Positions 1-64,000 of a DNA stretch of 64,000 nucleotides are shown piece after piece. The notes beneath the pieces were generated by a model. That model saw only the letters and a list, made by a program, of their open reading frames with translations, made no database searches and was not told the DNA's origin. Every line of letters starts with the position of its first letter. Position 1 is the stretch's first letter. Source of the stretch: Patescibacteria group bacterium (GTDB lineage: Bacteria; Patescibacteriota; Microgenomatia; UBA8517); assembly GCA_035549555.1 (NCBI GenBank), contig DASZQR010000010.1, positions 310,001-374,000 of the forward strand. Reading direction: 5' to 3'. The position numbers were made by a program, and so were the translations under genes.

Positions 1-560
1 TGGATAATGACGCAGATTCCCACCTTTTCTGTTGGAATTTTATTATTAGCTCTATAAAAAATTGCGCGCGCTGTAAAAAGCGAAGCCCAGCATTCGCGAA
101 TCGAGTTCAATAAATTTGATTCACCTTTAATATTTAAAAATGTAGCTTGTTGTCCTGCAAAGCTCATTCCCGGCAAATCTTCAGCAGTTGCACTGGAGCG
201 AACAGCAACTTGTGCCTTCTTAAATATTCCCGAAAGTTTCCGATAAGATTTTATTGTTTCTTTTCCAACAGCATCAGGGACTTTAGCTTTCAAAAGTTTA
301 TTTTGAATCGCGCTTGCAGCTTTCTCAAGCTGGTCAGCATTATTTACATCAAGAGTTTTTATTATTCCGTTAATCTCAGGTCTTAAATTATTTTCATCCA
401 AAAACAAATTATATGAAGCAACAGTTACAGCAAATCCGTTTGGAACAGGAAACTTTGCCTGCGTCATTTCGCCTAGGTTTGCACCCTTTCCGCCTACTTG
501 GGAAGTCATTGTTTTATCAATATCTTTAAACTGAAGTATTAGTTTATCGTTGGCAGCCAT
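1..560 (-). CDS. ppsA: Phosphoenolpyruvate synthase / pyruvate, water dikinase, N-terminal part (cut by window edge)
   Basis: The first 186 residues are visible; the rest lies beyond base 1. I translated this from the sequence. The ATP-grasp-like nucleotide-binding half of the PEP synthase/PPDK family is clear: VGGKGANLGEM near residues 22-32, the RSSATAEDLPGMSFAGQQ block near 121-138, and SLFTARAIFYR near 160-170. Enzymes of this family interconvert pyruvate and PEP using ATP. The AEDLPGMSFAGQ form fits PEP synthase better than PPDK, but the phospho-His and PEP domains are not visible to confirm it. The ATG at 558-560 lies 6 nt after the pgi/pmi stop, so it is probably the last visible gene of the ruvC operon. 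In an organism with short glycolysis it would serve gluconeogenesis or pyruvate-linked ATP balance (inference). Confidence 0.9.
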   Translation of the reverse strand, partial: MAANDKLILQFKDIDKTMTSQVGGKGANLGEMTQAKFPVPNGFAVTVASYNLFLDENNLRPEINGIIKTLDVNNADQLEKAASAIQNKLLKAKVPDAVGKETIKSYRKLSGIFKKAQVAVRSSATAEDLPGMSFAGQQATFLNIKGESNLLNSIRECWASLFTARAIFYRANNKIPTEKVGICVII

Positions 561-566
561 ATTCCA

Positions 567-1628
567 TTATTCCATTTTCTTCTTAAAATAGTCAACCCAA
601 GGAATTGGGCTGGGATCGATTCCATGAATCATTGCGATATAGAAACTTATATAACTTCCAAGCGCAAGTAACTCAAAAACTTCTTCAAGTTTATGTTTAG
701 ATTGCATTTTATAAATATCAAATCCATATCCGTTTTGTTTTACCACGTCTTGTGTAATTGAATATCTCTTTTGTATTCGTTCAAAATAATTATTACTTTC
801 AAAAAAAACAAAATGTAAAATTTCCTTTGCCTTTGCTGGATATTTTAGTCCTTCCATCAAATGGTGATTTAATTCTGAAATTTCAAAATGCATACTAAAA
901 TTTTTAGAATTTTCATTCAGTTGATTTTTAAAAGCATGGGTCGAGCCAACTAAATGTTCACTGGAAATTAAAACAGGAATTTTATTTGCCAATTTATCTG
1001 CAAGTTTTTTTGCAATATTGTTTTCTGTATGACTGCGTACTCCAAATTCTTTTACAAACTTTTCTGTAATTTCAATTGCGTTTAAAATTTCATCATCTTC
1101 AATATCAATAAATTTAAGTTTGCTTAAAATCGCCAAAATACTTGAAATCGAATAACCCAAACCCATTCTTGGTTGTCCGCTCGGATTATTTGCTGGATCA
1201 ATTTTATAAAAGGGTAGTTTATGTTCTTCTAAGATTTCAAGAAGTTTACCGCCAGTTTCAATTCCAAAGATCTTGGCATTTTTATTTACGCCGTCTGCAG
1301 CACATGAAATTGTTTCCTCAGTGTTTCCCGAATAACTGGACAAAATTACAAGCGTTTTATTATTTACATAAGAAGGTAAGTGATAATTTGTAACAACTTC
1401 AACTGGTACTCTCAAATTTTTAAATTCCAAATAATGGACAATGCGTCCTCCTAAAGCCGACCCTCCCATTCCAGCAACCACAATATTTTGGCAGTCTCCG
1501 TATTCCTGCGGTAATTCTACTTTTTGTATTTCATTCCAGGCATCCTGAATTTGTTCCGGCAAATGTTCTATTGAAGATAAAATATTTCCCTTATCAAGTT
1601 GAGAAATTTTTGGCAGGTCATCAAGCAT
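567..1628 (-). CDS. Bifunctional phosphoglucose/phosphomannose isomerase
   Basis: A 353-residue SIS-domain sugar isomerase that interconverts fructose-6-P with glucose-6-P and mannose-6-P. Visible motifs are the glycine-rich GMGGSALGG (53-61), the phosphosugar-binding SSYSGNTEET (97-106), NPSGQPRMGLGYS near 148, and ELNHHLMEGL near 253 with the conserved Glu/His region. The length is normal for the archaeal/CPR-type bifunctional family, which is much shorter than classical Pgi. It sits 1 nt downstream of the phosphomutase gene, so the two enzymes probably feed hexose phosphates into both glycolysis and sugar-nucleotide synthesis for the glycan cluster at 28-33 kb (inference). Confidence 0.9.
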   Translation of the reverse strand: MLDDLPKISQLDKGNILSSIEHLPEQIQDAWNEIQKVELPQEYGDCQNIVVAGMGGSALGGRIVHYLEFKNLRVPVEVVTNYHLPSYVNNKTLVILSSYSGNTEETISCAADGVNKNAKIFGIETGGKLLEILEEHKLPFYKIDPANNPSGQPRMGLGYSISSILAILSKLKFIDIEDDEILNAIEITEKFVKEFGVRSHTENNIAKKLADKLANKIPVLISSEHLVGSTHAFKNQLNENSKNFSMHFEISELNHHLMEGLKYPAKAKEILHFVFFESNNYFERIQKRYSITQDVVKQNGYGFDIYKMQSKHKLEEVFELLALGSYISFYIAMIHGIDPSPIPWVDYFKKKME

Positions 1629-1629
1629 A

Positions 1630-2988
1630 TTATGATCTTATTAATCGTAATACTTCATCCCGTTTCTCTTCCATTAATTCTTTAGATTTTGCCTCAAGTG
1701 TGAGTCTTAATAAATTTTCTGTGTTACTTGGCCGCACACAAAATCTATACTCCTGATATTCAATTGCAATTCCGTCAAGTCTTGATTGCTGTCCATCTTT
1801 ATATTTTTCAGCAATTTCGTTCATTTTAGCTTCTTTATCAACTACTTCTGTATTAATTTCTCCTGAAATAAAATATTTATTCATTACAGGTTTTACAGAA
1901 TCAGAAAGCTTTACGTTATTGCTGGATAAAAAATTAATTACTTGCATTGGGGGGATCATTCCGCAGTCAGCAAAAAAATAATCACGATAATAAGTATGTC
2001 CGCTTGATTCCGTTGCAAAAAGAGCGTTGTCTTTTCGCATCATTTCTTTTATATATGAATGTCCAACCCTGCAAAGCAAAGCTTCTCCACCTGCATTTTT
2101 AATTGCTTCAATCAAGGCCCAGGTATATCTTGGATCATATATAATTTTTTCCCTCGGATGATCTGCAAGCATTTGCTTTATTAAAATTGTATTTAGATAA
2201 TAAGGCTCGGTAAATTCGCCGCCATCAGCGCAAAAAAACACTCTGTCTCCGTCAGCGTCCCAGGCAATTCCCAAATCCGCTTCGCTATTTTTCACTAAAT
2301 CCATAAATTCAATTCTGTTTTCCGGAATAAAAGGATCTGGTCTTCCTTTTGGAAAAGTTCCATCAGGTTCAAAATTTAATTTAATTAATTCTATTGGCAA
2401 ATTTCCAAGTTCAATTATCTTTTCAAAAATTTTTCCACTGTAGCCAAAGTTTGGATCTATCACTATCTTCATTGGTTTGATATTTTTCTGTGTTAAAAAG
2501 CCTAAAATAAACTGGCAATATTCGTTTTCAATATCTCTTGTTGCGTTTTTGCCTTTATTTGCCACATTTATCGTTTTTCCTTGCACCACAAAATCCTTGA
2601 TCTGATTTATTCCTTCTTCCAGATTAAGCGGGATAACTTTTTCGCGAATCATTTTTATTCCATGCCACTCTGGAGGGTTGTGAGATGCAGTTGCTTGAAT
2701 TCCTCCTCCATAGCCAAAACTTCCAACGCAAAAATAAAGCATATCAGTCGTTATTAAACCAACATCGACAGTATCAATTCCAGCATCATTAAGCCCTCGA
2801 ATAATTGCATTTTTTATTTCAACACTATGAAGGCGAACATCATTTCCCACAACAACTGGCGCCTGTGGTTTTACATACTCTGCATACCCTTGAGCTATTT
2901 TGTAAGCAATATTTTCGTTTAAAGTTGTCGGGAAAATTCCGCGAATGTCATACGCTTTAAAAATAGAAGTGTCCATTGTTAAGCTCAT
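1630..2988 (-). CDS. manB: Phosphomannomutase/phosphoglucomutase
   Basis: A 452-residue alpha-D-phosphohexomutase with all four family signatures. These are the phosphoserine loop TASHNPPEWHGIKM (Ser near 102), the Mg-binding DADGDR near 245, the sugar-binding ESSGHTYYRD near 331, and the phosphate-binding RPSNTENLLRL near 425. It converts mannose-6-P or glucose-6-P to the 1-phosphates used for GDP-mannose and UDP-glucose. The start overlaps the end of holA by 4 nt, and the isomerase follows after 1 nt. Substrate preference cannot be read from the sequence. The first residues (MSLTMDTSIFKAYDIRG) leave an alternative start at Met5. Confidence 0.92.
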   Translation of the reverse strand: MSLTMDTSIFKAYDIRGIFPTTLNENIAYKIAQGYAEYVKPQAPVVVGNDVRLHSVEIKNAIIRGLNDAGIDTVDVGLITTDMLYFCVGSFGYGGGIQATASHNPPEWHGIKMIREKVIPLNLEEGINQIKDFVVQGKTINVANKGKNATRDIENEYCQFILGFLTQKNIKPMKIVIDPNFGYSGKIFEKIIELGNLPIELIKLNFEPDGTFPKGRPDPFIPENRIEFMDLVKNSEADLGIAWDADGDRVFFCADGGEFTEPYYLNTILIKQMLADHPREKIIYDPRYTWALIEAIKNAGGEALLCRVGHSYIKEMMRKDNALFATESSGHTYYRDYFFADCGMIPPMQVINFLSSNNVKLSDSVKPVMNKYFISGEINTEVVDKEAKMNEIAEKYKDGQQSRLDGIAIEYQEYRFCVRPSNTENLLRLTLEAKSKELMEEKRDEVLRLIRS

Positions 2989-3644
2989 TTTAATTCCTCA
3001 ATAATAAATAAATCAAGCAAAGTTTTTAGATCTGCTTCAGTTGTTTTTGCTTTAATATCAATGTCAGACAATTTATTTATTGTGCGCCGTAAATTTTCAA
3101 GCCTGAATTTCCCAGCTTGTCGGGATAATTTTTCGATCCTCCAGCTTGGCAAAGGCATTTCGTCCTTGCCAATTTGCGCCCAATATAAATCCCGCAACTG
3201 TCTGGCCATTAAATGAAATACAAGTTCGGTTGGTTCTGTTTTAATTGTGTCATTAAAAAGCTTTAAAGCGATTCGGGAATTGCCCGGATAAAGTGCATCT
3301 AAAAAAAGAAAAATATTTTTGGGTAATTCAAACATTTCCACTTTCGCTTCTTTTGGCAAATTCTTAGTTATCACAACTCCTGCATTCCCTTCAAAAAAAA
3401 TTAACAAATTAGAATTATATTTATTAGCATTTTCCTTAAGCCATTTCCAGTCTTTGATATATACTTTATTAGGCTTCTCCAAAACAAAAACTGTTTTGTC
3501 TTCAAAAAGAGTTTGAGACACAACTTCGCGTGTATTTTTTATTTTAATTATTTCAAACCCTCTTTTTTTAGATTGAGAAAGTAATTCGCTAAATTTTTTA
3601 TAAGCTTTTGTCGTATCTTCCCCATGAATCAAACTTATTCTCAT
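2985..3644 (-). CDS. holA: DNA polymerase III delta subunit-like clamp-loader protein (short)
   Basis: A 219-residue protein recognised by its C-terminal half: MARQLRDLYWAQIG near 146, then PLPSWRIEKLSRQAGKF and the SDIDIKAK-x-TEADLKTLLDL tail typical of HolA domain III. The N-terminus (ISLIHGEDTTKAYKKF) retains the start of the AAA+-like fold, but a clear Walker A motif is missing, as is usual for delta. Delta opens the sliding clamp within the clamp loader. It is about 100 residues shorter than the usual 320-340. It overlaps its neighbours by 4 nt on both sides, within the ruvC operon. Confidence 0.75.
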   Translation of the reverse strand: MRISLIHGEDTTKAYKKFSELLSQSKKRGFEIIKIKNTREVVSQTLFEDKTVFVLEKPNKVYIKDWKWLKENANKYNSNLLIFFEGNAGVVITKNLPKEAKVEMFELPKNIFLFLDALYPGNSRIALKLFNDTIKTEPTELVFHLMARQLRDLYWAQIGKDEMPLPSWRIEKLSRQAGKFRLENLRRTINKLSDIDIKAKTTEADLKTLLDLFIIEELK

Positions 3645-4042
3645 TTTAATCTTCTGTATCTTCTTTTAAATTCATCCAATTTATCATGAAACGCACCTTT
3701 GCCGTGAGAATGTGCCATCAGAGCTCCGGAAAAGTTTTTAGGAATATGTGCAAGCTCATGTAAAATAACTTCATCTTTATCTCGCTCATTTAAACAGTCG
3801 AAGCGCTCAGAGATTACTTCAATCACATACATCGGTTCAGAGTCCAAGGCCATTTGCCAGATTTTATTTAGTCCCCAAATCCTTGCAATAGCATTACTGT
3901 TTGAATTATAAGAACGAAAAGTTCGAATCGAATCAGGCATTACCCAATCTATTTCCAAGTCTACTACAAGTCGTACTACCCGTTCGCGAATTGTATCGTC
4001 TTTAATCCACTCAACAGGTTTATTTGTCCGCTTTCTTCGCAT
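3641..4042 (-). CDS. Putative zinc metallopeptidase (phage-type/SprT-like, HELAH)
   Basis: A 133-residue protein with the zincin motif HELAH near residues 102-106 (VILHELAHIPKNF), followed by HSHGKGAFHDKLDEFKRRYRR, which supplies further His residues as possible third ligands. The arrangement resembles the 'putative phage metallopeptidase' and SprT-like groups rather than secreted proteases, and there is no signal peptide. It overlaps ruvC by 23 nt and holA by 4 nt. A role in DNA-linked protein turnover alongside ruvC and holA is possible but is inference from context only. Confidence 0.7.
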   Translation of the reverse strand: MRRKRTNKPVEWIKDDTIRERVVRLVVDLEIDWVMPDSIRTFRSYNSNSNAIARIWGLNKIWQMALDSEPMYVIEVISERFDCLNERDKDEVILHELAHIPKNFSGALMAHSHGKGAFHDKLDEFKRRYRRLK

Positions 4043-4625
4043 TGCGTTTTCTGAGGCCCCCGCGCGAAGCGTGGGGAACTTGCTTAGATAATATATCTTC
4101 CTGAAGTTTCATCAAGTGGCTCATTGCAATCGCAAGTGCATCAATTGCATTATCAACATAAGTCTTTGTCATTTTTCGTGATTTTCCAAACCCGTCTTTC
4201 AAATCTTTTTTGTCAAGTTTATTTCCAAGTATTGCATGCACCGCTATATCCATTTCCTTTTTCTTGGCGCGCCCCGACCCTGTAATTAATTTTTTAATTG
4301 TTTGCGGAGCATATTCATAAACTTCAATATCAAAACCACAGCTGCTTGATGCAAGGAGAATGACTCCTTGTGCCTGGCTTACTCTTATCACAGTTTTTGC
4401 ATTATTAAACATAAAAACTTTTTCCATTACCAAAACATTTGGTCGATATTTATCCAAGATAGAAAGCATTTGTTCATGTATTTCGTGAAGTCTAATATGA
4501 GGAGCTGTTTCTTTTTTAGTTTCAATCAGTCCCCATTCAAGTATTTCAAAATCTTTGTCTTGAAGTTTTTCAATTAGTCCCCAGCCAGTCGTCGCAGTTC
4601 CAGGGTCAATACCCAAAATAAGCAT
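4020..4625 (-). CDS. ruvC: Crossover junction endodeoxyribonuclease RuvC
   Basis: The Holliday-junction resolvase. It has GIDPGTATTGWG at the N-terminus (catalytic Asp7 from the chosen start), VMEKVFMFNNAKT (catalytic Glu), and the C-terminal acidic pair in YVDNAIDALAIAMSH. I chose the ATG at 4623-4625, giving MLILGIDPG. An upstream in-frame start at 4640 exists, but TATACT (4632-4637) lies 6 nt before the 4625 start and none is placed for the upstream one. The C-terminus is unusual: after the normal domain it continues with SKQVPHASRGGLRKRN, encoded by a GC-rich palindrome (4057-4087) of the dispersed element described under findings. First gene of the minus-strand operon, running down to PEP synthase. 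Confidence 0.93.
   Translation of the reverse strand: MLILGIDPGTATTGWGLIEKLQDKDFEILEWGLIETKKETAPHIRLHEIHEQMLSILDKYRPNVLVMEKVFMFNNAKTVIRVSQAQGVILLASSSCGFDIEVYEYAPQTIKKLITGSGRAKKKEMDIAVHAILGNKLDKKDLKDGFGKSRKMTKTYVDNAIDALAIAMSHLMKLQEDILSKQVPHASRGGLRKRNAKKADK
4058..4087 (-). repeat. Palindromic element copy 1, inside ruvC 3' end
   Basis: Read on the minus strand, a head TAAGCAAG-TT is followed by the hairpin CCCC-A-CGC-TTC-GCG-C-GGGG. It is a strikingly GC-rich patch in AT-rich DNA and encodes part of the extra RuvC tail (SKQVPHASRGG). It matches the layout of the copies at 24811-24842, 30133-30158, 46869-46899, 49476-49502 and 59203-59230. Confidence 0.5.
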
Positions 4626-4631
4626 GAAACC

Positions 4632-4637
4632 AGTATA
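4632..4637 (-). promoter_or_regulatory. -10 box of ruvC (TATACT), leaderless spacing
   Basis: TATACT on the minus strand ends 6 nt before the ruvC ATG, so transcription would begin at the start codon. A -35 is weak (TTATTT at about the right distance). It lies back to back with the promoter of the plus-strand gene at 4681. Confidence 0.55.
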
Positions 4638-4645
4638 CACGCTTC

Positions 4646-4674
4646 TTGTAAAAATAAATAATTAGCATTAGATT
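4646..4674 (+). promoter_or_regulatory. Promoter of the 4681 gene, leaderless spacing
   Basis: TTGTAA (4646-4651), a 17-nt spacer, TAGATT (4669-4674), then 6 nt to the ATG. There is no Shine-Dalgarno sequence. Confidence 0.5.
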
Positions 4675-4680
4675 TAGAAA

Positions 4681-5040
4681 ATGCCTGAGTACGAACCAAG
4701 ATTTATACGGAATCAAGAAAAAACACAACAATTAATCGTACATTTAGAAGAATTATTTGGAAAAGAATATTTAAATCAAGAAGAAAATGAACATCTCAGA
4801 AGATTAGTCTATGCTCATTTTATTTTAGATGATAACGAAACTGGACAGTCCCATCACGTAGTAATGAATGTTGACGGACCAGAGGATGGAATGTGTTTAA
4901 TATCAGGAAAACAAACATTCAATAATTATAAAATGTTCTTTCGAATGCTTGCAGAAGATGCAGAAGCTCCAAAGTTTTTCTATTTTAATGCAAGTTTATA
5001 CAAAATATTACCAAACGGAGAAACATTCGTAATTCATTAG
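4681..5040 (+). CDS. Hypothetical protein (119 aa)
   Basis: Not recognised. A soluble 119-residue protein, acidic in its N-terminal half (EELFGKEYLNQEENEHLRR) with a mixed hydrophobic C-terminal half (KMFFRMLAEDAEAPKFFYFN). It has no signal peptide, membrane segment or Cys motif. The first half probably forms helices and the second half beta strands (inference from residue pattern). It stands alone between the divergent ruvC operon and the exonuclease fusion. Its promoter ends 6 nt before the ATG, which supports this start and the reality of the gene. It is likely a lineage-specific protein. Confidence 0.65.
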   Translation: MPEYEPRFIRNQEKTQQLIVHLEELFGKEYLNQEENEHLRRLVYAHFILDDNETGQSHHVVMNVDGPEDGMCLISGKQTFNNYKMFFRMLAEDAEAPKFFYFNASLYKILPNGETFVIH

Positions 5041-5041
5041 C

Positions 5042-5070
5042 TTGCTAAATCTAGTTTTGTTTGTTATTTT
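5042..5070 (+). promoter_or_regulatory. Promoter of the DEDDh/GIY-YIG gene, leaderless spacing
   Basis: TTGCTA (5042-5047), a 17-nt spacer, TATTTT (5065-5070), then 6 nt to the ATG at 5077. The -35 overlaps the small inverted repeat TTAGC-TT-GCTAA just after the previous stop. Confidence 0.5.
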
Positions 5071-5076
5071 GTATGG

Positions 5077-6492
5077 ATGCCCCAAGATCCGCTTTGTTTT
5101 GTAGATATTGAAACAACTGGGACCAATCCAGTTTCAGGCCGAATCATAGAAATCGGCATTCTTCGAGTCGAAAATAATATTTTGACGGAAACTTTTGAAA
5201 GTTTAGTAAACCCCGAGATGCATATTGATCCCTATATTGAAGAAATAACAGGAATTAATTCAATAAGTTTAACAAGTGCTCCGCTTTTTGAAGACATCAA
5301 AGAAAAACTGGTGGAAATTTTAGACGGAAGTATTTTTATTGCTCACAATGTCCGTTTTGATTATGGTTTTGTCCGAAATGAATTTAGAAGATTAGGAGTT
5401 AATTTTAAGAATAAACACTTTTGCACAGTAAAGCTTGCCAGGCGGCTTTATCCAGGATTATCTCACTACAATCTAGACGCAATTCAGGAAAAGTTTGCAA
5501 TCAAAAATAATGCCCGTCATAGGGCATATGGAGATGCTAAAGTTTTATGGGATTTTTTCCAGATCTCTCAAAAATTAAATTCTCCAAAAGTTTTAGACGA
5601 TGCAATCAATTTTGTAATGAAAAAGCCCACTCTTCCGCAAAATATTTCGCTGGACACAGTCGACAATCTTCCTGAGTCTCCTGGAGTTTATTTATTTTTT
5701 GATGAAAATGGCGCACCAATTTATATTGGCAAAAGCGTAAATATCCGCGACAGAGTTTTGTCTCACTTCTCAAATGATTACGGTAGTAATACTGACATGA
5801 AAATTATTCAAACCATTAAATCAATTGAATATAAAGAAACAGCTGGAGATTTAAGCGCAATGCTTTTGGAATCTTATTTAATTAAAAAAGAAAAACCATT
5901 ATTTAATAGAATGCTTCGCGAATCTAAGAAAATGTTGGTTCTTGTTAAATCTCAAAATAAAAAGGGTTATAACACTATAGAAGTTACGACAATAGATAAA
6001 TTTAATGAAAAAGATATAAGCAAAGCTTGCGGGCCTGCGGCCGTAGAAAATATCCTTGGCACTTTTAGATCAATTAAACAATTAAAGGATTATTTATATC
6101 AAGTTGCAAAAGAAAATAAACTTTGCCCAAGATTATTAGGACTCGATAAAGGAAAAGGTGCATGTCTTTATTCACAAATGGGGCAATGTAATGGTGCTTG
6201 TTGTGGTAAAGAATTAAATCTTCGTTATAATATGCGCTTTGACGATGCATTCTTTGCGAAAAAAGTTAAGCGCTGGAAATTTGACGGGCCAATTATGATA
6301 AAAGAATCTTATGAAAAAGAAACAATACATGTAATAGATAAATGGTGTTATTTAGGAAGTCTTGAAAACGAAAATGAGAGTCTGGAGAATCTAAAAAAAG
6401 ATTACATTTTTGATTATGATACTTATAAAATTTTAAGAAGGTATATCGAAAATCCAAACAATCAGAAAAATATTTCTTTATTCACTTATTAA
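5077..6492 (+). CDS. DEDDh 3'-5' exonuclease fused to a GIY-YIG (UvrC/Cho-like) nuclease
   Basis: A 471-residue two-nuclease fusion. Residues 8-170 are a DnaQ-like exonuclease: FVDIETTGTNP (Asp, Glu), AHNVRFDYGFVRNEF near 89 (Asp) and HRAYGDAK near 148 (His, Asp), so all four DEDD metal ligands and the His are present. A GIY-YIG domain starts near 198 (SPGVYLFFDENGAPIYIGKS, then NIRDRVLSHF). It is followed by a UvrC/Cho-like segment with a Cys cluster (LCPRLL, ACLYSQMGQCNGACCG). UvrB-binding and RNase H-like UvrC parts are absent. Similar fusions are annotated in actinobacteria as 'epsilon subunit/UvrC-like'. The probable role is DNA repair (damage incision plus end trimming), not replication proofreading. 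Its end overlaps the convergent gene at 6478 by 15 nt. Confidence 0.85.
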   Translation: MPQDPLCFVDIETTGTNPVSGRIIEIGILRVENNILTETFESLVNPEMHIDPYIEEITGINSISLTSAPLFEDIKEKLVEILDGSIFIAHNVRFDYGFVRNEFRRLGVNFKNKHFCTVKLARRLYPGLSHYNLDAIQEKFAIKNNARHRAYGDAKVLWDFFQISQKLNSPKVLDDAINFVMKKPTLPQNISLDTVDNLPESPGVYLFFDENGAPIYIGKSVNIRDRVLSHFSNDYGSNTDMKIIQTIKSIEYKETAGDLSAMLLESYLIKKEKPLFNRMLRESKKMLVLVKSQNKKGYNTIEVTTIDKFNEKDISKACGPAAVENILGTFRSIKQLKDYLYQVAKENKLCPRLLGLDKGKGACLYSQMGQCNGACCGKELNLRYNMRFDDAFFAKKVKRWKFDGPIMIKESYEKETIHVIDKWCYLGSLENENESLENLKKDYIFDYDTYKILRRYIENPNNQKNISLFTY

Positions 6493-6864
6493 TGATCCAT
6501 AAATACTTTTAACTTCCTGCATAAATTCTGTACCAAACTCTCGATGATTCTCTGTATTATATTGCATTACAAATTCACATCTTTGGTTTGCTTCCTCAAC
6601 ATACTTTTTACCAAGCATCGCAAGCCCTTTGTTATAAGCACCTATAACCTCCAATGTTATACGGCCGGTAACCTCCGTCTGTTCGTCTCCATCTAAACTT
6701 TTTTGGAATGAATGTAAATTGCCTAACGCAGTACCAGTATAAAAAGCTGCTTCGCTAGCTAATCTTCGATACCAATGATCAACTCTAGAAAGGCGAGAAA
6801 AATTAATATAAGTTGTAGGATCAACTCGTTGATCTTCAAGACGAACCAATGCTTCTATTGGCAT
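6478..6864 (-). CDS. Hypothetical protein (128 aa) downstream of rplS
   Basis: Not recognised. A mostly helical, soluble 128-residue protein (for example LASEAAFYTGTALGNLHSF and ITLEVIGAYNKGLAMLGKKY). It has no signal peptide or metal motif; the single Cys is near 101. It begins immediately after the L19 stop, so it is co-transcribed with rplS. Its 3' end overlaps the convergent exonuclease gene by 15 nt. No Shine-Dalgarno sequence is visible before the ATG. Function unknown. Confidence 0.6.
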   Translation of the reverse strand: MPIEALVRLEDQRVDPTTYINFSRLSRVDHWYRRLASEAAFYTGTALGNLHSFQKSLDGDEQTEVTGRITLEVIGAYNKGLAMLGKKYVEEANQRCEFVMQYNTENHREFGTEFMQEVKSIYGSLISE

Positions 6865-7299
6865 TTATTTACTCACTTTCTTAGAAGCAACTTTTTTTAC
6901 TGAAGCTTTTTTAGTTTCTTTCTTTTCTGTCTTTTTCTTAGGAGCTTTTGGAGCAACATTTTTGTTCTTTGCTCTTGAATAAATCTTTTCAATTTCTCTT
7001 CTTGATTTCTCACGCACATAATAAAGCTTAGCGTGTTGTGCTCCTTCATGCCCAACTCGAACAACTTTGATTTCATCTATGCTTGGAGTATTTATTGGGA
7101 AAATCATTTCAGCGCCAACATTTCCCTCAGCAATTTTTCGAACTGTAAAAGTCTTGTTTTCTCCGTCTCCCTTTATTCCAATAACCATTCCCTCAAAAAT
7201 TTGATTTCTGGTTTTTTCTCCTTCTTGGACTTTAAGTCGGATACGGACTTCATCTCCAACGCCAAATTCGGTTGTCTTGTGCTTCAAGGTTAATGACAT
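6865..7299 (-). CDS. rplS: 50S ribosomal protein L19 with Lys-rich C-terminal tail
   Basis: Residues 1-115 match L19: GDEVRIRLKVQEGEKTRNQ, IFEGMVIGIKGDG, FTVRKIAEGNVGAEMIFPIN and AKLYYVREKSRREIEKIY. L19 sits at the 30S-50S interface. The last 30 residues are an unusual Lys/Ala-rich basic tail (repeats of KK, KKA and KKV) not needed in the standard protein. Such low-complexity tails on ribosomal proteins may reach into rRNA or the reduced ribosome surface (inference). The promoter at 7306-7334 places the transcript start at the ATG. Confidence 0.95.
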   Translation of the reverse strand: MSLTLKHKTTEFGVGDEVRIRLKVQEGEKTRNQIFEGMVIGIKGDGENKTFTVRKIAEGNVGAEMIFPINTPSIDEIKVVRVGHEGAQHAKLYYVREKSRREIEKIYSRAKNKNVAPKAPKKKTEKKETKKASVKKVASKKVSK

Positions 7300-7305
7300 A
7301 GGTGT

Positions 7306-7334
7306 ATTTTACACGATTTAAGCTCAAGCTTCAA
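7306..7334 (-). promoter_or_regulatory. rplS promoter, leaderless spacing
   Basis: On the minus strand: TTGAAG (7329-7334), a 17-nt spacer, TAAAAT (7306-7311), then 6 nt to the ATG. The -35 overlaps the last codons of dnaE. Confidence 0.55.
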
Positions 7335-10300
7335 GAAGGCTGTCAATTTCGCGCATTAAGTTCGGGCTCCAGGAAATTCCAAAATTAAGCTCAACTCTTC
7401 GTCCTGTCCCCTCAAAAATTAATACTACCTTATCTCCTCCCGGATTTTGCAAAAGTAGAGATTTAAGTTCCTTTAATCTTTCAACATCTGTATCTTTAGG
7501 GATTTTAAGCAAAAACTCCTGCTTTTTATTTTTAATCGTGTCTTTTGTATCTATTGTATCTACAAGCATATTAATTTCATCTTCCCGTGCATCAAGTTTA
7601 CCGCTAAGTAATACTGGAGTAGCTTCAATCCAAAGTTTTTGTGTTTCTTTATAAAGCTTCGGGAAAATCACCACACGCACGCTTCCTGTTTCATCATCAA
7701 CCCTGGCAAACGCCATTTGGGCTTGAGTTTTCTTGGTAACAACAACTTTCACTTCGCTAATTACTCCAGCAAATTTGATTGGTTCTTTTGGAAAATGGTC
7801 CGGGCTAAATTCATTTGCCCGGTGTGTTGAATAATTCATCAGCTCTCCGATAGTTTCATTTAGAGGCTTGGCTGAAAGAGAAAATCCTAAGAGTTGTTTC
7901 TCAAAGCTTTGCATCTCATCTTCAGAAAATTCATCCACATTAGCAAGCTGAATATTGGTTGGCGCAGCTTTTTCTATCATCTCGTCTCCAAAAAGACCTT
8001 GCTGTGCTGCAGCTTTTTTAGGTTTTATCTTTGCTTTTATCTCATCAATAGACGAGAAAACTGCATTTCTTTTGCCAAAAATGCTCATTGCCCCAACTTT
8101 AACAAGGCTTTCCAAAACTTTTTTATTGACCCGTCTTCCGTCAATTCTTTCAAGAAAATCATATAAATTCACAAAATCTCCTTCCTTTCGTGCTTCAAGA
8201 ATTGCCTCAACTGCTGCATGCCCCACATTTTTAATTGCAGAAAGCCCAAACCGTATCGCATCAATTCCGTCTGCTGTTGTTTCAATTGTAAATCCAACAT
8301 CAGATTTATTAATATCAGGCGGCAAAACAGTTATCCCCATACGTCTGCATTCCCCAATTGCTTCAGTTATTTTATCTTTATCGTTTGATTCACAGGTCAG
8401 AAGCGCAGTCATATATTCAACCGGGTAATTTGCTTTCATGTAGGCTGTTTGGTAAACAACCATTCCGTATGACGCAGCATGTGCTTTATTAAATCCATAA
8501 GCCTGAAAGGGTTCAAAAAGTTGCCATAAATGCTCCGCAAATTCTTTTGTTTGCCCATGAGCAATAATTCCGTTCACAAGCTTTTCTTTTTGTGCTGCCA
8601 TTTCTTCTGGAATTTTCTTTCCGACAGCTTTTCTAAATTTATCCGCTTCTTCCCATGTATATCCGGCCAAATCAAGTGCACAAAAAAGAAGATCGTCCTG
8701 ATAGACAATCAATCCATAAGAGGCCCCCAAAAATTTCTCCATTCTTGGATCCAAATAACTAATAAGTTTTGGATTATTTTTGCGGGCAATATATTCAGGA
8801 ATAACAGCGATTGGACCAGGGCGATATAGCGCAATCATAGCCATAAGGTCTTCAACTTTATTCGGTTTCAGTTCTTTTATATATTTTGTCATTCCAGCGC
8901 TTCCAAGCTGAAAAACTCCCATTGTCCCCCCTTCAGCAAGCATATCAAAAGTCTTTTTAGCTCGAGGATCGTTTTCAATCGGGATTTCATGCAAATCAAT
9001 TTTTGTTTTATGTCTTTCTTCAACAATTTTCACAGCAAGCCCCAAAATTGATAAGTTTCGTATACCAAGCATGTCAAACTTAATAAGCCCAACATCTTCA
9101 GCCGCATGCATTTCATATTGAGTTATAATTTTGTCTCCATCACGTTCTTTTTGAACAGGTGAAAAATCTGTCATTGTAGTTGGAGCTACAACAACTCCAG
9201 CTGCGTGGACTGATACATGCCGAGCGCTTCCTTCAACTTGTTTGGCTAAATCTATAATTTTTTTCGCATCAGGATCAGTATCATAAAGGTTTTTAAGCTC
9301 AGGGTTAACTGTTAATGCTTTATCTATATTAATTGGAAATCCCTGTTTTGGAGGTGGAATCATTTTGGAAATACGGTCCCCCACAGCGTATTCATAGCCC
9401 AAAACTCTTGCAACATCGCGCACTGCAGCCCGAGCAAGCATTCTTCCAAAAGTACAAACCTGCGCAACTTTATCAGCTCCATATTTCTGCGAAATATATC
9501 CAATAATTTGATCACGTTTATCGTCTGCAACATCAAAATCAATATCAGGCGGCGAAGGTCTATAAGGATTTAAAAATCTTTCAAAAGGCAAATAATATTT
9601 CACAGGGTTTACTGTTGTGATCCCTAAAACAAACGAAGTCAAACTTCCAGCTGCCGATCCTCTTGTATTTGTAATAATTCCTTGCGAACGAGTCCACGCT
9701 GCAAGGTCCATATCAATCAAAAAATAAGGTGCATAACCTTTTGTATTAATAATCCCAAGCTCGTGATCTAATCTTTCCTGAAGTTCTTTTGTTGGTTCCC
9801 CAAATTTTTCTTTTAATTTTTCATTTGCAATTCTTTTTAGATATTCACCTGAATCTTCGTCATTTGGAAGAGGAAATTTTGGGAAAAACCATTTTCCAAA
9901 AGTAGAAATTTCCAAATTACATTTCTCTGCAATTTTGACTGTATTTTCAAGTGCATCTGGGTAATCTGGAAAAAGCGCAGCCATTTCCTCATAAGGCCTT
10001 GCATAATAAGTTGGCGCGTCAACCATTCTTATTCGTTTTGTCTCTGTGACTTTCTTTCCTGTTGCTACACAAACCAAAACATCCTGAGCATTAGCATCTT
10101 CCTTATTTATATAATGTGCATCATTTGTAGCAATTAATGGTATTCCCATTTCGCGAGAAAGTTTCACCACATTTTCATTTACCAGTTTTTCAATTCTTGA
10201 TTGCTCACGAAGCTCTGCTTTCATTTCATCGGGCGCAGTTTCAACATGTTTGTCATATTCGTGTCGCTGAATTTCCAAATAATAGTCATCACCAAACACT

Positions 10301-10794
10301 TGTTGAAACCAGGTCGCAGTTTCCTTTGCTCGCTTTGGATCTTCTTCAATAAAAGCTCTTGCAATTTCTCCGTTTACGCAAGCTGAAGTACAAATAATTC
10401 CCTTAGAATATTTCTCAATAAGTTCTCTCTGGATTCTTGGCCTGTAATAATAGCCTTCCAGATGAGCAATTGAAGTAATTTTCATCAAATTTTTATATCC
10501 CTCTTCGTCTTTGGCAAGAAGAAGCAAATGATTGTAATTAAACCTTTCTTTTTCTGGCCTTTCCTTGTGATCATGAAGAACCGTATAAGCTTCGACTCCA
10601 ATAATTGGTTTGACATTTTCCGCCTTTGCTTTTTTATAAAATTCAATTGCGCCGTACATTGTCCCGTGGTCTGTAATAGCTACAGTATCCATTTCCATTT
10701 CTTTGACGCGAGTAAGTAATTTTGAAATTTTACTTAATCCATCAAGAAGCGAATATTCAGTATGAAGATGCAAATGTACAAACTTATTGGCCAT
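7324..10794 (-). CDS. dnaE: DNA polymerase III alpha subunit
   Basis: The replicative polymerase, 1156 residues, which is normal for DnaE1-type enzymes. The N-terminal PHP domain begins HLHTEYSLLDG and includes ITDHGTMYGAIEF. The polymerase core has RGSAAGSLTSFVLGI and the catalytic PPDIDFDVADDKRD near 417, followed by GRMLARAAVRDVARVLGY. Helix-hairpin-helix and OB-fold regions follow (near 980-1070, VISEVKVVVTKKTQAQMAF). The C-terminal part resembles the tau-binding end. No proofreading exonuclease is fused. A -10-like TAAAAT lies 5 nt before the ATG. The upstream orphan gene ends 12 nt before, so the two may also be co-transcribed. Confidence 0.96.
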   Translation of the reverse strand: MANKFVHLHLHTEYSLLDGLSKISKLLTRVKEMEMDTVAITDHGTMYGAIEFYKKAKAENVKPIIGVEAYTVLHDHKERPEKERFNYNHLLLLAKDEEGYKNLMKITSIAHLEGYYYRPRIQRELIEKYSKGIICTSACVNGEIARAFIEEDPKRAKETATWFQQVFGDDYYLEIQRHEYDKHVETAPDEMKAELREQSRIEKLVNENVVKLSREMGIPLIATNDAHYINKEDANAQDVLVCVATGKKVTETKRIRMVDAPTYYARPYEEMAALFPDYPDALENTVKIAEKCNLEISTFGKWFFPKFPLPNDEDSGEYLKRIANEKLKEKFGEPTKELQERLDHELGIINTKGYAPYFLIDMDLAAWTRSQGIITNTRGSAAGSLTSFVLGITTVNPVKYYLPFERFLNPYRPSPPDIDFDVADDKRDQIIGYISQKYGADKVAQVCTFGRMLARAAVRDVARVLGYEYAVGDRISKMIPPPKQGFPINIDKALTVNPELKNLYDTDPDAKKIIDLAKQVEGSARHVSVHAAGVVVAPTTMTDFSPVQKERDGDKIITQYEMHAAEDVGLIKFDMLGIRNLSILGLAVKIVEERHKTKIDLHEIPIENDPRAKKTFDMLAEGGTMGVFQLGSAGMTKYIKELKPNKVEDLMAMIALYRPGPIAVIPEYIARKNNPKLISYLDPRMEKFLGASYGLIVYQDDLLFCALDLAGYTWEEADKFRKAVGKKIPEEMAAQKEKLVNGIIAHGQTKEFAEHLWQLFEPFQAYGFNKAHAASYGMVVYQTAYMKANYPVEYMTALLTCESNDKDKITEAIGECRRMGITVLPPDINKSDVGFTIETTADGIDAIRFGLSAIKNVGHAAVEAILEARKEGDFVNLYDFLERIDGRRVNKKVLESLVKVGAMSIFGKRNAVFSSIDEIKAKIKPKKAAAQQGLFGDEMIEKAAPTNIQLANVDEFSEDEMQSFEKQLLGFSLSAKPLNETIGELMNYSTHRANEFSPDHFPKEPIKFAGVISEVKVVVTKKTQAQMAFARVDDETGSVRVVIFPKLYKETQKLWIEATPVLLSGKLDAREDEINMLVDTIDTKDTIKNKKQEFLLKIPKDTDVERLKELKSLLLQNPGGDKVVLIFEGTGRRVELNFGISWSPNLMREIDSLLEA

Positions 10795-10805
10795 GAATCA
10801 TTTTA

Positions 10806-11207
10806 TCACGACACTTCATCTATTAATCGAACAATATAATCCTTATCATGTTTAATTTTATTTTCACGAATTAATCCCCAAAATGCTGTCACAAAATTAT
10901 AGCTCCCAGGGGTTTTAAACTCATCAGATAACATATTTGTTGTAACATCTCTAATTCCCGTTTCTCTTTTTAACATATCTAAAATTTTAAATTGAATTTT
11001 TCCAATTTCAGATAAATCTGTACTTACTTCAAATTTTACAAGATCTTCATTTATATCTTTCATCAATTGATATCTTCTTTGAATTTCACCAACATGATCC
11101 ATCACTTTTTCGGGACTTTCTCCCTTTTTTAATTCATCAACCAAATTATAATTATGAAGACCCCGTATTCTTTTAATCTCATCTGTAACTTGTAATGCTT
11201 CTACCAT
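10806..11207 (-). CDS. Hypothetical protein (133 aa) upstream of dnaE
   Basis: Not recognised. A highly charged, helical soluble protein (KRIRGLHNYNLVDELKKGES, VGEIQRRYQLMKDINEDLVK) with a C-terminal FVTAFWGLIRENKIKHDKDY. It has no Cys or signal sequence. It lies between gatB and dnaE, with its own promoter at 11214-11241 that starts the transcript at the ATG. A DNA-associated role beside dnaE is only a guess. Confidence 0.6.
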   Translation of the reverse strand: MVEALQVTDEIKRIRGLHNYNLVDELKKGESPEKVMDHVGEIQRRYQLMKDINEDLVKFEVSTDLSEIGKIQFKILDMLKRETGIRDVTTNMLSDEFKTPGSYNFVTAFWGLIRENKIKHDKDYIVRLIDEVS

Positions 11208-11213
11208 AAAACT

Positions 11214-11241
11214 AATATATCAATTCTTTTTATTTAGTCAA
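11214..11241 (-). promoter_or_regulatory. Promoter of the 11207 gene, leaderless spacing
   Basis: On the minus strand: TTGACT (11236-11241), a 16-nt spacer, TATATT (11214-11219), then 6 nt to the ATG. It overlaps the 3' end of gatB. Confidence 0.5.
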
Positions 11242-12525
11242 TAAGTCTCTTAGAAGCTGTTGTACTAATTTTGGTTCTCCTTTTCCTTTCAATTCTTTCT
11301 GCACTTGTCCAATCAAAAATCCAATAACATTTCCGTTTCCGCTTTGGAAATCCTGCACTGCTTTTGAATTATTTTTCATTACATTTTCTACTACATTTTT
11401 AGTTTCCTCGTCACTTGCATAATCTTTCTTCAATAATTCATAAACTTTCTTCATCATCAGAGCCGGTTCTTCAAACTCTTTATCCAAATTTGTATTTACC
11501 ATAAGTCCTGCAACGTCTTTCGGCATTATGCCATCTAATTTTTCTTTAATTGCTCTTTCAAAATACAAAGCACGATCGCGATCATCTACTAGCACTTCAA
11601 TATAAGTTTCACTCAATCCAAACTCTTCTTTATATCTTTTCCTTTTTTGATTTGGAAGTTCAGGTATTTGTTGTTCCAAGACATCAATAACATCTTTAGT
11701 AAAAGTGATTGGCGGAATATCCGGCTCTGGAAAATATCTATAGTCATTTGCTTCTTCTTTCTTTCGCTGCAAAACTGTTTTCCCGGTTCTTTCATCAAAT
11801 CCTCTTGTTTCCTGCCCTGGAGTTTCGCCATTTTCCAAAATTTCCTGCTGTCTTTTTAATTCTGCTTCGACTGCTTTTTTCAGAAATCCAAAACTATTTA
11901 TATTTTTAAGCTCTACTTTGTAATTTGGCAATTCAATTTGCCCTGGTTTTTTCAAAGAGACATTCGCTTCAAGTCTCATACTCCCTTTTTCCATATCAGC
12001 AGTAGATATGCCTAAATATCTAACAATTCGCTGTATTTCCTTCAAAAACTCAACTACTTTATCGACAGAATCAAAATCTGGTTCAGTCACCATTTCCATA
12101 AGGGGAACACTTGAGCGATTAAAATCTACCAAACTTTTTCCATCAGTATGTTGAAGCTTTGCGGTATCTTCTTCAATATGAACCCTGCGAATTTTAATTC
12201 CATTTACTTCTCCTTCATAGGCAAGAGGTAAATCATATTGAGAAATCTGATAGGCCTTTGGTAAATCAGGATAAAAATAATGTTTGCGATCCAGTTTTGA
12301 AAAATTATTTATTTTACAATTTAATGCTAACCCAAACTTAACGACAGAATGGATTGCGTTCACATTTGCAAATGGCAATGCTCCAGGAAGCCCCAAACAA
12401 ACAGGGCAAACTTGCGTATTCGGCGCCTTTCCAAAATGATCTGCAGAGCAAGAGCAAAACATCTTTGATTTTGTCGCAAGCTCCACATGGACCTCAAGTC
12501 CAATAACAGTTTTAAAGTTTTTCAT
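11230..12525 (-). CDS. gatB: Aspartyl/glutamyl-tRNA(Asn/Gln) amidotransferase subunit B
   Basis: GatB phosphorylates the misacylated Glu- or Asp-tRNA and transamidates it with GatA. Recognisable blocks are TVIGLEVHVELATKSKMFC at the start, CPVCLGLPGALP (Zn-type Cys), DLPKAYQISQYDLPL, MEKGSMRLEANVSL, and DYRYFPEPDIPPI. The C-terminal GatB/YqeY tail is present (NGNVIGFLIGQVQKELKGKG). I use the ATG at 12523-12525 (MKNFKTVIGLEVH). A longer in-frame start at 12564 would add residues atypical of the family. It overlaps the MFS gene end by 14 nt. Confidence 0.95.
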   Translation of the reverse strand: MKNFKTVIGLEVHVELATKSKMFCSCSADHFGKAPNTQVCPVCLGLPGALPFANVNAIHSVVKFGLALNCKINNFSKLDRKHYFYPDLPKAYQISQYDLPLAYEGEVNGIKIRRVHIEEDTAKLQHTDGKSLVDFNRSSVPLMEMVTEPDFDSVDKVVEFLKEIQRIVRYLGISTADMEKGSMRLEANVSLKKPGQIELPNYKVELKNINSFGFLKKAVEAELKRQQEILENGETPGQETRGFDERTGKTVLQRKKEEANDYRYFPEPDIPPITFTKDVIDVLEQQIPELPNQKRKRYKEEFGLSETYIEVLVDDRDRALYFERAIKEKLDGIMPKDVAGLMVNTNLDKEFEEPALMMKKVYELLKKDYASDEETKNVVENVMKNNSKAVQDFQSGNGNVIGFLIGQVQKELKGKGEPKLVQQLLRDLLTK

Positions 12526-13741
12526 ATCTAAATAAATAAACGACTCCAATACAAATAAGTCCAAGTAATATAACTAAAACTCTTACTCCCAGTAAATCAG
12601 TAATTGTAGCTGAAAAAAGAACTGGAATAACTGTGGCAAGAGTTGTCAGAAACCAGAAATTTCCAAAGACTCTTCCCAATAAATCTTTTGGTGTTTCTTC
12701 TTGCAAATAAGTAATAGATGGAACTAAAGTTCCGACAGCTCCCATTCCCGCAACCACAAAGAAAATTGCAGCAACTGCAATACGCACCCACATCAAACTG
12801 ATAAACGGAATAAATATTGCAACAACCAGGATTGAAATTGCAAAAAGAGTAAGCGATGACAAAATAACGGTTTTTCGCTTAATATGTTTTTTGAAAAACT
12901 TTGAAATCAAAAGTGTTGCGATGATCGCTCCAATTCCAGCAGGGACAATAACAATGAGGCTTGAAGTGTTTACAGATACCTTCATAATATCCGTTGCAAT
13001 TCGGGGCAAGTTTGTAACAATAACTGTCAAAATAACCTGCACTCCAAGAAGAAGTGAAAACGGGAAGAAAACTGATTTTGTGTTTCTTATAAATTCGTAA
13101 CCTTCAACAATTTGATCAAAAAACTTCTTAACTCCTTTTTCAAAAGTTGTTGGAAGCTTTGCTGATGGTTTTAATTTCGGTAAAAAAGTAACCGCAACAA
13201 AGGCAATAAATAAACATAGCGATACTAAAAACAAAGTTGCACGGAATCCAAAAACTGTATCAAGTAATCCTGCAGCTCCAAATCCAACAACAAGAGAGGA
13301 TTGTTGAGTTATAAAAAAGAAAGAATTGGCCTGAGGCAAATCGTCATCTTTAACTAAAACAGGCAGTGTCGCCGCTTCCGCTGGAACATAAAATTGATTG
13401 AAAAGAGAATAAAGAAAAACAACGATATAAGATAAATAAATTAATTTTTTATAAAGCAAAATCGCAAATAAAAAAACAACAATTGATTGCAGCAAATTAG
13501 AAATCATAAGTACAATTCTTTTCTCCATTAGGTCAGTCCATGCTGCCGCAAAAGGCCCAAATAAAACTGCAGGAAGCGCATAAGCAATCCAAAGAAGTGA
13601 TGTGGCAATTGTAGATCCAGTCTCCTGAAAAATATGAATTAGAATTACAAAGCTCAAAATATTTATAGTTAGCTGCGAAAGAATTTGGGAAATCCAAAGA
13701 GCAGTAAATTTGTAATTCTTAAATAATTTACTTTTTAACAT
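12512..13741 (-). CDS. Major facilitator superfamily transporter
   Basis: A 409-residue polytopic membrane protein from the ATG at 13739-13741 (MLKSKLFKNYKFTALWISQ). About 11-12 hydrophobic segments follow. The MFS-type loop AAAWTDLMEKRIVLMISNL after the second pair of helices resembles motif A of the drug-efflux/enterobactin-exporter-like (MFS_3) group. The domain-linking loop contains FEKGVKKFFDQIVEGYEF. Substrate is unknown. The gene overlaps gatA by 14 nt and gatB by 14 nt, so it is embedded inside the gatCAB operon and translationally coupled. The longer reading back to 13867 overlaps gatA heavily and is unlikely. Confidence 0.88.
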   Translation of the reverse strand: MLKSKLFKNYKFTALWISQILSQLTINILSFVILIHIFQETGSTIATSLLWIAYALPAVLFGPFAAAWTDLMEKRIVLMISNLLQSIVVFLFAILLYKKLIYLSYIVVFLYSLFNQFYVPAEAATLPVLVKDDDLPQANSFFFITQQSSLVVGFGAAGLLDTVFGFRATLFLVSLCLFIAFVAVTFLPKLKPSAKLPTTFEKGVKKFFDQIVEGYEFIRNTKSVFFPFSLLLGVQVILTVIVTNLPRIATDIMKVSVNTSSLIVIVPAGIGAIIATLLISKFFKKHIKRKTVILSSLTLFAISILVVAIFIPFISLMWVRIAVAAIFFVVAGMGAVGTLVPSITYLQEETPKDLLGRVFGNFWFLTTLATVIPVLFSATITDLLGVRVLVILLGLICIGVVYLFRYEKL

Positions 13742-15104
13742 TTTCAAATTTCCTTCCCAATTCAAAAAGTTCTCCTTCTCCAAATCTTGGCCCAATAAGT
13801 TGAAAACCAAGAGGTAAATTATTTTTTGTTTTACCGTAAGGAATTGCAATTCCCGGAATCCCAGCAATATTTGCTGTCACAGTAAAAACATCAGCTAAAT
13901 ACATTTTAATTGGATCGTGCGCCTTTTCTCCAAGTTTAAAAGCTGGCGTTGGAGAAACCGGAGCAAGTATTGCATCAACTTCCTTAAAAGCTTCGTCAAA
14001 ATCCTGAATTATTTTAGTACGCACTCTCTGAGCTTTCAAATAATACGCATCATAATATCCAGCGCTTAAAACATAAGTCCCAAGCATTATCCTCCTTTTT
14101 GCTTCATCTCCAAAAGCATCTCGGCCGTTTCCAAATCGAATTCCATCATATCTTCCCAAATTTGACGAAACTTCTGCTGGCTGAATAATGTAATAAGCAG
14201 AAATTCCATATTTTGTATAAGGCAAACTGATATCAACAAATTCAATTCCCGTTTCTTCAAAAACTTTCTTAGCATCCATTACACTTTTCTTTACCTCCTC
14301 ATCAAGCCCTTCAATAAAATATTCTTTCGGAATTCCAATTTTGATTTTTTTCTTTTCAAGATTTCCTAAATCAAAATTTTTAACAGTCGCATCCATTCCG
14401 TCTTCTCCCTTTATTATTTCATAAACTTTTTGTACATCTTCCACACAGTTTCCAATTGGCCCAGGACAATCAAGAGAACTTGCCATCGCAATCACTCCAT
14501 ATCTTGAAACAGTTCCATAAGTCGGTTTTAGTCCAACAACACCGCAAAAATTCGCAGGGTTTCTTATTGAACCTCCAGTGTCAGTTCCAGTTGCAACAAG
14601 ACAAAATTCTGCAGCAACCGCAGCAGCGCTTCCCGATGAAGATCCTCCTGGCACATAATCGCTGTTATGTGGATTTTTTGCCGGACCAAAATCAGAATTT
14701 TCGCCGCTTGATCCATGAGCCCAGGCATCCTGATTTGCTTTGCCAAGCATTATTGCTCCAGCTTTTTCCATTTTTGTTACAACTGTCGCACTATAAGCTG
14801 GAATGTAATTCTCCAAAACTTTGCTTCCAGCAGTCGTTCTAATATTTTTTGTGGAGAAAAGATCTTTATGAATTACAGTTACTCCAAGTAAAGGAAATTG
14901 CTTAAACGCTTCTTCTCCAAGATCTTCAATTAATTTATCATCTTCCTTTGCCTGTTTATAGGCTAATTCTTCTGAAATAGTTAAAACCGCATTCAATTCT
15001 TTGTTTCTTTTATTTATATTTTCAAGATATTTATCGACCAATTCGACACAAGTAAACTCTTTCTTTAATAATTTTTCCTGAGTTTCTTTTATGGATTTAA
15101 ACAT
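13728..15104 (-). CDS. gatA: Aspartyl/glutamyl-tRNA(Asn/Gln) amidotransferase subunit A
   Basis: The glutaminase half of the GatCAB complex, 458 residues. The amidase catalytic triad is visible: Lys in TVIHKDLF near 79, the cis-Ser in PGGSSSGSAAAVAAEF near 154, and the nucleophilic Ser in TDTGGSIRNPANFCG near 178, with GVVGLKPTYGTVSRYGVIA after it. It releases ammonia from glutamine for GatB. It overlaps gatC by 8 nt. The presence of the complex implies that Gln-tRNA (and possibly Asn-tRNA) is made by the indirect route. Confidence 0.95.
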   Translation of the reverse strand: MFKSIKETQEKLLKKEFTCVELVDKYLENINKRNKELNAVLTISEELAYKQAKEDDKLIEDLGEEAFKQFPLLGVTVIHKDLFSTKNIRTTAGSKVLENYIPAYSATVVTKMEKAGAIMLGKANQDAWAHGSSGENSDFGPAKNPHNSDYVPGGSSSGSAAAVAAEFCLVATGTDTGGSIRNPANFCGVVGLKPTYGTVSRYGVIAMASSLDCPGPIGNCVEDVQKVYEIIKGEDGMDATVKNFDLGNLEKKKIKIGIPKEYFIEGLDEEVKKSVMDAKKVFEETGIEFVDISLPYTKYGISAYYIIQPAEVSSNLGRYDGIRFGNGRDAFGDEAKRRIMLGTYVLSAGYYDAYYLKAQRVRTKIIQDFDEAFKEVDAILAPVSPTPAFKLGEKAHDPIKMYLADVFTVTANIAGIPGIAIPYGKTKNNLPLGFQLIGPRFGEGELFELGRKFENVKK

Positions 15105-15402
15105 TCTTGTTAAGTATTTGTGGCACTACAAAAAATCCATTTATCGTATTCTCTGTCCCGCTTAATGCCTCATCTTGAGTTAAAACTTTTGTTTCATCAA
15201 TTTCATCGTTTCTTAAAACATTTACAAGTCCGGTTGTTTGCGAAGTTGGCTCTACGTTTTTTGTATCAATCTGATTAAGTTCATCAATATGGTCAAGCAC
15301 TTTAGAAAGTTGTTTTGTAAATTTTTCTATTTCTTTATCTGTCAGCTGAAGTCTAGCAAGGCTAGCAACTTTTTTTGTGTCATCCAAAGTAAGTTTTGCC
15401 AT
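15097..15402 (-). CDS. gatC: Aspartyl/glutamyl-tRNA(Asn/Gln) amidotransferase subunit C
   Basis: A 101-residue GatC that wraps around GatA and stabilises the complex. It shows the family pattern: VASLARLQLTDKEIEKFTKQ, LSKVLDHIDELNQIDT, then NVEPTSQ and the C-terminal FFVVPQIL. The ATG at 15400-15402 is chosen because the promoter at 15409-15437 starts transcription exactly there. A longer in-frame reading to 15456 would run through the promoter. First gene of gatC-gatA-MFS-gatB. Confidence 0.92.
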   Translation of the reverse strand: MAKLTLDDTKKVASLARLQLTDKEIEKFTKQLSKVLDHIDELNQIDTKNVEPTSQTTGLVNVLRNDEIDETKVLTQDEALSGTENTINGFFVVPQILNKNV

Positions 15403-15408
15403 GCCTAT

Positions 15409-15437
15409 ATAATATCTTATTGGCTTGACAGTGTAAA
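15409..15437 (-). promoter_or_regulatory. gatCAB operon promoter, leaderless spacing
   Basis: On the minus strand: TTTACA (15432-15437), a 17-nt spacer, TATTAT (15409-15414), then 6 nt to the gatC ATG. Its -35 abuts the -35 of the divergent promoter at 15425-15452, so the two cannot easily be occupied together. Confidence 0.6.
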
Positions 15438-15452
15438 TTTGTAAATTAATAT
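15425..15452 (+). promoter_or_regulatory. Promoter of the winged-helix gene with repeated operator-like sequence
   Basis: TTGACA (15425-15430), a 16-nt spacer, TAATAT (15447-15452), then 6 nt to the ATG. The 17-nt stretch TTGACAGTGTAAATTTG (15425-15441) is repeated exactly at 15782-15798 in front of the next gene. This suggests a shared regulator site. Confidence 0.6.
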
Positions 15453-15458
15453 ACATAT

Positions 15459-15779
15459 ATGTCAGTTGAGCAGTCTATTTTCAAACACACTAATCTCGGA
15501 GAGTGTGAATACACACCCATATTGGGCTTTATAAAATTAAACAATCAAAGAATATATTTAACGTGGCAAGAAGATATTATTTTCGAAAGATTGGCGCAAA
15601 ATCCAAATAAAACAATTCCTTACGGAATATTATTAGATGATTTATATGAAAAAGATGATCGGTTTAATCCCAAAAGACCATTAGTTGTGCTCTCAATGAG
15701 AATAAGCAGTTTGAGAAAAAAACTTCCGGAGAACTTAAGCATCACCAATCAACAGCACTGTTATGTATTAAATATTTAA
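15459..15779 (+). CDS. Stand-alone winged-helix (OmpR/PhoB-type) DNA-binding protein
   Basis: A 106-residue protein matching the C-terminal effector domain of OmpR/PhoB regulators. It has LTWQEDIIFERLAQNPNKT (helix 1 region), then IPYGILLDDLY, and the recognition-helix-like VVLSMRISSLRKKLPE, followed by a beta-hairpin wing ending CYVLNI. No receiver domain is attached, so it is a bare DNA-binding domain. It is divergent from gatCAB, with both promoters overlapping. The 17-nt repeat in front of this gene and the next is a good candidate binding site, implying autoregulation and control of the secreted protein downstream (inference). The response regulator at 16641 has only a receiver domain and could be its partner. 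Confidence 0.72.
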   Translation: MSVEQSIFKHTNLGECEYTPILGFIKLNNQRIYLTWQEDIIFERLAQNPNKTIPYGILLDDLYEKDDRFNPKRPLVVLSMRISSLRKKLPENLSITNQQHCYVLNI

Positions 15780-15781
15780 TA

Positions 15782-15811
15782 TTGACAGTGTAAATTTGCA
15801 GTTTGTATAAT
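15782..15811 (+). promoter_or_regulatory. Near-consensus promoter of the secreted-protein gene
   Basis: TTGACA (15782-15787), an 18-nt spacer, TATAAT (15806-15811). It carries the same 17-nt TTGACAGTGTAAATTTG as the promoter at 15425. Here the transcript start would lie about 78 nt before the ATG, so this mRNA has a leader. Confidence 0.65.
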
Positions 15812-15895
15812 GGCTTTGGTTAAAACGTAAGTTAAATCAAGTAACGAAACTTCTTTTTTCAGAATCCATATAAGGCTCTAAGCAAAATTTATTTT

Positions 15896-16600
15896 ATGCC
15901 CGAAAGATTTATTAAATCGTCAGATATATTGCCTGTGAAAAAATTACGAGAAGCTGTGCCGATAGTTATTTTGTCTTTTTCACTTGCATTTGCTCCTCAG
16001 GTTACAAATGCTCAAGATACAGACACATGTTTTAAAAATGGTTATGTTAATGTTCCCACCTGCGATCATATTTTTAAAATTTCAAACGAAATAATAAACA
16101 AAGGTTATTACGATTTTCTTGGTTGTTTTGAAAAATCTCTTCCTTCTTATCAAATGACTCATTTAAGTTTAGGTTACAACCTAAAAGGAAAAACTCTTCG
16201 AATGGATAATGACTATGCAAATTACATGAAAGGTCTGGAAGCAGCAAGAATAGGAAAAGATCCGAATATTTTTACTGGAGTTATTGCCGGGCCCGATGTT
16301 TATCTGGGTAGTGCAGCCTGGATTGAAGATATCGACACAAAAATAATACAAGGCCCCGTTCTTCAAAGTGATGAAATTGCAGATTTTGACTGGCGAGCTA
16401 GACTTTATCATTTCAATTCTGCGTTTGAAGTTGACACAACCACTTACCAAAATCTCGACCCTTCAGCAACTGGAGCAGAAAATACAAACATAATATACCA
16501 AGACATTGATAATATAAGTAAACCGGATTTTGATAATATAGTTTATGTAGACTACGCATCTGTCTGGTTAGATAAAGATGGTTATAATTGCCCTTATTAA
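15896..16600 (+). CDS. Secreted protein of unknown function
   Basis: Not recognised. 234 residues with an N-terminal signal peptide: basic start (KKLREA), hydrophobic VPIVILSFSLAFAPQ, and a probable cleavage after VTNA (near residue 39). The mature part is about 195 residues, rich in Asp, Asn and Tyr, with four to five Cys (CFKNG, TCDH, GCFEK, NCPY) that could form disulfides outside the cell. No catalytic motif is apparent. The promoter shares its 17-nt box with the winged-helix gene, suggesting that gene regulates it. It may act on the cell surface, but nothing in the sequence shows how. Confidence 0.7.
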   Translation: MPERFIKSSDILPVKKLREAVPIVILSFSLAFAPQVTNAQDTDTCFKNGYVNVPTCDHIFKISNEIINKGYYDFLGCFEKSLPSYQMTHLSLGYNLKGKTLRMDNDYANYMKGLEAARIGKDPNIFTGVIAGPDVYLGSAAWIEDIDTKIIQGPVLQSDEIADFDWRARLYHFNSAFEVDTTTYQNLDPSATGAENTNIIYQDIDNISKPDFDNIVYVDYASVWLDKDGYNCPY

Positions 16601-16606
16601 AATCCC

Positions 16607-16634
16607 TTGAAATAACCCATAAATAGTGTAATAT
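16607..16634 (+). promoter_or_regulatory. Response-regulator promoter, leaderless spacing
   Basis: TTGAAA (16607-16612), a 16-nt spacer, TAATAT (16629-16634), then 6 nt to the ATG at 16641. Confidence 0.5.
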
Positions 16635-16640
16635 GAGTTC

Positions 16641-17009
16641 ATGGCAAAAATATTAGTCATCGAAGATGAGCCGGATGTAAGAAATCTTTACGCTAGCGTT
16701 CTCCAGCAAAATAGCTTCCAGGTTGACACAGCAGAAGACGGCGAGCAGGGATTAAATAAAATCAGAAATGGCGGTTACAATTTAATTCTTCTTGATGTCA
16801 TGCTTCCGAAAATGGACGCAATTACAGTTCTTCGGGAATTAAGCAAACAAGGTCCAAAAAATCCCAATGGTCCAATAGTTTTATTAACAAATCTTTCCCA
16901 GGAGCCAATTTTCAAAGAGGCAGATAAGCTTGGTGCAAAATATGTAATCCTAAAAACAAGTGTAAATCCCGATCAATTAGTTGAAAAAGTTAAGCAGATG
17001 GTAGTGTAA
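16641..17009 (+). CDS. Response regulator, receiver domain only (CheY-like)
   Basis: A 122-residue receiver domain. It has VIEDEPDVRNLY (acidic pair), the phospho-acceptor Asp in LILLDVMLPKMD near 53, the conserved Thr in IVLLTNLS near 86, and the conserved Lys in YVILKTSVNP near 105. There is no output domain, so it acts through protein contacts. Its 3' end overlaps the convergent histidine kinase by 20 nt, and the kinase is its likely partner. The bare winged-helix protein at 15459 is a candidate output module (inference). Confidence 0.9.
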   Translation: MAKILVIEDEPDVRNLYASVLQQNSFQVDTAEDGEQGLNKIRNGGYNLILLDVMLPKMDAITVLRELSKQGPKNPNGPIVLLTNLSQEPIFKEADKLGAKYVILKTSVNPDQLVEKVKQMVV

Positions 17010-18381
17010 AAATAAATTTACTTCCTTTTCCATATTCGCTTTCCACCCAAATTTTTCCTCCTTGAAGCTCAACAAGTTTGCGAGTTATATAAAGCCCAAG
17101 TCCCGTCCCAGGAGCTTTAGCGACACCTGTCAAACTATTATCAAGTCTCCCAAATTTTGTGAATAATTTAGACAAATCCTCTGCTTTAATACCTATTCCG
17201 TTGTCAGAAACTGAAACATGTATTTCATTATTAACTTTTGTTGCATAAACTTTAACCAAACCACCAGTTGGCGTATATTTAATCGAATTACTAATAAGAT
17301 TAACTATAATTTGTCTTGTTCGATCAATATCCGCTTTAATTGCCAAAACAGAATCAGCTTGAAAATCTAAAGTTATTTTTTTAGGTTGTCCTGTAATTTT
17401 TAATTCATTAACTATTTCTGCCATTAAATCAAATAAATTAAAACTAGTTATATTAAGCATTATTCTTCCCGCTTCTATTCTTGACACGTCAAGCATATCA
17501 TTTACCAAATTTATTGCATGTTCAGTCGCCTTCTGCGCAGTATTTATATTTTGTACTACAACATCAACAGTGTCGTGGTTGTTTAATTCCTTAGCAACTA
17601 AGTAAAGATAATCCTTAACAACAGTAAGTGGGGTCCTCAAATCGTGGCTCGCAATTGATATAAATTCATCTTTCATCTCGTCAACTTTTTGTAAACGCTC
17701 ATTTGCAATTTTCAAATCATTGGTTGTTGTTTCAAGAGAAGTAAATAATTGAGAATTTTGTAAAGCAATCCCTGCACCATCAACAAAAACCCCAATAATA
17801 TCTTTCTCGTATTCTGATAAGTATCTTTTCTTAGAACTGGCGATAAAAACTCCTAGCGGCTTATCAGAAATAAAAATTGGATAAACAATAGTAAGCTGTG
17901 TAGACATTATTTGCTGAATTTTTTCAGACTCATCACTTGACAAAACTGGAATAAAAACATCATCAACATTTGTTGTAAAAAATTCTTTCCTTTCGCGAAG
18001 CGCTTTAGCCATCAAATTATTTTCATCACCAACCGGAATTGCAATTTGAGCAAAAGGAATACTAAGAGCTTTTATTGCCTCGGCTGCCTCAGTTGTATTT
18101 GAAGCTGCAACTCTTCTTATAACTCCTTTTGGTTCATCATAAAGAGCAATAACACCAGTAGCAAAGTCTAGTTCATTTGGCAAAAAATCTGCCAATCTTT
18201 GAATAGTAGATGTCGAATCTGTCTTTTGTAAAAGCAAATTGTCTATTTTTCGAGCTACTTCAAAAGATTTTTTCTCTTTATTATAACTTGCAGTATAACG
18301 TTTATGTTGAATGTAAAAAACTATAGCTTCAAATAAAGTTGTTGCTATAAAAGTAACTACAACAACCAAAACAATTGACAT
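16990..18381 (-). CDS. Sensor histidine kinase (GAF-HisKA-HATPase)
   Basis: 463 residues: one N-terminal membrane helix (VLVVVVTFIATTLFEAIVFY), then a GAF-like sensor region (about 45-210; LGVFIASSKKRYLSEYEK). A coiled segment and HisKA follow, with the phospho-acceptor His in ISIASHDLRTPLTVVKDY near 250. The ATPase domain has the N box NLISNSIKYTP, the G1 box SVSDNGIGIKAEDL, and GTGLGLYITRKLVELQGGKI. With a single N-terminal helix and a cytoplasmic GAF it probably senses an internal signal. It converges on the receiver-only regulator, its probable substrate. TAATAA ends 6 nt before the ATG, a weak -10. Confidence 0.9.
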   Translation of the reverse strand: MSIVLVVVVTFIATTLFEAIVFYIQHKRYTASYNKEKKSFEVARKIDNLLLQKTDSTSTIQRLADFLPNELDFATGVIALYDEPKGVIRRVAASNTTEAAEAIKALSIPFAQIAIPVGDENNLMAKALRERKEFFTTNVDDVFIPVLSSDESEKIQQIMSTQLTIVYPIFISDKPLGVFIASSKKRYLSEYEKDIIGVFVDGAGIALQNSQLFTSLETTTNDLKIANERLQKVDEMKDEFISIASHDLRTPLTVVKDYLYLVAKELNNHDTVDVVVQNINTAQKATEHAINLVNDMLDVSRIEAGRIMLNITSFNLFDLMAEIVNELKITGQPKKITLDFQADSVLAIKADIDRTRQIIVNLISNSIKYTPTGGLVKVYATKVNNEIHVSVSDNGIGIKAEDLSKLFTKFGRLDNSLTGVAKAPGTGLGLYITRKLVELQGGKIWVESEYGKGSKFIFTLPSA

Positions 18382-18416
18382 AGTTCATTATTACATTACC
18401 AGAAACAAAAATGAAG

Positions 18417-18611
18417 TTATTCAAGAGGATCTTCGCTTGATACACTATAATCTACTGCAAGTTCATGTTCTCCATCAATATGACCTTTTAGTTTTTTAAT
18501 CTCCGACTCATCAACTTTTGTAAACGGTTCCAAACTGTTAATTTCAGGTTTTGAACTAATGTGTCCTTCTATAAATTCTTTTTGGATTTCTCTTGGATTT
18601 ATCTCAACCAT
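18417..18611 (-). CDS. Hypothetical small acidic protein (64 aa)
   Basis: Not recognised. Very acidic (KVDESEIKKLKGHIDGEHEL), with no hydrophobic core segment and probably partly disordered. A TATAAT at 18620-18625 lies 8 nt before the ATG. This is the usual near-leaderless arrangement here and the main support for a real gene. Confidence 0.5.
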   Translation of the reverse strand: MVEINPREIQKEFIEGHISSKPEINSLEPFTKVDESEIKKLKGHIDGEHELAVDYSVSSEDPLE

Positions 18612-18652
18612 AGTCTAGTATTATACTTTCTATTAAATAAATCAATAATCTT

Positions 18653-19390
18653 TTAAGGAATCAACAAGTCTGGTTTATTTCTTTGCCTCAAAACTGAATT
18701 AATCTCTTGCACTGAAACATTTCCAGCTCTCATTTGAATAGGCACATCTTTTGTAAAATCAACTAAAGTAGTAGACATCCTTCTTTCTTCAGGTAAGTAC
18801 GATAAATCTTCCTCTAAAATAAAATCAACCTTATCTCCAAATTTATTCCACGCATCTTCAACTTTGATAATCGTTGGCTCATGACTTTCATTTGCAGAGG
18901 TACCAAACAACGCTCTTCCTCCTAAATTTTGAAATTGAGTCATTATAATATTTATTGGGTCATATTCTGACCAAATCGACATAATAGTACCATCAACTGT
19001 CATATGTTCTGGAACTTCTGATTTTGCTGGCAATCTAACACCCAATGCATGCAATTTTGTTTGAAAATGTTTTATATCTTCCTGGGTATAAGAAGTTTTA
19101 GAAAAGTCGACATGTGAATGCAAATTATCAGGACGAATTATAGCACTAAGAATTTTTCCAGGTGCTCTATGTTTTATATCATACATAACACGAGCATTTG
19201 CTTCCTTGTTATCATAATCTCCAAAGAATCCAAACGGTCCTTTAAACGGAGCTATACCAACACCTCCATTTTTTATTATATTTGCAGCTATTACTAAATC
19301 ACCATGTCGATTCGCCTGAAGTCGAAGAGCTTTCCCTTGTTCTATTTTTAAAGGAGTGGCTAAACTTTCAACTGTTCTACTATCTGACAT
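18653..19390 (-). CDS. Divergent Sua5/YrdC-family protein
   Basis: A 245-residue protein that fits the Sua5/YciO/YrdC fold. IIKNGGVGIAPFKGPFGFFG corresponds to the 'GGVIAYPTETVYGLG' start. KEANARVMYDIKHRAPGK matches the 'IFxxKxRP' segment. ALFGTSANESHEPTI matches the conserved SAN motif, and TTLVDFTKD-PIQMRAGNVS matches 'STIVD...RxGxI'. Family members make threonylcarbamoyl-AMP for tRNA t6A. Here the substrate loop lacks the usual Thr/Glu and KRP residues, so it may be a paralogue with another role. A strong promoter (TTGATA-N17-TATAAT) lies 6 nt before the ATG. Confidence 0.65.
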   Translation of the reverse strand: MSDSRTVESLATPLKIEQGKALRLQANRHGDLVIAANIIKNGGVGIAPFKGPFGFFGDYDNKEANARVMYDIKHRAPGKILSAIIRPDNLHSHVDFSKTSYTQEDIKHFQTKLHALGVRLPAKSEVPEHMTVDGTIMSIWSEYDPINIIMTQFQNLGGRALFGTSANESHEPTIIKVEDAWNKFGDKVDFILEEDLSYLPEERRMSTTLVDFTKDVPIQMRAGNVSVQEINSVLRQRNKPDLLIP

Positions 19391-19396
19391 TTTAAA

Positions 19397-19425
19397 ATTA
19401 TATCTCTTCCCTTAATAATTATCAA
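19397..19425 (-). promoter_or_regulatory. Promoter of the Sua5-like gene, leaderless spacing
   Basis: On the minus strand: TTGATA (19420-19425), a 17-nt spacer, TATAAT (19397-19402), then 6 nt to the ATG. This is the best consensus example of the pattern in the window. Confidence 0.65.
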
Positions 19426-19437
19426 TATTATAGGATT

Positions 19438-19842
19438 TTAGTTTTCCAAAACTTCTACAGCTGCTTTAGCACATTCTGCATCTTGTGATGTATCAGCAGA
19501 CCCACCAACACCAACAGCTCCTATCACTTTCCCTTCTTTTTTAACCGGTAACCCTCCAGCAATTGCTGTTAATTGACCTCCAAAAAGTGTATTCACACCA
19601 AAATATGGTTTATTATCTGCCGCATAAGCAAGCAGTGTTGATGTAGGCATCATTAAATTTGCAGATGTAAATGCCTTTTCAAAAGCAAATTTTGGACTTA
19701 TATAAAAAGCTCCATCCATTTTACTTCCTGCGATTAAGACTCCGTGATCGTCCGTAATAGCGATAGAAACTTCAACTTTTAATTCTTTTGCTTTATTTTC
19801 AGCAGCTTCTAATGCTTTCTTAGCTTTTTCAAGAGTTATCAA
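19438..19842 (-). CDS. GlcG/HbpS-family heme-binding/degrading-like protein
   Basis: About 134 residues matching the GlcG/HbpS (Haem_degrading) family. It has ITLEKAKKALEAAENKAKE, VSIAITDDHGVLIAGSKMDGA, KFAFEKAFTSANLMMPT, and the glycine-rich GGLPVKKEGKVIGAVGVGGS. Members bind heme or small acids, or act as accessory proteins for glycolate or propanediol use; a substrate cannot be assigned. The start is set by the window's strongest Shine-Dalgarno, AGGGGGTGAT, placed 5 nt before a TTG at 19840-19842. A GTG at 19851 lies inside that site and is less likely. This gene clearly uses a leader. Confidence 0.8.
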   Translation of the reverse strand: MITLEKAKKALEAAENKAKELKVEVSIAITDDHGVLIAGSKMDGAFYISPKFAFEKAFTSANLMMPTSTLLAYAADNKPYFGVNTLFGGQLTAIAGGLPVKKEGKVIGAVGVGGSADTSQDAECAKAAVEVLEN

Positions 19843-19873
19843 AAAAATCACCCCCTGTATTTATTTATACACT

Positions 19874-20194
19874 TTATTTTGAAGTATTCAAAGAAAACAT
19901 TATCTTTTTTACTTTTAAAACCTGCTCACAAATTGTTTCGTCAGATATTTCTTCGTCGCTTGCACTATTAAATATCAAGTTTCTCATTTCTGTTAAATCT
20001 AATTGTTCCCCTCTTTTTCGGAGATATCCATATATTTTTCCGTTTATAAAAACAGCATCCCCAGCAGGAGTTCCCTTTTTAAGAGTAATACCATCAAAAC
20101 TGTTGCGTGAGGATATTTTTTCACAGAACCATGCAACAAACGCTTCCGCATAGGCATCAAGTTCACCTTCAACTATCCTATCAGGACTTCTCAT
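19874..20194 (-). CDS. Hypothetical protein (106 aa)
   Basis: Not recognised. A soluble protein with AYAEAFVAWFCEKISSRN, then DAVFINGKIYGYLRKRGEQ and an acidic helical C-terminus. The first ATG is at 20200, but TATAAT (20201-20206) is immediately upstream. The ATG at 20192-20194 has the 6-nt spacing seen elsewhere, so I chose it. It lies 29 nt downstream of htpX and may also be read from the lemA promoter. Confidence 0.55.
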   Translation of the reverse strand: MRSPDRIVEGELDAYAEAFVAWFCEKISSRNSFDGITLKKGTPAGDAVFINGKIYGYLRKRGEQLDLTEMRNLIFNSASDEEISDETICEQVLKVKKIMFSLNTSK

Positions 20195-20223
20195 ATACAT
20201 ATTATAGGCCCAAGTGTCAAGAA

Positions 20224-21171
20224 TTACATCATTTTCTGGAGTGCAGCAATTCTATCCTTTATAGGAGGGTGGGTATTAAATAAATTACTAAACCAGCTCA
20301 CAGCCTTGTGCCCTTCTTTAAAAGGATTAATTATATATAAATGTGCGGTTGCTTTATTTGCTTCTTTCAAAGGTTCATCAACAACTGAAATTTTTTCAAG
20401 AGCATGAATTAATCCTGAAGGCTGCCTTGTCAGCTCAACACTCCCAGCATCAGCCATAAATTCTCTTCGTCTTGAAATCGCAAGTTGTATTAATGTTGCA
20501 ACAATAGGCGACAAAAGCGCAAATAAAAATCCCAAGATTAAAAATATTGCTCCCAGCTGTCCGCTTTCGCTGTCATTGTTGCGGCGTCTTCCTCCAAATC
20601 CTCCAAACATACTCATTCTCAAAAACCAGTCACCAAGAAGTGCAACCAAACCAACCATAACTGCAACTAAAGCCCCAAGTCTTGTATCATAATTTCGTAC
20701 ATGTGTCATTTCATGTCCAATAACTCCTTCAAGCTCTGTACGGTTTAATCGATCAAGAAGCCCTCGAGTCGCAGCAATTGCGGCATGGTTTGGATCGCGC
20801 CCTGTTGCAAAAGCATTTGGCGCATCATCTTCAATTACATATAATTTTGGAGTTGGCACTCCGGCAGCAATCGCCATATTTTGTGCTACAGTATAAAATT
20901 CAAAATCACGCTGCCTTGAAGCAGGCCTCGCCCCGGACATTGTAAGAACAACTTTATCGCTCCAATAATATCCAGCAAAGCTCATTACGCCTGAAACAAT
21001 TAGAGCAATCCCTGCAATCCCAAGCCCCCCGACTTCATAACCGAAATAATAGGCAAATGCATTCGAAATTATATATACAAATAGGGCAACAAAGAGAACA
21101 AACCCAATCACAACAATTAGGCTTTTTCTCTTATTTACAGAAATTGCTTCGTAAAAATTATTTACTGCCAT
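20224..21171 (-). CDS. htpX: Membrane zinc metalloprotease HtpX (M48)
   Basis: 315 residues. There are two N-terminal membrane helices (VVIGFVLFVALFVYIISNAF and a second near 50), the catalytic zinc motif HEMTHVRNYD near 149-158, two further membrane segments (LGALVAVMVGLVALLGDWFL, AIFLILGFLFALLSPIVATL), and the third-ligand region REFMADAGSVELT. HtpX degrades misfolded membrane proteins. It follows lemA by 1 nt; the lemA-htpX pair is common in many bacteria. It contains a Gly/Arg/Asn-rich loop (GGFGGRRRNN). Confidence 0.94.
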   Translation of the reverse strand: MAVNNFYEAISVNKRKSLIVVIGFVLFVALFVYIISNAFAYYFGYEVGGLGIAGIALIVSGVMSFAGYYWSDKVVLTMSGARPASRQRDFEFYTVAQNMAIAAGVPTPKLYVIEDDAPNAFATGRDPNHAAIAATRGLLDRLNRTELEGVIGHEMTHVRNYDTRLGALVAVMVGLVALLGDWFLRMSMFGGFGGRRRNNDSESGQLGAIFLILGFLFALLSPIVATLIQLAISRRREFMADAGSVELTRQPSGLIHALEKISVVDEPLKEANKATAHLYIINPFKEGHKAVSWFSNLFNTHPPIKDRIAALQKMM

Positions 21172-21172
21172 A

Positions 21173-21763
21173 TCAAAGGCTTACTTTTGGAGTTTGTGTA
21201 TCAGCGTCACTTACGTTCAAAAATTCTCCATCAGTAGGTGTAATTAATCCTTTCATTTCTTGGACATTCATCATGTTTGCAATAATGTTTGTAGGAAAAG
21301 TTACTCGCCTTGAATTAAAGTCTGCTGTCAAATCAATCAAAAGTCTTCTTGAATACATAATTTTATCAGCTGTATCTCGAAGTTCATCCATCAAATTTTG
21401 CACCAAAGTATTAGCTTTAAGCTCAGGATTACTTTCAACTGCAATAGAAAGCTTTGGCAAAACTGCATTAAGCTGAGCTCCAGCATCAGACATTTTCTGT
21501 AAGTTTCCGCTTCCAACTGCTCCAGCAACTGCCTTTCTGGCATCAGTAAGCATTTTATAAACTTCTTTTTCGTGAGTTAAATATCCTTTTGCGGAAGCTT
21601 CCAAATTTGGAATTAAATCAGCTTGTCTCTTTAATTGGTTTCCAATCTCTTGAACCGCTGCGTTAATACGTACCTTTGCCTGTGCAAAAAAATTGTAAGT
21701 GCTCATCAGCCAAAGCCCAATTCCAACAACAATTACAAGTAAAATTATTAAAAATAAATTCAT
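21173..21763 (-). CDS. lemA: LemA family protein
   Basis: 196 residues: one N-terminal membrane helix (LFLIILLVIVVGIGLWLMS), then the LemA coiled-coil core (VRINAAVQEIGNQLKRQADL, IPNLEASAKGY, and the Tyr/Arg-rich ADKIMYSRRLL). The C-terminal part ends with a FPTNIIANMMN-type motif. Function is unsettled in the family; it usually pairs with HtpX or a TPM-domain protein at the membrane. It has a true leader: TATAAT at 21796-21801 and the Shine-Dalgarno AAGGTGA at 21771-21777, 7 nt before the ATG. Confidence 0.92.
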   Translation of the reverse strand: MNLFLIILLVIVVGIGLWLMSTYNFFAQAKVRINAAVQEIGNQLKRQADLIPNLEASAKGYLTHEKEVYKMLTDARKAVAGAVGSGNLQKMSDAGAQLNAVLPKLSIAVESNPELKANTLVQNLMDELRDTADKIMYSRRLLIDLTADFNSRRVTFPTNIIANMMNVQEMKGLITPTDGEFLNVSDADTQTPKVSL

Positions 21764-21770
21764 AAATAAA

Positions 21771-21801
21771 TCACCTTCATTTCCATTACTAATATATTAT
21801 A
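21771..21801 (-). promoter_or_regulatory. lemA-htpX promoter and strong Shine-Dalgarno
   Basis: TATAAT (21796-21801) and AAGGTGA (21771-21777) precede the lemA ATG. This is one of the few genes here with a leader and a good ribosome binding site. Confidence 0.6.
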
Positions 21802-21830
21802 CTCTATACAAAGCTTAATAAATCCTGAAG

Positions 21831-22196
21831 TTAGCTAGATGGCTTAAAATCGCACATCACTAAAAGCTCGCCATTTTCGAGCGGATATTCATCATCGTAT
21901 TGCGAAACGATTTTTTCAATTCTCTCATCCAAATTTCTATAAATTTCCATTGTATAGCTTGGTCGACGGACATATAGCGTCAATTGAGTAACAGTACTCT
22001 CCTGATCCCTATATACCTCTAACGACAACTGAGTATTCAAATCAAACTCCCGTCTACATGCACCTATCACCTTAGAGGCATACTCAACCACTAAAGGATG
22101 TGAACTTAAATAATTAGCAACATCCACTCCATCAGGGACTACAATATTATTTTCTCGATATCCCTTTATTAAATTTTCTGATTCAGTTAATGACAT
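21831..22196 (-). CDS. Hypothetical protein (121 aa)
   Basis: Not recognised. A soluble alpha/beta protein with a central beta-rich stretch (TQLSLEVYRDQESTVTQLTL, YVRRPSYTMEIYR) and acidic ends (SQYDDEYPLENGELLVMCDF). The charged alternating pattern could be a small binding domain. TATAAT (22203-22208) is 6 nt before the ATG, with TTGAAA (22228-22233) behind it. Confidence 0.55.
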   Translation of the reverse strand: MSLTESENLIKGYRENNIVVPDGVDVANYLSSHPLVVEYASKVIGACRREFDLNTQLSLEVYRDQESTVTQLTLYVRRPSYTMEIYRNLDERIEKIVSQYDDEYPLENGELLVMCDFKPSS

Positions 22197-22202
22197 AACA
22201 GG

Positions 22203-22233
22203 ATTATAACATCAATTTTTCAAATTCTTTCAA
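22203..22233 (-). promoter_or_regulatory. Promoter of the 22196 gene, leaderless spacing
   Basis: On the minus strand: TTGAAA (22228-22233), a 19-nt spacer, TATAAT (22203-22208), then 6 nt to the ATG. It lies in the end of the polX gene. Confidence 0.5.
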
Positions 22234-23973
22234 ATTTCTGGTATTTACAATATCTTTTTTCTCGCACCAGCCTCGTCTGGCAACACTAATTCCCCATTTC
22301 ATATTATCCATACTATCAACGTAATGCGTATCTGTATCAATTGTGAATTTCATTCCTTTTCGTAGCGCATCATGCACTAAAATATCGGGAAGATCCAAAC
22401 GTGACGGATCTGAATTTATTTCCATAAAAATATTCCTTTTAACGGCTTCGCCGAATATTGAATCCCAATCAGCATCAATACTTGGTCTTTGATTAAGAAG
22501 CCTTCCTGTAGGATGTGCAAATACTTTAACTTTTGGATAACTCAAAGCTTTTAAAATTCTCTCAGTCATTTTGTTTTTAGGCAAATCAAAACTGGAATGA
22601 ATAGAAACCAGTGCAAAATCTAAAGTTTTTAAACCTTCTTCAGGAACTGGCAAACTTCCATCTGGCAAAATATCAATTTCCAAACTATTAAATGCCCTAA
22701 AATTTTTGAGACTAGAATTTAATTTGTCGACAGCTTCTCTTTTTCGTTTTAATAATTCAATAATCTGATTTGCGTTGTGTTTACTTTTGCTCGGATTATG
22801 CTCACTAAAAGCAACGTATTCATACCCCAAACTTTTTGCTCTTTCACAAATTGTTTTCATAGAAGAACTTCCCAGATCATGGCTTGTTTCAATATCAAAG
22901 TCGCTATGAATATGTAAATCACCTTTCATATCTTTCAGCTCGACAAGCTTTGGCAATTTATGCGCTAGTGCCGCTTTTATTTCTCCGTCATCTTCGCGAA
23001 TTTCTGGAGGAATCCAGTCCATTTTTAGCCATTTTTCATAAAAATCTTTTTCACTTGCAATTTCCACAAGAGAATTTTTATCTCCAGGCTTTGTGTAAAT
23101 TCCATAATCGCTTAGCGAAAGTCCTTTTTTTAAAGAAAACTCACGAAGAGCAACATTATGATTTTTCCCTCCAGTGAAATGTTGTAACAGTGCTCCATAA
23201 GCTTGAGGCTCACAAGTAATCATATCGACTCTAACATTTCCAGGCAGAAGTATCGCCGCAGTTCGCTCTCCTTTTTCAATAATTCTTGTTGCCCGTGGAA
23301 ACTTTGTGAAATATTCAATCACGTCGTCTACTTTTTTGGTAGCTGTAGCAAAATCAATATCGCCAATTGTAGAGACTTGTCTTCGAAGTGACCCAAGGGT
23401 CTCAATTCTCTCAACATTTTTGTTTTGTTTCATATAATTCATAATTTCCTCAGCAATCTCCATTGCATACGGCAAAAGCATTCTTGAAGGCTCTTTTTTT
23501 TCAAATTCATCAATCTGCTTTAAAATCTTTTCCTGTGACTGCTCTCCAAATCCCTCCATTTCGGCAATTTTATTATCATTCGCAGCTTTTTTTAAATCAC
23601 TTAAATTTTTAATTTTCAGTTGCATAACTAATTTACTCGCTGTTTTCACTCCGATTCCAGGAATTTTCATAAGCTGAAAAACAATTGCAGGAATACCTTT
23701 TGTTAGCTCATCAAAATGTTTTGAATGTCCTGTTCTAAAAATTTCATCCAAATGCTCTTGTATAGATTTTCCCAGTCCATCCACTTCATCCATTTTATTT
23801 TCTTCCCATAAATCTTTTAGTTCGCTTGTTGCATGCTCGACAGAGTCCGCTGCTCTCTCATAGGCAATAATCTTAAATTTATTATTTTTCGCATCTTGAA
23901 GTTCATACGCAGCAGCAATGTCTCGAAGTAGTTCAGCAATTTCAATATTAGTCATTTCTTTTGAAGTTTTCAT
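22204..23973 (-). CDS. polX: Family X DNA polymerase / PHP phosphoesterase
   Basis: 589 residues with the standard bacterial PolX layout. There is an N-terminal 8-kDa-like region (IEIAELLRDIAAAYELQDAK), helix-hairpin-helix (IPGIGVKTASKLV), and the nucleotidyltransferase palm with GSLRRQVSTIGDIDFA, where the Asp pair binds metal. The C-terminal PHP domain starts GDLHIHSDFD near 345 and includes AFSEHNPSKSKHN, VFAHPTGRLLNQR and DTDTHYVDS. It fills gaps in base-excision repair, and the PHP part trims 3' ends. The -10 (TATATT, 23980-23985) lies 6 nt before the first ATG. A second ATG at 23955 is possible. Confidence 0.92.
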   Translation of the reverse strand: MKTSKEMTNIEIAELLRDIAAAYELQDAKNNKFKIIAYERAADSVEHATSELKDLWEENKMDEVDGLGKSIQEHLDEIFRTGHSKHFDELTKGIPAIVFQLMKIPGIGVKTASKLVMQLKIKNLSDLKKAANDNKIAEMEGFGEQSQEKILKQIDEFEKKEPSRMLLPYAMEIAEEIMNYMKQNKNVERIETLGSLRRQVSTIGDIDFATATKKVDDVIEYFTKFPRATRIIEKGERTAAILLPGNVRVDMITCEPQAYGALLQHFTGGKNHNVALREFSLKKGLSLSDYGIYTKPGDKNSLVEIASEKDFYEKWLKMDWIPPEIREDDGEIKAALAHKLPKLVELKDMKGDLHIHSDFDIETSHDLGSSSMKTICERAKSLGYEYVAFSEHNPSKSKHNANQIIELLKRKREAVDKLNSSLKNFRAFNSLEIDILPDGSLPVPEEGLKTLDFALVSIHSSFDLPKNKMTERILKALSYPKVKVFAHPTGRLLNQRPSIDADWDSIFGEAVKRNIFMEINSDPSRLDLPDILVHDALRKGMKFTIDTDTHYVDSMDNMKWGISVARRGWCEKKDIVNTRNLKEFEKLML

Positions 23974-24001
23974 AGACTTAATATATCACATAAGATATAA
24001 T
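23973..24001 (+). promoter_or_regulatory. tRNA-Asp promoter, overlapping the divergent polX promoter
   Basis: TAGACT (23973-23978), a 17-nt spacer, TATAAT (23996-24001), with the tRNA starting 10 nt later. The polX -10 (TATATT, minus, 23980-23985) lies inside the spacer. Confidence 0.6.
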
Positions 24002-24011
24002 ACAAACATTC

Positions 24012-24083
24012 GGGGTCGTAGTTCATCGGCTAGAATAACTCCCTGTCACGGAGTAGAGGTGGGTTCGACTCCCATCGATCCCG
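24012..24083 (+). tRNA. tRNA-Asp (GTC)
   Basis: Full cloverleaf: acceptor GGGGTCG/CGATCCC with one G-U pair, anticodon stem ACTCC/GGAGT around the loop CTGTCAC (anticodon GTC), T arm GTGGG-TTCGACT-CCCAT, and discriminator G. CCA is not encoded. Confidence 0.95.
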
Positions 24084-24161
24084 CAAAATCCCCCATTGAC
24101 AAGTCATTAATAATATCTTAAATTCTCCTTTAACAACTTCTGCCCATAGTTGATAGTCAAC

Positions 24162-24725
24162 ATGGATCTAAAAAATATTTTAAAATACATTAAGCTTCAC
24201 GAGCAGGAATTAAGCATTGTCCTCGGAGTCGTTATTCTAATAATTGCCGGAATTTTTGTAGGAAAATACATTGCAAATCTTCGCCACCAAAATTCAATTA
24301 CACAACAAGCAGCTGACACAACTAATGAAAACAAAACTTATACAGTAACAAAAGGCGACAGTTTGTGGAAAATCGCCAAAAAAGTTTTAGGAAACGGAAA
24401 CGATTGGAAGCAAATTGCAGATGCAAATAATATTTCAAACCCGTCGCAAATAGAAATAGGCCAAATACTAACAATTCCGTCATTAACTTTCTCTGCAACT
24501 CCCACTCCAACAAACACACCAACTCCTCAAATTACAAAAGAAGCAGCATCAACAAACAACAATATTACCCAAAATTCCTACACAGTTGTAAAGGGAGACA
24601 ACCTGTGGAACATTGCAATTCGCGCCTATGGAGACGGCACAAAGTGGCACCAAATCGCAGAAGCAAATCATCTTACAAACCCCAGAATGATTCACACCGG
24701 AAATGTTTTTACTATACCGCGTTAA
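24162..24725 (+). CDS. Membrane-anchored protein with two LysM domains
   Basis: About 187 residues from the ATG at 24162 (MDLKNILKYIKLHEQELSIV). It has one N-terminal membrane helix (VLGVVILIIAGIFVGKYIA), then LysM 1 (TYTVTKGDSLWKIAKKVLG to IGQILTIPS), a Pro/Thr-rich linker (TPTPTNTPTPQ), and LysM 2 (SYTVVKGDNLWNIAIRAYG to HTGNVFTIPR). LysM binds peptidoglycan or chitin-like glycans, so it probably anchors to or patrols the wall. No catalytic domain is attached. TTGACA (24096-24101), 17 nt, TAAATT gives a promoter with a leader of about 30 nt. A TTG at 24150 is an alternative start. Confidence 0.85.
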   Translation: MDLKNILKYIKLHEQELSIVLGVVILIIAGIFVGKYIANLRHQNSITQQAADTTNENKTYTVTKGDSLWKIAKKVLGNGNDWKQIADANNISNPSQIEIGQILTIPSLTFSATPTPTNTPTPQITKEAASTNNNITQNSYTVVKGDNLWNIAIRAYGDGTKWHQIAEANHLTNPRMIHTGNVFTIPR

Positions 24726-24743
24726 TTGATATAATTCGTTTAC

Positions 24744-24814
24744 GCGGGATTAGTTAAACGGCTTAACGCTACCTTCCCAAGGTAGAGAAAGGGATTCGAC
24801 TTCCCTATCCCGCT
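24744..24814 (+). tRNA. tRNA-Gly (CCC)
   Basis: Acceptor GCGGGAT/ATCCCGC, anticodon stem CTACC/GGTAG around TTCCCAA (anticodon CCC), discriminator T, and no encoded CCA. A TATAAT at 24730-24735 would start transcription about 2 nt before the tRNA. The palindromic element begins within its last bases. Confidence 0.93.
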
Positions 24815-24848
24815 CCGAAGGAGCGAGACAAGCTTGCTTATCCCGCTC
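24806..24848 (-). repeat. Palindromic element copy 2, after tRNA-Gly, with flanking 10-bp repeats
   Basis: TATCCCGCTC occurs at 24806-24815 (tRNA 3' end) and again at 24839-24848. Between them are the hairpin CGCTCC-GAA-GGAGCG (24811-24825) and the head GATAAGCAAGCTTGTC (minus strand, 24827-24842). This is the only intergenic copy with a long perfect hairpin. There is no T-run after it, so a classic terminator is unlikely. Confidence 0.5.
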
Positions 24849-24853
24849 ATAAT

Positions 24854-26638
24854 ATGAATAATAAAATTAACTGGAACTTATCAGATTTTTATAACTCAGT
24901 TTCCGACCCCAAAATAGAAAAAGATAAAAAAGAAATTTTATTCCTCACAGAAAATTTCAATAAAATCTATAAAAATAAAATAAATTCTCCAAAAATTACT
25001 TCAACCCTTTTTCTGAAATCGCTTTTAGATTATCAAAATATAATTGAAAAAACTGCGATTATAGAAATTTATGCATCGCTTATCTTTTCCACAGATTCCA
25101 TAAGTAATATTTCCAAAAACTTATATCAATCATCCAGCGAATTTGGAACACAGATAAATGCGAATATTCTTTGGTATCAGCTGGAAATTATTAATTTAGA
25201 CGATAAATTATTCAAAAAATTACTTAACGACAAGAAAATTAAAAACTTTACTCATTTTTTAACTACATTACGAATAATGAAACCTTTTACTCTTTCAGAA
25301 AACGAGGAAAAAATAATGACTCAAAAATCTCAAACTTCTTCTCAAGCTTTTGTCAGGCTTTATGACCAAACACAGTCAACTGAGAAATTTGAGTTAAAAA
25401 TAAAAGACAAAAATAAAACACTAACCATTTCTGAAATCCAATCGATAATGTCAAACAATCCTGACAGAAAACTACGGGAAAATGCCACAATTTCCTATTC
25501 AAAAACATTTTCCAAAAATTCTAACCTTTACTCATTTATTCTAAACACTCTAATTCTCGACAAAAAAATTTCCGATGAAATACGCGGTTTTAAATATCCT
25601 CAAGAAGCAACATTTATTAGTTATGAAGTAAACCAAAAAATTGTCGAGAACATGTCGAAAGCAATTTTGGAAAGGCAAAAACTAGTCGAAAAATACTATC
25701 TCTTAAAAAAGAAACTGCTTAAATTATCACAGCTTTACGAATGGGACAGATATTCAAATATTTACAATATAGATGAAAAAACTTATTCATGGGACGAAGC
25801 AAAAGAAATAATTTTATCTTCTTTTAAAAATTTCGATGAAGAATTTTACCAGATTGCAAAAATGTTTTTTGAAAAAAACTGGATCGATGCTGAAGTTAAA
25901 AATGGAAAAAGAGGAGGAGCATTCTGCATGTATGCAACTCCTTCCAAACATCCATTGGTTTTTGTAAATTTCACAGGTAAATTAAACGATATAACAACAT
26001 TAGCCCACGAACTAGGTCATGCAATACACGCTTATTTATCTAAAAATAACAATTATCTTGAATTTAATCCCTCAACAGCAACTGCAGAAATTGCAAGCAC
26101 TTTTGCAGAAAGCTTAGTATTTGAAAAAATATTCAACGATCTAAAAGAGCAAAAATTAAAAGTAAATTTACTTGCAGCTAAAATCCAAAACGGATTCGCG
26201 ACTGTTTTTCGCCAAAACGATTTCTATATTTTTGAAAACGAACTTCACAAATTAAGGCGCGAAAAAGGAGAACTAACAATAGACGAAATCGGAAATCTTT
26301 ACCAAAAAACTTTACAAAAGTCTTTTGGTAAAGGTCTGACTTTATCCGATTATCACGAAAATTTATGGATGCCAATTCTTCACTTTTATCATTATAATTT
26401 TTATGTATTTACCTATTGTTTTGGCGATTTGTTAGCGTTATCTTTATTTAATTTATACAAAATAGGCAAGAAAGATTTTGTAAAAAATTATAAAAAAGCT
26501 TTATCACAAGGCGGCTCTCAAGACCCTAAAAACATTCTTAAAATAATTGGGTTGAATATTGAAGATAAAGACTTTTGGAAAAATGGTTTGAATCTAATTG
26601 AAAAAGAAGTCAATGATTTAATAAAATTAATAAATTAA
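24854..26638 (+). CDS. pepF: Oligoendopeptidase F (M3 metallopeptidase)
   Basis: 594 residues. The zinc site is HELGHAIHAYLS near 385, with the third-ligand Glu in the following helix (TAEIASTFAESLVFE near 415). The substrate-binding part has DYHENLWMPILHFYHYNFYVFTY near 505, typical of the family. The family cleaves short peptides in the cytoplasm, here perhaps to recycle imported or degraded peptides. It has no signal peptide. msrA begins 1 nt after its stop, so they form an operon. No clear promoter or Shine-Dalgarno is visible at the ATG, which lies just after the palindromic element. Confidence 0.93.
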   Translation: MNNKINWNLSDFYNSVSDPKIEKDKKEILFLTENFNKIYKNKINSPKITSTLFLKSLLDYQNIIEKTAIIEIYASLIFSTDSISNISKNLYQSSSEFGTQINANILWYQLEIINLDDKLFKKLLNDKKIKNFTHFLTTLRIMKPFTLSENEEKIMTQKSQTSSQAFVRLYDQTQSTEKFELKIKDKNKTLTISEIQSIMSNNPDRKLRENATISYSKTFSKNSNLYSFILNTLILDKKISDEIRGFKYPQEATFISYEVNQKIVENMSKAILERQKLVEKYYLLKKKLLKLSQLYEWDRYSNIYNIDEKTYSWDEAKEIILSSFKNFDEEFYQIAKMFFEKNWIDAEVKNGKRGGAFCMYATPSKHPLVFVNFTGKLNDITTLAHELGHAIHAYLSKNNNYLEFNPSTATAEIASTFAESLVFEKIFNDLKEQKLKVNLLAAKIQNGFATVFRQNDFYIFENELHKLRREKGELTIDEIGNLYQKTLQKSFGKGLTLSDYHENLWMPILHFYHYNFYVFTYCFGDLLALSLFNLYKIGKKDFVKNYKKALSQGGSQDPKNILKIIGLNIEDKDFWKNGLNLIEKEVNDLIKLIN

Positions 26639-26639
26639 T

Positions 26640-27161
26640 ATGGAAACGGCAGTTTTTGGTGGAGGATGTTTTTGGTGTACGGAAGCTCTTTTCAAAAATC
26701 TAAAAGGAGTAATTTCGGTAATTCCAGGATATTCTGGAGGAGATGTAAAAAATCCAAGTTACGAAGAAGTCTCTTCAGGAAAAACGGGTCATGTTGAAAG
26801 CGCTAAAATAGAATTTGATCCAAAAATTATTTCTTACGAAGACCTGCTTTATGTTTTTATGAAAACTCACGATCCAACACAAGAAGACGGTCAAGGAGCA
26901 GACATTGGGCCACAATATCAATCAACAATTTTTTATCTGGACAACATACAAAAAGACGAATCCGAAAAAATTATAAACAAACTTCAAACAGATTACGACA
27001 AAAAAATTGCAACGAAACTTATACAATATAAAAACTTTTATAAAGCAGAAGATTATCATAAAAATTATTACGAAAATCACAAAAATGCAGCCTACTGCAA
27101 ATTAGTCATCGATCCAAAAATCGTAAAGCTGCGTCAAAATTTTGCTGACATGTTAAAATAG
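26640..27161 (+). CDS. msrA: Peptide methionine sulfoxide reductase MsrA
   Basis: 173 residues, reducing methionine-S-sulfoxide. The catalytic Cys is in FGGGCFWCTEALF near residue 10. Other family blocks are VIPGYSGGDVKNPSYEEVSSG, GHVESAKIEFDP, HDPTQEDGQGADIGPQYQS, and FYKAEDYHKNYY. A recycling Cys near 158 (AAYCKLV) may be the resolving residue. It is coupled to pepF, with tRNA-Thr 6 nt after the stop. msrB is separate, at 35975. Confidence 0.95.
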   Translation: METAVFGGGCFWCTEALFKNLKGVISVIPGYSGGDVKNPSYEEVSSGKTGHVESAKIEFDPKIISYEDLLYVFMKTHDPTQEDGQGADIGPQYQSTIFYLDNIQKDESEKIINKLQTDYDKKIATKLIQYKNFYKAEDYHKNYYENHKNAAYCKLVIDPKIVKLRQNFADMLK

Positions 27162-27167
27162 GCCGAT

Positions 27168-27238
27168 GCCTCTTTAGTTCAACGGCAGAACGGCGGTATC
27201 GTAAACCGCGAATGTCAGTTCAATTCTGACAGGAGGCT
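27168..27238 (+). tRNA. tRNA-Thr (CGT)
   Basis: Acceptor GCCTCTT/AGGAGGC with one T-G pair, anticodon stem GCGGT/ACCGC around ATCGTAA (anticodon CGT, reads ACG), T arm GTCAG-TTCAATT-CTGAC, discriminator T, and no CCA. The acceptor 3' strand contains AGGAGG, 10 nt before the next gene's ATG. Confidence 0.94.
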
Positions 27239-27246
27239 CAGTTAAT

Positions 27247-27954
27247 ATGAGAACATACAAATCAAGACTTTCAGAAGTAGAAAACAAAAACGCAATCAAA
27301 AGCACATTAATATATGGTGGTCTAACTTTACTCATAATTGTCTGGCTGATCGCATTTGGAATTCCGCTTTTCTCAAAATTTCTTAATATTGTAAATAAAC
27401 CGGGGTCAGCACCTGTAGTGACAAGCAAACAAACAGTTCTCCCTCCAAATCTTTCTTCTCTTCCGCAATTTACAAATATTAAAACCGCAACAGTATCAGG
27501 CACAGCTATGGCTAATGCAACTGTCAAAATTTTTACCAACAACTCTTCAACTGAAACCCAGACAGATCAAAATGGAAATTTTTCAACCTACGTAAACTTA
27601 ACAAATGGTCAAAACACAATCTACGCTCAAACTGTTGATTCAAACGGAAACACAAGCAGCAACACATCCCCTGTTACAATAACTTATACAAATCAGGTTC
27701 CAAATCTAACAATAAGTAGTCCTCAAAACAATCAGACTTTCTACGGAAGCACACAACAAAACATAAGCATTCAGGGTTCTACAGATCCAAATAATACAAT
27801 TACGATAAACGACCACATAGCAATTCTTGACGGAGGTGGAAATTTTAATTATCCGTTTGTTTTACAAAACGGTCAAAATACCATAAAAGTTATTTCAACC
27901 GACCAAGCAGGAAACACAAAAGAAATTGACTTAACTGTTACTTTCAACCCTTAA
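27247..27954 (+). CDS. Membrane-anchored surface protein with Ig-like repeats
   Basis: 235 residues with one membrane helix near 22-45 (LIYGGLTLLIIVWLIAFGIP). Two beta-sandwich repeats follow on the outside, with the typical Ig-like/glucodextranase-B pattern: TVSGTAMANATVKIFTNNSS then NGNFSTYVNLTNGQNTIYA, and ISIQGSTDPNNTITINDH then GNFNYPFVLQNGQNTIKV. It ends VISTDQAGNTKEIDLTVTF. The role is probably adhesion or structure on the surface. It starts 9 nt after tRNA-Thr and has no separate promoter. The end overlaps the convergent Wzy-like gene by 11 nt. Confidence 0.8.
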   Translation: MRTYKSRLSEVENKNAIKSTLIYGGLTLLIIVWLIAFGIPLFSKFLNIVNKPGSAPVVTSKQTVLPPNLSSLPQFTNIKTATVSGTAMANATVKIFTNNSSTETQTDQNGNFSTYVNLTNGQNTIYAQTVDSNGNTSSNTSPVTITYTNQVPNLTISSPQNNQTFYGSTQQNISIQGSTDPNNTITINDHIAILDGGGNFNYPFVLQNGQNTIKVISTDQAGNTKEIDLTVTFNP

Positions 27955-29032
27955 CTTCTTTTCTTGTAACCCCAATTAAAATCGCCATCCAGCCGAGAAC
28001 AAAATTATAAAAAAAAGTTTCTGTAAACATTCCATGAATAAAAATCGCAATCAAACTTGCCAACAGCCCAAAGCCAAAGGCGTCAAACTTTGTATTTACA
28101 ATTATTTTGTAAATCATTTGTAAAAAAATTACAAATCCAATAACTCCTGTTGTTGCAATTATAAATAAGATACTATTATCAAAACCGCTGCATGAATGAA
28201 TATTTGTATTATTCAAAGTCGCAATACAAATATTATCAAAGCCAATACCAAAAACAGGAGATTTTTTGATTACTTTAAACGCTGTTTTAGAATTTTGAAA
28301 TTTATCAACGACAGTATATGTTCTTGCCAAATTCACTCCCTCGCCTCCAGGCCTTGGCAATAAAGGAATAAATATTAAAAAAAGTGCCAGGAAAATTAAT
28401 ATCACTTTCTTTCTGAATTTATAGAATAAAAACAACACAGCAAAAAAGAGCGCCAAATAACTTGATCGGGAATATGTAAACAAAACTGTAATCAACAAAA
28501 AGACATTTAGTAAATAATTTAATCCAGTTTTCTTTTTAACAGTTTTAATTAAAACTAAAATTTCTGTCAATACTAATAAGATTCCAGTAAACGCCGGGTC
28601 CAAAAATGTCGAAACCAGTCTAAAATAATGGTCATCCCACCCCAACGTTTTTAAAGCGCGAAGGTCCGGAAAAATTAAATATTGTATCCATCCAAAGATG
28701 GCAATAAAAATTCCAACAGTTATTAAAGAGTTAATAATTAATTTTCGCTTTCTTTCTACTTTTCCAAATTGCAGGTTAACAATTTGAGACAAATAAAAAT
28801 AAGAAATTAATCTAATTAGATAAAATAAACCATTCAAGATTTGAGGCAAATTAAAAAATGATAAAGAAAAAATTAAAGAAAAAATACAAATTAAAACAAA
28901 GTTATTAATTCTGTAATTCCTGTGTTTTATAAATCCAAAAACAGAAATTATTAAAACAAGCAAATCTTGAGTCTGTCCTAATAATTTTCCAAATGGAAAT
29001 AAAATTAAATAAATAAAAATTAATAAATCCAT
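27944..29032 (-). CDS. O-antigen ligase/polymerase-like membrane protein (Wzy/WaaL type)
   Basis: 362 residues with about ten hydrophobic helices. It has a large outer loop between late helices (LPRPGGEGVNLARTYTVVDK then KVIKKSPVFGIGFDNICIAT), containing the PVFGIGFDN-like motif typical of the Wzy_C/O-antigen ligase family. It would polymerise or transfer lipid-linked glycans outside the membrane. Last gene of the glycan cluster, overlapping the GT2 gene by 13 nt. Confidence 0.8.
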   Translation of the reverse strand: MDLLIFIYLILFPFGKLLGQTQDLLVLIISVFGFIKHRNYRINNFVLICIFSLIFSLSFFNLPQILNGLFYLIRLISYFYLSQIVNLQFGKVERKRKLIINSLITVGIFIAIFGWIQYLIFPDLRALKTLGWDDHYFRLVSTFLDPAFTGILLVLTEILVLIKTVKKKTGLNYLLNVFLLITVLFTYSRSSYLALFFAVLFLFYKFRKKVILIFLALFLIFIPLLPRPGGEGVNLARTYTVVDKFQNSKTAFKVIKKSPVFGIGFDNICIATLNNTNIHSCSGFDNSILFIIATTGVIGFVIFLQMIYKIIVNTKFDAFGFGLLASLIAIFIHGMFTETFFYNFVLGWMAILIGVTRKEVKG

Positions 29033-29748
29033 TCTTTACTCCATGCTAAAAAACTATGAAAACTCATTAGTGTTGCATTTATAAATCCTGGTATTCCATC
29101 TAAAAATCCCAGTTTCAAAAAATAGTTATCTACAAATTTTAAAAATGGATATAAAACAATTTTAAACATATTTGATTTTTTATTCTCTTTTTCATTTTCC
29201 TGGGCATGTAAAGTAGAATAATCATTTAATTTATTCACAAACTCAAATAAATTTTGCTTTTTATCATGAATTAGATAACTTCCAAGTTCCTGAGTCTGTC
29301 CTTTTATGTTCCAATATTCGTGAACTTTTCGTTTCCATTTTCCTGAATCTTTTTTTGCAAGTCTAAGAAGTTTTACATTTCCAGTTTCTCCAAATTTTAA
29401 TTCTCTATCTAAAAAAATATCTCTTCGTTTTATATAAAATCCGTTTATGTTTTCTTGACTGATTTTCAATAAAATTTCTGCTTTAAGAGTATTTGATACG
29501 ATTTCATCGGCGTCAACAAATAAAATCCATTCACAGGAAGCTTTTGTAAGTCCATAATTTCTTTGTGCAGCAAAATTATAGTTTAGATGTCTTTTGTAAA
29601 TTTTAGTGGTAAAATTTTTTGCAATTTTTGCTGTATTATCAGCCGAATAATCATCAATAATTATTATTTCATCACAAAAATTCAAATTCTTAAGACAATT
29701 CTCAATATTACCTTCTTCATTTTTGGCAATCACCACCGCAGATATCAT
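29020..29748 (-). CDS. Family 2 glycosyltransferase (WaaE/KdtX-like)
   Basis: 242 residues. The GT-A fold starts at once (ISAVVIAKNEEGNIENCLKN), with DEIIIIDDYSADNT, the metal-binding DxD in WILFVDADEIVS near 96, and the acceptor segment GFYIKRRDIFLDRELKFGE. The C-terminal FHSFLAWSKEW resembles lipopolysaccharide-core beta-1,4-glucosyltransferases. It would add a hexose to the surface glycan on the inner membrane face. It overlaps the flippase by 4 nt. Confidence 0.85.
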   Translation of the reverse strand: MISAVVIAKNEEGNIENCLKNLNFCDEIIIIDDYSADNTAKIAKNFTTKIYKRHLNYNFAAQRNYGLTKASCEWILFVDADEIVSNTLKAEILLKISQENINGFYIKRRDIFLDRELKFGETGNVKLLRLAKKDSGKWKRKVHEYWNIKGQTQELGSYLIHDKKQNLFEFVNKLNDYSTLHAQENEKENKKSNMFKIVLYPFLKFVDNYFLKLGFLDGIPGFINATLMSFHSFLAWSKEWIY

Positions 29749-30986
29749 AGAAGTTTTTTAAAATAAAAATAGGCAACAGGAAGACCAGCAATAGAACCAA
29801 CTAATGCAGATATTGCCGCACCACTGATGCCATACATTTTTGTTAACGGAAAAATGAAAATCCCCAAAAAGATCCAGGAAATTAAAGTAATATTTGTAAT
29901 AAATTGTTGCTTTTTTAAAGCCAAAAATACAGGATAGAATAAATTTGTTAAAGCTCTCGTTGTCCCAAAAAGAGCTAATATCCTTAGTACTGGAATTGCA
30001 GCCAGCCATTTTTCTCCAAGCAAAATTCTAACCAAAGGATCAGAAAAGAAAAACATTATTAATGCAAACGGCGTAATCATTACAAAAACAGACCAGAAAC
30101 TCCTCCAAAAAGCTCTCTTAATTCTTTTTTTATCATGAAATGACAAGCTTTGCTTATCTTCTCTCATCTGCACATAAATTGGGAATGTAATTTTCCCAAG
30201 TTGTTGGGCAATTGCATTCTCAGGCAAACTGGAAAGGATATAAGAATTTTGATAGATTCCAAGCGAAAAAACATTAAGAAGACGGCCAACTACAACATCG
30301 TCAGTATGTTCAAAAAGATAATCAAAAATTTGTGCAAGTGTCACCCATTTTCCTTGGGCTACAATTTTTTTAAAATGTAAATTATTAAAATTTAATTTTG
30401 GTTTTTCCTCAACAAAAATAAATGTAATTATCACTTCAATCAAAACTCCAAAAAGCATTCCAAATATAAAAGCAAAAATACTACGTGTTATAAATGCAAG
30501 TAATATTATTGAAATATCTTCAATTGCGGAAACAATAAATCTGTAAGTTGCATCTTGTCTGAATTTCAAATCTTTCTGCAAAGATGCAATAGCAGGATTT
30601 ATAAACCCACGAAGTATTGGAACCAAACTAAACGCTAAAATAAAAACCCAATTATTTGTTATCTTAAAAAAGGCCGCAATCGGATAAGAAAAAAGTGCAA
30701 GCAAAAGCGCAATTGTAATTCCTCTCATTATTGAAACTGCCCAAGCTGTATCAAGATATGTTTTAATTGGTTCACTTTCTTGAACTAAAAAAATATTTAT
30801 TCCGGTTTCTGTAATAAGCTCCAAAATTCCAAGTACTAAAACGCCTACACCAAAAACTCCAAATTCGACTGGACCAAAGACAAAATGAGACAAAAGTATT
30901 ATTTTAATCAAGCTAATACCCATTGCAATTGCGTTTAAAACTGCAGCCCAAGAAAAACCTTTAATTATTTGTTTTGTATATCCCAT
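29745..30986 (-). CDS. Polysaccharide flippase (Wzx/MATE-like)
   Basis: 413 residues with about 12 membrane helices and no large soluble domain. The N-terminal KQIIKGFSWAAVLNAIAMGI and the pattern NAIAQQLGKITFPIYVQMRE match the polysaccharide-transport (Wzx/MVF-type) family. It would flip lipid-linked glycan units outward for the Wzy-like enzyme. Residues near 277-285 (DKQSLSFHD) are encoded by a copy of the palindromic element (30133-30158). It overlaps the next GT2 gene by 26 nt. Confidence 0.88.
   Translation of the reverse strand: MGYTKQIIKGFSWAAVLNAIAMGISLIKIILLSHFVFGPVEFGVFGVGVLVLGILELITETGINIFLVQESEPIKTYLDTAWAVSIMRGITIALLLALFSYPIAAFFKITNNWVFILAFSLVPILRGFINPAIASLQKDLKFRQDATYRFIVSAIEDISIILLAFITRSIFAFIFGMLFGVLIEVIITFIFVEEKPKLNFNNLHFKKIVAQGKWVTLAQIFDYLFEHTDDVVVGRLLNVFSLGIYQNSYILSSLPENAIAQQLGKITFPIYVQMREDKQSLSFHDKKRIKRAFWRSFWSVFVMITPFALIMFFFSDPLVRILLGEKWLAAIPVLRILALFGTTRALTNLFYPVFLALKKQQFITNITLISWIFLGIFIFPLTKMYGISGAAISALVGSIAGLPVAYFYFKKLL
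30133..30158 (-). repeat. Palindromic element copy 3, inside the flippase gene
   Basis: Minus strand: head GATAAGCAAAGCTTGTC, then the hairpin TCAT-TTC-ATGA. In frame it encodes DKQSLSFHD, similar to SKQSLHD from the MurG copy. Confidence 0.45.
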
Positions 30987-31833
30987 TTAAAAAACCAAGC
31001 ATTATTGCAAAATCGCTTGATACTTGAATTATAATTCCCCAAAGCCCTGCTTTCCAGTAACTATAAAATAAATACACTATAAATAACGGACAAATAAGTA
31101 TAAAAATAAAATATCTCAAAAAAATAGTTAATACTTTTATGTTATGTTTCGTTAATTTGCCTGACTGCACATCTCCTCTTGCATAATAAAAAAACTTTTT
31201 ACAAGCATCTTTTAAATTATCGGCTACTTCCCAAAAAACAATTGCCTTTTTGACTCTTACAATTTTAAAATTATTTTTTAAAATCTTCTGATTAAAGTCA
31301 GTATCTTCTCCAGCTTTATCAAATTTTTCATCAAATCCTTTAACGCTTTCCCAAATATTTTTACGAAAAGCAATCGATCTCGTTGATGGTAAAAAATTAT
31401 CATCAAAATTTTTCGGCAATACTCCTAAATATTTTTTTAAAGATTGCTGAAATTTAGATTTTCCTGTCATTTTATAAAATCCGGCAACAACGCTAGTACT
31501 CTTATTTTTAAAAGGTTCTGTAATATTTTTTAGCCAATTTTTATCACAAACACATCCAGCATCAGTCATTGCAATAACTTCTTTTTTAGAATTCTTAACA
31601 GCCAAATTTCTTCCTTTTGAAATACTCGCACTTGTATAAACAATTAACTTTAAATTTTTTAATTTATTTTTATAACTATTAATAATACTAATGGTTTCAT
31701 CAGTGCTTCCTCCGTCAACTAAAATAATTTCATCCGGTTTTCTTGTTTGTAAAATTATTGAATCAAGAAGTTTTTTTATACTTTTCTCTTCATTAAATGT
31801 CGTAATGCAAAGTGAGACTTTTAAGACTGCCAT
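30961..31833 (-). CDS. Family 2 glycosyltransferase with C-terminal membrane segments
   Basis: 290 residues. The GT-A domain shows VSLCITTFNEEKSIKKLLD, DEIILVDGGSTDET, the DxD-like AMTDAGCVCDKNWL near 92, then GEDTDFNQKIL, a probable ED-type catalytic motif. Two hydrophobic segments near the C-terminus (FLRYFIFILICPLFIVYLFY, IIIQVSSDFAIMLGF) put it on the membrane. It overlaps the GT4-like gene by 13 nt. The donor sugar is unknown. Confidence 0.85.
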   Translation of the reverse strand: MAVLKVSLCITTFNEEKSIKKLLDSIILQTRKPDEIILVDGGSTDETISIINSYKNKLKNLKLIVYTSASISKGRNLAVKNSKKEVIAMTDAGCVCDKNWLKNITEPFKNKSTSVVAGFYKMTGKSKFQQSLKKYLGVLPKNFDDNFLPSTRSIAFRKNIWESVKGFDEKFDKAGEDTDFNQKILKNNFKIVRVKKAIVFWEVADNLKDACKKFFYYARGDVQSGKLTKHNIKVLTIFLRYFIFILICPLFIVYLFYSYWKAGLWGIIIQVSSDFAIMLGFLNGIYKTNN

Positions 31834-32750
31834 AATTGCAAATATTTTCCAGCAAGATTTTGATATGTATTTTCTTTTGCATATCTATAAGCGCCGTCCG
31901 TGTCTTTATTTTCTATAAATTTATATATTGGCGACATTTTCCAATAATCTTCTTTGAGTTTTGTGTCCCAAAAAACTTTTACTTTTGCTTTATAAACAAA
32001 AGCTTCAAGACAAGCAAGATAGCCTCCAGGAACAATATATTCACTTTTTTGCAAAAACTTTATTGGGTCAGTAAATCCATAAATTTTTCCATATTTTTTG
32101 CACTTTTCTTTTAATTCTCCATCTCCAACAAAATTTACTTTAATATTTCTGTTAGTTTTTAAATATTTTAAAAAATTCAAAATTCCAGTATCTTTTGAGA
32201 GTCTGCCAATAAAAGTAATTTCGTGCATTTTTTTAAAATTCCTTTCTGGAATATTAGCTGCTCCATAAATAAGTAAATTACATTTACACCCGATATATTT
32301 CTCTAAAAATTTTCCAACTCCAATGGAGCCTTTTGCAAATTTCACTGCAAGTTTTTTCTGCCAGATAGCGCTTGGAGAAAAAGGATTACTCCATTCAAGT
32401 CCGTGAATTGTTACAAAAAATTTTTTATCAGGATATAAAAATTTAAAAGGCAAATACCAGATAAAAACATCATGTATATGAATAATATTGGCTTCAAAAA
32501 TCATCTTACGATTGTCAAAAATAAACTTCCAGATATAAATTAGTCCAATATATCTTTGTTTAGGATATTTAAAACGAATAATTTTAATACGTTGATAAAT
32601 TTCTTCGTCTTTAAGTTTATCGTCAAACTTTTCAGTAATAATAGTTACTTCATGTTTTTGCTTAATTAAAATTTTAGAAAGCTCGAGTACATGTTTTTCA
32701 ACTCCACCAATATGAGGATAAAAATAGTGAGAAAAGAAAATAATTTTCAT
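31821..32750 (-). CDS. Glycosyltransferase (GT4/GT1 type)
   Basis: 309 residues with a GT-B layout. The N-terminal acceptor domain has FFSHYFYPHIGGVEKHVLEL and HDVFIWYLPFKFLYP. The donor domain has ITFIGRLSKDTGILNFLKYL near 195 and FVGDGELKEKC. The usual EPFG-type nucleotide-sugar motif is replaced by VPGGYLACLEAFVYKAKV near 237, so the donor site is divergent. It is shorter than the typical 360-380. The protein overlaps its neighbours by 4 and 13 nt. Confidence 0.8.
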   Translation of the reverse strand: MKIIFFSHYFYPHIGGVEKHVLELSKILIKQKHEVTIITEKFDDKLKDEEIYQRIKIIRFKYPKQRYIGLIYIWKFIFDNRKMIFEANIIHIHDVFIWYLPFKFLYPDKKFFVTIHGLEWSNPFSPSAIWQKKLAVKFAKGSIGVGKFLEKYIGCKCNLLIYGAANIPERNFKKMHEITFIGRLSKDTGILNFLKYLKTNRNIKVNFVGDGELKEKCKKYGKIYGFTDPIKFLQKSEYIVPGGYLACLEAFVYKAKVKVFWDTKLKEDYWKMSPIYKFIENKDTDGAYRYAKENTYQNLAGKYLQLWQS

Positions 32751-33487
32751 TTTTTTTGTGCAACAATATAATAATTAGAAGCACCAAAAATAGGTATTGT
32801 TAAATTATCAAAAAAGGTAACAATGTCGGAAAAAGGTCCTCTTATATATCTAATAAATTTTCCGGCAGTGGAATTAGTAAAAAGAAAGTTTCTAAGTATA
32901 CCTTCAGTTTCGACAAATTTTATTATTTTAAATCCATTATTTTCGAATAGTTTTTTAAATTCTTTGGCAGAATATCTCCTCAGATGACCAACCCTATTGT
33001 CAAAGTTTTTTAGCATTCCCAACCTGTATAAAGGAGCTGTGATTGAAGGTGAGGATGCGATTACAATACTTTCATTACCACACATCGAATAAATCTTATT
33101 AACTGCAATCTTGTCATTAGGAATATGCTCTAAAACCTCTGAAATTAAAACACCATCAAATTTTCCTTTAATTACTGACCCAGGGAAACTGGTAATCGAA
33201 TATGATATATTTTCTCCAAATCCAAATTTGGAGGAATTTTTAACAGCAGCGTCAATAGCCTTCTCAGAAATATCAACACCTTTTATTTTTATGTTTGGAT
33301 AATTGCTTACTATATAAAAATCGATTGTTCCCACTCCACATCCAATATCTAAAATTTCAGACTTTTTTGCAAAGAATTCATTCACCAACAAAATAGTGTT
33401 CCTATATGTAAAGTTATTAGAACTTATAATTCTTTTCTGCAACTTAACACCAGAGTGATATTTTTCATGAATGTTCTTTCTATTCAT
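32747..33487 (-). CDS. SAM-dependent methyltransferase (class I)
   Basis: 246 residues from the ATG at 33485-33487 (MNRKNIHEKYHSG). The SAM-binding motif I is ILDIGCGVGTIDFYIV near 61, followed by KGVDISEKAIDAA, and motif IV-like DGVLISEVLEHIP near 124. This is the UbiE/Coq5-like Methyltransf_11 group, often found in glycan clusters where it may methylate a sugar or a lipid. A TTG at 33514 is an alternative start. TTGAGT-N16-TATAAA lies just before the chosen ATG. First gene of the minus-strand glycan cluster. Confidence 0.82.
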   Translation of the reverse strand: MNRKNIHEKYHSGVKLQKRIISSNNFTYRNTILLVNEFFAKKSEILDIGCGVGTIDFYIVSNYPNIKIKGVDISEKAIDAAVKNSSKFGFGENISYSITSFPGSVIKGKFDGVLISEVLEHIPNDKIAVNKIYSMCGNESIVIASSPSITAPLYRLGMLKNFDNRVGHLRRYSAKEFKKLFENNGFKIIKFVETEGILRNFLFTNSTAGKFIRYIRGPFSDIVTFFDNLTIPIFGASNYYIVAQKK

Positions 33488-33544
33488 AGAATATAGTTTA
33501 TAAGCACTTGACAAACAAACTCAAGTTTTATTTACTTAATTAAT

Positions 33545-35314
33545 GTGAATAAGTTTAAGCTAAAATTCATCTTAACCTCAATAACCCTTATATCACTTCT
33601 ATTTCTATCCCCAAAAAATATCTTCGCAATAAGTTTCAGCGACGATTTTGAAAATCAAAACTACAGTAATTGGACCATAATTAATGGTAATTGGTCCGTT
33701 CAAAACATACAAAACAGCTATCGCTTTGGAGGTACAGTTACAACTCAAAATACCGGAATTGAAGCTGAAACAGGAGATTTTAGTTGGTCAAATTATAAAT
33801 TCTCTGTAGACCTTTTACCATTACAAGGAACAGACAGAAATATTCTCTTCAGAATAACAAACCAAAGAGTCAATCTCTTTAATTTAAACTTACCAGTTTC
33901 TTATGGAATACATATGTACTCAAACCATATTTGGTTACAAAAATTCACGAGCAGTGGATACGTAGAACCCGTCAACAATGATACAACATTGCCACTAGGA
34001 GTAGTCAGCAAAATTACCGTAACAGCGAATGGAAATCATATACAAGTATTTATTAATAATACCTCATCTGCAGTTTTAGATTGGACAGACACAAACAACC
34101 CCATATTATCAGGGAAAATTGGTTTATTAATTACAACTGGAGCCAATGCACCTTCCGAAGACTGGTTTGATAACATAACAGTCTCTGACCTCCCTTCAAA
34201 TCCATTACCATCTCTAAATGTTCCAGACATTAAACAATTTACTTCTCCCTGGGGAACAAAAGTTTACGACACAGCCAAAAGCTGGTCGCCATTTGATCCA
34301 ACAATCAAATCTTGGGGCTGTGCTTTAACATCAGCGGATATGGTTTTGCAATATTATGGTTTTAATATAAACCCAGAAGACTTAAATACTTGGCTTAATT
34401 CCCAAACCGATGGCTACATTTATCCTGGTTTATTAAATTGGCTTGCAATTTCTCGTTACTCAAAAACTCACGCAAACAATAATCAACCATCACTGGAATT
34501 CTTAAGAAAGGGAAATACAAATCAAAATTTAACTGACGAACTGACAAATAATCGTCCTGCAATCCTTGAAGAACCGGGCCATTTTATAGTTGCAAAGTCG
34601 CTAACCTCAAATAGCTTTGGTATAAACGACCCAGCATATAATAATCATCCAGATTTAACTTCTTATGGTAATACTTTTGAATCCCTTGAAACTTACACCC
34701 CAAGCCACACAAATTTGAGTTATATAATGTTAACAATCGATCCAAACTTTAATATTAAAGTTTTTGATACAAATAATAATGAAATAACGGGCGACACATT
34801 TATTCAAAATCCTCTAATTAACGATACAAATAATTCCTCATTAAGTGGAAATCCACTAAAAATATTCATGTTTCCAAAACCAATAAACGGAAATTACAAA
34901 ATTGAAGTTTCAGGAAACGGAATTTATGAATTAGATTCTTATCTTTATGATGCAAATGGAAATGTAAATTTAAATAAAATAAACGGAATTTTAGGAAACA
35001 ATGAAACAGATAATTACCAAATCACAATCGGCCAGAAAAATTCCACAAATGAAAACTTAACAATAAATTCAATTATTCAGGATTTGTTTGATGCAAAAAA
35101 TCAAAACAAAATAAAATCTCAATATGTTTATGATGAAACTCTACTTCTATTAAATACTGCAAACAAGGCGTTAAGTTTTAATCAAACACTCGCTGCCAAA
35201 AATACCTTAAATGCTGCAATTCAGTTTCTTAAATCTCAAACTCCAAAAGGAATAGACAATCAAACTTCCCAAATTCTCCAGTCAGAAATTCAAAATTTAA
35301 TCCAAACAATTTAA
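33545..35314 (+). CDS. Secreted multidomain C39-type peptidase
   Basis: 589 residues. A signal peptide (KFILTSITLISLLFLSPKNI, likely cleaved near 28) precedes a LamG/3-keto-disaccharide-type beta-sandwich (about 30-215). A Peptidase_C39_2 domain follows (about 220-400): Cys in SWGCALTSADMVLQYYG near 258, His in EEPGHFIVAKS near 346, and GINDPAY as the third residue region. The last 190 residues hold a beta domain and a helical tail (KNTLNAAIQFLKSQT). It probably cleaves peptides or peptidoglycan stems outside the cell. The start is GTG, since ATG-TGA just upstream is out of frame. It is divergent from the glycan cluster. Confidence 0.82.
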   Translation: MNKFKLKFILTSITLISLLFLSPKNIFAISFSDDFENQNYSNWTIINGNWSVQNIQNSYRFGGTVTTQNTGIEAETGDFSWSNYKFSVDLLPLQGTDRNILFRITNQRVNLFNLNLPVSYGIHMYSNHIWLQKFTSSGYVEPVNNDTTLPLGVVSKITVTANGNHIQVFINNTSSAVLDWTDTNNPILSGKIGLLITTGANAPSEDWFDNITVSDLPSNPLPSLNVPDIKQFTSPWGTKVYDTAKSWSPFDPTIKSWGCALTSADMVLQYYGFNINPEDLNTWLNSQTDGYIYPGLLNWLAISRYSKTHANNNQPSLEFLRKGNTNQNLTDELTNNRPAILEEPGHFIVAKSLTSNSFGINDPAYNNHPDLTSYGNTFESLETYTPSHTNLSYIMLTIDPNFNIKVFDTNNNEITGDTFIQNPLINDTNNSSLSGNPLKIFMFPKPINGNYKIEVSGNGIYELDSYLYDANGNVNLNKINGILGNNETDNYQITIGQKNSTNENLTINSIIQDLFDAKNQNKIKSQYVYDETLLLLNTANKALSFNQTLAAKNTLNAAIQFLKSQTPKGIDNQTSQILQSEIQNLIQTI

Positions 35315-35326
35315 TAAGGATCAGTA

Positions 35327-35400
35327 TGCCATCGCATAACACTAAGACTCGAAAGAGTACTTTCAACTAAAGGTTCTTTTCCTTTTTTATTATTCTTTGT
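35327..35400 (+). terminator. Possible terminator region after the C39 peptidase
   Basis: A small GAAA-loop hairpin (ACTC-GAAA-GAGT) is followed by AAAGG-N7-CCTTTTTTATT. The stems are short, so this is weak. Nothing else is visible in the 100-nt gap to the next gene. Confidence 0.3.
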
Positions 35401-35417
35401 TATTACTATTAGATTTC

Positions 35418-35954
35418 TCATACTTTGGATGCGTTTGCAAATTCTTTATTTTTTCTACTATTTACCTCAGTCATAATTTCTGTTTCTGAAGGCCATATTT
35501 GCAATCCTTCTTTTGTTTCTGAATCAGTAATATTGGTCAACAATTCATTTAAATCATCACCTCTAATATGTGTAAACATAGGATTGTTTTTCTTCTTGTC
35601 ATCAAAGTTTGCAGGACTAATAAAATGCCACTTTCCCAATACATCTTCAAAGACCAAACCAGAATGCGATCTCCAATTTCCCTTTTTAAATGAATCATTA
35701 TTGTCAGCTCTTGCTTCGATTAGAAATAACGTTTTAAATAAATTTGAATATCTATCAACCAAAAACATTGCAGCAAATTCAGAATTAATAAAACAATTCT
35801 GTTCTGTAGATCTTTTTGCCAAAACTCCTAAATTCTTATTTCCAAAAAAAGTATAATTATTTGTTGCATCTTTTATAGAAATTGCCAGAGAAAATGTAAT
35901 GGCATCTGCTACCGCACTTTCTATATCTGAAACTTTAGAAAATATTTCTGTAAT
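35418..35954 (-). CDS. Hypothetical protein, probably starting at ATT
   Basis: Not recognised. The usual start codons give only the C-terminal 134 residues (from TTG at 35822). However, the frame is open up to 35954 with protein-like content (EIFSKVSDIESAVADAITFS, LAISIKDATNNYTFFGNKN). The only start matching the local promoter is ATT at 35952-35954, with TATAAT (35961-35966, minus) ending 6 nt before it. This gives a 178-residue soluble protein with AAMFLVDRYSNLFKTLFLIE and an acidic C-terminus. It is divergent from msrB, with the two -10 boxes overlapping. The function is unknown; confidence is in the gene more than in the start. Confidence 0.55.
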   Translation of the reverse strand: MTEIFSKVSDIESAVADAITFSLAISIKDATNNYTFFGNKNLGVLAKRSTEQNCFINSEFAAMFLVDRYSNLFKTLFLIEARADNNDSFKKGNWRSHSGLVFEDVLGKWHFISPANFDDKKKNNPMFTHIRGDDLNELLTNITDSETKEGLQIWPSETEIMTEVNSRKNKEFANASKV

Positions 35955-35960
35955 AAATAT

Positions 35961-35968
35961 ATTATAAT
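35961..35968. promoter_or_regulatory. Overlapping divergent -10 boxes (ATTATAAT)
   Basis: TATAAT on the plus strand (35963-35968) is 6 nt before the msrB ATG. TATAAT on the minus strand (35961-35966) is 6 nt before the ATT of the divergent gene. One AT-rich core would serve both directions. The -35 matches are weak on both sides. Confidence 0.5.
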
Positions 35969-35974
35969 ATACTT

Positions 35975-36361
35975 ATGCCAACAAACGCAGATTGGAAGAA
36001 AAAATTAACAGCAAAACAATATGCTGTAACTTGCGAAGGTTCTACCGAGCCACCGTTTACAGGTGAATATTTATATAATCATGAAACTGGAATGTACAAT
36101 TGTGTTCGCTGCGGCAATCCTTTATTTTCATCCAAAACAAAATTTGATTCAGGAAGCGGTTGGCCAAGTTTTTGGGACACGGCCAAAAAAGAAGGCAGTG
36201 TTATAGAAAAAAATGATGATTCTCTTGGAATGCATAGAGTAGAAGTAGTTTGTGCAAATTGTTGCGCTCATTTGGGCCATGTTTTTGAAGACGGCCCGCA
36301 AGATCAAACAGGTTTAAGGTATTGTATCAACTCTGCGGCTTTAAGTTTTCAAAAGAAGTAA
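35975..36361 (+). CDS. msrB: Peptide methionine sulfoxide reductase MsrB
   Basis: 128 residues, reducing methionine-R-sulfoxide. Zinc-binding pairs are CVRCG near 47 and [12 protein letters not shown] near 93. [10 protein letters not shown] is conserved, and the catalytic Cys is in [13 protein letters not shown] near 117. The C-terminal end is complete. Its promoter is the shared divergent -10 just upstream. The 3' end overlaps a convergent gene by 35 nt. Confidence 0.95.
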
Positions 36362-36857
36362 CCAAAGAATCTCTAAAGCCTCTGAGTAACTCAATTCTAT
36401 GTTGATGTATATATCTATCTATTTCTGATTCTGTTTCTTCACTTTCAGCATCCGGACCATCATAAGCTATCCATAATAATTCTTTAAGATTACGAAACTC
36501 TTGAGAGACAACACATGCATAATCCTCCAACAATCCATTAAAATTATCTGTTTCCAAATATATAGAGTCGTTATCAACAAACTCACCATCAGGAGCAATT
36601 TTTATCACTTTTTGTTGATTAATATCACCTCCACAAGCTTGCCTAAACCTAGGAGTTAAACTTTGAATAAAACCAGACAAATTACCCTGGACCACAACAA
36701 CTTCAGGTAGAACTTTGCTTAAAGTACTATTTTCTAAAGGTATAGGTAAACCACTAATATGATTTATTAAATTAGCTACAACAATTTTATTCCTTATCAA
36801 TAAGATTTCTTCTTTTAATGTTTCTGCACTTTCTGGAGAAGCTGTTTTTTCCACCAT
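36327..36857 (-). CDS. Hypothetical protein (176 aa)
   Basis: Not recognised. A soluble, acidic, mainly helical protein ([37 protein letters not shown], and [19 protein letters not shown]). It has no signal peptide or metal motif; Cys residues are few. TATTAT lies 7 nt before the ATG. The end overlaps msrB by 35 nt, convergent. Confidence 0.55.
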
Positions 36858-36894
36858 TTTCAGAATAATACATCAATTTATATCAAAAATAAAG

Positions 36895-36968
36895 TGGTCG
36901 TGGCTGGGCTCGAACCAGCGACCTTTGCAATGTGAATGCAATGCTCTAACCAACTGAGCTACACGACC
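36895..36968 (-). tRNA. tRNA-Val (CAC)
   Basis: Acceptor GGTCGTG/CACGACC, D arm AGCTCAGTTGGTTAGAGC, anticodon stem TTGCA/TGCAA around TTCACAT (anticodon CAC), T arm CTGGTTCGAGCCCAG, discriminator A, and no encoded CCA. Confidence 0.95.
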
Positions 36969-37057
36969 TCTTATTAAATTCATATTTTAGCATTTTTAAG
37001 ATTTTATTAAAATTCTTGATTTTGATTTTATTTTTTCTTAAAGTATTTCTTGCGCCT

Positions 37058-37810
37058 ATGAAAAAAATAAAGCTTGGTCTTTCTTATGACGATGTGCTTT
37101 TAATCCCTACATATTCAGAAATTGAATCACGGTCTGACGTAGATCTTACTACTAAAATTTCTCCGCATGTAACTCTATCACTTCCTCTTATCAGTATTAA
37201 TATGACTGATGTCACCGGAGTTGAAATGGCAATTGCTCTTGGAAAATTAGGAGGTTTAGGATTTTTACCAAGATTTTTTAGCCCTGACGAACAATCAGAC
37301 ATGGTTTCAAAGGTTAAAAAAGCAAATGTGCAAGTTGGCGCAGCTCTTGGAATAAAAGAAGGATATCTGGAAAGAGCTGAAAAATTAGCAAAGGCAGGAG
37401 TTGATATTCTTACAATCGATGTTGCTCATGGCCATATGCAAAAAACTCTTGAAGTCACTAAAGATTTAAAAAATAAATTTGGCAAAGATATCGACATCAT
37501 TTCTGGCGTAATTGGAACATACGAAGGTGCAGCTGATCTATTTAAAGCTGGCGCTGACTCTGCCAGAGTTGGAGTCGGCCCAGGGACAATCTGCATTACA
37601 AGAATTCAAACAGGAGTTGGAGTTCCTCAAATTACTGGAGTAATTGAGGCATCACGTGCGGCAAGAAAATTTGGAAAAACTATTCTTTGTGATGGCGGAA
37701 CAAAAAATTCTGGAGACGTTGTAAAAGGTCTTGCAGCTGGAGCATCGGCAGTTGTCATTGGAAGTCAGTTTGCAGGAACTGAAGAAGCGCCAGGAGAATT
37801 TGTTAATTAA
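37058..37810 (+). CDS. guaB: IMP dehydrogenase (CBS-less), N-terminal 250 residues; frame broken at 37805-37810
   Basis: From ATG 37058 (MKKIKLGLSYDDVLLIP). It has PLISINMTDVTGVEMAIAL, DILTIDVAHGHMQK, the catalytic Cys loop GVGPGTICITRIQTGVGVPQ near 185, LCDGGTKNSGDVVKGLAAGA, and FAGTEEAPGE. No CBS domain is inserted, so it is the short form; IMPDH is favoured over GMP reductase, though not certain. The frame ends EFVN-stop at TAA 37808-37810, while the normal C-terminus continues one base over (37809-38114). A +1 shift on AAT-TAA-T restores an alignment with no gap to IMPDH (GEFVNNNGIKYKSY against GEVVLINGKRYKSY). It may be recoding, a recent mutation or an assembly error. Confidence 0.85.
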   Translation: MKKIKLGLSYDDVLLIPTYSEIESRSDVDLTTKISPHVTLSLPLISINMTDVTGVEMAIALGKLGGLGFLPRFFSPDEQSDMVSKVKKANVQVGAALGIKEGYLERAEKLAKAGVDILTIDVAHGHMQKTLEVTKDLKNKFGKDIDIISGVIGTYEGAADLFKAGADSARVGVGPGTICITRIQTGVGVPQITGVIEASRAARKFGKTILCDGGTKNSGDVVKGLAAGASAVVIGSQFAGTEEAPGEFVN

Positions 37811-38114
37811 TAACGGAATAAAATACAAATCATATAATGCATCAACTAGTCTTGCCGAAAAACAAAAACACGTTAAAAATTTAAAAGATCTCGGAAAAAA
37901 TTATACAAAACATATCGAAGGTGTTGAAAGTTTAGTGCAATATAAAGGCCCAATGGCAGATTTAGTTGAAAAGATGTCTGCAAATATCAGATCTGGATTT
38001 AGTTATTGTGGAGCAAGGAATATAAATCAACTTTGGGAAAATGCCCAATTTATTCGCGTTAGTCCGCACGGCGCAAAAGAAAACGGACATCATGATGTAA
38101 TTGTAAACGCCTAG
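37809..38114 (+). CDS. guaB: IMP dehydrogenase, C-terminal fragment in the +1 frame
   Basis: About 101 residues continuing the previous entry: NNGIKYKSYNASTSLAEKQ, then HIEGVESLVQYKGPMADL, SANIRSGFSYCGARNINQLW and RVSPHGAKENGHHDVIVN. These match the IMPDH active-site flap and tail closely (YKGP, RSGxxYCGA). The fragment has no start of its own that fits the family. An in-frame ATG at 37731 lies inside the upstream part in a different frame and gives non-IMPDH residues. The excellent conservation argues that the frame is, or was until recently, translated. Confidence 0.8.
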   Translation, partial: NNGIKYKSYNASTSLAEKQKHVKNLKDLGKNYTKHIEGVESLVQYKGPMADLVEKMSANIRSGFSYCGARNINQLWENAQFIRVSPHGAKENGHHDVIVNA

Positions 38115-38129
38115 TTTTTCCTGCATAAT
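38101..38129 (+). promoter_or_regulatory. lepB promoter
   Basis: TTGTAA (38101-38106), a 17-nt spacer, CATAAT (38124-38129), then 7 nt to the ATG at 38137. The -35 lies in the end of the IMPDH gene. Confidence 0.5.
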
Positions 38130-38136
38130 AAGCTAT

Positions 38137-38700
38137 ATGCTTTTATCACGACTCAAATCCTTCTTTTTAGATATTATCCAAGTGGTAATTTTTGCCGTTT
38201 CCATTTTCCTTTTTGTATATCTTTTAATTTTGCAGCCTCATAAAATAAATGGAGAATCCATGGAAACTAATTTCCACGACGGAGAATATATCTTAACAGA
38301 AAAAGTAACTTATGATTTCAACAAACCGCAACGAGGAGACGTAATTGTTTTCAAAGCTCCGCCAGATGGCCATGATGAATATATAAAAAGAATCATTGGT
38401 CTTCCTGGCGAGACTGTAAAAGTTCAAGGTTGCCATGTTTATGTAAACGATAAGTTATTGGATGAGGGAGCTTATTTATCAAGCGATGTCTGTACAAATC
38501 CGGGAACTTTTGCAACTGAAGGTCTTGAAATCCAAATTCCTGCAAATAATTATTTTGTACTAGGAGACAATCGCCAGCATTCTCTCGATGGAAGATATTT
38601 TGGTTTAATAAGCCAGGATAAATTTACAGGACGTGCATGGATTGTTTATTGGCCAATTAAAAACGCAGAGGTCGTAAAAAGGCAGACTTACTCATTATAA
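38137..38700 (+). CDS. lepB: Signal peptidase I
   Basis: 187 residues with one N-terminal membrane helix (IIQVVIFAVSIFLFVYLLIL). The catalytic Ser is in KINGESMETNFHDGEYILTE near 40, and the Lys in DEYIKRIIGLPGE near 87. The box D/E region is FVLGDNRQHSLDGRYFGLI near 150. It removes signal peptides such as those of the secreted proteins at 15896 and 33545. It lies 22 nt after the IMPDH fragment and has its own promoter. Confidence 0.95.
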   Translation: MLLSRLKSFFLDIIQVVIFAVSIFLFVYLLILQPHKINGESMETNFHDGEYILTEKVTYDFNKPQRGDVIVFKAPPDGHDEYIKRIIGLPGETVKVQGCHVYVNDKLLDEGAYLSSDVCTNPGTFATEGLEIQIPANNYFVLGDNRQHSLDGRYFGLISQDKFTGRAWIVYWPIKNAEVVKRQTYSL

Positions 38701-38701
38701 A

Positions 38702-39541
38702 TTAAGCAGCTTTCAAAGAATTATAAATCTTTTGGAGTCTATTTTCGGTTTCTTCCAAACTTCCCTTAAGTAAAAATGTAACTTTAGTCTGGCTTCTTGA
38801 GCGAACAAGTTTTACAGAAGTTGATTTTGGATCATCGCCGTTTGTGAGCCCCTTTTGCATTTCATCCTGCATTCGATCAATATCTTCACTAATAATTCTC
38901 ATATCTGCAATTCTAGACTTTGGTTTTGGAGCCTGTCCTGTTTTTGCTTTCATACGTCTCGCAAGCTCTTCTGCTCTTCGCACAGATCCGCTTTCGCGTA
39001 AAATTATTTTATAAGCTTCAATCATTAATCCAGAATCATCAATTGCGCTTAATGCTCTTGCATGTCCTTCAGAAATAAGTCCTGAAAGAAGCCCGTCTTT
39101 AAGTGCATCAGGAAGTTGTAAAAGTCTCATTGAATTACTTACATAAGCAACAGATTTTCCAATTCGGACTGCAACTTCGCTAGTTGTAAGCGCAAATTCA
39201 TTCATTAATCTTTCAAATCCTTTAGCGCGGTCCAGCGCATTAAGATCAACTCTTTGCACATTTTCCACAATTGCCATTTCAAGCATTCCCTTTGGCGAAG
39301 TTTCACGAATAATCGCTGGAACATGTGTAAGCCCGGCAAGTTTGCTTGCTCTCCATCGCCTCTCACCTGCAATTATTTGAAATCCTGCTGGGGTTTTAGC
39401 AACAACCAAAGGTTCAAGAACTCCATGTTCTTTTATAGAATCAACCAAATCAACTAAAGATTCTGGTGTTATAACTCCGCGAGGCTGTAAAGGATTGCTT
39501 TGAAGCTCTTCTACTGCAATTTGTACAATTTGATCAGCCAT
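38702..39541 (-). CDS. parB: ParB-like partition protein
   Basis: 279 residues. The ParB/sulfiredoxin N-terminal domain has VEELQSNPLQPRGVITPESL, EHGVLEPLVVAK, and the CTP-binding IIAGERRWRASKLAGLTHVP. It is followed by VENVQRVDLNALDRAKGFER and the helix-turn-helix TTSEVAVRIGKSVAYVSNSM. The C-terminal dimerisation part carries KVTFLLKGSLEETENRLQK. ParB binds parS and slides along DNA as a CTP-dependent clamp for chromosome segregation. No parA is adjacent. It overlaps L27 by 8 nt, so it is read with the L21-L27 ribosomal genes. I found no obvious parS (TGTTNCACGTGAAACA-like) nearby. Confidence 0.88.
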   Translation of the reverse strand: MADQIVQIAVEELQSNPLQPRGVITPESLVDLVDSIKEHGVLEPLVVAKTPAGFQIIAGERRWRASKLAGLTHVPAIIRETSPKGMLEMAIVENVQRVDLNALDRAKGFERLMNEFALTTSEVAVRIGKSVAYVSNSMRLLQLPDALKDGLLSGLISEGHARALSAIDDSGLMIEAYKIILRESGSVRRAEELARRMKAKTGQAPKPKSRIADMRIISEDIDRMQDEMQKGLTNGDDPKSTSVKLVRSRSQTKVTFLLKGSLEETENRLQKIYNSLKAA

Positions 39542-39782
39542 TTATTGAAATGAATTTTTTACCTAATTTTGTCCCAAAATTCACAGTTCCTTCAAAAATA
39601 GAAAATACAGTGAAATCTCGTCCGTATTTGGTGCCGGATCCTGCATGAACTTTGCTTCCGTGCTGGCGTACCAAAACTGATCCAGCTTTTACTTTTTGTC
39701 CATGAGAAACTTTGACGCCAAGCCTTTTTCCTGCTGGCGATGTATGTTGTCTTGTTTTCCCTGCTGCTTTATGATGTGACAT
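39534..39782 (-). CDS. rpmA: 50S ribosomal protein L27
   Basis: 82 residues: SHHKAAGKTRQHTSPAGKRLG, then GVKVSHGQKVKAGSVLVRQHG, HAGSGTKYGRDFTVFSIFEG and KLGKKFISI. The N-terminus is slightly divergent (AAGKTRQHTSP in place of the usual GGGSTRNGRDS). L27 reaches the peptidyl-transferase centre. It has a promoter between L21 and L27 (39792-39820). Confidence 0.94.
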   Translation of the reverse strand: MSHHKAAGKTRQHTSPAGKRLGVKVSHGQKVKAGSVLVRQHGSKVHAGSGTKYGRDFTVFSIFEGTVNFGTKLGKKFISING

Positions 39783-39791
39783 ATTTAATTA

Positions 39792-39820
39792 ACTATAAGA
39801 AATTTTTTCACGAAAGTCAA
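39792..39820 (-). promoter_or_regulatory. L27 promoter
   Basis: On the minus strand: TTGACT (39815-39820), a 17-nt spacer, TATAGT (39792-39797), then 9 nt to the ATG, giving a leader of only 2-3 nt. Confidence 0.5.
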
Positions 39821-39824
39821 TAGA

Positions 39825-40130
39825 TCAGATTTTAATACTTTGTACTAGAAGTTTAGAGTATTTAGCTCTAAATCCAATTCGTCTTCGATATCGGCTTTTA
39901 GCATGATATTTAGCTGAATAAATCTTTTCACCCTTAACAACAGGCTCAATCATTTTAAGTGCAACCTTTGCTTTTTCCAATATTGGAGTTCCAAGAGTCA
40001 CTTTTCCCTCATCAGAAAGCATGAGAACTTGTGCTTCAGCTACATCTCCGGGGAGTTTATCCACCAAAATCTCGTCTCCCTCAGAGACTCTATATTGATG
40101 CCCTTGAATCTTAATAACTGCGTATTTCAT
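39825..40130 (-). CDS. rplU: 50S ribosomal protein L21
   Basis: 101 residues from ATG 40128-40130 (MKYAVIKIQGHQYRVSEGDE). LPGDVAEAQVLMLSDEGKVTLGTP follows the family pattern, and the C-terminal AKYHAKSRYRRRIGFRAKYS carries the KRRxxxRxxxGHRQ-like basic segment in a divergent form. An in-frame ATG at 40151 overlaps the rodA end and is unlikely. L21-L27-parB form a unit downstream of rodA. Confidence 0.92.
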   Translation of the reverse strand: MKYAVIKIQGHQYRVSEGDEILVDKLPGDVAEAQVLMLSDEGKVTLGTPILEKAKVALKMIEPVVKGEKIYSAKYHAKSRYRRRIGFRAKYSKLLVQSIKI

Positions 40131-40147
40131 AAATCTCAAGTATGATA

Positions 40148-41170
40148 TCATTTTTTCGCTCCAATTACCATTCCAAGCATGATGGCCGTTGCAACCAAGC
40201 TGCTTCCTCCAGCAGAAACAAGCGGCAAAGTCACTCCCGTAATTGGCAAAATTCCCATGTTCATTCCAACATGAACTAAAGTTTGCACAAGTAATGCTAC
40301 AAAAACTCCAGAAATAAAACTGCGCGCCGCAGGATTATAAGCATTTGCTACATTTGCAACAATCCTATAAAGCATAAAAAAACTTACTATTAAAACCAAT
40401 CCGGCTCCCACAAATCCCATTTCTTGGGCGATACTTGCAAAAACAAAGTCAGTTTGTTTTTCAGGCAAAAAAGCAAGCTGTGTTTGTGTCCCCTGCCCAA
40501 GCCCCTCCCCTGTAATTTTTCCGCTTCCAACAGAAATAGTTGCCTGCACACTATTATAATTATCAAATGACAAAATACGCTCTCGCTGATAGGGTTTCAA
40601 AAAATGCCAAAAAATCGGCAAGCCAATAATTACAGCAATCAAAATTGCGATAATTTTCTTTTTATCAAAAGTTGTTGCTAAAACTATTCCCAAATATCCA
40701 AATGCCGTAAGCATTGCGACTCCAAGCGATGGCTGGACAACTATTAATAAAAATATCACTAAAAATAAAAAACTAATTTTTGCAAACTCTTTAAATTGCA
40801 AATCATCTTGAGTCAGTTTATTTGCAAAAAAAACAAACAAAAAAGGCCTCACAAGTTCTGAGGGGAGTACTTGTATCGGTCCCAAAGGAATCCACCTTAC
40901 AACTCCACGAGTCACTTGCCCAATCAGAAGAGGAAGTAATAATAAAATTACACCTCCAATGTAAAAATGATTGCTAAATTCGCTCAGTACATCAAAACCA
41001 ATTTGAGAAAATATGAAAAAGGCGGCAATAGCGCTAAATATATAAACAAAATATATTGGAAACTCATGTGGAGCAATTGCACGAAGTATGACAATGCTAA
41101 AAATAATTAAAATAAAAAAAGAAATGATTAAACCAATATCTTTTTTAAGCCCTGAAGAGGTGATATTCAT
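40148..41170 (-). CDS. rodA: Peptidoglycan polymerase RodA (SEDS family)
   Basis: 340 residues with about nine to ten membrane helices. SEDS landmarks are RWIPLGPIQVLPSELVRPF near 92, LIVVQPSLGVAMLTAFGYLG near 143, and the large extracellular loop with EGLGQGTQTQLAFLPEKQTDFVFASIAQEMGF near 217-248 (catalytic-type Asp region before the loop). The end is MNMGILPITGVTLPLVSAGGSS. SEDS proteins polymerise glycan strands in side-wall growth together with a class B PBP. This is the second SEDS protein in the window besides FtsW. The gene lies 25 nt downstream of ileS. Confidence 0.93.
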   Translation of the reverse strand: MNITSSGLKKDIGLIISFFILIIFSIVILRAIAPHEFPIYFVYIFSAIAAFFIFSQIGFDVLSEFSNHFYIGGVILLLLPLLIGQVTRGVVRWIPLGPIQVLPSELVRPFLFVFFANKLTQDDLQFKEFAKISFLFLVIFLLIVVQPSLGVAMLTAFGYLGIVLATTFDKKKIIAILIAVIIGLPIFWHFLKPYQRERILSFDNYNSVQATISVGSGKITGEGLGQGTQTQLAFLPEKQTDFVFASIAQEMGFVGAGLVLIVSFFMLYRIVANVANAYNPAARSFISGVFVALLVQTLVHVGMNMGILPITGVTLPLVSAGGSSLVATAIMLGMVIGAKK

Positions 41171-41195
41171 CCAATCATTTTAGCACGCTTTGAAG

Positions 41196-43943
41196 CTACT
41201 TAATTCTCTCGACTTTAAATTCACCCTTAGAAATATTTTTTACAAGCGCTCGCTTTTTAATTTCTTCTTCAAATTCCTTTGGCCAATCAGGAAGTGTAAC
41301 ATCCACAAATTCATCTAAATTAGTTTTCAAGTTCTTGCGTTCTTCCTGAATTTTACGAACAACATCTCTCATTTCCCCTTCAGCCTTAAGTTCAGCAGTT
41401 ATGTTTGTATCAAGTTTAAATTCTTTTCCAAAAACAATATTTTTTACATTAACTTCATCCATCAAAACATTTTTAAGTTCATCACTAAATTTATAATCTA
41501 CAGTCAACAAATTAAGTGGTTGTCGCAATGATATTAAACTCTCTTTTCTCATTGAATGAGTTTTTTCAGAAGCTTTTCTCACCTCATCCATTTCATTTAA
41601 AAGTTTTTGACTATTTTTGTCCAACTCTTTACTTTCAGGCCAATCAGCCAAATGCACTGAAATTTCTTTTGTTAAATTTTTATAAATTTCGTCGCTAACA
41701 AACGGCGCAAATGGTGCCATCAATTTTGCAACTGTTACTAATACTTTATAGCTTGTTGCAAAAAATCCATCATCGGTTCTACCTCTACTTCGTCTTATAT
41801 ACCACTGCGAAAAATCCTTAACCACAAAATCTTCAATCTCATGTGTAGCAGTAAACATATCAAAATTATCCAAACTATTTGTAATTTTATTAACTAATTC
41901 TTGAAGTCTTACTTCCATCCATCTATCTAAAATATTTTCGCTCTTTTTTTCTTTTCCTGGTTCCCAATTATTCAAATTTGAGTAAGTTACAAAATAATTA
42001 TAACTATTCCAAAAAACCAACATAAATCTTTTTATGACATCGCGCACTAAATTTTCTGAAAATCTAAAGCTTGGCCCTGGTGCAATTGTCGAATACATAT
42101 ACCATCTTGTCGCATCCGCTCCAACATTATTAATCACTTCAAAGGGATCAATTACATTTCCTTTCGATTTGCTCATTTTATTTCCTTTTTCATCAAGCAA
42201 ATGCCCCAAACAAACCACATTTTTATATGCATTTTCGCGTCCTAAAAGGGTTGCTTCAGCAAGAAGTGTATAAAACCACCCTCGAGTTTGATCGATTGCT
42301 TCGCTAATATAATCAGCTGGAAAATGTGTTGCTCCGGATGCATATGGCATTGCGCCGCTATCAAACCAGCAATCCAAAACAAAGTTGACTCGCACCATAT
42401 GGCCGTTATCACACTTGCTGCATTTAAACTTTATTTCGTCAATAAATGGCCTATGAAGATCCAGATTCTTTAAATCTTTTCCAGAAAGTTCTTCTAATTC
42501 TTTAACACTCCCAACTAATAATGTATGCTCGCAATTATCACATTTCCAAATTGGAAGAGGCGTACCCCAATAACGGCTTCTCGATAATGCCCAATCATGG
42601 TTATTATTAAGCCAGTCCCCCATACGGCCTTCTTTGATGTGTTCTGGAATCCAGTTTACACTATTATTATTTTCAATTAATTTATCCTTAACTGCAGTAG
42701 TTTTTAAATACCAGGAAATCATTGCATAATAAAGAAGTGGCGTCCCACATCTCCAACAAAATGGATAAGTGTGTTTTAAAGTTTCGGCCTTGAATAAATT
42801 CCCGTTTTTATCTAAAGTTTCAATAATTTCTTTTTCAAGAGTCTTATTTTTTACAAATTTTCCAGCCCAGGCAGTTACATCTCCAACAAATTCTCCTTTT
42901 TCATTCACAGAATGTTTCATAGGAAGATCATATTTTTTACCAAGTTTAAAATCATCTTCTCCGTACATCACAGCGGTATGTACAATTCCTGTCCCTTCGT
43001 CCATAGAAACAAAGTCAGCAGCTACAACAAAATGAGATCTTGTGTCATAAGACATATAATTAAACAAGGGTTCATATTCAATATTTAGTAATTCTTTTCC
43101 TTTAAATTTTTCTAAAACTTTTCCTTCAATCTTTAAATCTTTAAATCTTTTCTCAGCTAAAATTAATTTACCTTTTTCCGTTTCAACTTTTATATAAATT
43201 TGCTTTTCATCTACTGCTAAGGCAACATTTCCCGGAAGCGTCCATGGTGTTGTTGTCCATGCAAGAAAATAAGTTCCTTTTTCCTTTTTCAATTCAAACT
43301 TTATAAAGACAGATGGATCTTCGGTCATCTCTTTATAACCAAGAGCTAGTTCATGAGAAGAAAGTGAAGTTCCACATCTTGGGCAATACGGCAAAACTTT
43401 ATAATCTTCATACAAAAAGTCCTTCTCCCACATTTCAGCAAGAAGCCTCCATTCTTTTTCAATATATGAATTATCCATTGTCCAATATGGTTTATCAGTA
43501 TCGACCCAATAAGCCATGCGCTTTGTTAATTTTGTCCATTCATCAACATATTGCAAAACACTTTTTCGGCAAAGTGCATTAAATTCTTTTATTCCGTATT
43601 CTTCAATCTGAGGTTTTCCAGAAATTCCTAGTTCTTTTTCAACTTTAATCTCCACGGGAAGTCCATGACAATCCCAGCCAGCTTGCCTTGGGACATCAAA
43701 TCCTCTCATGGTTTTATATCGAGGAACAATATCTTTAAAAGAACGTGCTTCGACATGATGAATTCCAGGATTTCCGTTTGCAGTTGGCGGCCCTTCATAA
43801 AAAGTAAACGTCTTTTTTGAATTTTTGTTTTTTTCAAGAGATTTTTGAAAAATGTTTTCTTTTTCCCAAAAAGACAAAACATTCTCTTCCATTTTTGGAA
43901 AATTTACCCTTGGATCAACTTCGTTAAAATATTTTTTTGACAT
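41196..43943 (-). CDS. ileS: Isoleucyl-tRNA synthetase
   Basis: 915 residues, class Ia. It has the HIGH-type motif GNPGIHHVEARSFKD near 56, WDCHGLPVEIKVEKELG, the editing domain (TTTPWTLPGNVALAV near 228), KWGNK-like YWGTPLPIWKC, and the KMSKS motif KMSKSKGNVIDPFE near 590. The anticodon-binding domain begins QWYIRRSRGR. The far C-terminal zinc finger of the longer bacterial type is absent. Expression is controlled by the T-box leader upstream, with the Shine-Dalgarno AAAGGAG inside a sequestering hairpin. Confidence 0.96.
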   Translation of the reverse strand: MSKKYFNEVDPRVNFPKMEENVLSFWEKENIFQKSLEKNKNSKKTFTFYEGPPTANGNPGIHHVEARSFKDIVPRYKTMRGFDVPRQAGWDCHGLPVEIKVEKELGISGKPQIEEYGIKEFNALCRKSVLQYVDEWTKLTKRMAYWVDTDKPYWTMDNSYIEKEWRLLAEMWEKDFLYEDYKVLPYCPRCGTSLSSHELALGYKEMTEDPSVFIKFELKKEKGTYFLAWTTTPWTLPGNVALAVDEKQIYIKVETEKGKLILAEKRFKDLKIEGKVLEKFKGKELLNIEYEPLFNYMSYDTRSHFVVAADFVSMDEGTGIVHTAVMYGEDDFKLGKKYDLPMKHSVNEKGEFVGDVTAWAGKFVKNKTLEKEIIETLDKNGNLFKAETLKHTYPFCWRCGTPLLYYAMISWYLKTTAVKDKLIENNNSVNWIPEHIKEGRMGDWLNNNHDWALSRSRYWGTPLPIWKCDNCEHTLLVGSVKELEELSGKDLKNLDLHRPFIDEIKFKCSKCDNGHMVRVNFVLDCWFDSGAMPYASGATHFPADYISEAIDQTRGWFYTLLAEATLLGRENAYKNVVCLGHLLDEKGNKMSKSKGNVIDPFEVINNVGADATRWYMYSTIAPGPSFRFSENLVRDVIKRFMLVFWNSYNYFVTYSNLNNWEPGKEKKSENILDRWMEVRLQELVNKITNSLDNFDMFTATHEIEDFVVKDFSQWYIRRSRGRTDDGFFATSYKVLVTVAKLMAPFAPFVSDEIYKNLTKEISVHLADWPESKELDKNSQKLLNEMDEVRKASEKTHSMRKESLISLRQPLNLLTVDYKFSDELKNVLMDEVNVKNIVFGKEFKLDTNITAELKAEGEMRDVVRKIQEERKNLKTNLDEFVDVTLPDWPKEFEEEIKKRALVKNISKGEFKVERIK

Positions 43944-44083
43944 ATCGCTCCTTTGTCTAAGGGCGATTCTTGAAGGAACGCGGTACCACCTTAATTTGAT
44001 CTTATTCCTTGAGTTCTAGTCCCCGATCGCTTTGCCGAGCGGGTTTCTTCTCCAAGCTCCGGATTGATAATCCATCAAAGCTT
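43944..44083 (-). promoter_or_regulatory. T-box riboswitch of ileS (short, apparently translational)
   Basis: Minus-strand leader of about 140 nt. It carries the T-box consensus AAGGTGGTACCGCG (43979-43992), whose TGGT bulge pairs with an uncharged tRNA 3' end. A hairpin (about 43945-43966) pairs TCGCCCTT with AAGGAGCGA and covers the Shine-Dalgarno right before ATG 43943; there is no T-run, so control is probably at translation. The 5' part forms a short arm (44051-44088) with GGATT-ATC-AATCC at its tip, ATC being an isoleucine codon. A middle hairpin, CCCGCTCGGCAAAGCGATCGGGG, separates them. Confidence 0.85.
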
Positions 44084-44089
44084 TGAGTC

Positions 44090-44119
44090 ATTATAACACA
44101 CCATTTTCATATCTATCAA
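44090..44119 (-). promoter_or_regulatory. Promoter of the ileS T-box transcript
   Basis: On the minus strand: TTGATA (44114-44119), an 18-nt spacer, TATAAT (44090-44095). The start falls just before the specifier arm. It overlaps the last codons of the upstream gene. Confidence 0.6.
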
Positions 44120-44357
44120 TCAACCTTTGAATACTATCATCAAGATTCGGAATGTTATCACCAACATTGATTATTAAATCATTTACCGATTCTTGAGAAA
44201 TAGTTCGTGAAGAAATCATCTTCAATAATTTTTCGCGTTGTTCCATTTCTTTAGCAAACCTTAAAAAGGCTCGTGCATCCTCTCCAGAAACAGCTTGGCT
44301 ATCACATGTCCTGCTAAATAAAACGAAAAATGATTCTTCTTGTTCAGTTCTTCGCAT
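44091..44357 (-). CDS. Hypothetical protein (88 aa)
   Basis: Not recognised. A charged helical protein (EDARAFLRFAKEMEQREKLL, SQESVNDLIINVGDNIPNLD). It has no membrane segment and a single Cys. Its promoter TTGCAA-N17-TAAAAT ends 6 nt before the ATG, which supports the gene. It lies between the phosphodiester glycosidase and the ileS leader. Confidence 0.55.
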   Translation of the reverse strand: MRRTEQEESFFVLFSRTCDSQAVSGEDARAFLRFAKEMEQREKLLKMISSRTISQESVNDLIINVGDNIPNLDDSIQRLIDRYENGVL

Positions 44358-44363
44358 TTGGCT

Positions 44364-44392
44364 ATTTTACAGCCAAAATCATTTATTTGCAA
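44364..44392 (-). promoter_or_regulatory. Promoter of the 44357 gene, leaderless spacing
   Basis: On the minus strand: TTGCAA (44387-44392), a 17-nt spacer, TAAAAT (44364-44369), then 6 nt to the ATG. Confidence 0.55.
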
Positions 44393-45329
44393 AAACAACA
44401 GCATTAGGAATATTTCTCCCTGGTCCAAAAACATATCTTCCTTGATAATACATTGCTGTGCTTCCTCCTTCATCAAGGTTCATGGCTCCTGTTGCGCTTA
44501 ATGCTTTAAATACATAAGCAAACTGCTCCATATTTACACTTTGCGCAACAACTATCATCACTTTATTTGTCCCAATAATCCCAATCCCTTCTTTAAGCCC
44601 AACAGCTTTTTGCTTATCGGAGAGTCCTGATTGATTATCATCAATTTGCACATTCCCTCCATCAACTAATCCTGGGCTCATAACTATTCCAGCAGTCAGC
44701 CCTCCTCCAAATCCGCTGGCGTTTTGCATATAATGCGCCCCACTTCCATCAAAATAAACTATTGAGCGTCCTGAATATCCCAAATTTCCTTGATTTATCC
44801 AATGATTAAGTCTCGTGTTATAAAAACTAAAATCAAAGGAATTGTTTTGCCCGCAACTCGCATACGCCGGCTCCGCCGGACAAAAATATGTTCCATTAAC
44901 TCCTGCAAATCCACCGTTTTTACTAACAAAATCAGCTAAGTTATCAACTGGGCAAGCGCTTGTGCAATCAGAGTCGTTTGCGCTGTCAGTTATTACTCTT
45001 GTGCTCCCTAAATCAAAAGACATAACTGTTGCAGTGAAATCTCCTTTTTCTGTATGCACATTTATTGTAGAAACTCCTGTTCCAGGCGGCCCAGAAACTG
45101 GAGGCAACGTCGGCTTTACAGTCACAACTGGCGTCGGAGTAATTTTTGGAGTAGGAATTGGGGATGGAGATGGTGTTGGTGTTGAACTTTCAGTTGGAAT
45201 TGTAGAAACTGTCGGTACAGGAGTTGGCATACCAATTTTAATTTCACCGCGTTTTATAGCAATATAAACTAAAGCGATAATAAACGGAACTAAAATCAAA
45301 AGAACAATTGGTATAAAACCTTTTTTCAT
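44379..45329 (-). CDS. Membrane-anchored phosphodiester glycosidase (NAGPA-like)
   Basis: 316 residues. One N-terminal helix (PIVLLILVPFIIALVYIA) is followed by a Thr/Pro/Ser-rich spacer (PTESSTPTPSPSPIPTP), then the NAGPA-type domain. It has GVNGTYFCPAEP near 140, GRSIVYFDGSG, SPGLVDGG, GIGIIGTNKVMIVV and the hallmark GAMNLDEGGSTAMYYQGRY near 280. Family members cleave sugar phosphodiesters, as in exopolysaccharide or teichoic-type modification. It would act outside the membrane, matching the LCP and glycan genes. An in-gene palindrome CCGGC-TCC-GCCGG lies near 44865. Confidence 0.85.
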   Translation of the reverse strand: MKKGFIPIVLLILVPFIIALVYIAIKRGEIKIGMPTPVPTVSTIPTESSTPTPSPSPIPTPKITPTPVVTVKPTLPPVSGPPGTGVSTINVHTEKGDFTATVMSFDLGSTRVITDSANDSDCTSACPVDNLADFVSKNGGFAGVNGTYFCPAEPAYASCGQNNSFDFSFYNTRLNHWINQGNLGYSGRSIVYFDGSGAHYMQNASGFGGGLTAGIVMSPGLVDGGNVQIDDNQSGLSDKQKAVGLKEGIGIIGTNKVMIVVAQSVNMEQFAYVFKALSATGAMNLDEGGSTAMYYQGRYVFGPGRNIPNAVVFANK

Positions 45330-45347
45330 TAAGTTAATCTTAAGCTA

Positions 45348-45437
45348 TTATTTTTTATTTTTGAAGTAGTAGAGTAACGGTCCAACAATCGCAGCAATCA
45401 TTGCAATTATTACAAGTACAAATCCACCAATTGTCAT
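45348..45437 (-). CDS. Small single-span membrane protein (29 aa)
   Basis: ATG at 45435-45437, stop at 45348-45350. The translation is a perfect small membrane protein: MTIGGFVLVIIAMIAAIVGP, then LLYY and the basic end FKNKK. TATAAT (45443-45448, minus) lies 5 nt before the ATG. It sits between the gene after ftsZ and the phosphodiester glycosidase. It could tune a membrane complex (inference). I judge it real from the promoter and the clear N-out/K-in polarity. Confidence 0.5.
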   Translation of the reverse strand: MTIGGFVLVIIAMIAAIVGPLLYYFKNKK

Positions 45438-45439
45438 AC

Positions 45440-45691
45440 TTAATTATAGCTATAATCAAAAAAATTCTCCACACATCGACAATAATCTTCAGCTTCTGTA
45501 AAAACATCCATAACATACAAAACTGCATCGCAGTCAACAAAGCTTATTCTCAACTTTAGAGGTTTAGCATCATCCTGCCTCTCACGTAATTTAATAATCA
45601 ATGAATAAAACTCTTTCTCACTAATCTGAGATTCAAAAATTTCATTAGAAGTATGAACTTCTACACGAAACGGATCATTTTCACAACGCAT
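45440..45691 (-). CDS. Hypothetical protein translationally coupled to ftsZ (83 aa)
   Basis: Not recognised. A soluble 83-residue alpha/beta protein with FRVEVHTSNEIFESQISEKE, KLRISFVDCDAVLYVMDVF and CRCVENFFDYSYN. Three to four Cys are present (RCEN, DCDA, CRC). Its ATG overlaps the ftsZ stop as TGATG, so it is made from the ftsZ message and might act in division. There is no similarity I can name. Confidence 0.55.
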   Translation of the reverse strand: MRCENDPFRVEVHTSNEIFESQISEKEFYSLIIKLRERQDDAKPLKLRISFVDCDAVLYVMDVFTEAEDYCRCVENFFDYSYN

Positions 45692-46866
45692 CAGTGAATT
45701 TTACGAAGAAACGCAGGAATATCAAAATCATCTTCAAACTGATCTTTTTTAATTGGTTCAACAATTCCTTCACGTTTCTCTGTCTCTTCCATGCTACTTT
45801 GTGGTATTTGATTTTCCTCTTCCTTCTTTTGTTCACCCATAATTCCGCTCATTCCAGAAAGTGTTGGTGCTGGCGACATTGAATGTGTCATTTGAGCAAC
45901 TCTCGAAACGCTTTCATCAAACCCGGTTGCAATAACTGTAATTCTTACTTGGTCTGTAATTCCATCTTTAACTACAGCTCCAAAGATCACATTTGCATCA
46001 GGATCTGCTGACCCTGAAATAATTCTTGCAGCTTCATCAACTTCAAACATTGTAAGGTCAGGTCCTCCAGCAATATTAAATAGAATTCCTTTTGCTCCTT
46101 CAATTGAAAGGTCCAGTAGAGGAGATGACACTGCAGCGCGCGCTGCCATTTGTGCACGATTTTCCCCAACTCCAGTCCCCACTCCAAGAAGCGCACTTCC
46201 TGCATCAGACATAATTGTTTTAACGTCAGCAAAGTCCACATTAACTAAGCCAGGAGTTGTAATAATATCTGCAATTCCTCCGACTGCCTGTCCCAAAACA
46301 CTATCTGCAACTCGAAATGCTTCAAGAAGAGTAACTTTTCGGTCAACTACATCCATAATTCTCTGATTTGGAATCACGATTAATGTATCGACTTCTTTGC
46401 GAAGATTTTCAATTCCCTCTTCAGCAAGAATCATTCTTCTTGTTCCTTCAAAAGTAAACGGCTTTGTCACGACTCCAACAGTCAAAGCTCCCGACTCTTT
46501 TGCAATTCTTGCAATAACAGGCGCCGCTCCAGTTCCAGTTCCTCCGCCCATCCCCGCAGTAACAAATACCATATCAGCTCCAACCAAAAGTTCTTTAATT
46601 TTTTCTATTGATTCTTCAGCAGCTTGCGCTCCAATTTCAGGATGCCCACCGACTCCAAGCCCTTTAGTCAATTTCTCACCAATTTGAATTTTTGTAGGAA
46701 TGCTTGTTGAAAGAAGAACCTGTGCATCTGTATTTGCAGCAATAAATTCAACACCATTTATTGTTCCACTATCCACCATTGAAGAAACGGCGTTTCCGCC
46801 TCCGCCGCCAACCCCAATAACTTTTATTTTCGCGATACGCGCCGCGTCAGGTTTTACTAATGCCAT
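45691..46866 (-). CDS. ftsZ: Cell division protein FtsZ
   Basis: 391 residues from ATG 46864-46866 ([20 protein letters not shown]). It has [11 protein letters not shown], the tubulin signature [13 protein letters not shown] near 107, [12 protein letters not shown] (T7-like region NxxFxDV variant), [10 protein letters not shown] and a C-terminal acidic linker ending in the FtsA/SepF-binding peptide [11 protein letters not shown]. FtsZ is the GTPase that forms the division ring. Upstream TTG 46878 is less likely. The leader holds an inverted repeat TTGTAAT-TG-ATTACAA, part of a dispersed element copy. Confidence 0.96.
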
Positions 46867-46868
46867 AA

Positions 46869-46899
46869 TTGTAATCAATTACAAGCTATTTGCTTATAA
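46869..46899 (-). repeat. Palindromic element copy 4, in the ftsZ leader
   Basis: Minus strand: head TATAAGCAAATAGCTTG, then the inverted repeat TTGTAAT-TG-ATTACAA, ending 2 nt before the ftsZ ATG. Placed here, it could fold over the start region or bind a protein. Confidence 0.45.
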
Positions 46900-46926
46900 T
46901 CCACCTAATATATCACACTTATCAAA

Positions 46927-48195
46927 TTAGGGCAGAAGATCTTTGATCGTATCAATCACTTTACCAAACATATTTGCGTTTGGCAACTTCATTTTTATAT
47001 TTGTCTTTTCTTTTATATTAGCAGCAGGAAGTTCTTGCATCACTCCATATTGAAGCAAACCAATTGCGCTTGCAAAAGAAGGGTTTAAAATTTCATCAAC
47101 CAATCCTTCCACTCCAGTTGGTTCTCCAATTCGAACTGGAAGTGTAAGCATACGCTTCGCACTATCAATCACACCAACAGTCAAAGCTCCTCCTCCGGTA
47201 ATTACAGCTCCTGATGGAATTTTATTAATTATTCCATTTTTCTCTAGATCAAGCCTTATCATTGTAAATATTTCATTCAATCGTGGCCTTATAATTCCTT
47301 CAGTAAGAGTTCTTCTTGAAATCTTTTTGGTTTCTTTTGTGTCATCATCAACTACTTCAATCACATCGCTTTTTGCAGTGTTATCTTTTTTAGGTTGAGA
47401 AAGTGAAAGCTTTATTTTTTCAGCTGTTTCAATCGAAACACGAAGTCCAATCGCTAAGTCATTTGTTACATTTCGCGCTCCAATTGGAAGAGCTCCTGAA
47501 TAAACCAATCCTCCATCAACAAATGCCGCAATAGAAGTCGCTCCAGCTCCAATATCAATCAAAACACATCCTAATTCTTTTTCTGTATCAGACAAAACTG
47601 CTGTGCTTGATGCGATGCCACTAAAAACAACTCCATCAATATTTACTCCGACTTCATTGACCGTTTTAGTTAAATTTTTAAGCGCTGGAGATGAAACTGT
47701 AACAAGATGTGTTTCCACTTCAAGCCTTACTCCAGCCATCCCAACTGGATCTTTTACTCCGCCTTCGCCGTCAACAATAAAATCTCTCGGAATTACATGA
47801 ATTATTTCGCGAGATGCTGGCATACTCACAGCGCGCGCTGCTTCAATAACGCGTGCAACATCTTCAGCAGAAACTTCTCCGTTTGGATCAGATACTGCGA
47901 CAACCCCAGTCGAATTTTGTGAAGAAATATGTGCTCCCCCAACAGTTACCCATGTACTATTCAAGTTATACCCAGCCATTCGCTCAGCAGCTTCAACAGC
48001 TGAGATTGTCGCTTCGACTGCATCATCAATATCAACAATTTGTCCCTTCTTTATTCCTCTTGACGGACTGGTAGCAACTCCAACAATATGAATAGAATTT
48101 TCAAAAGTTACATTGTCAGTTGCGACTTGAGCAATAAGAACAGTAATTTTGGAAGAGCCAATATCTATTCCAGCAATAATTCTATTTTTCTTCAT
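46927..48195 (-). CDS. ftsA: Cell division protein FtsA
   Basis: 422 residues, actin-like. It has GIDIGSSKITVLIAQ at the N-terminus, GVATSPSRGIKKGQIVDIDD, VTVGGAHISSQNSTG, LIDIGAGATSIAAFVDGG near 200, and VITGGGALTVGVIDSAKRM near 345. The C-terminal amphipathic helix NMFGKVIDTIKDLLP attaches it to the membrane. It tethers FtsZ. It is 4 nt downstream of ftsQ. Confidence 0.95.
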   Translation of the reverse strand: MKKNRIIAGIDIGSSKITVLIAQVATDNVTFENSIHIVGVATSPSRGIKKGQIVDIDDAVEATISAVEAAERMAGYNLNSTWVTVGGAHISSQNSTGVVAVSDPNGEVSAEDVARVIEAARAVSMPASREIIHVIPRDFIVDGEGGVKDPVGMAGVRLEVETHLVTVSSPALKNLTKTVNEVGVNIDGVVFSGIASSTAVLSDTEKELGCVLIDIGAGATSIAAFVDGGLVYSGALPIGARNVTNDLAIGLRVSIETAEKIKLSLSQPKKDNTAKSDVIEVVDDDTKETKKISRRTLTEGIIRPRLNEIFTMIRLDLEKNGIINKIPSGAVITGGGALTVGVIDSAKRMLTLPVRIGEPTGVEGLVDEILNPSFASAIGLLQYGVMQELPAANIKEKTNIKMKLPNANMFGKVIDTIKDLLP

Positions 48196-48199
48196 GTGT

Positions 48200-48859
48200 C
48201 TATCTTAATACAGGATTTTTATACCTTAAGTCAATCTGACTAATTGTAGAAGCTTCTTTTATACTTGGCAATCGTGAAAAAATAATATTTAAAGAACCAA
48301 TTAATTCATCCTGATCTCCATCCATTGGAAAAATAACCGTCTTGCCCTTTAAATTCTCAAAATAAATTCCATCAGACATAACTTTTGTTTGCGTTGGTGT
48401 ATACAAAGTATAAATTCGCGAAACCAAATTCGCAATAAAATCAAGCTGATCTGAAGTTGGATTATAATAACTAATTATTTTTGGCAAATTTGTATCACGA
48501 ACTTCTGAAATTAAAACTCCGTTCCTATCAATAAGTCCATAATTTCCATCCTTTAAACTAAATGCAACAATTGCAGTTCGCGATATTACATTTACTTTAA
48601 AATCAAATAGCAAAACTAAATCAATTCTGTAATCTAGAATACTTTTTGAATTCTTTAAAATATTTTTTAAATCAAAATAAGTTTGTATAAAATTTTCATT
48701 TTTGTTTTGCAAATTATTTATTGAAGTTTCAAGAGTTGTATCACAATTTCCATATTGAGATGTGCAAATTATTTTTTGAATCTTAATAAACTTCAGAAGT
48801 AAAAACAAAATTAAAAAAATAAAAACTAAAAAAATAATTAATCTAATTGTCTTCTTCAC
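48200..48859 (-). CDS. ftsQ: Cell division protein FtsQ/DivIB-like
   Basis: 219 residues: a short cytoplasmic start, one membrane helix (IIFLVFIFLILFLLLKFI), then an outer domain with TAIVAFSLKDGNYGLIDRNG near 95 and the C-terminal SQIDLRYKNPVLR, the family's beta motif. A complete POTRA region is hard to see; the spacer after the helix is Asn/Lys-rich, with a CTSQYGNC pair. FtsQ links FtsL and FtsI to the divisome. It overlaps murG by 4 nt. Confidence 0.8.
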   Translation of the reverse strand: MKKTIRLIIFLVFIFLILFLLLKFIKIQKIICTSQYGNCDTTLETSINNLQNKNENFIQTYFDLKNILKNSKSILDYRIDLVLLFDFKVNVISRTAIVAFSLKDGNYGLIDRNGVLISEVRDTNLPKIISYYNPTSDQLDFIANLVSRIYTLYTPTQTKVMSDGIYFENLKGKTVIFPMDGDQDELIGSLNIIFSRLPSIKEASTISQIDLRYKNPVLR

Positions 48860-49971
48860 TTGAGGTATTCCTCTATCTCTTGAACAATTTTCCCTGCAGC
48901 CTTTTTATCAAGCTCTGCAATTTCGCTCTTTTTATTTGCCATACTCTTCCAATTTTTTATTACCAAATTAATTTTATTAAGTAAATTTTGCCCAGTTAAA
49001 TATTTTTCTTCCAAAACAATTGCCTGTCCGGATTTCTCAAGCATTTGCGCATTTTTAAATTGTTCATTATAAGAAGTCCAGGGAATTGGAATAATAATCG
49101 CAGGTCTTCCAGTAATCGCAATTTCAGAAATTGTATTTGCTCCAGCTCTTGAAATTATCAAATCTGACTTTTCAAAAATATTCGAAACATTTTTCGGATC
49201 TAAAAAAGCATAAACTTCATAATTTTTCTTTAGATCCGTTGGAAATTCATTCTTTAGATTTTCAAATTTCTGATAATCTAATTTTCCAGTTTGGTGTATT
49301 ACTTTATAATTTTTAAGCAGTTCGTATAAAATTTCGCTAACTGCATTATTAATTCTTTGTGCTCCGCTGCTTCCTCCAGTAATATAAAGAGTTGGAGACT
49401 TAGAAATTTTAGTTTTTGCTGGTATTTTTAAAATTTCACTAGAGATAGGATTCCCAACCAAAAAAATTTTCTTACCGAGGCAGTCGTGCAAGCTCTGCTT
49501 ACTCTCTTCTCGCGCGATAAAAATTTTCTTTGCAAAGCTTGAAGAGATTTTATTTGCCAAACCAACTGCAACTGTCTGTTCGTGTACGAAAACAGGAATT
49601 CCTAAAACAAATCCTGCAAAACAAACTGGCACACTTGCATATCCTCCAAAAGATAAAATTATTTTTGGTTTTATATCAAACAAAATTTTAAATGATTGCA
49701 AAATTCCGATTGGAATTTTAAGTAGCGATGGAATAGTCCAAATTGTAAATTTTCGCTGTAATCTTCCTGTAGTTATTGGAATAAATTTTACTCCAAGTTT
49801 TGGCATTACTTCTGAAGCAAGAGTTGGTACAAATTTTCCTTCAACAGCGCTTTTTGGCCCAACCCAAAATAAATTATATCCAGAATATTCTTTTTGTAAC
49901 TTTTCAATCACAGGAATTGCAGTTGTTGCTGCATGGCCTCCTGTAATTAAAATATCATTCTTCTTTTGCAT
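48856..49971 (-). CDS. murG: Undecaprenyldiphospho-muramoylpentapeptide beta-N-acetylglucosaminyltransferase
   Basis: 371 residues, GT-B fold, making lipid II from lipid I and UDP-GlcNAc. It has ILITGGHAATTAIPVIEKLQ (the usual GGTGGH is GGHAAT here), LSFGGYASVPVCFAG near 110, HEQTVAVGLANKISS near 130, TGGSSGAQRINNAV near 195, and LIISRAGANTISEIAITGRP then IPIPWTSYNEQFKNA. An extra stretch, SKQSLHDCLG near 160, is encoded by a palindromic-element copy. It is not followed by murC or other ligases, unlike classical clusters. Confidence 0.94.
   Translation of the reverse strand: MQKKNDILITGGHAATTAIPVIEKLQKEYSGYNLFWVGPKSAVEGKFVPTLASEVMPKLGVKFIPITTGRLQRKFTIWTIPSLLKIPIGILQSFKILFDIKPKIILSFGGYASVPVCFAGFVLGIPVFVHEQTVAVGLANKISSSFAKKIFIAREESKQSLHDCLGKKIFLVGNPISSEILKIPAKTKISKSPTLYITGGSSGAQRINNAVSEILYELLKNYKVIHQTGKLDYQKFENLKNEFPTDLKKNYEVYAFLDPKNVSNIFEKSDLIISRAGANTISEIAITGRPAIIIPIPWTSYNEQFKNAQMLEKSGQAIVLEEKYLTGQNLLNKINLVIKNWKSMANKKSEIAELDKKAAGKIVQEIEEYLK
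49476..49502 (-). repeat. Palindromic element copy 5, inside murG
   Basis: Minus strand: head GTAAGCAGAGCTTG, then a weak hairpin (CGA-CTGCC-TCG). TCGTG-CAAGCTCTGCTTAC on the plus strand matches 59211-59230 except for one extra base. Confidence 0.45.
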
Positions 49972-51028
49972 GCTTGCTAATATTTAATAATACCCCAACG
50001 CTAAATAGTATTACAGTTAAGCTGCTTCCGCCATAAGAAAAGAACGGAAGCGGTACTCCAGTTAAAGGAATAAGTGCAACCATCGATGCCAGATTTAAAA
50101 ATATCTGAGCGCAAAACCAGGCAATAATTCCTGTCGCAACAATTGTTGAAAAATTATCGGGCGCATGCGTTGCAATTTGCATGCATTTATAAATAAAAAA
50201 ACAAAGTAGTCCAATAACAACAATCGCTCCCAAAAATCCTAATTCCTCTGCAATATTTGCAAAGACACTATCCGTTGCCGATTCTGGTAAAAATAAATAT
50301 TTTTGTTTACCTTGCCCAAGCCCCACTCCAAAAAAGCCTCCGGACCCAAGAGCAATCAAAACTTGGCGAATATGATAGTTGCTTGGATTAAGCGGGTCGC
50401 TTGAAGCATTCAAAAAAGTTTCCAATCTTGCCCTTCTATAACTTGATGTAATTGTAAGTAAAAACCCAATTAATCCCCCAACTATTCCAGTTGCCGCAAA
50501 AGGAATTAAAGAAACTCCTGCCACAAAAAGTTGTGTCAATCCAATCGTTATTACAACAATTGTAGTTCCAAGATCTGGCTCAAACATAATTAATCCTGCC
50601 ACAAGCGCAATAGGTAAGATTAAATTTAAAAATGGTTTTTTCAAATCAGCAAGCTTTGCAATATAAAAAATAATACTTACCTTAATAAGCTCTGATGGCT
50701 GAAGTGTAAAACTTCCAATACTTATCCATCTTCTCGCTCCCAAAACACGACTTCCAATTCCAGGAATTAAAACAACCAAAAGTAAAACCACATTGATTGC
50801 AAAGAAAATTGATGCAAATTTTTTCCAAACAGAGTAATCAATAATCATTGCAGCAAACATTGCAGCAAAACCTAGAATTGCCCACACAATTTGTTCCTTT
50901 AAATAATAAAAACTGTCATGAAAATAAGCGAGCGCTTGAGGAGCAGACGCATCAGCAACAGCAAAAAGCCCCAAAAAGGTTAAGACAATAGTTAAAACAA
51001 GAAGAGTCCGTCCATTATTTTTTGTCAC
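49955..51028 (-). CDS. ftsW: Lipid II polymerase FtsW (SEDS family)
   Basis: 357 residues, about ten membrane helices. It has GARRWISIGSFTLQPSELIK near 93, MFEPDLGTTIVVITIGLTQL near 150, RQVLIALGSGGFFGVGLGQG then KQKYLFLPESATDSVFANIAEELGF in the outer loop, and ALIPLTGVPLPFFSYGGSS near the end. It polymerises septal glycan with FtsI. The start codon is GTG at 51026-51028. It overlaps murG by 17 nt and follows mraY by 3 nt. Confidence 0.94.
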   Translation of the reverse strand: MTKNNGRTLLVLTIVLTFLGLFAVADASAPQALAYFHDSFYYLKEQIVWAILGFAAMFAAMIIDYSVWKKFASIFFAINVVLLLVVLIPGIGSRVLGARRWISIGSFTLQPSELIKVSIIFYIAKLADLKKPFLNLILPIALVAGLIMFEPDLGTTIVVITIGLTQLFVAGVSLIPFAATGIVGGLIGFLLTITSSYRRARLETFLNASSDPLNPSNYHIRQVLIALGSGGFFGVGLGQGKQKYLFLPESATDSVFANIAEELGFLGAIVVIGLLCFFIYKCMQIATHAPDNFSTIVATGIIAWFCAQIFLNLASMVALIPLTGVPLPFFSYGGSSLTVILFSVGVLLNISKHAKEE

Positions 51029-51031
51029 AGA

Positions 51032-52084
51032 TTAGATTCTAGCAAGCCAAAGACCTAAAATCGCTAGCATTATTCCGGCAAGCCAGGCACGCATAACAAT
51101 TTTCGGTTCCTCCCAGCCAATCGCCAAAAATGCATGATGGATTGGAGCAATTGGAAAAATTCTCCTTTTTAAAATTTTCCAGCCTAAAATTTGTATTAGC
51201 GAAGAAAAAGCTTCTATTACAAATATTCCCCCAATTATAAAAAGCGACGCGACATTTCCTGTCAAAAGTCCGATCACAGCAATCATTGCACCAAAAGAAA
51301 GAGCACCAGTATCCCCAAGCCAAATACGTGCAGGGTTTACGTTAAAATATAAAAATGCCATCACAGCACCAATCCAGAGAGCAATAAAAATAGAAAGCGG
51401 AGTATCCAGATTTGCTGCCGCAATAACAATAAATGCAAAAAGATAAATAGCGAGAAGTCCAGATGCAAGCCCATCAAGTCCATCTGTAAAATTAAATGCA
51501 TTTGTAAAAAAGACAATAACAAACATTGCAAATGGTATGTAAAAAATTCCCAGATTAATTACATGAGAAAGAAGTGGTATATGCACAAACTGTATTCCCA
51601 AGAAATGATAAAGCCAAAAAGAAACAACACCAGCCAACACAAACTGAATGGCAAACTTAGTTTTTTTACTTAAACCAAAGACATAACCAAGTTGCCCTTC
51701 CTTTCCTTTCTTAAAAATTTTTACATAATCATCCAAAAGCCCCAAAATTCCAAAAGAAATAAAAGTAAAAAAGATCACAAAAAGTTCATTTAATAAATTA
51801 TGTGCAGTGGTTATATAAACTCCAAGCGAAGACATGATAGGAAATAATATTGCAAACATAATAACAACTGTAACAACAAGCAAAACTCCTCCTCCAGTCG
51901 GTGTCCCAGCTTTTTTATCATGCAATTTATCAAAAAGAGATTTGCTATTTTTCCCTCCCTCAACTTGTCTTTGAAATTTAAGTTTATAAAGAAGATCAAT
52001 AAAAGGAACAATTAAAACCGCGTTAATTAAAAATGAAAAGATCAAAAAACCAAGTGAAAGTGGCAAAAGATTTGGTAAATTCAT
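51032..52084 (-). CDS. mraY: Phospho-N-acetylmuramoyl-pentapeptide transferase
   Basis: 350 residues, ten membrane helices, making lipid I. It has KAGTPTGGGVLLVVTVV near 55, LLDDYVKIFKKGKEGQLGYV near 116 (catalytic Asp pair), NAFNFTDGLDGLASGLLAIY near 195, and WLGDTGALSFGAMIAVIG near 258, with PIHHAFLAIGWEEPK near 315. First gene of mraY-ftsW-murG-ftsQ-ftsA-ftsZ. The -10 TATACT (52096-52101, minus) overlaps the TATAAT (52098-52103) facing the VanX-like gene. Confidence 0.95.
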   Translation of the reverse strand: MNLPNLLPLSLGFLIFSFLINAVLIVPFIDLLYKLKFQRQVEGGKNSKSLFDKLHDKKAGTPTGGGVLLVVTVVIMFAILFPIMSSLGVYITTAHNLLNELFVIFFTFISFGILGLLDDYVKIFKKGKEGQLGYVFGLSKKTKFAIQFVLAGVVSFWLYHFLGIQFVHIPLLSHVINLGIFYIPFAMFVIVFFTNAFNFTDGLDGLASGLLAIYLFAFIVIAAANLDTPLSIFIALWIGAVMAFLYFNVNPARIWLGDTGALSFGAMIAVIGLLTGNVASLFIIGGIFVIEAFSSLIQILGWKILKRRIFPIAPIHHAFLAIGWEEPKIVMRAWLAGIMLAILGLWLARI

Positions 52085-52151
52085 GTTCTGTGAAAAGTAT
52101 AATCTATTTTACAATAACGAGGCAAATTTACACAAAATGATAAAATATTTC

Positions 52152-52823
52152 ATGAGCGATTACCTTGTAAGTGTGAAAAAATACAATCAAAAATTAGTAG
52201 AATTACCAATTAAAAAAAGAATTGAAACACAATATCCGATATTAATTAGAGATGAAGTTTCAAAAAAGCTAGCAAAAGTATCATTCAAATTACCAAAAAA
52301 TCTAAAACTTCAAATTAACGGAGGTTACAGGTCAAGAAAAACCCAAGAAAAAATTTGGAACTATAGATTAAAACAATTTAAAAATTACAAAAATACTCGT
52401 AAATTAGTTTTTGATCCAAAAGAGGGAATTCCTCCACATTCAACAGGAGGAGCAGTCGATATTGGACTATTCAATATAAAAACTAACAGAGAAATAAATT
52501 TATCTAATCCTTTCCAAAAATTTTATGAAGAGGCTAATCCATTTTCCAAAAAAATAAGTAGGGAATCTCACAAACAAAGAATGCTAATAAGAAAACTTAT
52601 GTTAAATGAAAATTTTGCACCCAATCCAAGAGAATACTGGCACTTCTCTTATGGAGATAAAGCATGGGCAGATTTCTACAAAAAGAAAATTTTATATTCT
52701 GAAATATACGAAGAAGAAATTTCTAATTTAAAATACAATTTGTTAAAGAGATTTGTAATTAAAATACATAGAAAAATATTTCAGTTGATAAATAAAATAT
52801 TTAAACTAGACTTAAGCTATTAA
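52152..52823 (+). CDS. VanX/VanY-like D-Ala-D-Ala peptidase (M15)
   Basis: About 223 residues from ATG 52152 (MSDYLVSVKKYNQKLVELPI). The M15 zinc motifs are NGGYRSRKTQEKIWNYRLKQ, HSTGGAVDIGL near 97 (SxHxxGxAxD type) and REYWHFSYGDKAWADFY near 168 (ExxH). The order and spacing fit the D-Ala-D-Ala dipeptidase group (M15D) best. A basic C-terminal tail (LLKRFVIKIHRKIFQLINK) may bind membrane; no signal peptide is seen, so it probably acts in the cytoplasm or is surface-tethered. It interrupts the dcw cluster on the opposite strand. ATG 52137 is an alternative start. Its 3' end overlaps ftsI by 4 nt. Confidence 0.82.
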   Translation: MSDYLVSVKKYNQKLVELPIKKRIETQYPILIRDEVSKKLAKVSFKLPKNLKLQINGGYRSRKTQEKIWNYRLKQFKNYKNTRKLVFDPKEGIPPHSTGGAVDIGLFNIKTNREINLSNPFQKFYEEANPFSKKISRESHKQRMLIRKLMLNENFAPNPREYWHFSYGDKAWADFYKKKILYSEIYEEEISNLKYNLLKRFVIKIHRKIFQLINKIFKLDLSY

Positions 52824-54499
52824 TTATTTGGGCTTATTCCAAAATAAGGAAATAAATCTTCAGCAATATGAAACCAAAGCGGAGCTGCAGTTTCGCTTCC
52901 CCATTCGCTTGAAGTCGGGCTTTGAAGCGTCACAAGCATTACAAATTTTGGATTTTTTGCAGGAGCAAAACCAACAAAGCTTGCAATTGTTTTTGTAGGA
53001 TCATAGTGCCCGGAAACAGGAATCTGTGCAGTCCCAGTTTTTCCTGCAATTGAAAACCCAGCTGGAGCGGCCCATTTTGCTTCTCCGTCAGTAACTGCAT
53101 GTACCATCATATCTGTAATCTCGCCTGCTGCATTTTGCGAAATAACCCTTGGCCCAATTTGTGATTTAATTTCACTGCTCCATGTGCCATTTTTAATTTC
53201 CTTAACCACTTCAGGCTTCACCATTTGTCCTCCATTTGCAATAATTCCAATTGCTCGAAGTATTTGGATTGGAGTAACAGCAATTCCTTGGCCAAACGTC
53301 GTAGTTGCTGTGTCAATATCGCTCCAAGTATCTTTAGTTCGAAGCGGCAATGCAACTTCTCCCTGCAAATCAATTCCGGTTATTTTTCCAAATCCAAATT
53401 TAGCAAGATAATCATAAAGTTTATCCTGGCCCAATTTCTGCCCTACAAAAGTCATTCCAATATTGTCTGAATTTACAATCACATCTGTCATTGAAGAATT
53501 TGGATGATGCACACTATCCCAAGTATCAATCGGATATCCATCAACATTTATAATATTTGCGCAAATATCACACTCTGTATCTGGCTGAACAACTCCTGCA
53601 TCAAGAGCAGAAGCCATCACAATCGGCTTGAAAATAGAACCGGGTTCAAAAGTATTTGAAATCGCAGCATCTTTAAAGTCTTCATTTGTATAGTTCCAAT
53701 ATTGTCCTGGATCAAAACTCGGGCTTGATGCCATGCCAAGTATCGCTCCAGTGTTTGGATCCATCATAATTACAGAGCCAGCTTTCGATCCGTATTGGAC
53801 AAGTCCGTTTGCAAGTTCCTTTTCTATTGCAAACTGCACAGTTTTATCAATATTTGTAACTAAGTCAATTCCGTGTGTCGGATCAACTTGGCTTGAGTTT
53901 CCAAAAACAATTGGAGTTCCATTTGCATCTGATTCTCGATCCAATAATCCTGGCTTTCCAGCAAGAGTTAAATCATAATAACCTTCAAGTCCAAAATACC
54001 CTTTATCGTTTCCGTTGACATCTTTTCCAACAAATCCCAAAATATGCGCTGACGATGAGCTTTCCGGATATGTTCTTGAAGGCTCTGGATCAAAACCAAC
54101 TCCGGCAATATCAAGCGCTTCAATATTTTTCTTTTGATCATTTGTCACTCTATGCTGTAATGATATCCAAGCTGTTCCGCTATCAATTTTATTCCTTATA
54201 TCATTTATATCAGCATTTATAATTGGAGCAATTTGTGAAGCAATTGTAATTGAATTTTCTGTCAAATCCGGCTTTGTGACATAAAGATCCCAATCCATTT
54301 CATCCGTAGTCAAGTAACTTCCGTCTGTTGCATAAATACTTCCCCGCGTCGCAGTAAGTGAATCAGAGCGCTGATACTGAAGTTGTCCTTGCTGTGCTAA
54401 ATTACTTGCATCAATTACCTGCCAGAAAAAAAGTCTGGCAATAAGCCCGCAAACAAGAATTACAAATAAAAAACCAAATATTCGAAGCTTTGTCCTCAT
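52820..54499 (-). CDS. ftsI: Penicillin-binding protein FtsI (class B transpeptidase)
   Basis: 559 residues: one N-terminal helix (IFGFLFVILVCGLIARLFFW), a pedestal domain (RGSIYATDGSYLTTDEMDWD near 53), and the transpeptidase domain. SxxK is in EPGSIFKPIVMASALD near 295, SxN in VNSDNIGMTFVGQKLG near 340, and KTG in IAGKTGTAQIP near 486. It cross-links septal peptidoglycan. No PASTA domains are attached. It overlaps ftsL by 4 nt. Confidence 0.94.
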   Translation of the reverse strand: MRTKLRIFGFLFVILVCGLIARLFFWQVIDASNLAQQGQLQYQRSDSLTATRGSIYATDGSYLTTDEMDWDLYVTKPDLTENSITIASQIAPIINADINDIRNKIDSGTAWISLQHRVTNDQKKNIEALDIAGVGFDPEPSRTYPESSSSAHILGFVGKDVNGNDKGYFGLEGYYDLTLAGKPGLLDRESDANGTPIVFGNSSQVDPTHGIDLVTNIDKTVQFAIEKELANGLVQYGSKAGSVIMMDPNTGAILGMASSPSFDPGQYWNYTNEDFKDAAISNTFEPGSIFKPIVMASALDAGVVQPDTECDICANIINVDGYPIDTWDSVHHPNSSMTDVIVNSDNIGMTFVGQKLGQDKLYDYLAKFGFGKITGIDLQGEVALPLRTKDTWSDIDTATTTFGQGIAVTPIQILRAIGIIANGGQMVKPEVVKEIKNGTWSSEIKSQIGPRVISQNAAGEITDMMVHAVTDGEAKWAAPAGFSIAGKTGTAQIPVSGHYDPTKTIASFVGFAPAKNPKFVMLVTLQSPTSSEWGSETAAPLWFHIAEDLFPYFGISPNN

Positions 54500-54771
54500 C
54501 TTAAAGCTATTCCTGAATTTGTTATATAAACATATGCTTCAGGCGATATCATTCCCGAGCTGCTTGCTTCTTTTGCAATACTTGTCAAAGAAGTGCTGCC
54601 TACAAGTTTATCTTGCATTTCCTGGTTTTCCTGAGTAAGTTCATCATATTTATTTTCAAGAGCAACAAGTTTATTTCCTGCAGCTGATGCTTCAACAGCT
54701 GCAAAAATAGTACCAACAAAAAGTACAATTAAAACTAAAATAATAATATTACGAGTTATTTTTTTTGACAT
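54496..54771 (-). CDS. ftsL: FtsL-like divisome protein
   Basis: 91 residues: a basic start, one membrane helix (NIIILVLIVLFVGTIFAAVE), then a coiled coil (LVALENKYDELTQENQEMQD) and a small C-terminal part. Size, topology and position between rsmH and ftsI fit FtsL/DivIC, although the sequence itself is poorly conserved. It overlaps rsmH by 23 nt. Confidence 0.72.
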   Translation of the reverse strand: MSKKITRNIIILVLIVLFVGTIFAAVEASAAGNKLVALENKYDELTQENQEMQDKLVGSTSLTSIAKEASSSGMISPEAYVYITNSGIALR

Positions 54772-55570
54772 AACTTCTCAAAATTGCGCTTCGTGATTTT
54801 GGATTTCTTTTTATTTCCTCATCACTCGGCAATACAAAACTTTTGCTTTGTAAATAATGCTTCACAATTTCGTCTTCCGACGAATTAAAACTAACAACAA
54901 CAAGTCTTCCCCCAGGCTTTAAAATTTCAATTGCCTGCGGCAAGGTTTCCTTTAAATTCTCAAGTTCGCTATTGACTGCAATACGTAACATTAAAAATGC
55001 TTTAGTCGCTGGATGTGTTTTATCCGCAAACTTTTTCTCCGGAAATAAACTTAAAAGATCACCAACTTTTTCAAATAATTTCTGCTTTCTAAAATTAATA
55101 ATTCTCAAAGCCAAGCTTCGTCCAAATAATTCTTCAAGCTGATCTTCTCTCAAACCATTTAATAAATCTTTCGCCATAACTCCTTGCGTTTCTGAATTTA
55201 GTCTCATATCCAAAATCGCATCAGGATTTTTAAACGAAAAGCCTCTTTTTTCATCTGCAAAATGTACATTGCTTATCCCCAGATCAAAAACAATTCCATC
55301 AGCTGGGTAAAAGTCATAACGAGTTGCAATCTCTTTAATATTTCTAAAATTTCCGTTAACCAATTTTGCTTTCTCGCTATCAACATTCTGTTTTGCAATT
55401 TCAAGCATTGAATCATCTGCATCAATTCCCAAAACTTCTCCTCCGGCATCGACAATTGCTTTTGTATAACCTCCCGCTCCTTCTGTTGCGTCAATATACT
55501 TTCCTTGATTTTTAATGTGCAATTCTTCAATCACCTCTTTCAAAAGTACTGGCTCGTGTAAAACTGTCAT
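54749..55570 (-). CDS. rsmH: 16S rRNA (cytosine1402-N4)-methyltransferase
   Basis: 273 residues. It has HEPVLLKEVIEEL, the SAM site DATEGAGGYTKAIVDAGGEV near 27, FDLGISNVHFADEKRGFSF near 96, DMRLNSETQGVMAKDLLN, and RLVVVSFNSSEDEIVKHYL near 220. The classical LGxSSxQ is LGISNVHF here. A Shine-Dalgarno-like GAGAGGA lies 7-8 nt before the ATG. It overlaps mraZ by 4 nt. Confidence 0.95.
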   Translation of the reverse strand: MTVLHEPVLLKEVIEELHIKNQGKYIDATEGAGGYTKAIVDAGGEVLGIDADDSMLEIAKQNVDSEKAKLVNGNFRNIKEIATRYDFYPADGIVFDLGISNVHFADEKRGFSFKNPDAILDMRLNSETQGVMAKDLLNGLREDQLEELFGRSLALRIINFRKQKLFEKVGDLLSLFPEKKFADKTHPATKAFLMLRIAVNSELENLKETLPQAIEILKPGGRLVVVSFNSSEDEIVKHYLQSKSFVLPSDEEIKRNPKSRSAILRSYVKKNNS

Positions 55571-56004
55571 TTTTTATTCCTCTCTGACAAACTTTCAATA
55601 AATTCCTTTGTAGTTTTTGCTACTTCAACACTTTTCAAATCCCAATCATTTTTATTCCAGATCTCGACTCTATCTCCAAGCCCTACAAATATTAAATCTC
55701 TTTCTAAATGTGCATATTGTGCCAAAATTTCTGGAATAATTATTCTTCCCTGCTCATCTGGCGTAACCTGAAACGCACTTCCGATAATAAATCTATCTAT
55801 ATCTCTTACCCCAAGCTCTAAAACTTTTGTTCCGCCAGTTAATCGATCAATTACTTTATTCCAAAATTCATTACTAACTAAAACCAGACAATTCTCATAC
55901 CATTTAGCTACAATAAATTCTTCCCCAAGCTCTCCTAGAAATTTTCTAGGAACTGCCGTTCGCCTTTTATCGCCCAAACTGCTTTCGTACGACCCAATTA
56001 TCAT
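55567..56004 (-). CDS. mraZ: Transcriptional regulator MraZ
   Basis: 145 residues with two SpoVT/AbrB-type halves. IGSYESSLGDKRRTAVPRKF is the first DxKxR-like motif, and SAFQVTPDEQGRIIIPEILA near 80 is the second, followed by AHLERDLIFVGLGDRVEIWN. MraZ binds repeats in its own promoter and represses the dcw operon. The 75-nt leader contains inverted repeats that could be its target or form RNA hairpins. Confidence 0.93.
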   Translation of the reverse strand: MIIGSYESSLGDKRRTAVPRKFLGELGEEFIVAKWYENCLVLVSNEFWNKVIDRLTGGTKVLELGVRDIDRFIIGSAFQVTPDEQGRIIIPEILAQYAHLERDLIFVGLGDRVEIWNKNDWDLKSVEVAKTTKEFIESLSERNKK

Positions 56005-56080
56005 TTTCTATAAGTCTGGGCAGGCTTATTGGTGACACTTCTCACCACTTTTATCCATTCTGAAGTTTTTTTCACGCAAT
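56005..56080 (-). promoter_or_regulatory. mraZ leader with inverted repeats
   Basis: On the minus strand: TTGACA, a 17-nt spacer, CAGAAT, then GGTGA-GAAGTG-TCACC and ATAAGCCTG-CC-CAGACTTAT before the ATG. These may be MraZ operators or RNA hairpins; the classical GTGGG-spaced box is not seen. Confidence 0.4.
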
Positions 56081-56117
56081 GTCAACAGGAATATTCACCG
56101 AACAAAATAGAACATGC

Positions 56118-56123
56118 TATAAT
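56118..56123 (+). promoter_or_regulatory. -10 box of the 56130 gene, leaderless spacing
   Basis: TATAAT (56118-56123) with exactly 6 nt to the ATG at 56130. It supports that start over the longer ORF from 56079. The -35 is weak. Confidence 0.5.
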
Positions 56124-56129
56124 CTAAAT

Positions 56130-56324
56130 ATGACAACAGAAAATAATCGCAAAACAAACGAACACTACAAAATTGCGTCATTATTACAAAAAAACCGTCG
56201 TTTAACTATCGAAGAAGGAGTATTTTTTCCAAACGAGTTGAATAAATTTAAACAAAATAACTTAAAAGCAATCACACAACAATTAATTGAAGATAACAGG
56301 TCAGAAGACGAAAACGAGCATTAA
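56130..56324 (+). CDS. Hypothetical protein (64 aa)
   Basis: Not recognised. A charged, Asn/Lys/Glu-rich helical protein (HYKIASLLQKNRRLTIEEGV, FKQNNLKAITQQLIEDNR), with a short hydrophobic FFPN. It is divergent from mraZ. The start is set by TATAAT 6 nt upstream; the longer reading to 56079 would include the promoter. Its end overlaps the convergent gene by 4 nt. Confidence 0.5.
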   Translation: MTTENNRKTNEHYKIASLLQKNRRLTIEEGVFFPNELNKFKQNNLKAITQQLIEDNRSEDENEH

Positions 56325-56989
56325 TTCGAGCTTCCTGCATGAGGCTTGCCATCTGAAGAATAAATTGCATATCCATTTTGATTAACCACAAGATTTGGAG
56401 AGCTTGGTGTCCCAAATGGTTTAATCGTTATAAACCAAACTCCCGTTGCAGCTTTGCTCAATGTATATTTAAAACTACCATCAACACTGCTTAAATCAGT
56501 TGTATTTGTTTGCAAATGCCAATCGCTAACAACTTTCCCCAGAAGTTTTCCGTTTCCATCCCGAAATCTTAAAGTAAGCTGACCTGTTTCAACCCCACTA
56601 TCAAATCTGATATGTCCTGAAGATTCACTTCCAAGCAAAATACTATCGCGGCTAACTCCAGTTTGGCCATTAAGCTGTATTGTCCCAGGAACTCCTTGCG
56701 TGGTTTGCCCCACTCCGTTATTTGCCTTATATTCCAAAATATAATCCATAGAAGTTGCAGTCGGAACATTAATTCCAGTTACATTTAAAGAAACATAATG
56801 GCCATCGCTGCTTGGAATAAGCTCAACAATTGGCCACTGGCTTTGTGGAAGGTCAGGAACACTTTCATCAACTGAAGTACTACCGTTATCAATAGGTGCA
56901 GTTAATTTCTTAAATGCAAAGATACCGCCGACAACAACTATTGCAAAAACAATTACAGCAACAAACGGCCAGTACTTTTTATAATTCAT
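56321..56989 (-). CDS. Membrane-anchored surface protein, beta-rich (unknown)
   Basis: 222 residues: one N-terminal helix (WPFVAVIVFAIVVVGGIFAF), a short spacer, then an all-beta outer part with two likely sandwich repeats (YVSLNVTGINVPTATSMDYI; GQLTLRFRDGNGKLLGKVV and FKYTLSKAATGVWFITIKPF). No enzyme motif is present. It may be a wall-associated or adhesin-like protein. The promoter TTGACA-N18-CAATAT lies 6 nt before the ATG. Confidence 0.65.
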   Translation of the reverse strand: MNYKKYWPFVAVIVFAIVVVGGIFAFKKLTAPIDNGSTSVDESVPDLPQSQWPIVELIPSSDGHYVSLNVTGINVPTATSMDYILEYKANNGVGQTTQGVPGTIQLNGQTGVSRDSILLGSESSGHIRFDSGVETGQLTLRFRDGNGKLLGKVVSDWHLQTNTTDLSSVDGSFKYTLSKAATGVWFITIKPFGTPSSPNLVVNQNGYAIYSSDGKPHAGSSN

Positions 56990-56995
56990 AAATAT

Positions 56996-57025
56996 ATATT
57001 GCCAGTTTTATTTTATCCCTGTCAA
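56996..57025 (-). promoter_or_regulatory. Promoter of the 56989 gene, leaderless spacing
   Basis: On the minus strand: TTGACA (57020-57025), an 18-nt spacer, CAATAT (56996-57001), then 6 nt to the ATG. Confidence 0.45.
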
Positions 57026-57319
57026 GTTTTCAACTTGTCCCATATTGAATCCCTCCCAAAAAACCTTGATTTCATTCTCGTCTAGATTTAGATAACCATC
57101 AAATGATTTCCGATCAAAAATACAATTTTCACAAGTTGTATTTCTACCAACAATAAAACCTAAAACTTTCAAATAAGGCATTCTTATCACCTCAGTAGGA
57201 ACAAAATATCCATCACTGCATTCAGGACCAAACATCCAAATATACTCATCTGCAAAATATTCTTCTCCATCAGTAGAAATTAGATATCTTTTTATTGAAG
57301 TGTTTGCTTCTGTTCTCAT
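57008..57319 (-). CDS. Hypothetical protein (103 aa)
   Basis: Not recognised. A soluble protein with FADEYIWMFGPECSDGYFVP, VLGFIVGRNTTCENCIFDRK (a CxxC pair) and an acidic FDGYLNLDENEIKVFW. The ATG at 57317-57319 is preceded by GAGGG at 5-6 nt, a fair Shine-Dalgarno. A GTG at 57331 lies upstream of it. TTGACA-N18-CATCAT gives a leadered promoter. The CxxC may bind a metal. Confidence 0.55.
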   Translation of the reverse strand: MRTEANTSIKRYLISTDGEEYFADEYIWMFGPECSDGYFVPTEVIRMPYLKVLGFIVGRNTTCENCIFDRKSFDGYLNLDENEIKVFWEGFNMGQVENLTGIK

Positions 57320-57358
57320 CAAAACCCTCACAATGATGCCAGTTTTATTTATGAAGTG

Positions 57359-58666
57359 TCAAGAGTTTATTTTCTCTTCTAAAAATTCCTGAAGCTTATC
57401 AATTTTAATCCTTTCCTGTTTCGCAGTATCTCGATCTCGTACTGTTACAGCCTCGTCTTCAAGAGTTTGGAAATCCACAGTTATGCAAAATGGTGTTCCA
57501 ATTTCATCCTGGCTTGCATAACGCTTTCCAATGTTCCCCCTATCATCCCAAGCAACCATATAAAGTGGTTTCAATTTTTCATAAATTCCTTTTGCTTTTT
57601 TAATTAGCTCTTCCTTATTAGAAAGAAGAGGAAATATTGCAGCTTTATAAGGAGCAAGCTTTGGATTTAATTTTAAATACACTCGCTCATCATCTTTTAC
57701 ATATGAATCGATTAATAAAAACAAAATGGATCGATCAACTCCAGCAGAAGTTTCAATATCCCAAGGAATATATTTTTCATTTTTAGCTTGGTCAAAATAT
57801 TCCATACTTTTTCCAGAAAACTTCTGATGGCGCGATAAATCCCAGTCTCCGCGATGATGAATTCCCATAAATTCGCTCCAACCCCAAGGAGAATTGTATT
57901 CAATATCAGTTGCCATTCTTGCATAGTGAGCGCGTTCATCATCTTCATGATCGCGAAATCTCAAGTTCTCTTTTTTCATTCCTAAGCTTAAATACCAATC
58001 CATTCTGTTTTGTTTCCAATATTCAAACCATGTCTTACCTTCTTTTTCAGAGGGATGAATATAAAATTGCACTTCCATCTGTTCAAATTCACGGGATCTA
58101 AAAGTAAAATTTCCGGGAGTTATTTCATTTCTAAATGCTTTTCCAATTTGTGCAATTCCAAAAGGAATTTTTACACGAGTTGAATCCACCACATTCCTAA
58201 AATTAACATGTACTCCGTTTGTAATCTCCCCTCGAAGATATATAGTCTGCTTAGCATCCTCCACAACTCCAAGTTTCGCCTCAACCAATAAATTAAATTT
58301 CATTGGGGCTGTCCATTCGACTTTTTTCCCTTTATGAGTCTTTTCATGCGCTGCAATTTCTTCAGGCTTATCAGCCCTAAATCTCATATGGCAAATTTTG
58401 CATTCAACTAATGGATCAGTAAAGGCTTCAACATGTCCTGATGCTTCCCAGGCTTTTGGATTCATCATAATTGCAGCATCCACTCCCACAACATCGTCAC
58501 GAAGCTGCACCATTTCTTTCCACCAAAGATCTTTCAAATTTTTCTTAAGAAGTGATCCTGTTGGTCCGTAATCCCAAGTCCCTCCAAGTCCTCCATAAAT
58601 TTCGCTTCCAGGAAAAATAAATCCGCGTCGCTTACATAAAGCTACAATTTCATCAAGGCTTACCAT
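57359..58666 (-). CDS. glyS: Glycyl-tRNA synthetase (alpha2 type)
   Basis: 435 residues, class II. It has CKRRGFIFPGSEIYGGLGGT and WDYGPTGSLLKKNLKDLWW at the N-terminus, motif 2 AQIGKAFRNEITPGNFTFRS near 180, FEQMEVQFYIHP, ETSAGVDRSILFLLID near 305 (motif 3), and the anticodon domain with PFCITVDFQTLEDEAVTVRD. A Cys-rich zinc region holds CKICHMRFRADKPEE near 88. It charges tRNA-Gly; a tRNA-Gly(CCC) is at 24744. TATACT lies 6 nt before the ATG. Confidence 0.95.
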   Translation of the reverse strand: MVSLDEIVALCKRRGFIFPGSEIYGGLGGTWDYGPTGSLLKKNLKDLWWKEMVQLRDDVVGVDAAIMMNPKAWEASGHVEAFTDPLVECKICHMRFRADKPEEIAAHEKTHKGKKVEWTAPMKFNLLVEAKLGVVEDAKQTIYLRGEITNGVHVNFRNVVDSTRVKIPFGIAQIGKAFRNEITPGNFTFRSREFEQMEVQFYIHPSEKEGKTWFEYWKQNRMDWYLSLGMKKENLRFRDHEDDERAHYARMATDIEYNSPWGWSEFMGIHHRGDWDLSRHQKFSGKSMEYFDQAKNEKYIPWDIETSAGVDRSILFLLIDSYVKDDERVYLKLNPKLAPYKAAIFPLLSNKEELIKKAKGIYEKLKPLYMVAWDDRGNIGKRYASQDEIGTPFCITVDFQTLEDEAVTVRDRDTAKQERIKIDKLQEFLEEKINS

Positions 58667-58672
58667 ACGCCT

Positions 58673-58678
58673 AGTATA
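58673..58678 (-). promoter_or_regulatory. -10 box of glyS, leaderless spacing
   Basis: TATACT (minus) ends 6 nt before the ATG at 58664-58666. The -35 is weak. Confidence 0.45.
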
Positions 58679-58690
58679 ACTTAAATCAAG

Positions 58691-59077
58691 TTAGTTTAGA
58701 AGCATAACTGACAAATTAAGAAGCCCTGCAATAGTTATCCATCCCAAATATGGATAGAGAAGAATTGCCGCAGTTTTATCAATCTTTTGAAATTCAACAA
58801 TATTTTTGTAAACAAGAATCCACATGGCAACAATTATTAAAAATGCTAAGCCAATCTGGTGCAGTCCAAAAAATACTGGCGACCAAATCAAATTTAAAAT
58901 AATTTGTAAAAAATAATATCTAAAGGGCGAGTGGCTTTTTATTTTTTTCCTTTTCTTCCAAATTAAAAAACCGGAGATTGCAATAAATATATATAAAATA
59001 GTCCAAACTGGTCCAAAAGCAGAAACTGGAGGAGTAAACAAAGGTTTATTTAACGAGCTATACCAACCCAAATCCAT
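58691..59077 (-). CDS. TspO/MBR family protein lacking the first helix
   Basis: 128 residues. It begins directly at the conserved WYSSLNKPLFTPPVSAFGP-VWTILY block, which in the family follows helix 1. Four helices remain (for example ILYIFIAISGFLIWK, FLIIVAMWILVYKNIVEFQK). The late WxxYLxxLN-like block reads LYPYLGWITIAGLLNLSVML. TspO binds porphyrins and steroids in the membrane. An in-frame TGA two codons upstream rules out a longer protein. TAGCAT lies 5 nt before the ATG. Function of a four-helix form is unclear. Confidence 0.8.
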   Translation of the reverse strand: MDLGWYSSLNKPLFTPPVSAFGPVWTILYIFIAISGFLIWKKRKKIKSHSPFRYYFLQIILNLIWSPVFFGLHQIGLAFLIIVAMWILVYKNIVEFQKIDKTAAILLYPYLGWITIAGLLNLSVMLLN

Positions 59078-59101
59078 AATTCATGCTAACATAAATAATA
59101 A

Positions 59102-60160
59102 ATGTTACAAAAATATTTAAACAAAAAATGGTTTCTGGCAATTATTTTAATTTGTTCTTTTTTATCAGGAATCTTGATTTCAGCAACTGGCTTTGCGGTT
59201 TATCACGTAATCGTGACAAGCTCTGCTTACAATCATCCTTCTACTGTAAATTCCTTTGCCAAAGCTACTCCAGCTCCAATTAACCAAAATAATCCTGAAA
59301 AAGGAATTTATAATGCACTTCTTTTAGGTTATGGAGGAGGGAATCATGAAGGGACAGATCTTACAGATAGTATTATCGTTCTCCATGTAAACACAAATAC
59401 CAAAAATGCCGATCTAATTTCAATTCCCCGTGATCTTTGGGTTCCAGGAAATCAAAAAATAAATTCTGTTGGAGCAATTTCTGGATTTGCCAATGTCGGC
59501 GCTGCAACCACAAATGTCACAGGTTTACCAATCAATTATTATGTTGCAATAGATTTTGACGAGTATTCAAAATTAGTCGATAATTTAGGAGGAATTACAA
59601 TTATCATGCCAAACACTCTTGATGATCCATATTACCCAATAATAGGCCAAGAAAATAACACCTGCGGTTTTACTGACGCACAGATTTTTGATCTAAAAAA
59701 TAAATATGGCCAAAGCGGATTTGATTTAGAAAAACAATTTACCTGCCGCTATGAACATCTCCAGTATCAGCAAGGTCAAAAATATAATATAGATGGTGCA
59801 ACTGCTTTAAAAATTGCCAGAAGCCGCCACGGAGATTCTGATTTTGCAAGAAGTTTAAGGCAATTTGCAGAGCTTCAAGGTATTATGCAAAAGCTCATAT
59901 CGCTTCGCTCGTTAAACAAATTAGATAACACAGTAAGTACTTTATTTAGTATGGTCAAAACTGATTTAGATCTTGGGACAATTAAAAGTTTAAGTGAAGT
60001 TTTCGGAGATCCAGGATTATACAAAATCAATCAAATTCAATTAACAAGTGATAATGTTTTACAAAATAGTACAAGTAGTGACGGAGAATTTATTTTAGTT
60101 CCAAAGGCAGGCAATCAGGATTTTACACAGGTTAAAAATTATATAAATCAAAATCTTTGA
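59102..60160 (+). CDS. LytR-CpsA-Psr (LCP) family transferase
   Basis: 352 residues: one N-terminal helix (WFLAIILICSFLSGILISAT), a short linker, then the LCP domain. NALLLGYGGGNHEGTDLTDS near 80 leads into VNTNTKNADLISIPRDLWVP near 98 (catalytic Asp/Arg), INYYVAIDFDEYSKLVDNLG near 143, and ALKIARSRHGDSDFARSLRQ near 238 (conserved R-R-D pattern). LCP enzymes attach glycans from lipid carriers to peptidoglycan, so it may attach the product of the glycan cluster. The N-terminal linker contains a palindromic-element copy. CATAAA lies 6 nt before the ATG. Confidence 0.92.
   Translation: MLQKYLNKKWFLAIILICSFLSGILISATGFAVYHVIVTSSAYNHPSTVNSFAKATPAPINQNNPEKGIYNALLLGYGGGNHEGTDLTDSIIVLHVNTNTKNADLISIPRDLWVPGNQKINSVGAISGFANVGAATTNVTGLPINYYVAIDFDEYSKLVDNLGGITIIMPNTLDDPYYPIIGQENNTCGFTDAQIFDLKNKYGQSGFDLEKQFTCRYEHLQYQQGQKYNIDGATALKIARSRHGDSDFARSLRQFAELQGIMQKLISLRSLNKLDNTVSTLFSMVKTDLDLGTIKSLSEVFGDPGLYKINQIQLTSDNVLQNSTSSDGEFILVPKAGNQDFTQVKNYINQNL
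59203..59230 (-). repeat. Palindromic element copy 6, inside the LCP gene (antisense to it)
   Basis: Minus strand: head GTAAGCAGAGCTTGTC, then the hairpin TCACG-ATTA-CGTGA. The gene runs on the plus strand, so here the element is read antisense, just after the membrane helix. Confidence 0.5.
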
Positions 60161-60994
60161 TTACAAAATATAAATATCCTGTCGATATTCGCTCTCGCCC
60201 ACTTTTTCTCCCTCACCGTTATAAACTCTCTCTAAATCTCGGCAGGCAAAACATCCTCCCTTTGGGCATTTGAAAAGCTCAATTTGTCTTGCAAGTTTTA
60301 TTCTTTTTGCAACTTCATAAACTCTGGTTTTTGCATCAATTTCATTTGGAATTTCCATTTCCACAATATCTTTTGGATTTTGATGATCCAAATACCAATA
60401 GCTTATTTTTTCAACTTTTCTTTTTTGTAAATTTTTTGCAAGTAAATAATAAATTGGAAGTTGCAGCGAATCTTCGTCTTCTTCGTTTTTTCCCGTTTTA
60501 AAATCTAAAATATTTATAGCGTCCGTTTCTTCTAAATATTCAATCCAGTCAATTTTGCCGCACAAAATAATATTTTCTTCTTCTGATAGAAAGTAATACG
60601 GAAGCCCTCCGTCTGCTCGTATTTTAATTGCCTTATGAGAAAGCGGTCCTGGATTATCAATAATCACTTGAAGCATTGCTCTTCCTCTTTCTTTATATTC
60701 TTTTTCTTTTTCTAAATCCCTAAAGCCTCCAAGTTTCCCGGATACTTTTTTCCAAGCTTCATCGTATTTTTCAAAAATTTTTGCATTAAATCTCTCTTCA
60801 ACTGGTAAAAAAGATAGAGATTCAATTACTTCATGCACAGATTGCCCCAAAGCAAGAGGAGGAGTCATAATTGTGATTTTATGTCCAGTTTTTTTATCTT
60901 TATAAACATTACGAAGATAATAAAGTCTCGGGCATTTTAAAAAATCAGCTATTGAAGAATGAGAAACCCAAACTGCTTTATATTTATCAGGCAT
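60161..60994 (-). CDS. PD-(D/E)XK nuclease (RecB/Cas4-like) with four-Cys signature
   Basis: 277 residues. The N-terminal Cys is in SSIADFLKCPRLYYLRNVYK near 18, then LALGQSVHEVIE (His). The active site is CGKIDWIEY near 140 (Asp) with INILDFKTGKNEE near 155 (D-x-K) and LQLPIYYLLAK (Gln). Three more Cys come near the end, CPKGGCFACRD, which together with the first could bind a 4Fe-4S cluster, as in AddB and Cas4. No CRISPR or AddA genes are nearby. It probably acts in DNA repair or degradation. It is convergent with the LCP gene. Confidence 0.85.
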   Translation of the reverse strand: MPDKYKAVWVSHSSIADFLKCPRLYYLRNVYKDKKTGHKITIMTPPLALGQSVHEVIESLSFLPVEERFNAKIFEKYDEAWKKVSGKLGGFRDLEKEKEYKERGRAMLQVIIDNPGPLSHKAIKIRADGGLPYYFLSEEENIILCGKIDWIEYLEETDAINILDFKTGKNEEDEDSLQLPIYYLLAKNLQKRKVEKISYWYLDHQNPKDIVEMEIPNEIDAKTRVYEVAKRIKLARQIELFKCPKGGCFACRDLERVYNGEGEKVGESEYRQDIYIL

Positions 60995-61016
60995 ATTAGT
61001 AAATTATAATATATCA

Positions 61017-61355
61017 CTAGTTTCGAGTATTTCGAATATGACTACATTCATTTGAAGCAAAAGCCATATTGTCACAAGCTTGCGGTCTGTCTGGATCGTT
61101 TTTTCCCAGGCAATAAAGACCTTTATTTTTTGGACACATTTTATTTATATGCATTAATATTTTATCTCCAGAAATACAATAAAAAACACCTCGTTTTGAT
61201 TCAGCACCAAGATCCCAATATTCAATTTGAGTCATTTCTCCAAAAAATTTCTTAAGATTTGGTAGTTTTTGCAAGGGGATATTTTGAAACCACATATCAT
61301 GGCAGCATGCGGCTTGGCAGCCACTTTCAATACAAGGATTACTTATTTCTGTCAT
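61017..61355 (-). CDS. YkgJ-type cysteine-rich metal-binding protein
   Basis: 112 residues with an N-terminal CIESGCQAACCHD (CxxxxCxxxCC-type) and later Cys in FYCISG, MCPKN, YCLGKNDPDRPQACDN and ECSH. This matches the YkgJ/UPF0153 zinc- or iron-chelating family, whose function is unknown. TATAAT (61362-61367) is 6 nt before the ATG. Confidence 0.75.
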   Translation of the reverse strand: MTEISNPCIESGCQAACCHDMWFQNIPLQKLPNLKKFFGEMTQIEYWDLGAESKRGVFYCISGDKILMHINKMCPKNKGLYCLGKNDPDRPQACDNMAFASNECSHIRNTRN

Positions 61356-61361
61356 GCTTAT

Positions 61362-61367
61362 ATTATA
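61362..61367 (-). promoter_or_regulatory. -10 box of the YkgJ-like gene, leaderless spacing
   Basis: TATAAT (minus) ends 6 nt before the ATG at 61353-61355. No good -35. Confidence 0.45.
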
Positions 61368-61399
61368 TACCTATAGTACAATTATATTTTGAAGTTCAC

Positions 61400-61633
61400 T
61401 TATTTCCCCCATCGCCATCTTGCCGGTTCGCCTTTCGCTCGGCAAATACAAATTAAAATAAAGGCAATTATTGGCACACCAATTGCAATATCTAGTCCTC
61501 TTCCCTTTACAGCAATCAAAAAAATTGCGGCAGCTGCAGTTATAACAACAACCCATCCCTGCCAGGTAATAGGAAACCATCCATAACCATAATATTTTGC
61601 CCTAAACCATAAATCTTTTTTCTTTTTTACCAT
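61400..61633 (-). CDS. Hypothetical membrane protein (77 aa)
   Basis: Not recognised. Two membrane helices (GWVVVITAAAAIFLIAV, GLDIAIGVPIIAFILICICR) with basic ends (MVKKKKDLWFRAKYYGYGWF at the start, RWRWGK at the end). The aromatic start resembles small YGYGW proteins common in CPR genomes. It directly follows the NUDIX gene, so it is part of cupin-NUDIX-77aa. Confidence 0.6.
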   Translation of the reverse strand: MVKKKKDLWFRAKYYGYGWFPITWQGWVVVITAAAAIFLIAVKGRGLDIAIGVPIIAFILICICRAKGEPARWRWGK

Positions 61634-62116
61634 TTATATTTTATCTTTTAATTCAATAGCTCTCTCCAAAATTCTTTCTCCTACCTTTCCCCACTTTACA
61701 TAATTCAAGAAATCCTCAGAATTTATAATTTCTATACCAGTAACGTTTCCACCCGGATCTTTAACAAAGTCACCATAAGGTTTTACCTTACATATATATC
61801 TTAGCTGATAAAAGTCATTAGAACCATCGCCTGGAATATACTGAAAACCAATAGGCAAATAATTAATTAATTCCATATTTGATTCTTCTAAAATTTCCCT
61901 TCTCAGTGTCTCCTCTGGCTTTTCTCCCTTTTCCCTAGTGCCTCCAATCAAACTCCAGTGATCTTTATAAACACCAAGTACAATTTTATTCTGATAAAAA
62001 CAAACTCCATAACATTGTCTTATTTTTTCAAGTGGAATATCGCTAAATGAATCAATATCTTTGTAAGTAAAATTTATATCTTTGTTATTCCATTTAAAAC
62101 TACCGTTTATTTTCAT
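61634..62116 (-). CDS. NUDIX hydrolase
   Basis: 160 residues. The Nudix box is GGTREKGEKPEETLRREILEESNMEL near 72-97 (G-x5-E-x7-REVxEE type, with REILEE). Nudix enzymes hydrolyse nucleoside diphosphates linked to another group; the substrate here cannot be told. It follows the cupin gene with no gap. Confidence 0.88.
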   Translation of the reverse strand: MKINGSFKWNNKDINFTYKDIDSFSDIPLEKIRQCYGVCFYQNKIVLGVYKDHWSLIGGTREKGEKPEETLRREILEESNMELINYLPIGFQYIPGDGSNDFYQLRYICKVKPYGDFVKDPGGNVTGIEIINSEDFLNYVKWGKVGERILERAIELKDKI

Positions 62117-62515
62117 TTATTCTGTCGTTTTGCCATCAAATTTTTCGTCATCTGCCTCTGCTTCTTCTTTTGTTTTATGTATAACTCCATCTCTGTGATG
62201 AGCTGGAGAATAAATGGTGTACATTTTTAAATATTCTCCAGATGACACATTGATCACATTATGATTTGCTCCGGCCGGAACAATAACAACATCCCCTCCA
62301 TTTACATCATACTCATTTCCATCAATAATTACCTTTCCCTGTCCGCTTTCAAAACGGAAAAACTGGTCATTATCAGGATGGATTTCCATACCAATTTCTT
62401 CAGAAGGTTTTAATGTCATCAAAACTAACTGCGAATGTTTTGAAGTATAAAGAACTTGTCTAAAATATTCATTTTTAGAAACCAGCTCTTCAATATTTGC
62501 TTTGTATCCTTTCAT
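62117..62515 (-). CDS. Cupin-domain protein
   Basis: 132 residues forming one small beta-barrel. Motif 1 is GMEIHPDNDQFFRFESGQG near 56 (E-x-H-x4-Q), and motif 2 is GDVVIVPAGANHNVINVSSG near 92 (P-A-G-x2-H), so metal-binding His residues are present. The family includes isomerases, dioxygenases and sugar-binding proteins. Function unknown. The promoter TTGCAA-N17-TAGGAT lies 6 nt before the ATG. Confidence 0.85.
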   Translation of the reverse strand: MKGYKANIEELVSKNEYFRQVLYTSKHSQLVLMTLKPSEEIGMEIHPDNDQFFRFESGQGKVIIDGNEYDVNGGDVVIVPAGANHNVINVSSGEYLKMYTIYSPAHHRDGVIHKTKEEAEADDEKFDGKTTE

Positions 62516-62521
62516 AACTAA

Positions 62522-62550
62522 ATCCTAGTTCTCTCCAGTGTCAATTGCAA
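62522..62550 (-). promoter_or_regulatory. Cupin-NUDIX promoter, leaderless spacing
   Basis: On the minus strand: TTGCAA (62545-62550), a 17-nt spacer, TAGGAT (62522-62527), then 6 nt to the ATG. It lies in the shifted C-terminal tail of the DUF2130 gene. Confidence 0.5.
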
Positions 62551-62626
62551 GTGTTTCAATTTCAGGAAGAGATTTTCCAATTATTCCCTGCAAATCTCCA
62601 TACATTCCATGAGTATGATCAACTGA
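62525..62626 (-). pseudogene. Out-of-frame C-terminal tail of the DUF2130 gene
   Basis: In the frame one base away, 33 protein-like residues follow the DUF2130 stop: [20 protein letters not shown] and EIETLAIDTGEN, then TAG. A +1 shift at AGT-TGA-T, or removing one A from AAAA at 62627-62630, joins them. The tail resembles the conserved end I recall for this family (GDLQGI then SLPEI), but this needs a database check. Confidence 0.55.
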
Positions 62627-63872
62627 TTTTCTGATTTATTTCTTCAAATTTTGCTGTCATTGTAGGATTACCACGCGTTAATTTCTTGATAGTTAAATCC
62701 TGTGCTTTACTATTTGCAAGCCTAAGATTATTCACAGATGACAATAAAGCCTCTTTCGTTTTCTGTAAATGATCCATCGTTTTATCAATTTCATCTATAG
62801 CTGTTTTAAATTTACGGCTAGCAAGATCAAAATTACCTGCAAACCCTTCCTTAAATTTATTTATATCATTCTCAAAATTTGTAATATCAATATTTTGACT
62901 TCTCACCAATGCAAGCTCTGTCTTATATTTAAGTGAATTCATAGCAGCATTATGAAGCACTGTTATTATAGGAATAAAAAACTGAGGACGGACTACATAC
63001 ATTTTGGGGTATTTATGCGAAACATCAACAATACCGGAGTTATATAAATCATTATCAATTTCCAATAACGTAACCAAAACAGCATACTCACATTTTTTTT
63101 CTAATCGATCTTTATCAAGTTCTTGTAAAAAATCCTCGTTCTTATGTTTTGTAGCCGTCTCGTCTCCTTCGTTTTTCATCTCAAACATAATTGAAATTAT
63201 TTCAGTACCAGATTCATCCACATCTCTATAAATGTAGTCTCCCTTACTCCCACTTCTAGAATCATTATCTTTTTCAAAATAGGCCTTTGGAAAAGCAGTA
63301 GCTCGAAGTTTGTTAAATTCCACCTCACAATGTTGCTCTAATGTTTCGCCTACCATTTTTGTTGACAATCTAAGTTTCATATCTTTACGAAGAGCAATCT
63401 CATCATCTTTCATCTTGATAACATCATCTTTAGTCTTAAGTTCGGCAGAAAATTTCTCGGTTAGAGACTTCTCAAGTAATTGTTTTTCTATCTCTTTATT
63501 TCTTACTTCATTAACTAAATCATTTCGTTCTTTCTCAATTTTTTTTGTTGCTTCTGTAACAGCAAGTTTTTTCTCAATATCTGCTGTCTGAATTCTTATG
63601 TTCAGAGCTGCAATTTCCTGGTCTCTTTTTGCAAGTGCTTCCTTTTCTTTAATTTCAGCTTCAAGTCTTTTCTCTTTTTCTATACTACGTTTCGCAACTT
63701 CTAATTGCGTATCAAACTCATCCGTTTTGATTGATTTAATTAGGTTATCGATTGAAGATTTATCAATATCTGTTTCATGTATTGATTTAAGATCAACCAA
63801 ATCACCTTTTTGAGCATCCTCCAATAGCACCAAAGTGTTTTCGTCTTGAATAGAAACTTTTATTTTTTTCAT
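62619..63872 (-). CDS. DUF2130 protein (coiled coil plus PD-(D/E)XK-like nuclease core), probably frameshifted at its end
   Basis: 417 residues. The N-terminal half is a long charged coiled coil ([20 protein letters not shown] onward to about 165). The C-terminal half is the DUF2130 core: [19 protein letters not shown] near 180, then [11 protein letters not shown] and [20 protein letters not shown] near 220, giving a D-(x)n-ExK nuclease-like site, and [20 protein letters not shown] near 308. It ends at TGA 62619, and coding-like sequence continues in the +1 frame. The family is suspected to act on DNA, but function is unproven. TATAAT lies 7 nt before the ATG. Confidence 0.8.
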
Positions 63873-63900
63873 AAAACCAATTATACTCTACTAAATAAAG

Positions 63901-64000
63901 ATGAAAAAGAAAATCCTAAAAATTACCGGTGTGACTTTCTTGATATTACTGTTAGCTACATTTATATATTCAAGAATTCTCCAGTCCCAAGCAGATGAAA
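63901..64000 (+). CDS. Membrane or secreted protein, N-terminal part (cut by window edge)
   Basis: 33 residues visible: MKKKILKITGVTFLILLLAT then FIYSRILQSQADE. A basic start followed by a hydrophobic helix indicates a signal anchor or signal peptide. It is divergent from the DUF2130 gene, 28 nt away. Nothing more can be said. Confidence 0.5.
   Translation, partial: MKKKILKITGVTFLILLLATFIYSRILQSQADE

Follow-up and report, generated by a model that had tools for sequence, protein, structure and literature searches.

T-boxes have been described as a Gram-positive speciality, with the pairing of a short Stem I and translational control found mainly in actinobacteria. In class III T-boxes, translation is the main level of action (PMC10482949), and a long, elbow-binding Stem I is generally required by transcriptional T-boxes (PMC7583486). 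In the T-box database, the search with the translational model was confined to Actinobacteria and to class I hits that were truncated (PMC7778990). A search of the open-access literature for T-boxes in CPR, Patescibacteria, Parcubacteria or Saccharibacteria found no relevant account. The leader described here, which precedes ileS in a CPR genome, shares with the class III ileS T-boxes of Nocardia farcinica and Mycobacterium tuberculosis a short Stem I without the elbow-binding end, translational control of ileS, an Ile specifier in an apical loop of 5-6 bases and a Stem II with an S-turn, all predicted in the present case (PMC10482949, PMC7583486). It differs from them in lacking Stem IIA/B, in having nearly no Stem III, in its CPR host, and in that terminators are present in most of its closest relatives within the phylum. 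The features that define class III, namely a short Stem I without IDTM, a five-base apical specifier loop and a Stem II with a predicted S-turn, are all present; Stem IIA/B is usual in the Nocardia and Mycobacterium ileS leaders but lies outside that definition (PMC10482949). With the elements behind Rfam RF00230, which are mainly long in Stem I and from Bacillota, the leader shares the T-box core, the antiterminator-type fold and a synthetase target, whereas the distal part of Stem I is missing.

The window, that is, the whole stretch of 64,000 nucleotides analysed, comes from a genome of 1.01 Mb that is 96% complete. Ribosomal protein L30 (PF00327) was absent from this genome in a search that was positive in 14 of 14 controls; of 96 genomes from the phylum just 3 scored above cut-off, against 13-14 of 14 controls, and its absence has been reported as a trait of all CPR (PMC5220378). 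Size, completeness and the missing L30 thus bear out the original prediction of a CPR host. The T-box leader, with its ultrashort Stem I and AUC in the apical loop, occupies the minus strand at 43944-44095, directly upstream of ileS, whose ATG is at 43943; about 140 nt separate the promoter from the start codon.

At the Rfam gathering threshold, no T-box is reported in the window. In a scan of 601 nt, RF00230 does align with 43956-44087 of the leader at E=1.2e-4, and since its 29.3 bits fall far under the gathering score of 93, the element is missed at default settings. A weak match of 12.9 bits elsewhere in the genome (L003) was dropped. A covariance model, R1, was built from the leaders of 12 relatives with the window excluded. 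Against the window's own whole genome, R1 gave the ileS leader as its sole strong match, at 62.7 bits (E=1.1e-12), with a runner-up of 9.5 bits. Scoring with a T-box model, the check proposed with the original prediction, thus succeeded with R1 and fell below cut-off with Rfam. At E<=0.001, R1 had zero matches in 15 genomes from lineages in which T-boxes are not known, among them Gammaproteobacteria, Ignavibacteria and Myxococcales, and weak matches were seen in Bifidobacterium, Propionibacterium, Ruminococcus and Paenibacillus. The leaders that the CPR-built model finds in Propionibacterium (L216) and Bifidobacterium (L163) are class III-shaped, and actinobacterial leaders score about 30 bits against roughly 40-128 for CPR leaders. 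In the whole genome of 1.01 Mb, there is a single exact copy of the core GGTGGTACCGCG. Across 48 aligned elements, the common helices are paired in 93.6% of cells, and the whole structure holds 256 compensatory cells, compared with 72 when columns are shuffled and no more than 71 with slid partners, a count that leans towards the model because the alignment was fitted to it. The features of the locus are as follows.

44090 to 44119, minus strand: promoter-like site read from the sequence, with TTGATA (44119-44114), an 18-nt spacer and an extended -10 element TGT-TATAAT (44098-44090).
44055 to 44082, minus strand: ultrashort Stem I, with base AGC/GCU, kink-turn-like UUUGAU...GGA, upper stem GGAU/AUCC and loop UAUCA, from the fold; the homologous helices covary in the 48 elements.
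44066 to 44068, minus strand: specifier codon AUC (Ile), followed by the purine A44065, at the equivalent loop position in relatives' ileS leaders.
44008 to 44055, minus strand: Stem II (helix 3) with predicted S-turn strands AAGAAA (44049-44044) and ACUAGAA (44020-44014), from the R1 alignment.
43993 to 44007, minus strand: linker GAAUAAGAUCAAAUU, in place of the relatives' Stem IIA/B (CGGGUAAGCCCGU..AGC), whose positions are deleted in the R1 alignment.
43979 to 43992, minus strand: T-box sequence AAGGUGGUACCGCG with T-box core AAGGTGGTACCGCG, from the sequence, the RF00230 match and the R1 alignment.
43959 to 43992, minus strand: antisequestrator (helices 5 and 6), pairing AAGG (43992-43989) with CCUU (43962-43959), GCG with CGC and UUC with GAA; -5.1 kcal/mol.
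43944 to 43967, minus strand: sequestrator hairpin AUCGCCCUU-AGACA-AAGG(A)GCGAU, its last base adjoining the ATG; -10.4 kcal/mol.
43948 to 43953, minus strand: Shine-Dalgarno (SD) sequence AAGGAG, 4 nt ahead of the start codon, from the sequence.
41196 to 43943, minus strand: ileS, isoleucine--tRNA ligase of 915 aa (TIGR00392, 891.9 bits, above cut-off).

Taken as a T-box, the leader has a core with the UGGN bulge in an antisequestrator fold, a UGGU that matches A73, AUC ahead of ileS and a competing sequestrator. Very probably it is a T-box that acts on the translation of ileS, its ultrashort Stem I being class III-like. On both points, a T-box and ileS as the gene downstream, the original prediction is upheld, by the R1 match, the covariation and the agreement of specifier and tRNA for the former and by the TIGR00392 score of 892 bits for the latter.

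The predicted transcription start, at about 44084-44082, falls right at the base of the 28-nt Stem I. As the promoter boxes sit immediately upstream, there is no room for a longer Stem I, and a TATAAT-like box likewise stands just before Stem I in relatives. Under a strict geometry, AUC occupies the apical loop in 13 of 16 ileS leaders, with the runner-up codon at 4 of 16 and shuffles at a mean of 0.6 and a maximum of 3; in the other three, the window's among them, AUC fits by eye with a wobble pair or another loop length. The arms themselves vary in sequence among relatives (GGCG/CGCC, ACUAG/CUAGU, CCCGG/CCGGG, AGGG/CCCU and others) while AUC stays constant, and leaders of other synthetases obey the same code, with TAC before TyrS and GAC before AspRS. 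The tRNA-Ile(GAU) of the window's genome carries A73, which fits both AUC and the T-box UGGU (43988-43985) that faces the tRNA ACCA end. A very short specifier arm with ATC at its tip had been claimed, and this stands; of the arm as drawn, GGATT-ATC-AATCC, the codon at the tip holds and the triloop does not, relatives favouring GGAU-[UAUCA]-AUCC with a five-base loop. The minimum free energy fold can also close the window's apical loop down to 3 bases. An alternative hairpin, UUGAU/AUCAA, which would bury the specifier, was rejected as less stable than the canonical Stem I.

Beyond Stem I, Stem II is paired in 97.5% of cells of the alignment. Stem IIA/B (helix 4) is occupied in 44 of the 48 aligned elements but is absent from the window's leader in the R1 alignment. 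In Nocardia, deletion of the Stem IIA/B pseudoknot lowers tRNA binding about 1,200-fold (PMC7583486). The window's switch, which lacks this element, either compensates for it or is weak.

How this leader stands among its relatives was assessed from up to 142 related genomes, which yielded 119 ileS leaders. A strict T-box core pattern that took in ACCACG variants was present in 16 of the 119, the window counted, and the covariance model added two (L048, L062). A poly-U terminator follows in 14 of the 18 T-box-bearing leaders and is missing from the window's leader and from two members of its family (G011, G046), so that this comparison partly counts against the original prediction, which had named a conserved poly-T terminator in relatives as a contrary sign. 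Four ileS leaders of the same CPR class (L050, L092, L108, L144) share with the window's leader an apical-loop AUC, the S-turn strands, the T-box core and the synthetase gene; their AUC loops have 6-8 bases, and they possess Stem IIA/B and a U-run terminator, neither of which the window has. Neither of the ileS genes nearest in sequence (69% and 64% identity) is preceded by a T-box, and the next-closest (61%, another family) has one of the terminator type. On a tree of 30 ileS genes, the presence of the T-box is patchy, requires at least 5 gains or losses, and does not track the tree (5 changes on 6 labelled rows, no better than with shuffled labels). An altered core (G[CG][TC]TGGTACC, then TTT) was also observed (L048, L062/L357, L379); two of the elements that carry it stand before ileS in family f11, with terminators.

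The loss of Stem IIA/B, the empty leaders of the two nearest ileS genes and the repeated gains or losses would all suit a T-box descendant in decay, with poor binding of tRNA-Ile and its regulation of ileS lost. This reading is unlikely, as nothing else has eroded: the promoter, the specifier loop with its kink-turn-like bulge below, the S-turn strands, the full T-box core, the tRNA match and the exactly placed SD hairpin are preserved. In addition, a leader of another family (L057, G083) is also without IIA/B and retains both T-box and terminator, so the loss need not mean decay.

A switch is suggested by the two folds at the 3' end of the leader. The 9-bp sequestrator is built from the 3' strand of the antisequestrator, making the folds mutually exclusive: CCUU (43962-43959) can pair with either the AAGG of the T-box or that of the Shine-Dalgarno. 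The antisequestrator helices covary in the 48-element alignment. Ensemble energies are -13.8 kcal/mol for the sequestrator and -9.1 for the antisequestrator, so that without ligand the former is better by about 4.6, in calculations that leave out the kink-turn, the S-turn and any contact with tRNA. Within the SD, the sixth base is the bulged A, and the other five have pairing probabilities of about 0.89-0.99. The hairpin over the Shine-Dalgarno was therefore correctly anticipated, as was the lack of a terminator T-run, no U-run terminator lying between the T-box and the ATG. A competing SD pairing, CGUUCCUU/AAGGAGCG, was rejected as weaker (-8.5 kcal/mol) than the 9-bp sequestrator. The genome contains the canonical 16S 3' end GGATCACCTCCTT. 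SD-like motifs of at least 4 bases precede 9 of the 54 ORFs of at least 100 aa in the window, which suggests many leaderless or SD-less starts; given this rarity, a six-base SD before ileS is suggestive. Leaders L143 and L142 of the window's family are terminator-free as well, and in L143 it is again the antisequestrator strand to which the SD, AAGGTG, is paired.

From the folding model, when no suitable tRNA is bound the 3' strand of the T-box domain would mask the SD by pairing with it, and ribosomes would be unable to initiate. How tRNA binding and charging would act is inferred from the known mechanism of the T-box family. By this analogy, an antisequestrator stabilised by tRNA would keep the CCUU strand, freeing AAGGAG for the translation of ileS, and charged tRNA-Ile, unable to hold the T-box bulge, would turn ileS off again. 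The mechanism is ordinary; the novelty is in the host and the detail.

Could the element act on transcription instead, with the hairpin before ileS serving as a pause or Rho-dependent termination site and not as an SD mask? Related elements often have intrinsic terminators at the same place (34 of 46), but the window's leader has no U-run, and its hairpin includes the SD and ends immediately ahead of the ATG, a layout typical of translational T-boxes, all of which makes this very unlikely. Chance resemblance, for which the Rfam score well under the gathering threshold might be cited, can be dismissed, given the E-value from a model that excluded the window, the agreement of the specifier with both the synthetase gene and the discriminator base of the tRNA, and the covarying helices.

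A second, weaker T-box is present in the same genome before thrS (L002:218-1483 and 1502-1697; G000:C10:211264-211448, minus strand). The gene (TIGR00418, 421 aa) is without the first ~165 profile positions; the T-box scores 33.5 bits with R1, its UGGA fits U73 of tRNA-Thr(GGT), and its leader has no clear SD or terminator.

Across the phylum, short-armed T-boxes are widespread. RF00230 at E<=0.1 matched in 70 of 142 relatives, only 9 of them above cut-off, and R1 at E<=0.001 matched in 134 of 380 genomes sampled across the phylum. Among the 46 short-armed elements examined, which comprise the class's 18 ileS leaders and the top matches from the phylum scan, the 34 intrinsic terminators pair with the antiterminator strand; shuffled sequences gave 3-11, and sites within genes 6 of 33. 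Judged by sequence, the window's element is placed in the translational minority of this set, which seems to combine a class III head with either a terminator or a sequestrator as output. The original prediction that the locus would widen the known range was right in direction but understated in extent, because short-armed T-boxes are phylum-wide and apparently mostly transcriptional. It is somewhat probable that the CPR short-Stem-I T-boxes form a large undescribed population in which this head is joined to a terminator, in the majority, or to an SD sequestrator, a few working without IIA/B. Five model matches from clostridia and Thermoflexus (L176, L179, L183, L215, L154), first suspected to be short-armed, were not counted, since their flanks resemble the 3' half of a long Stem I.

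Several other leaders were noted in the scan. Three more T-boxes are terminator-free and have an SD-type or start-region hairpin: L305 (G119:C7), valS-like by eye with GTC and apparently no Stem II; L299 (G100:C4), before a gene with a GGC specifier; and L361 (G376:C1), before TyrS (TAC). Tandem T-boxes, two consecutive copies with core GGTGGAACC, occur at L032 (G058:C3) and L310 (G119:C9). Before aspS, T-boxes at L356, L367 and L371 (and L363) have AAC, a codon for Asn, as their apical-loop triplet, and three of these loci encode an aspartate--tRNA(Asn)-type protein; related leaders (L362, L364, L373, L378) have GAC instead. Read from these codons, the pattern suggests that in some lineages an Asp/Asn synthetase may be governed by the charging of tRNA-Asn.

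These observations make T-boxes common in the CPR, a group about whose gene control hardly anything is known, and indicate that the Rfam cut-off conceals nearly all of them. The window's leader is also a natural case in which to test whether a T-box can do without the IIA/B pseudoknot. If the proposed CPR population is real, the accepted link between a short Stem I and translational control would be broken, as would the view that fast transcriptional decisions require an elbow-binding long Stem I. With the CPR set, it could be tested directly whether short-armed T-boxes are able to act in the time that transcription allows.
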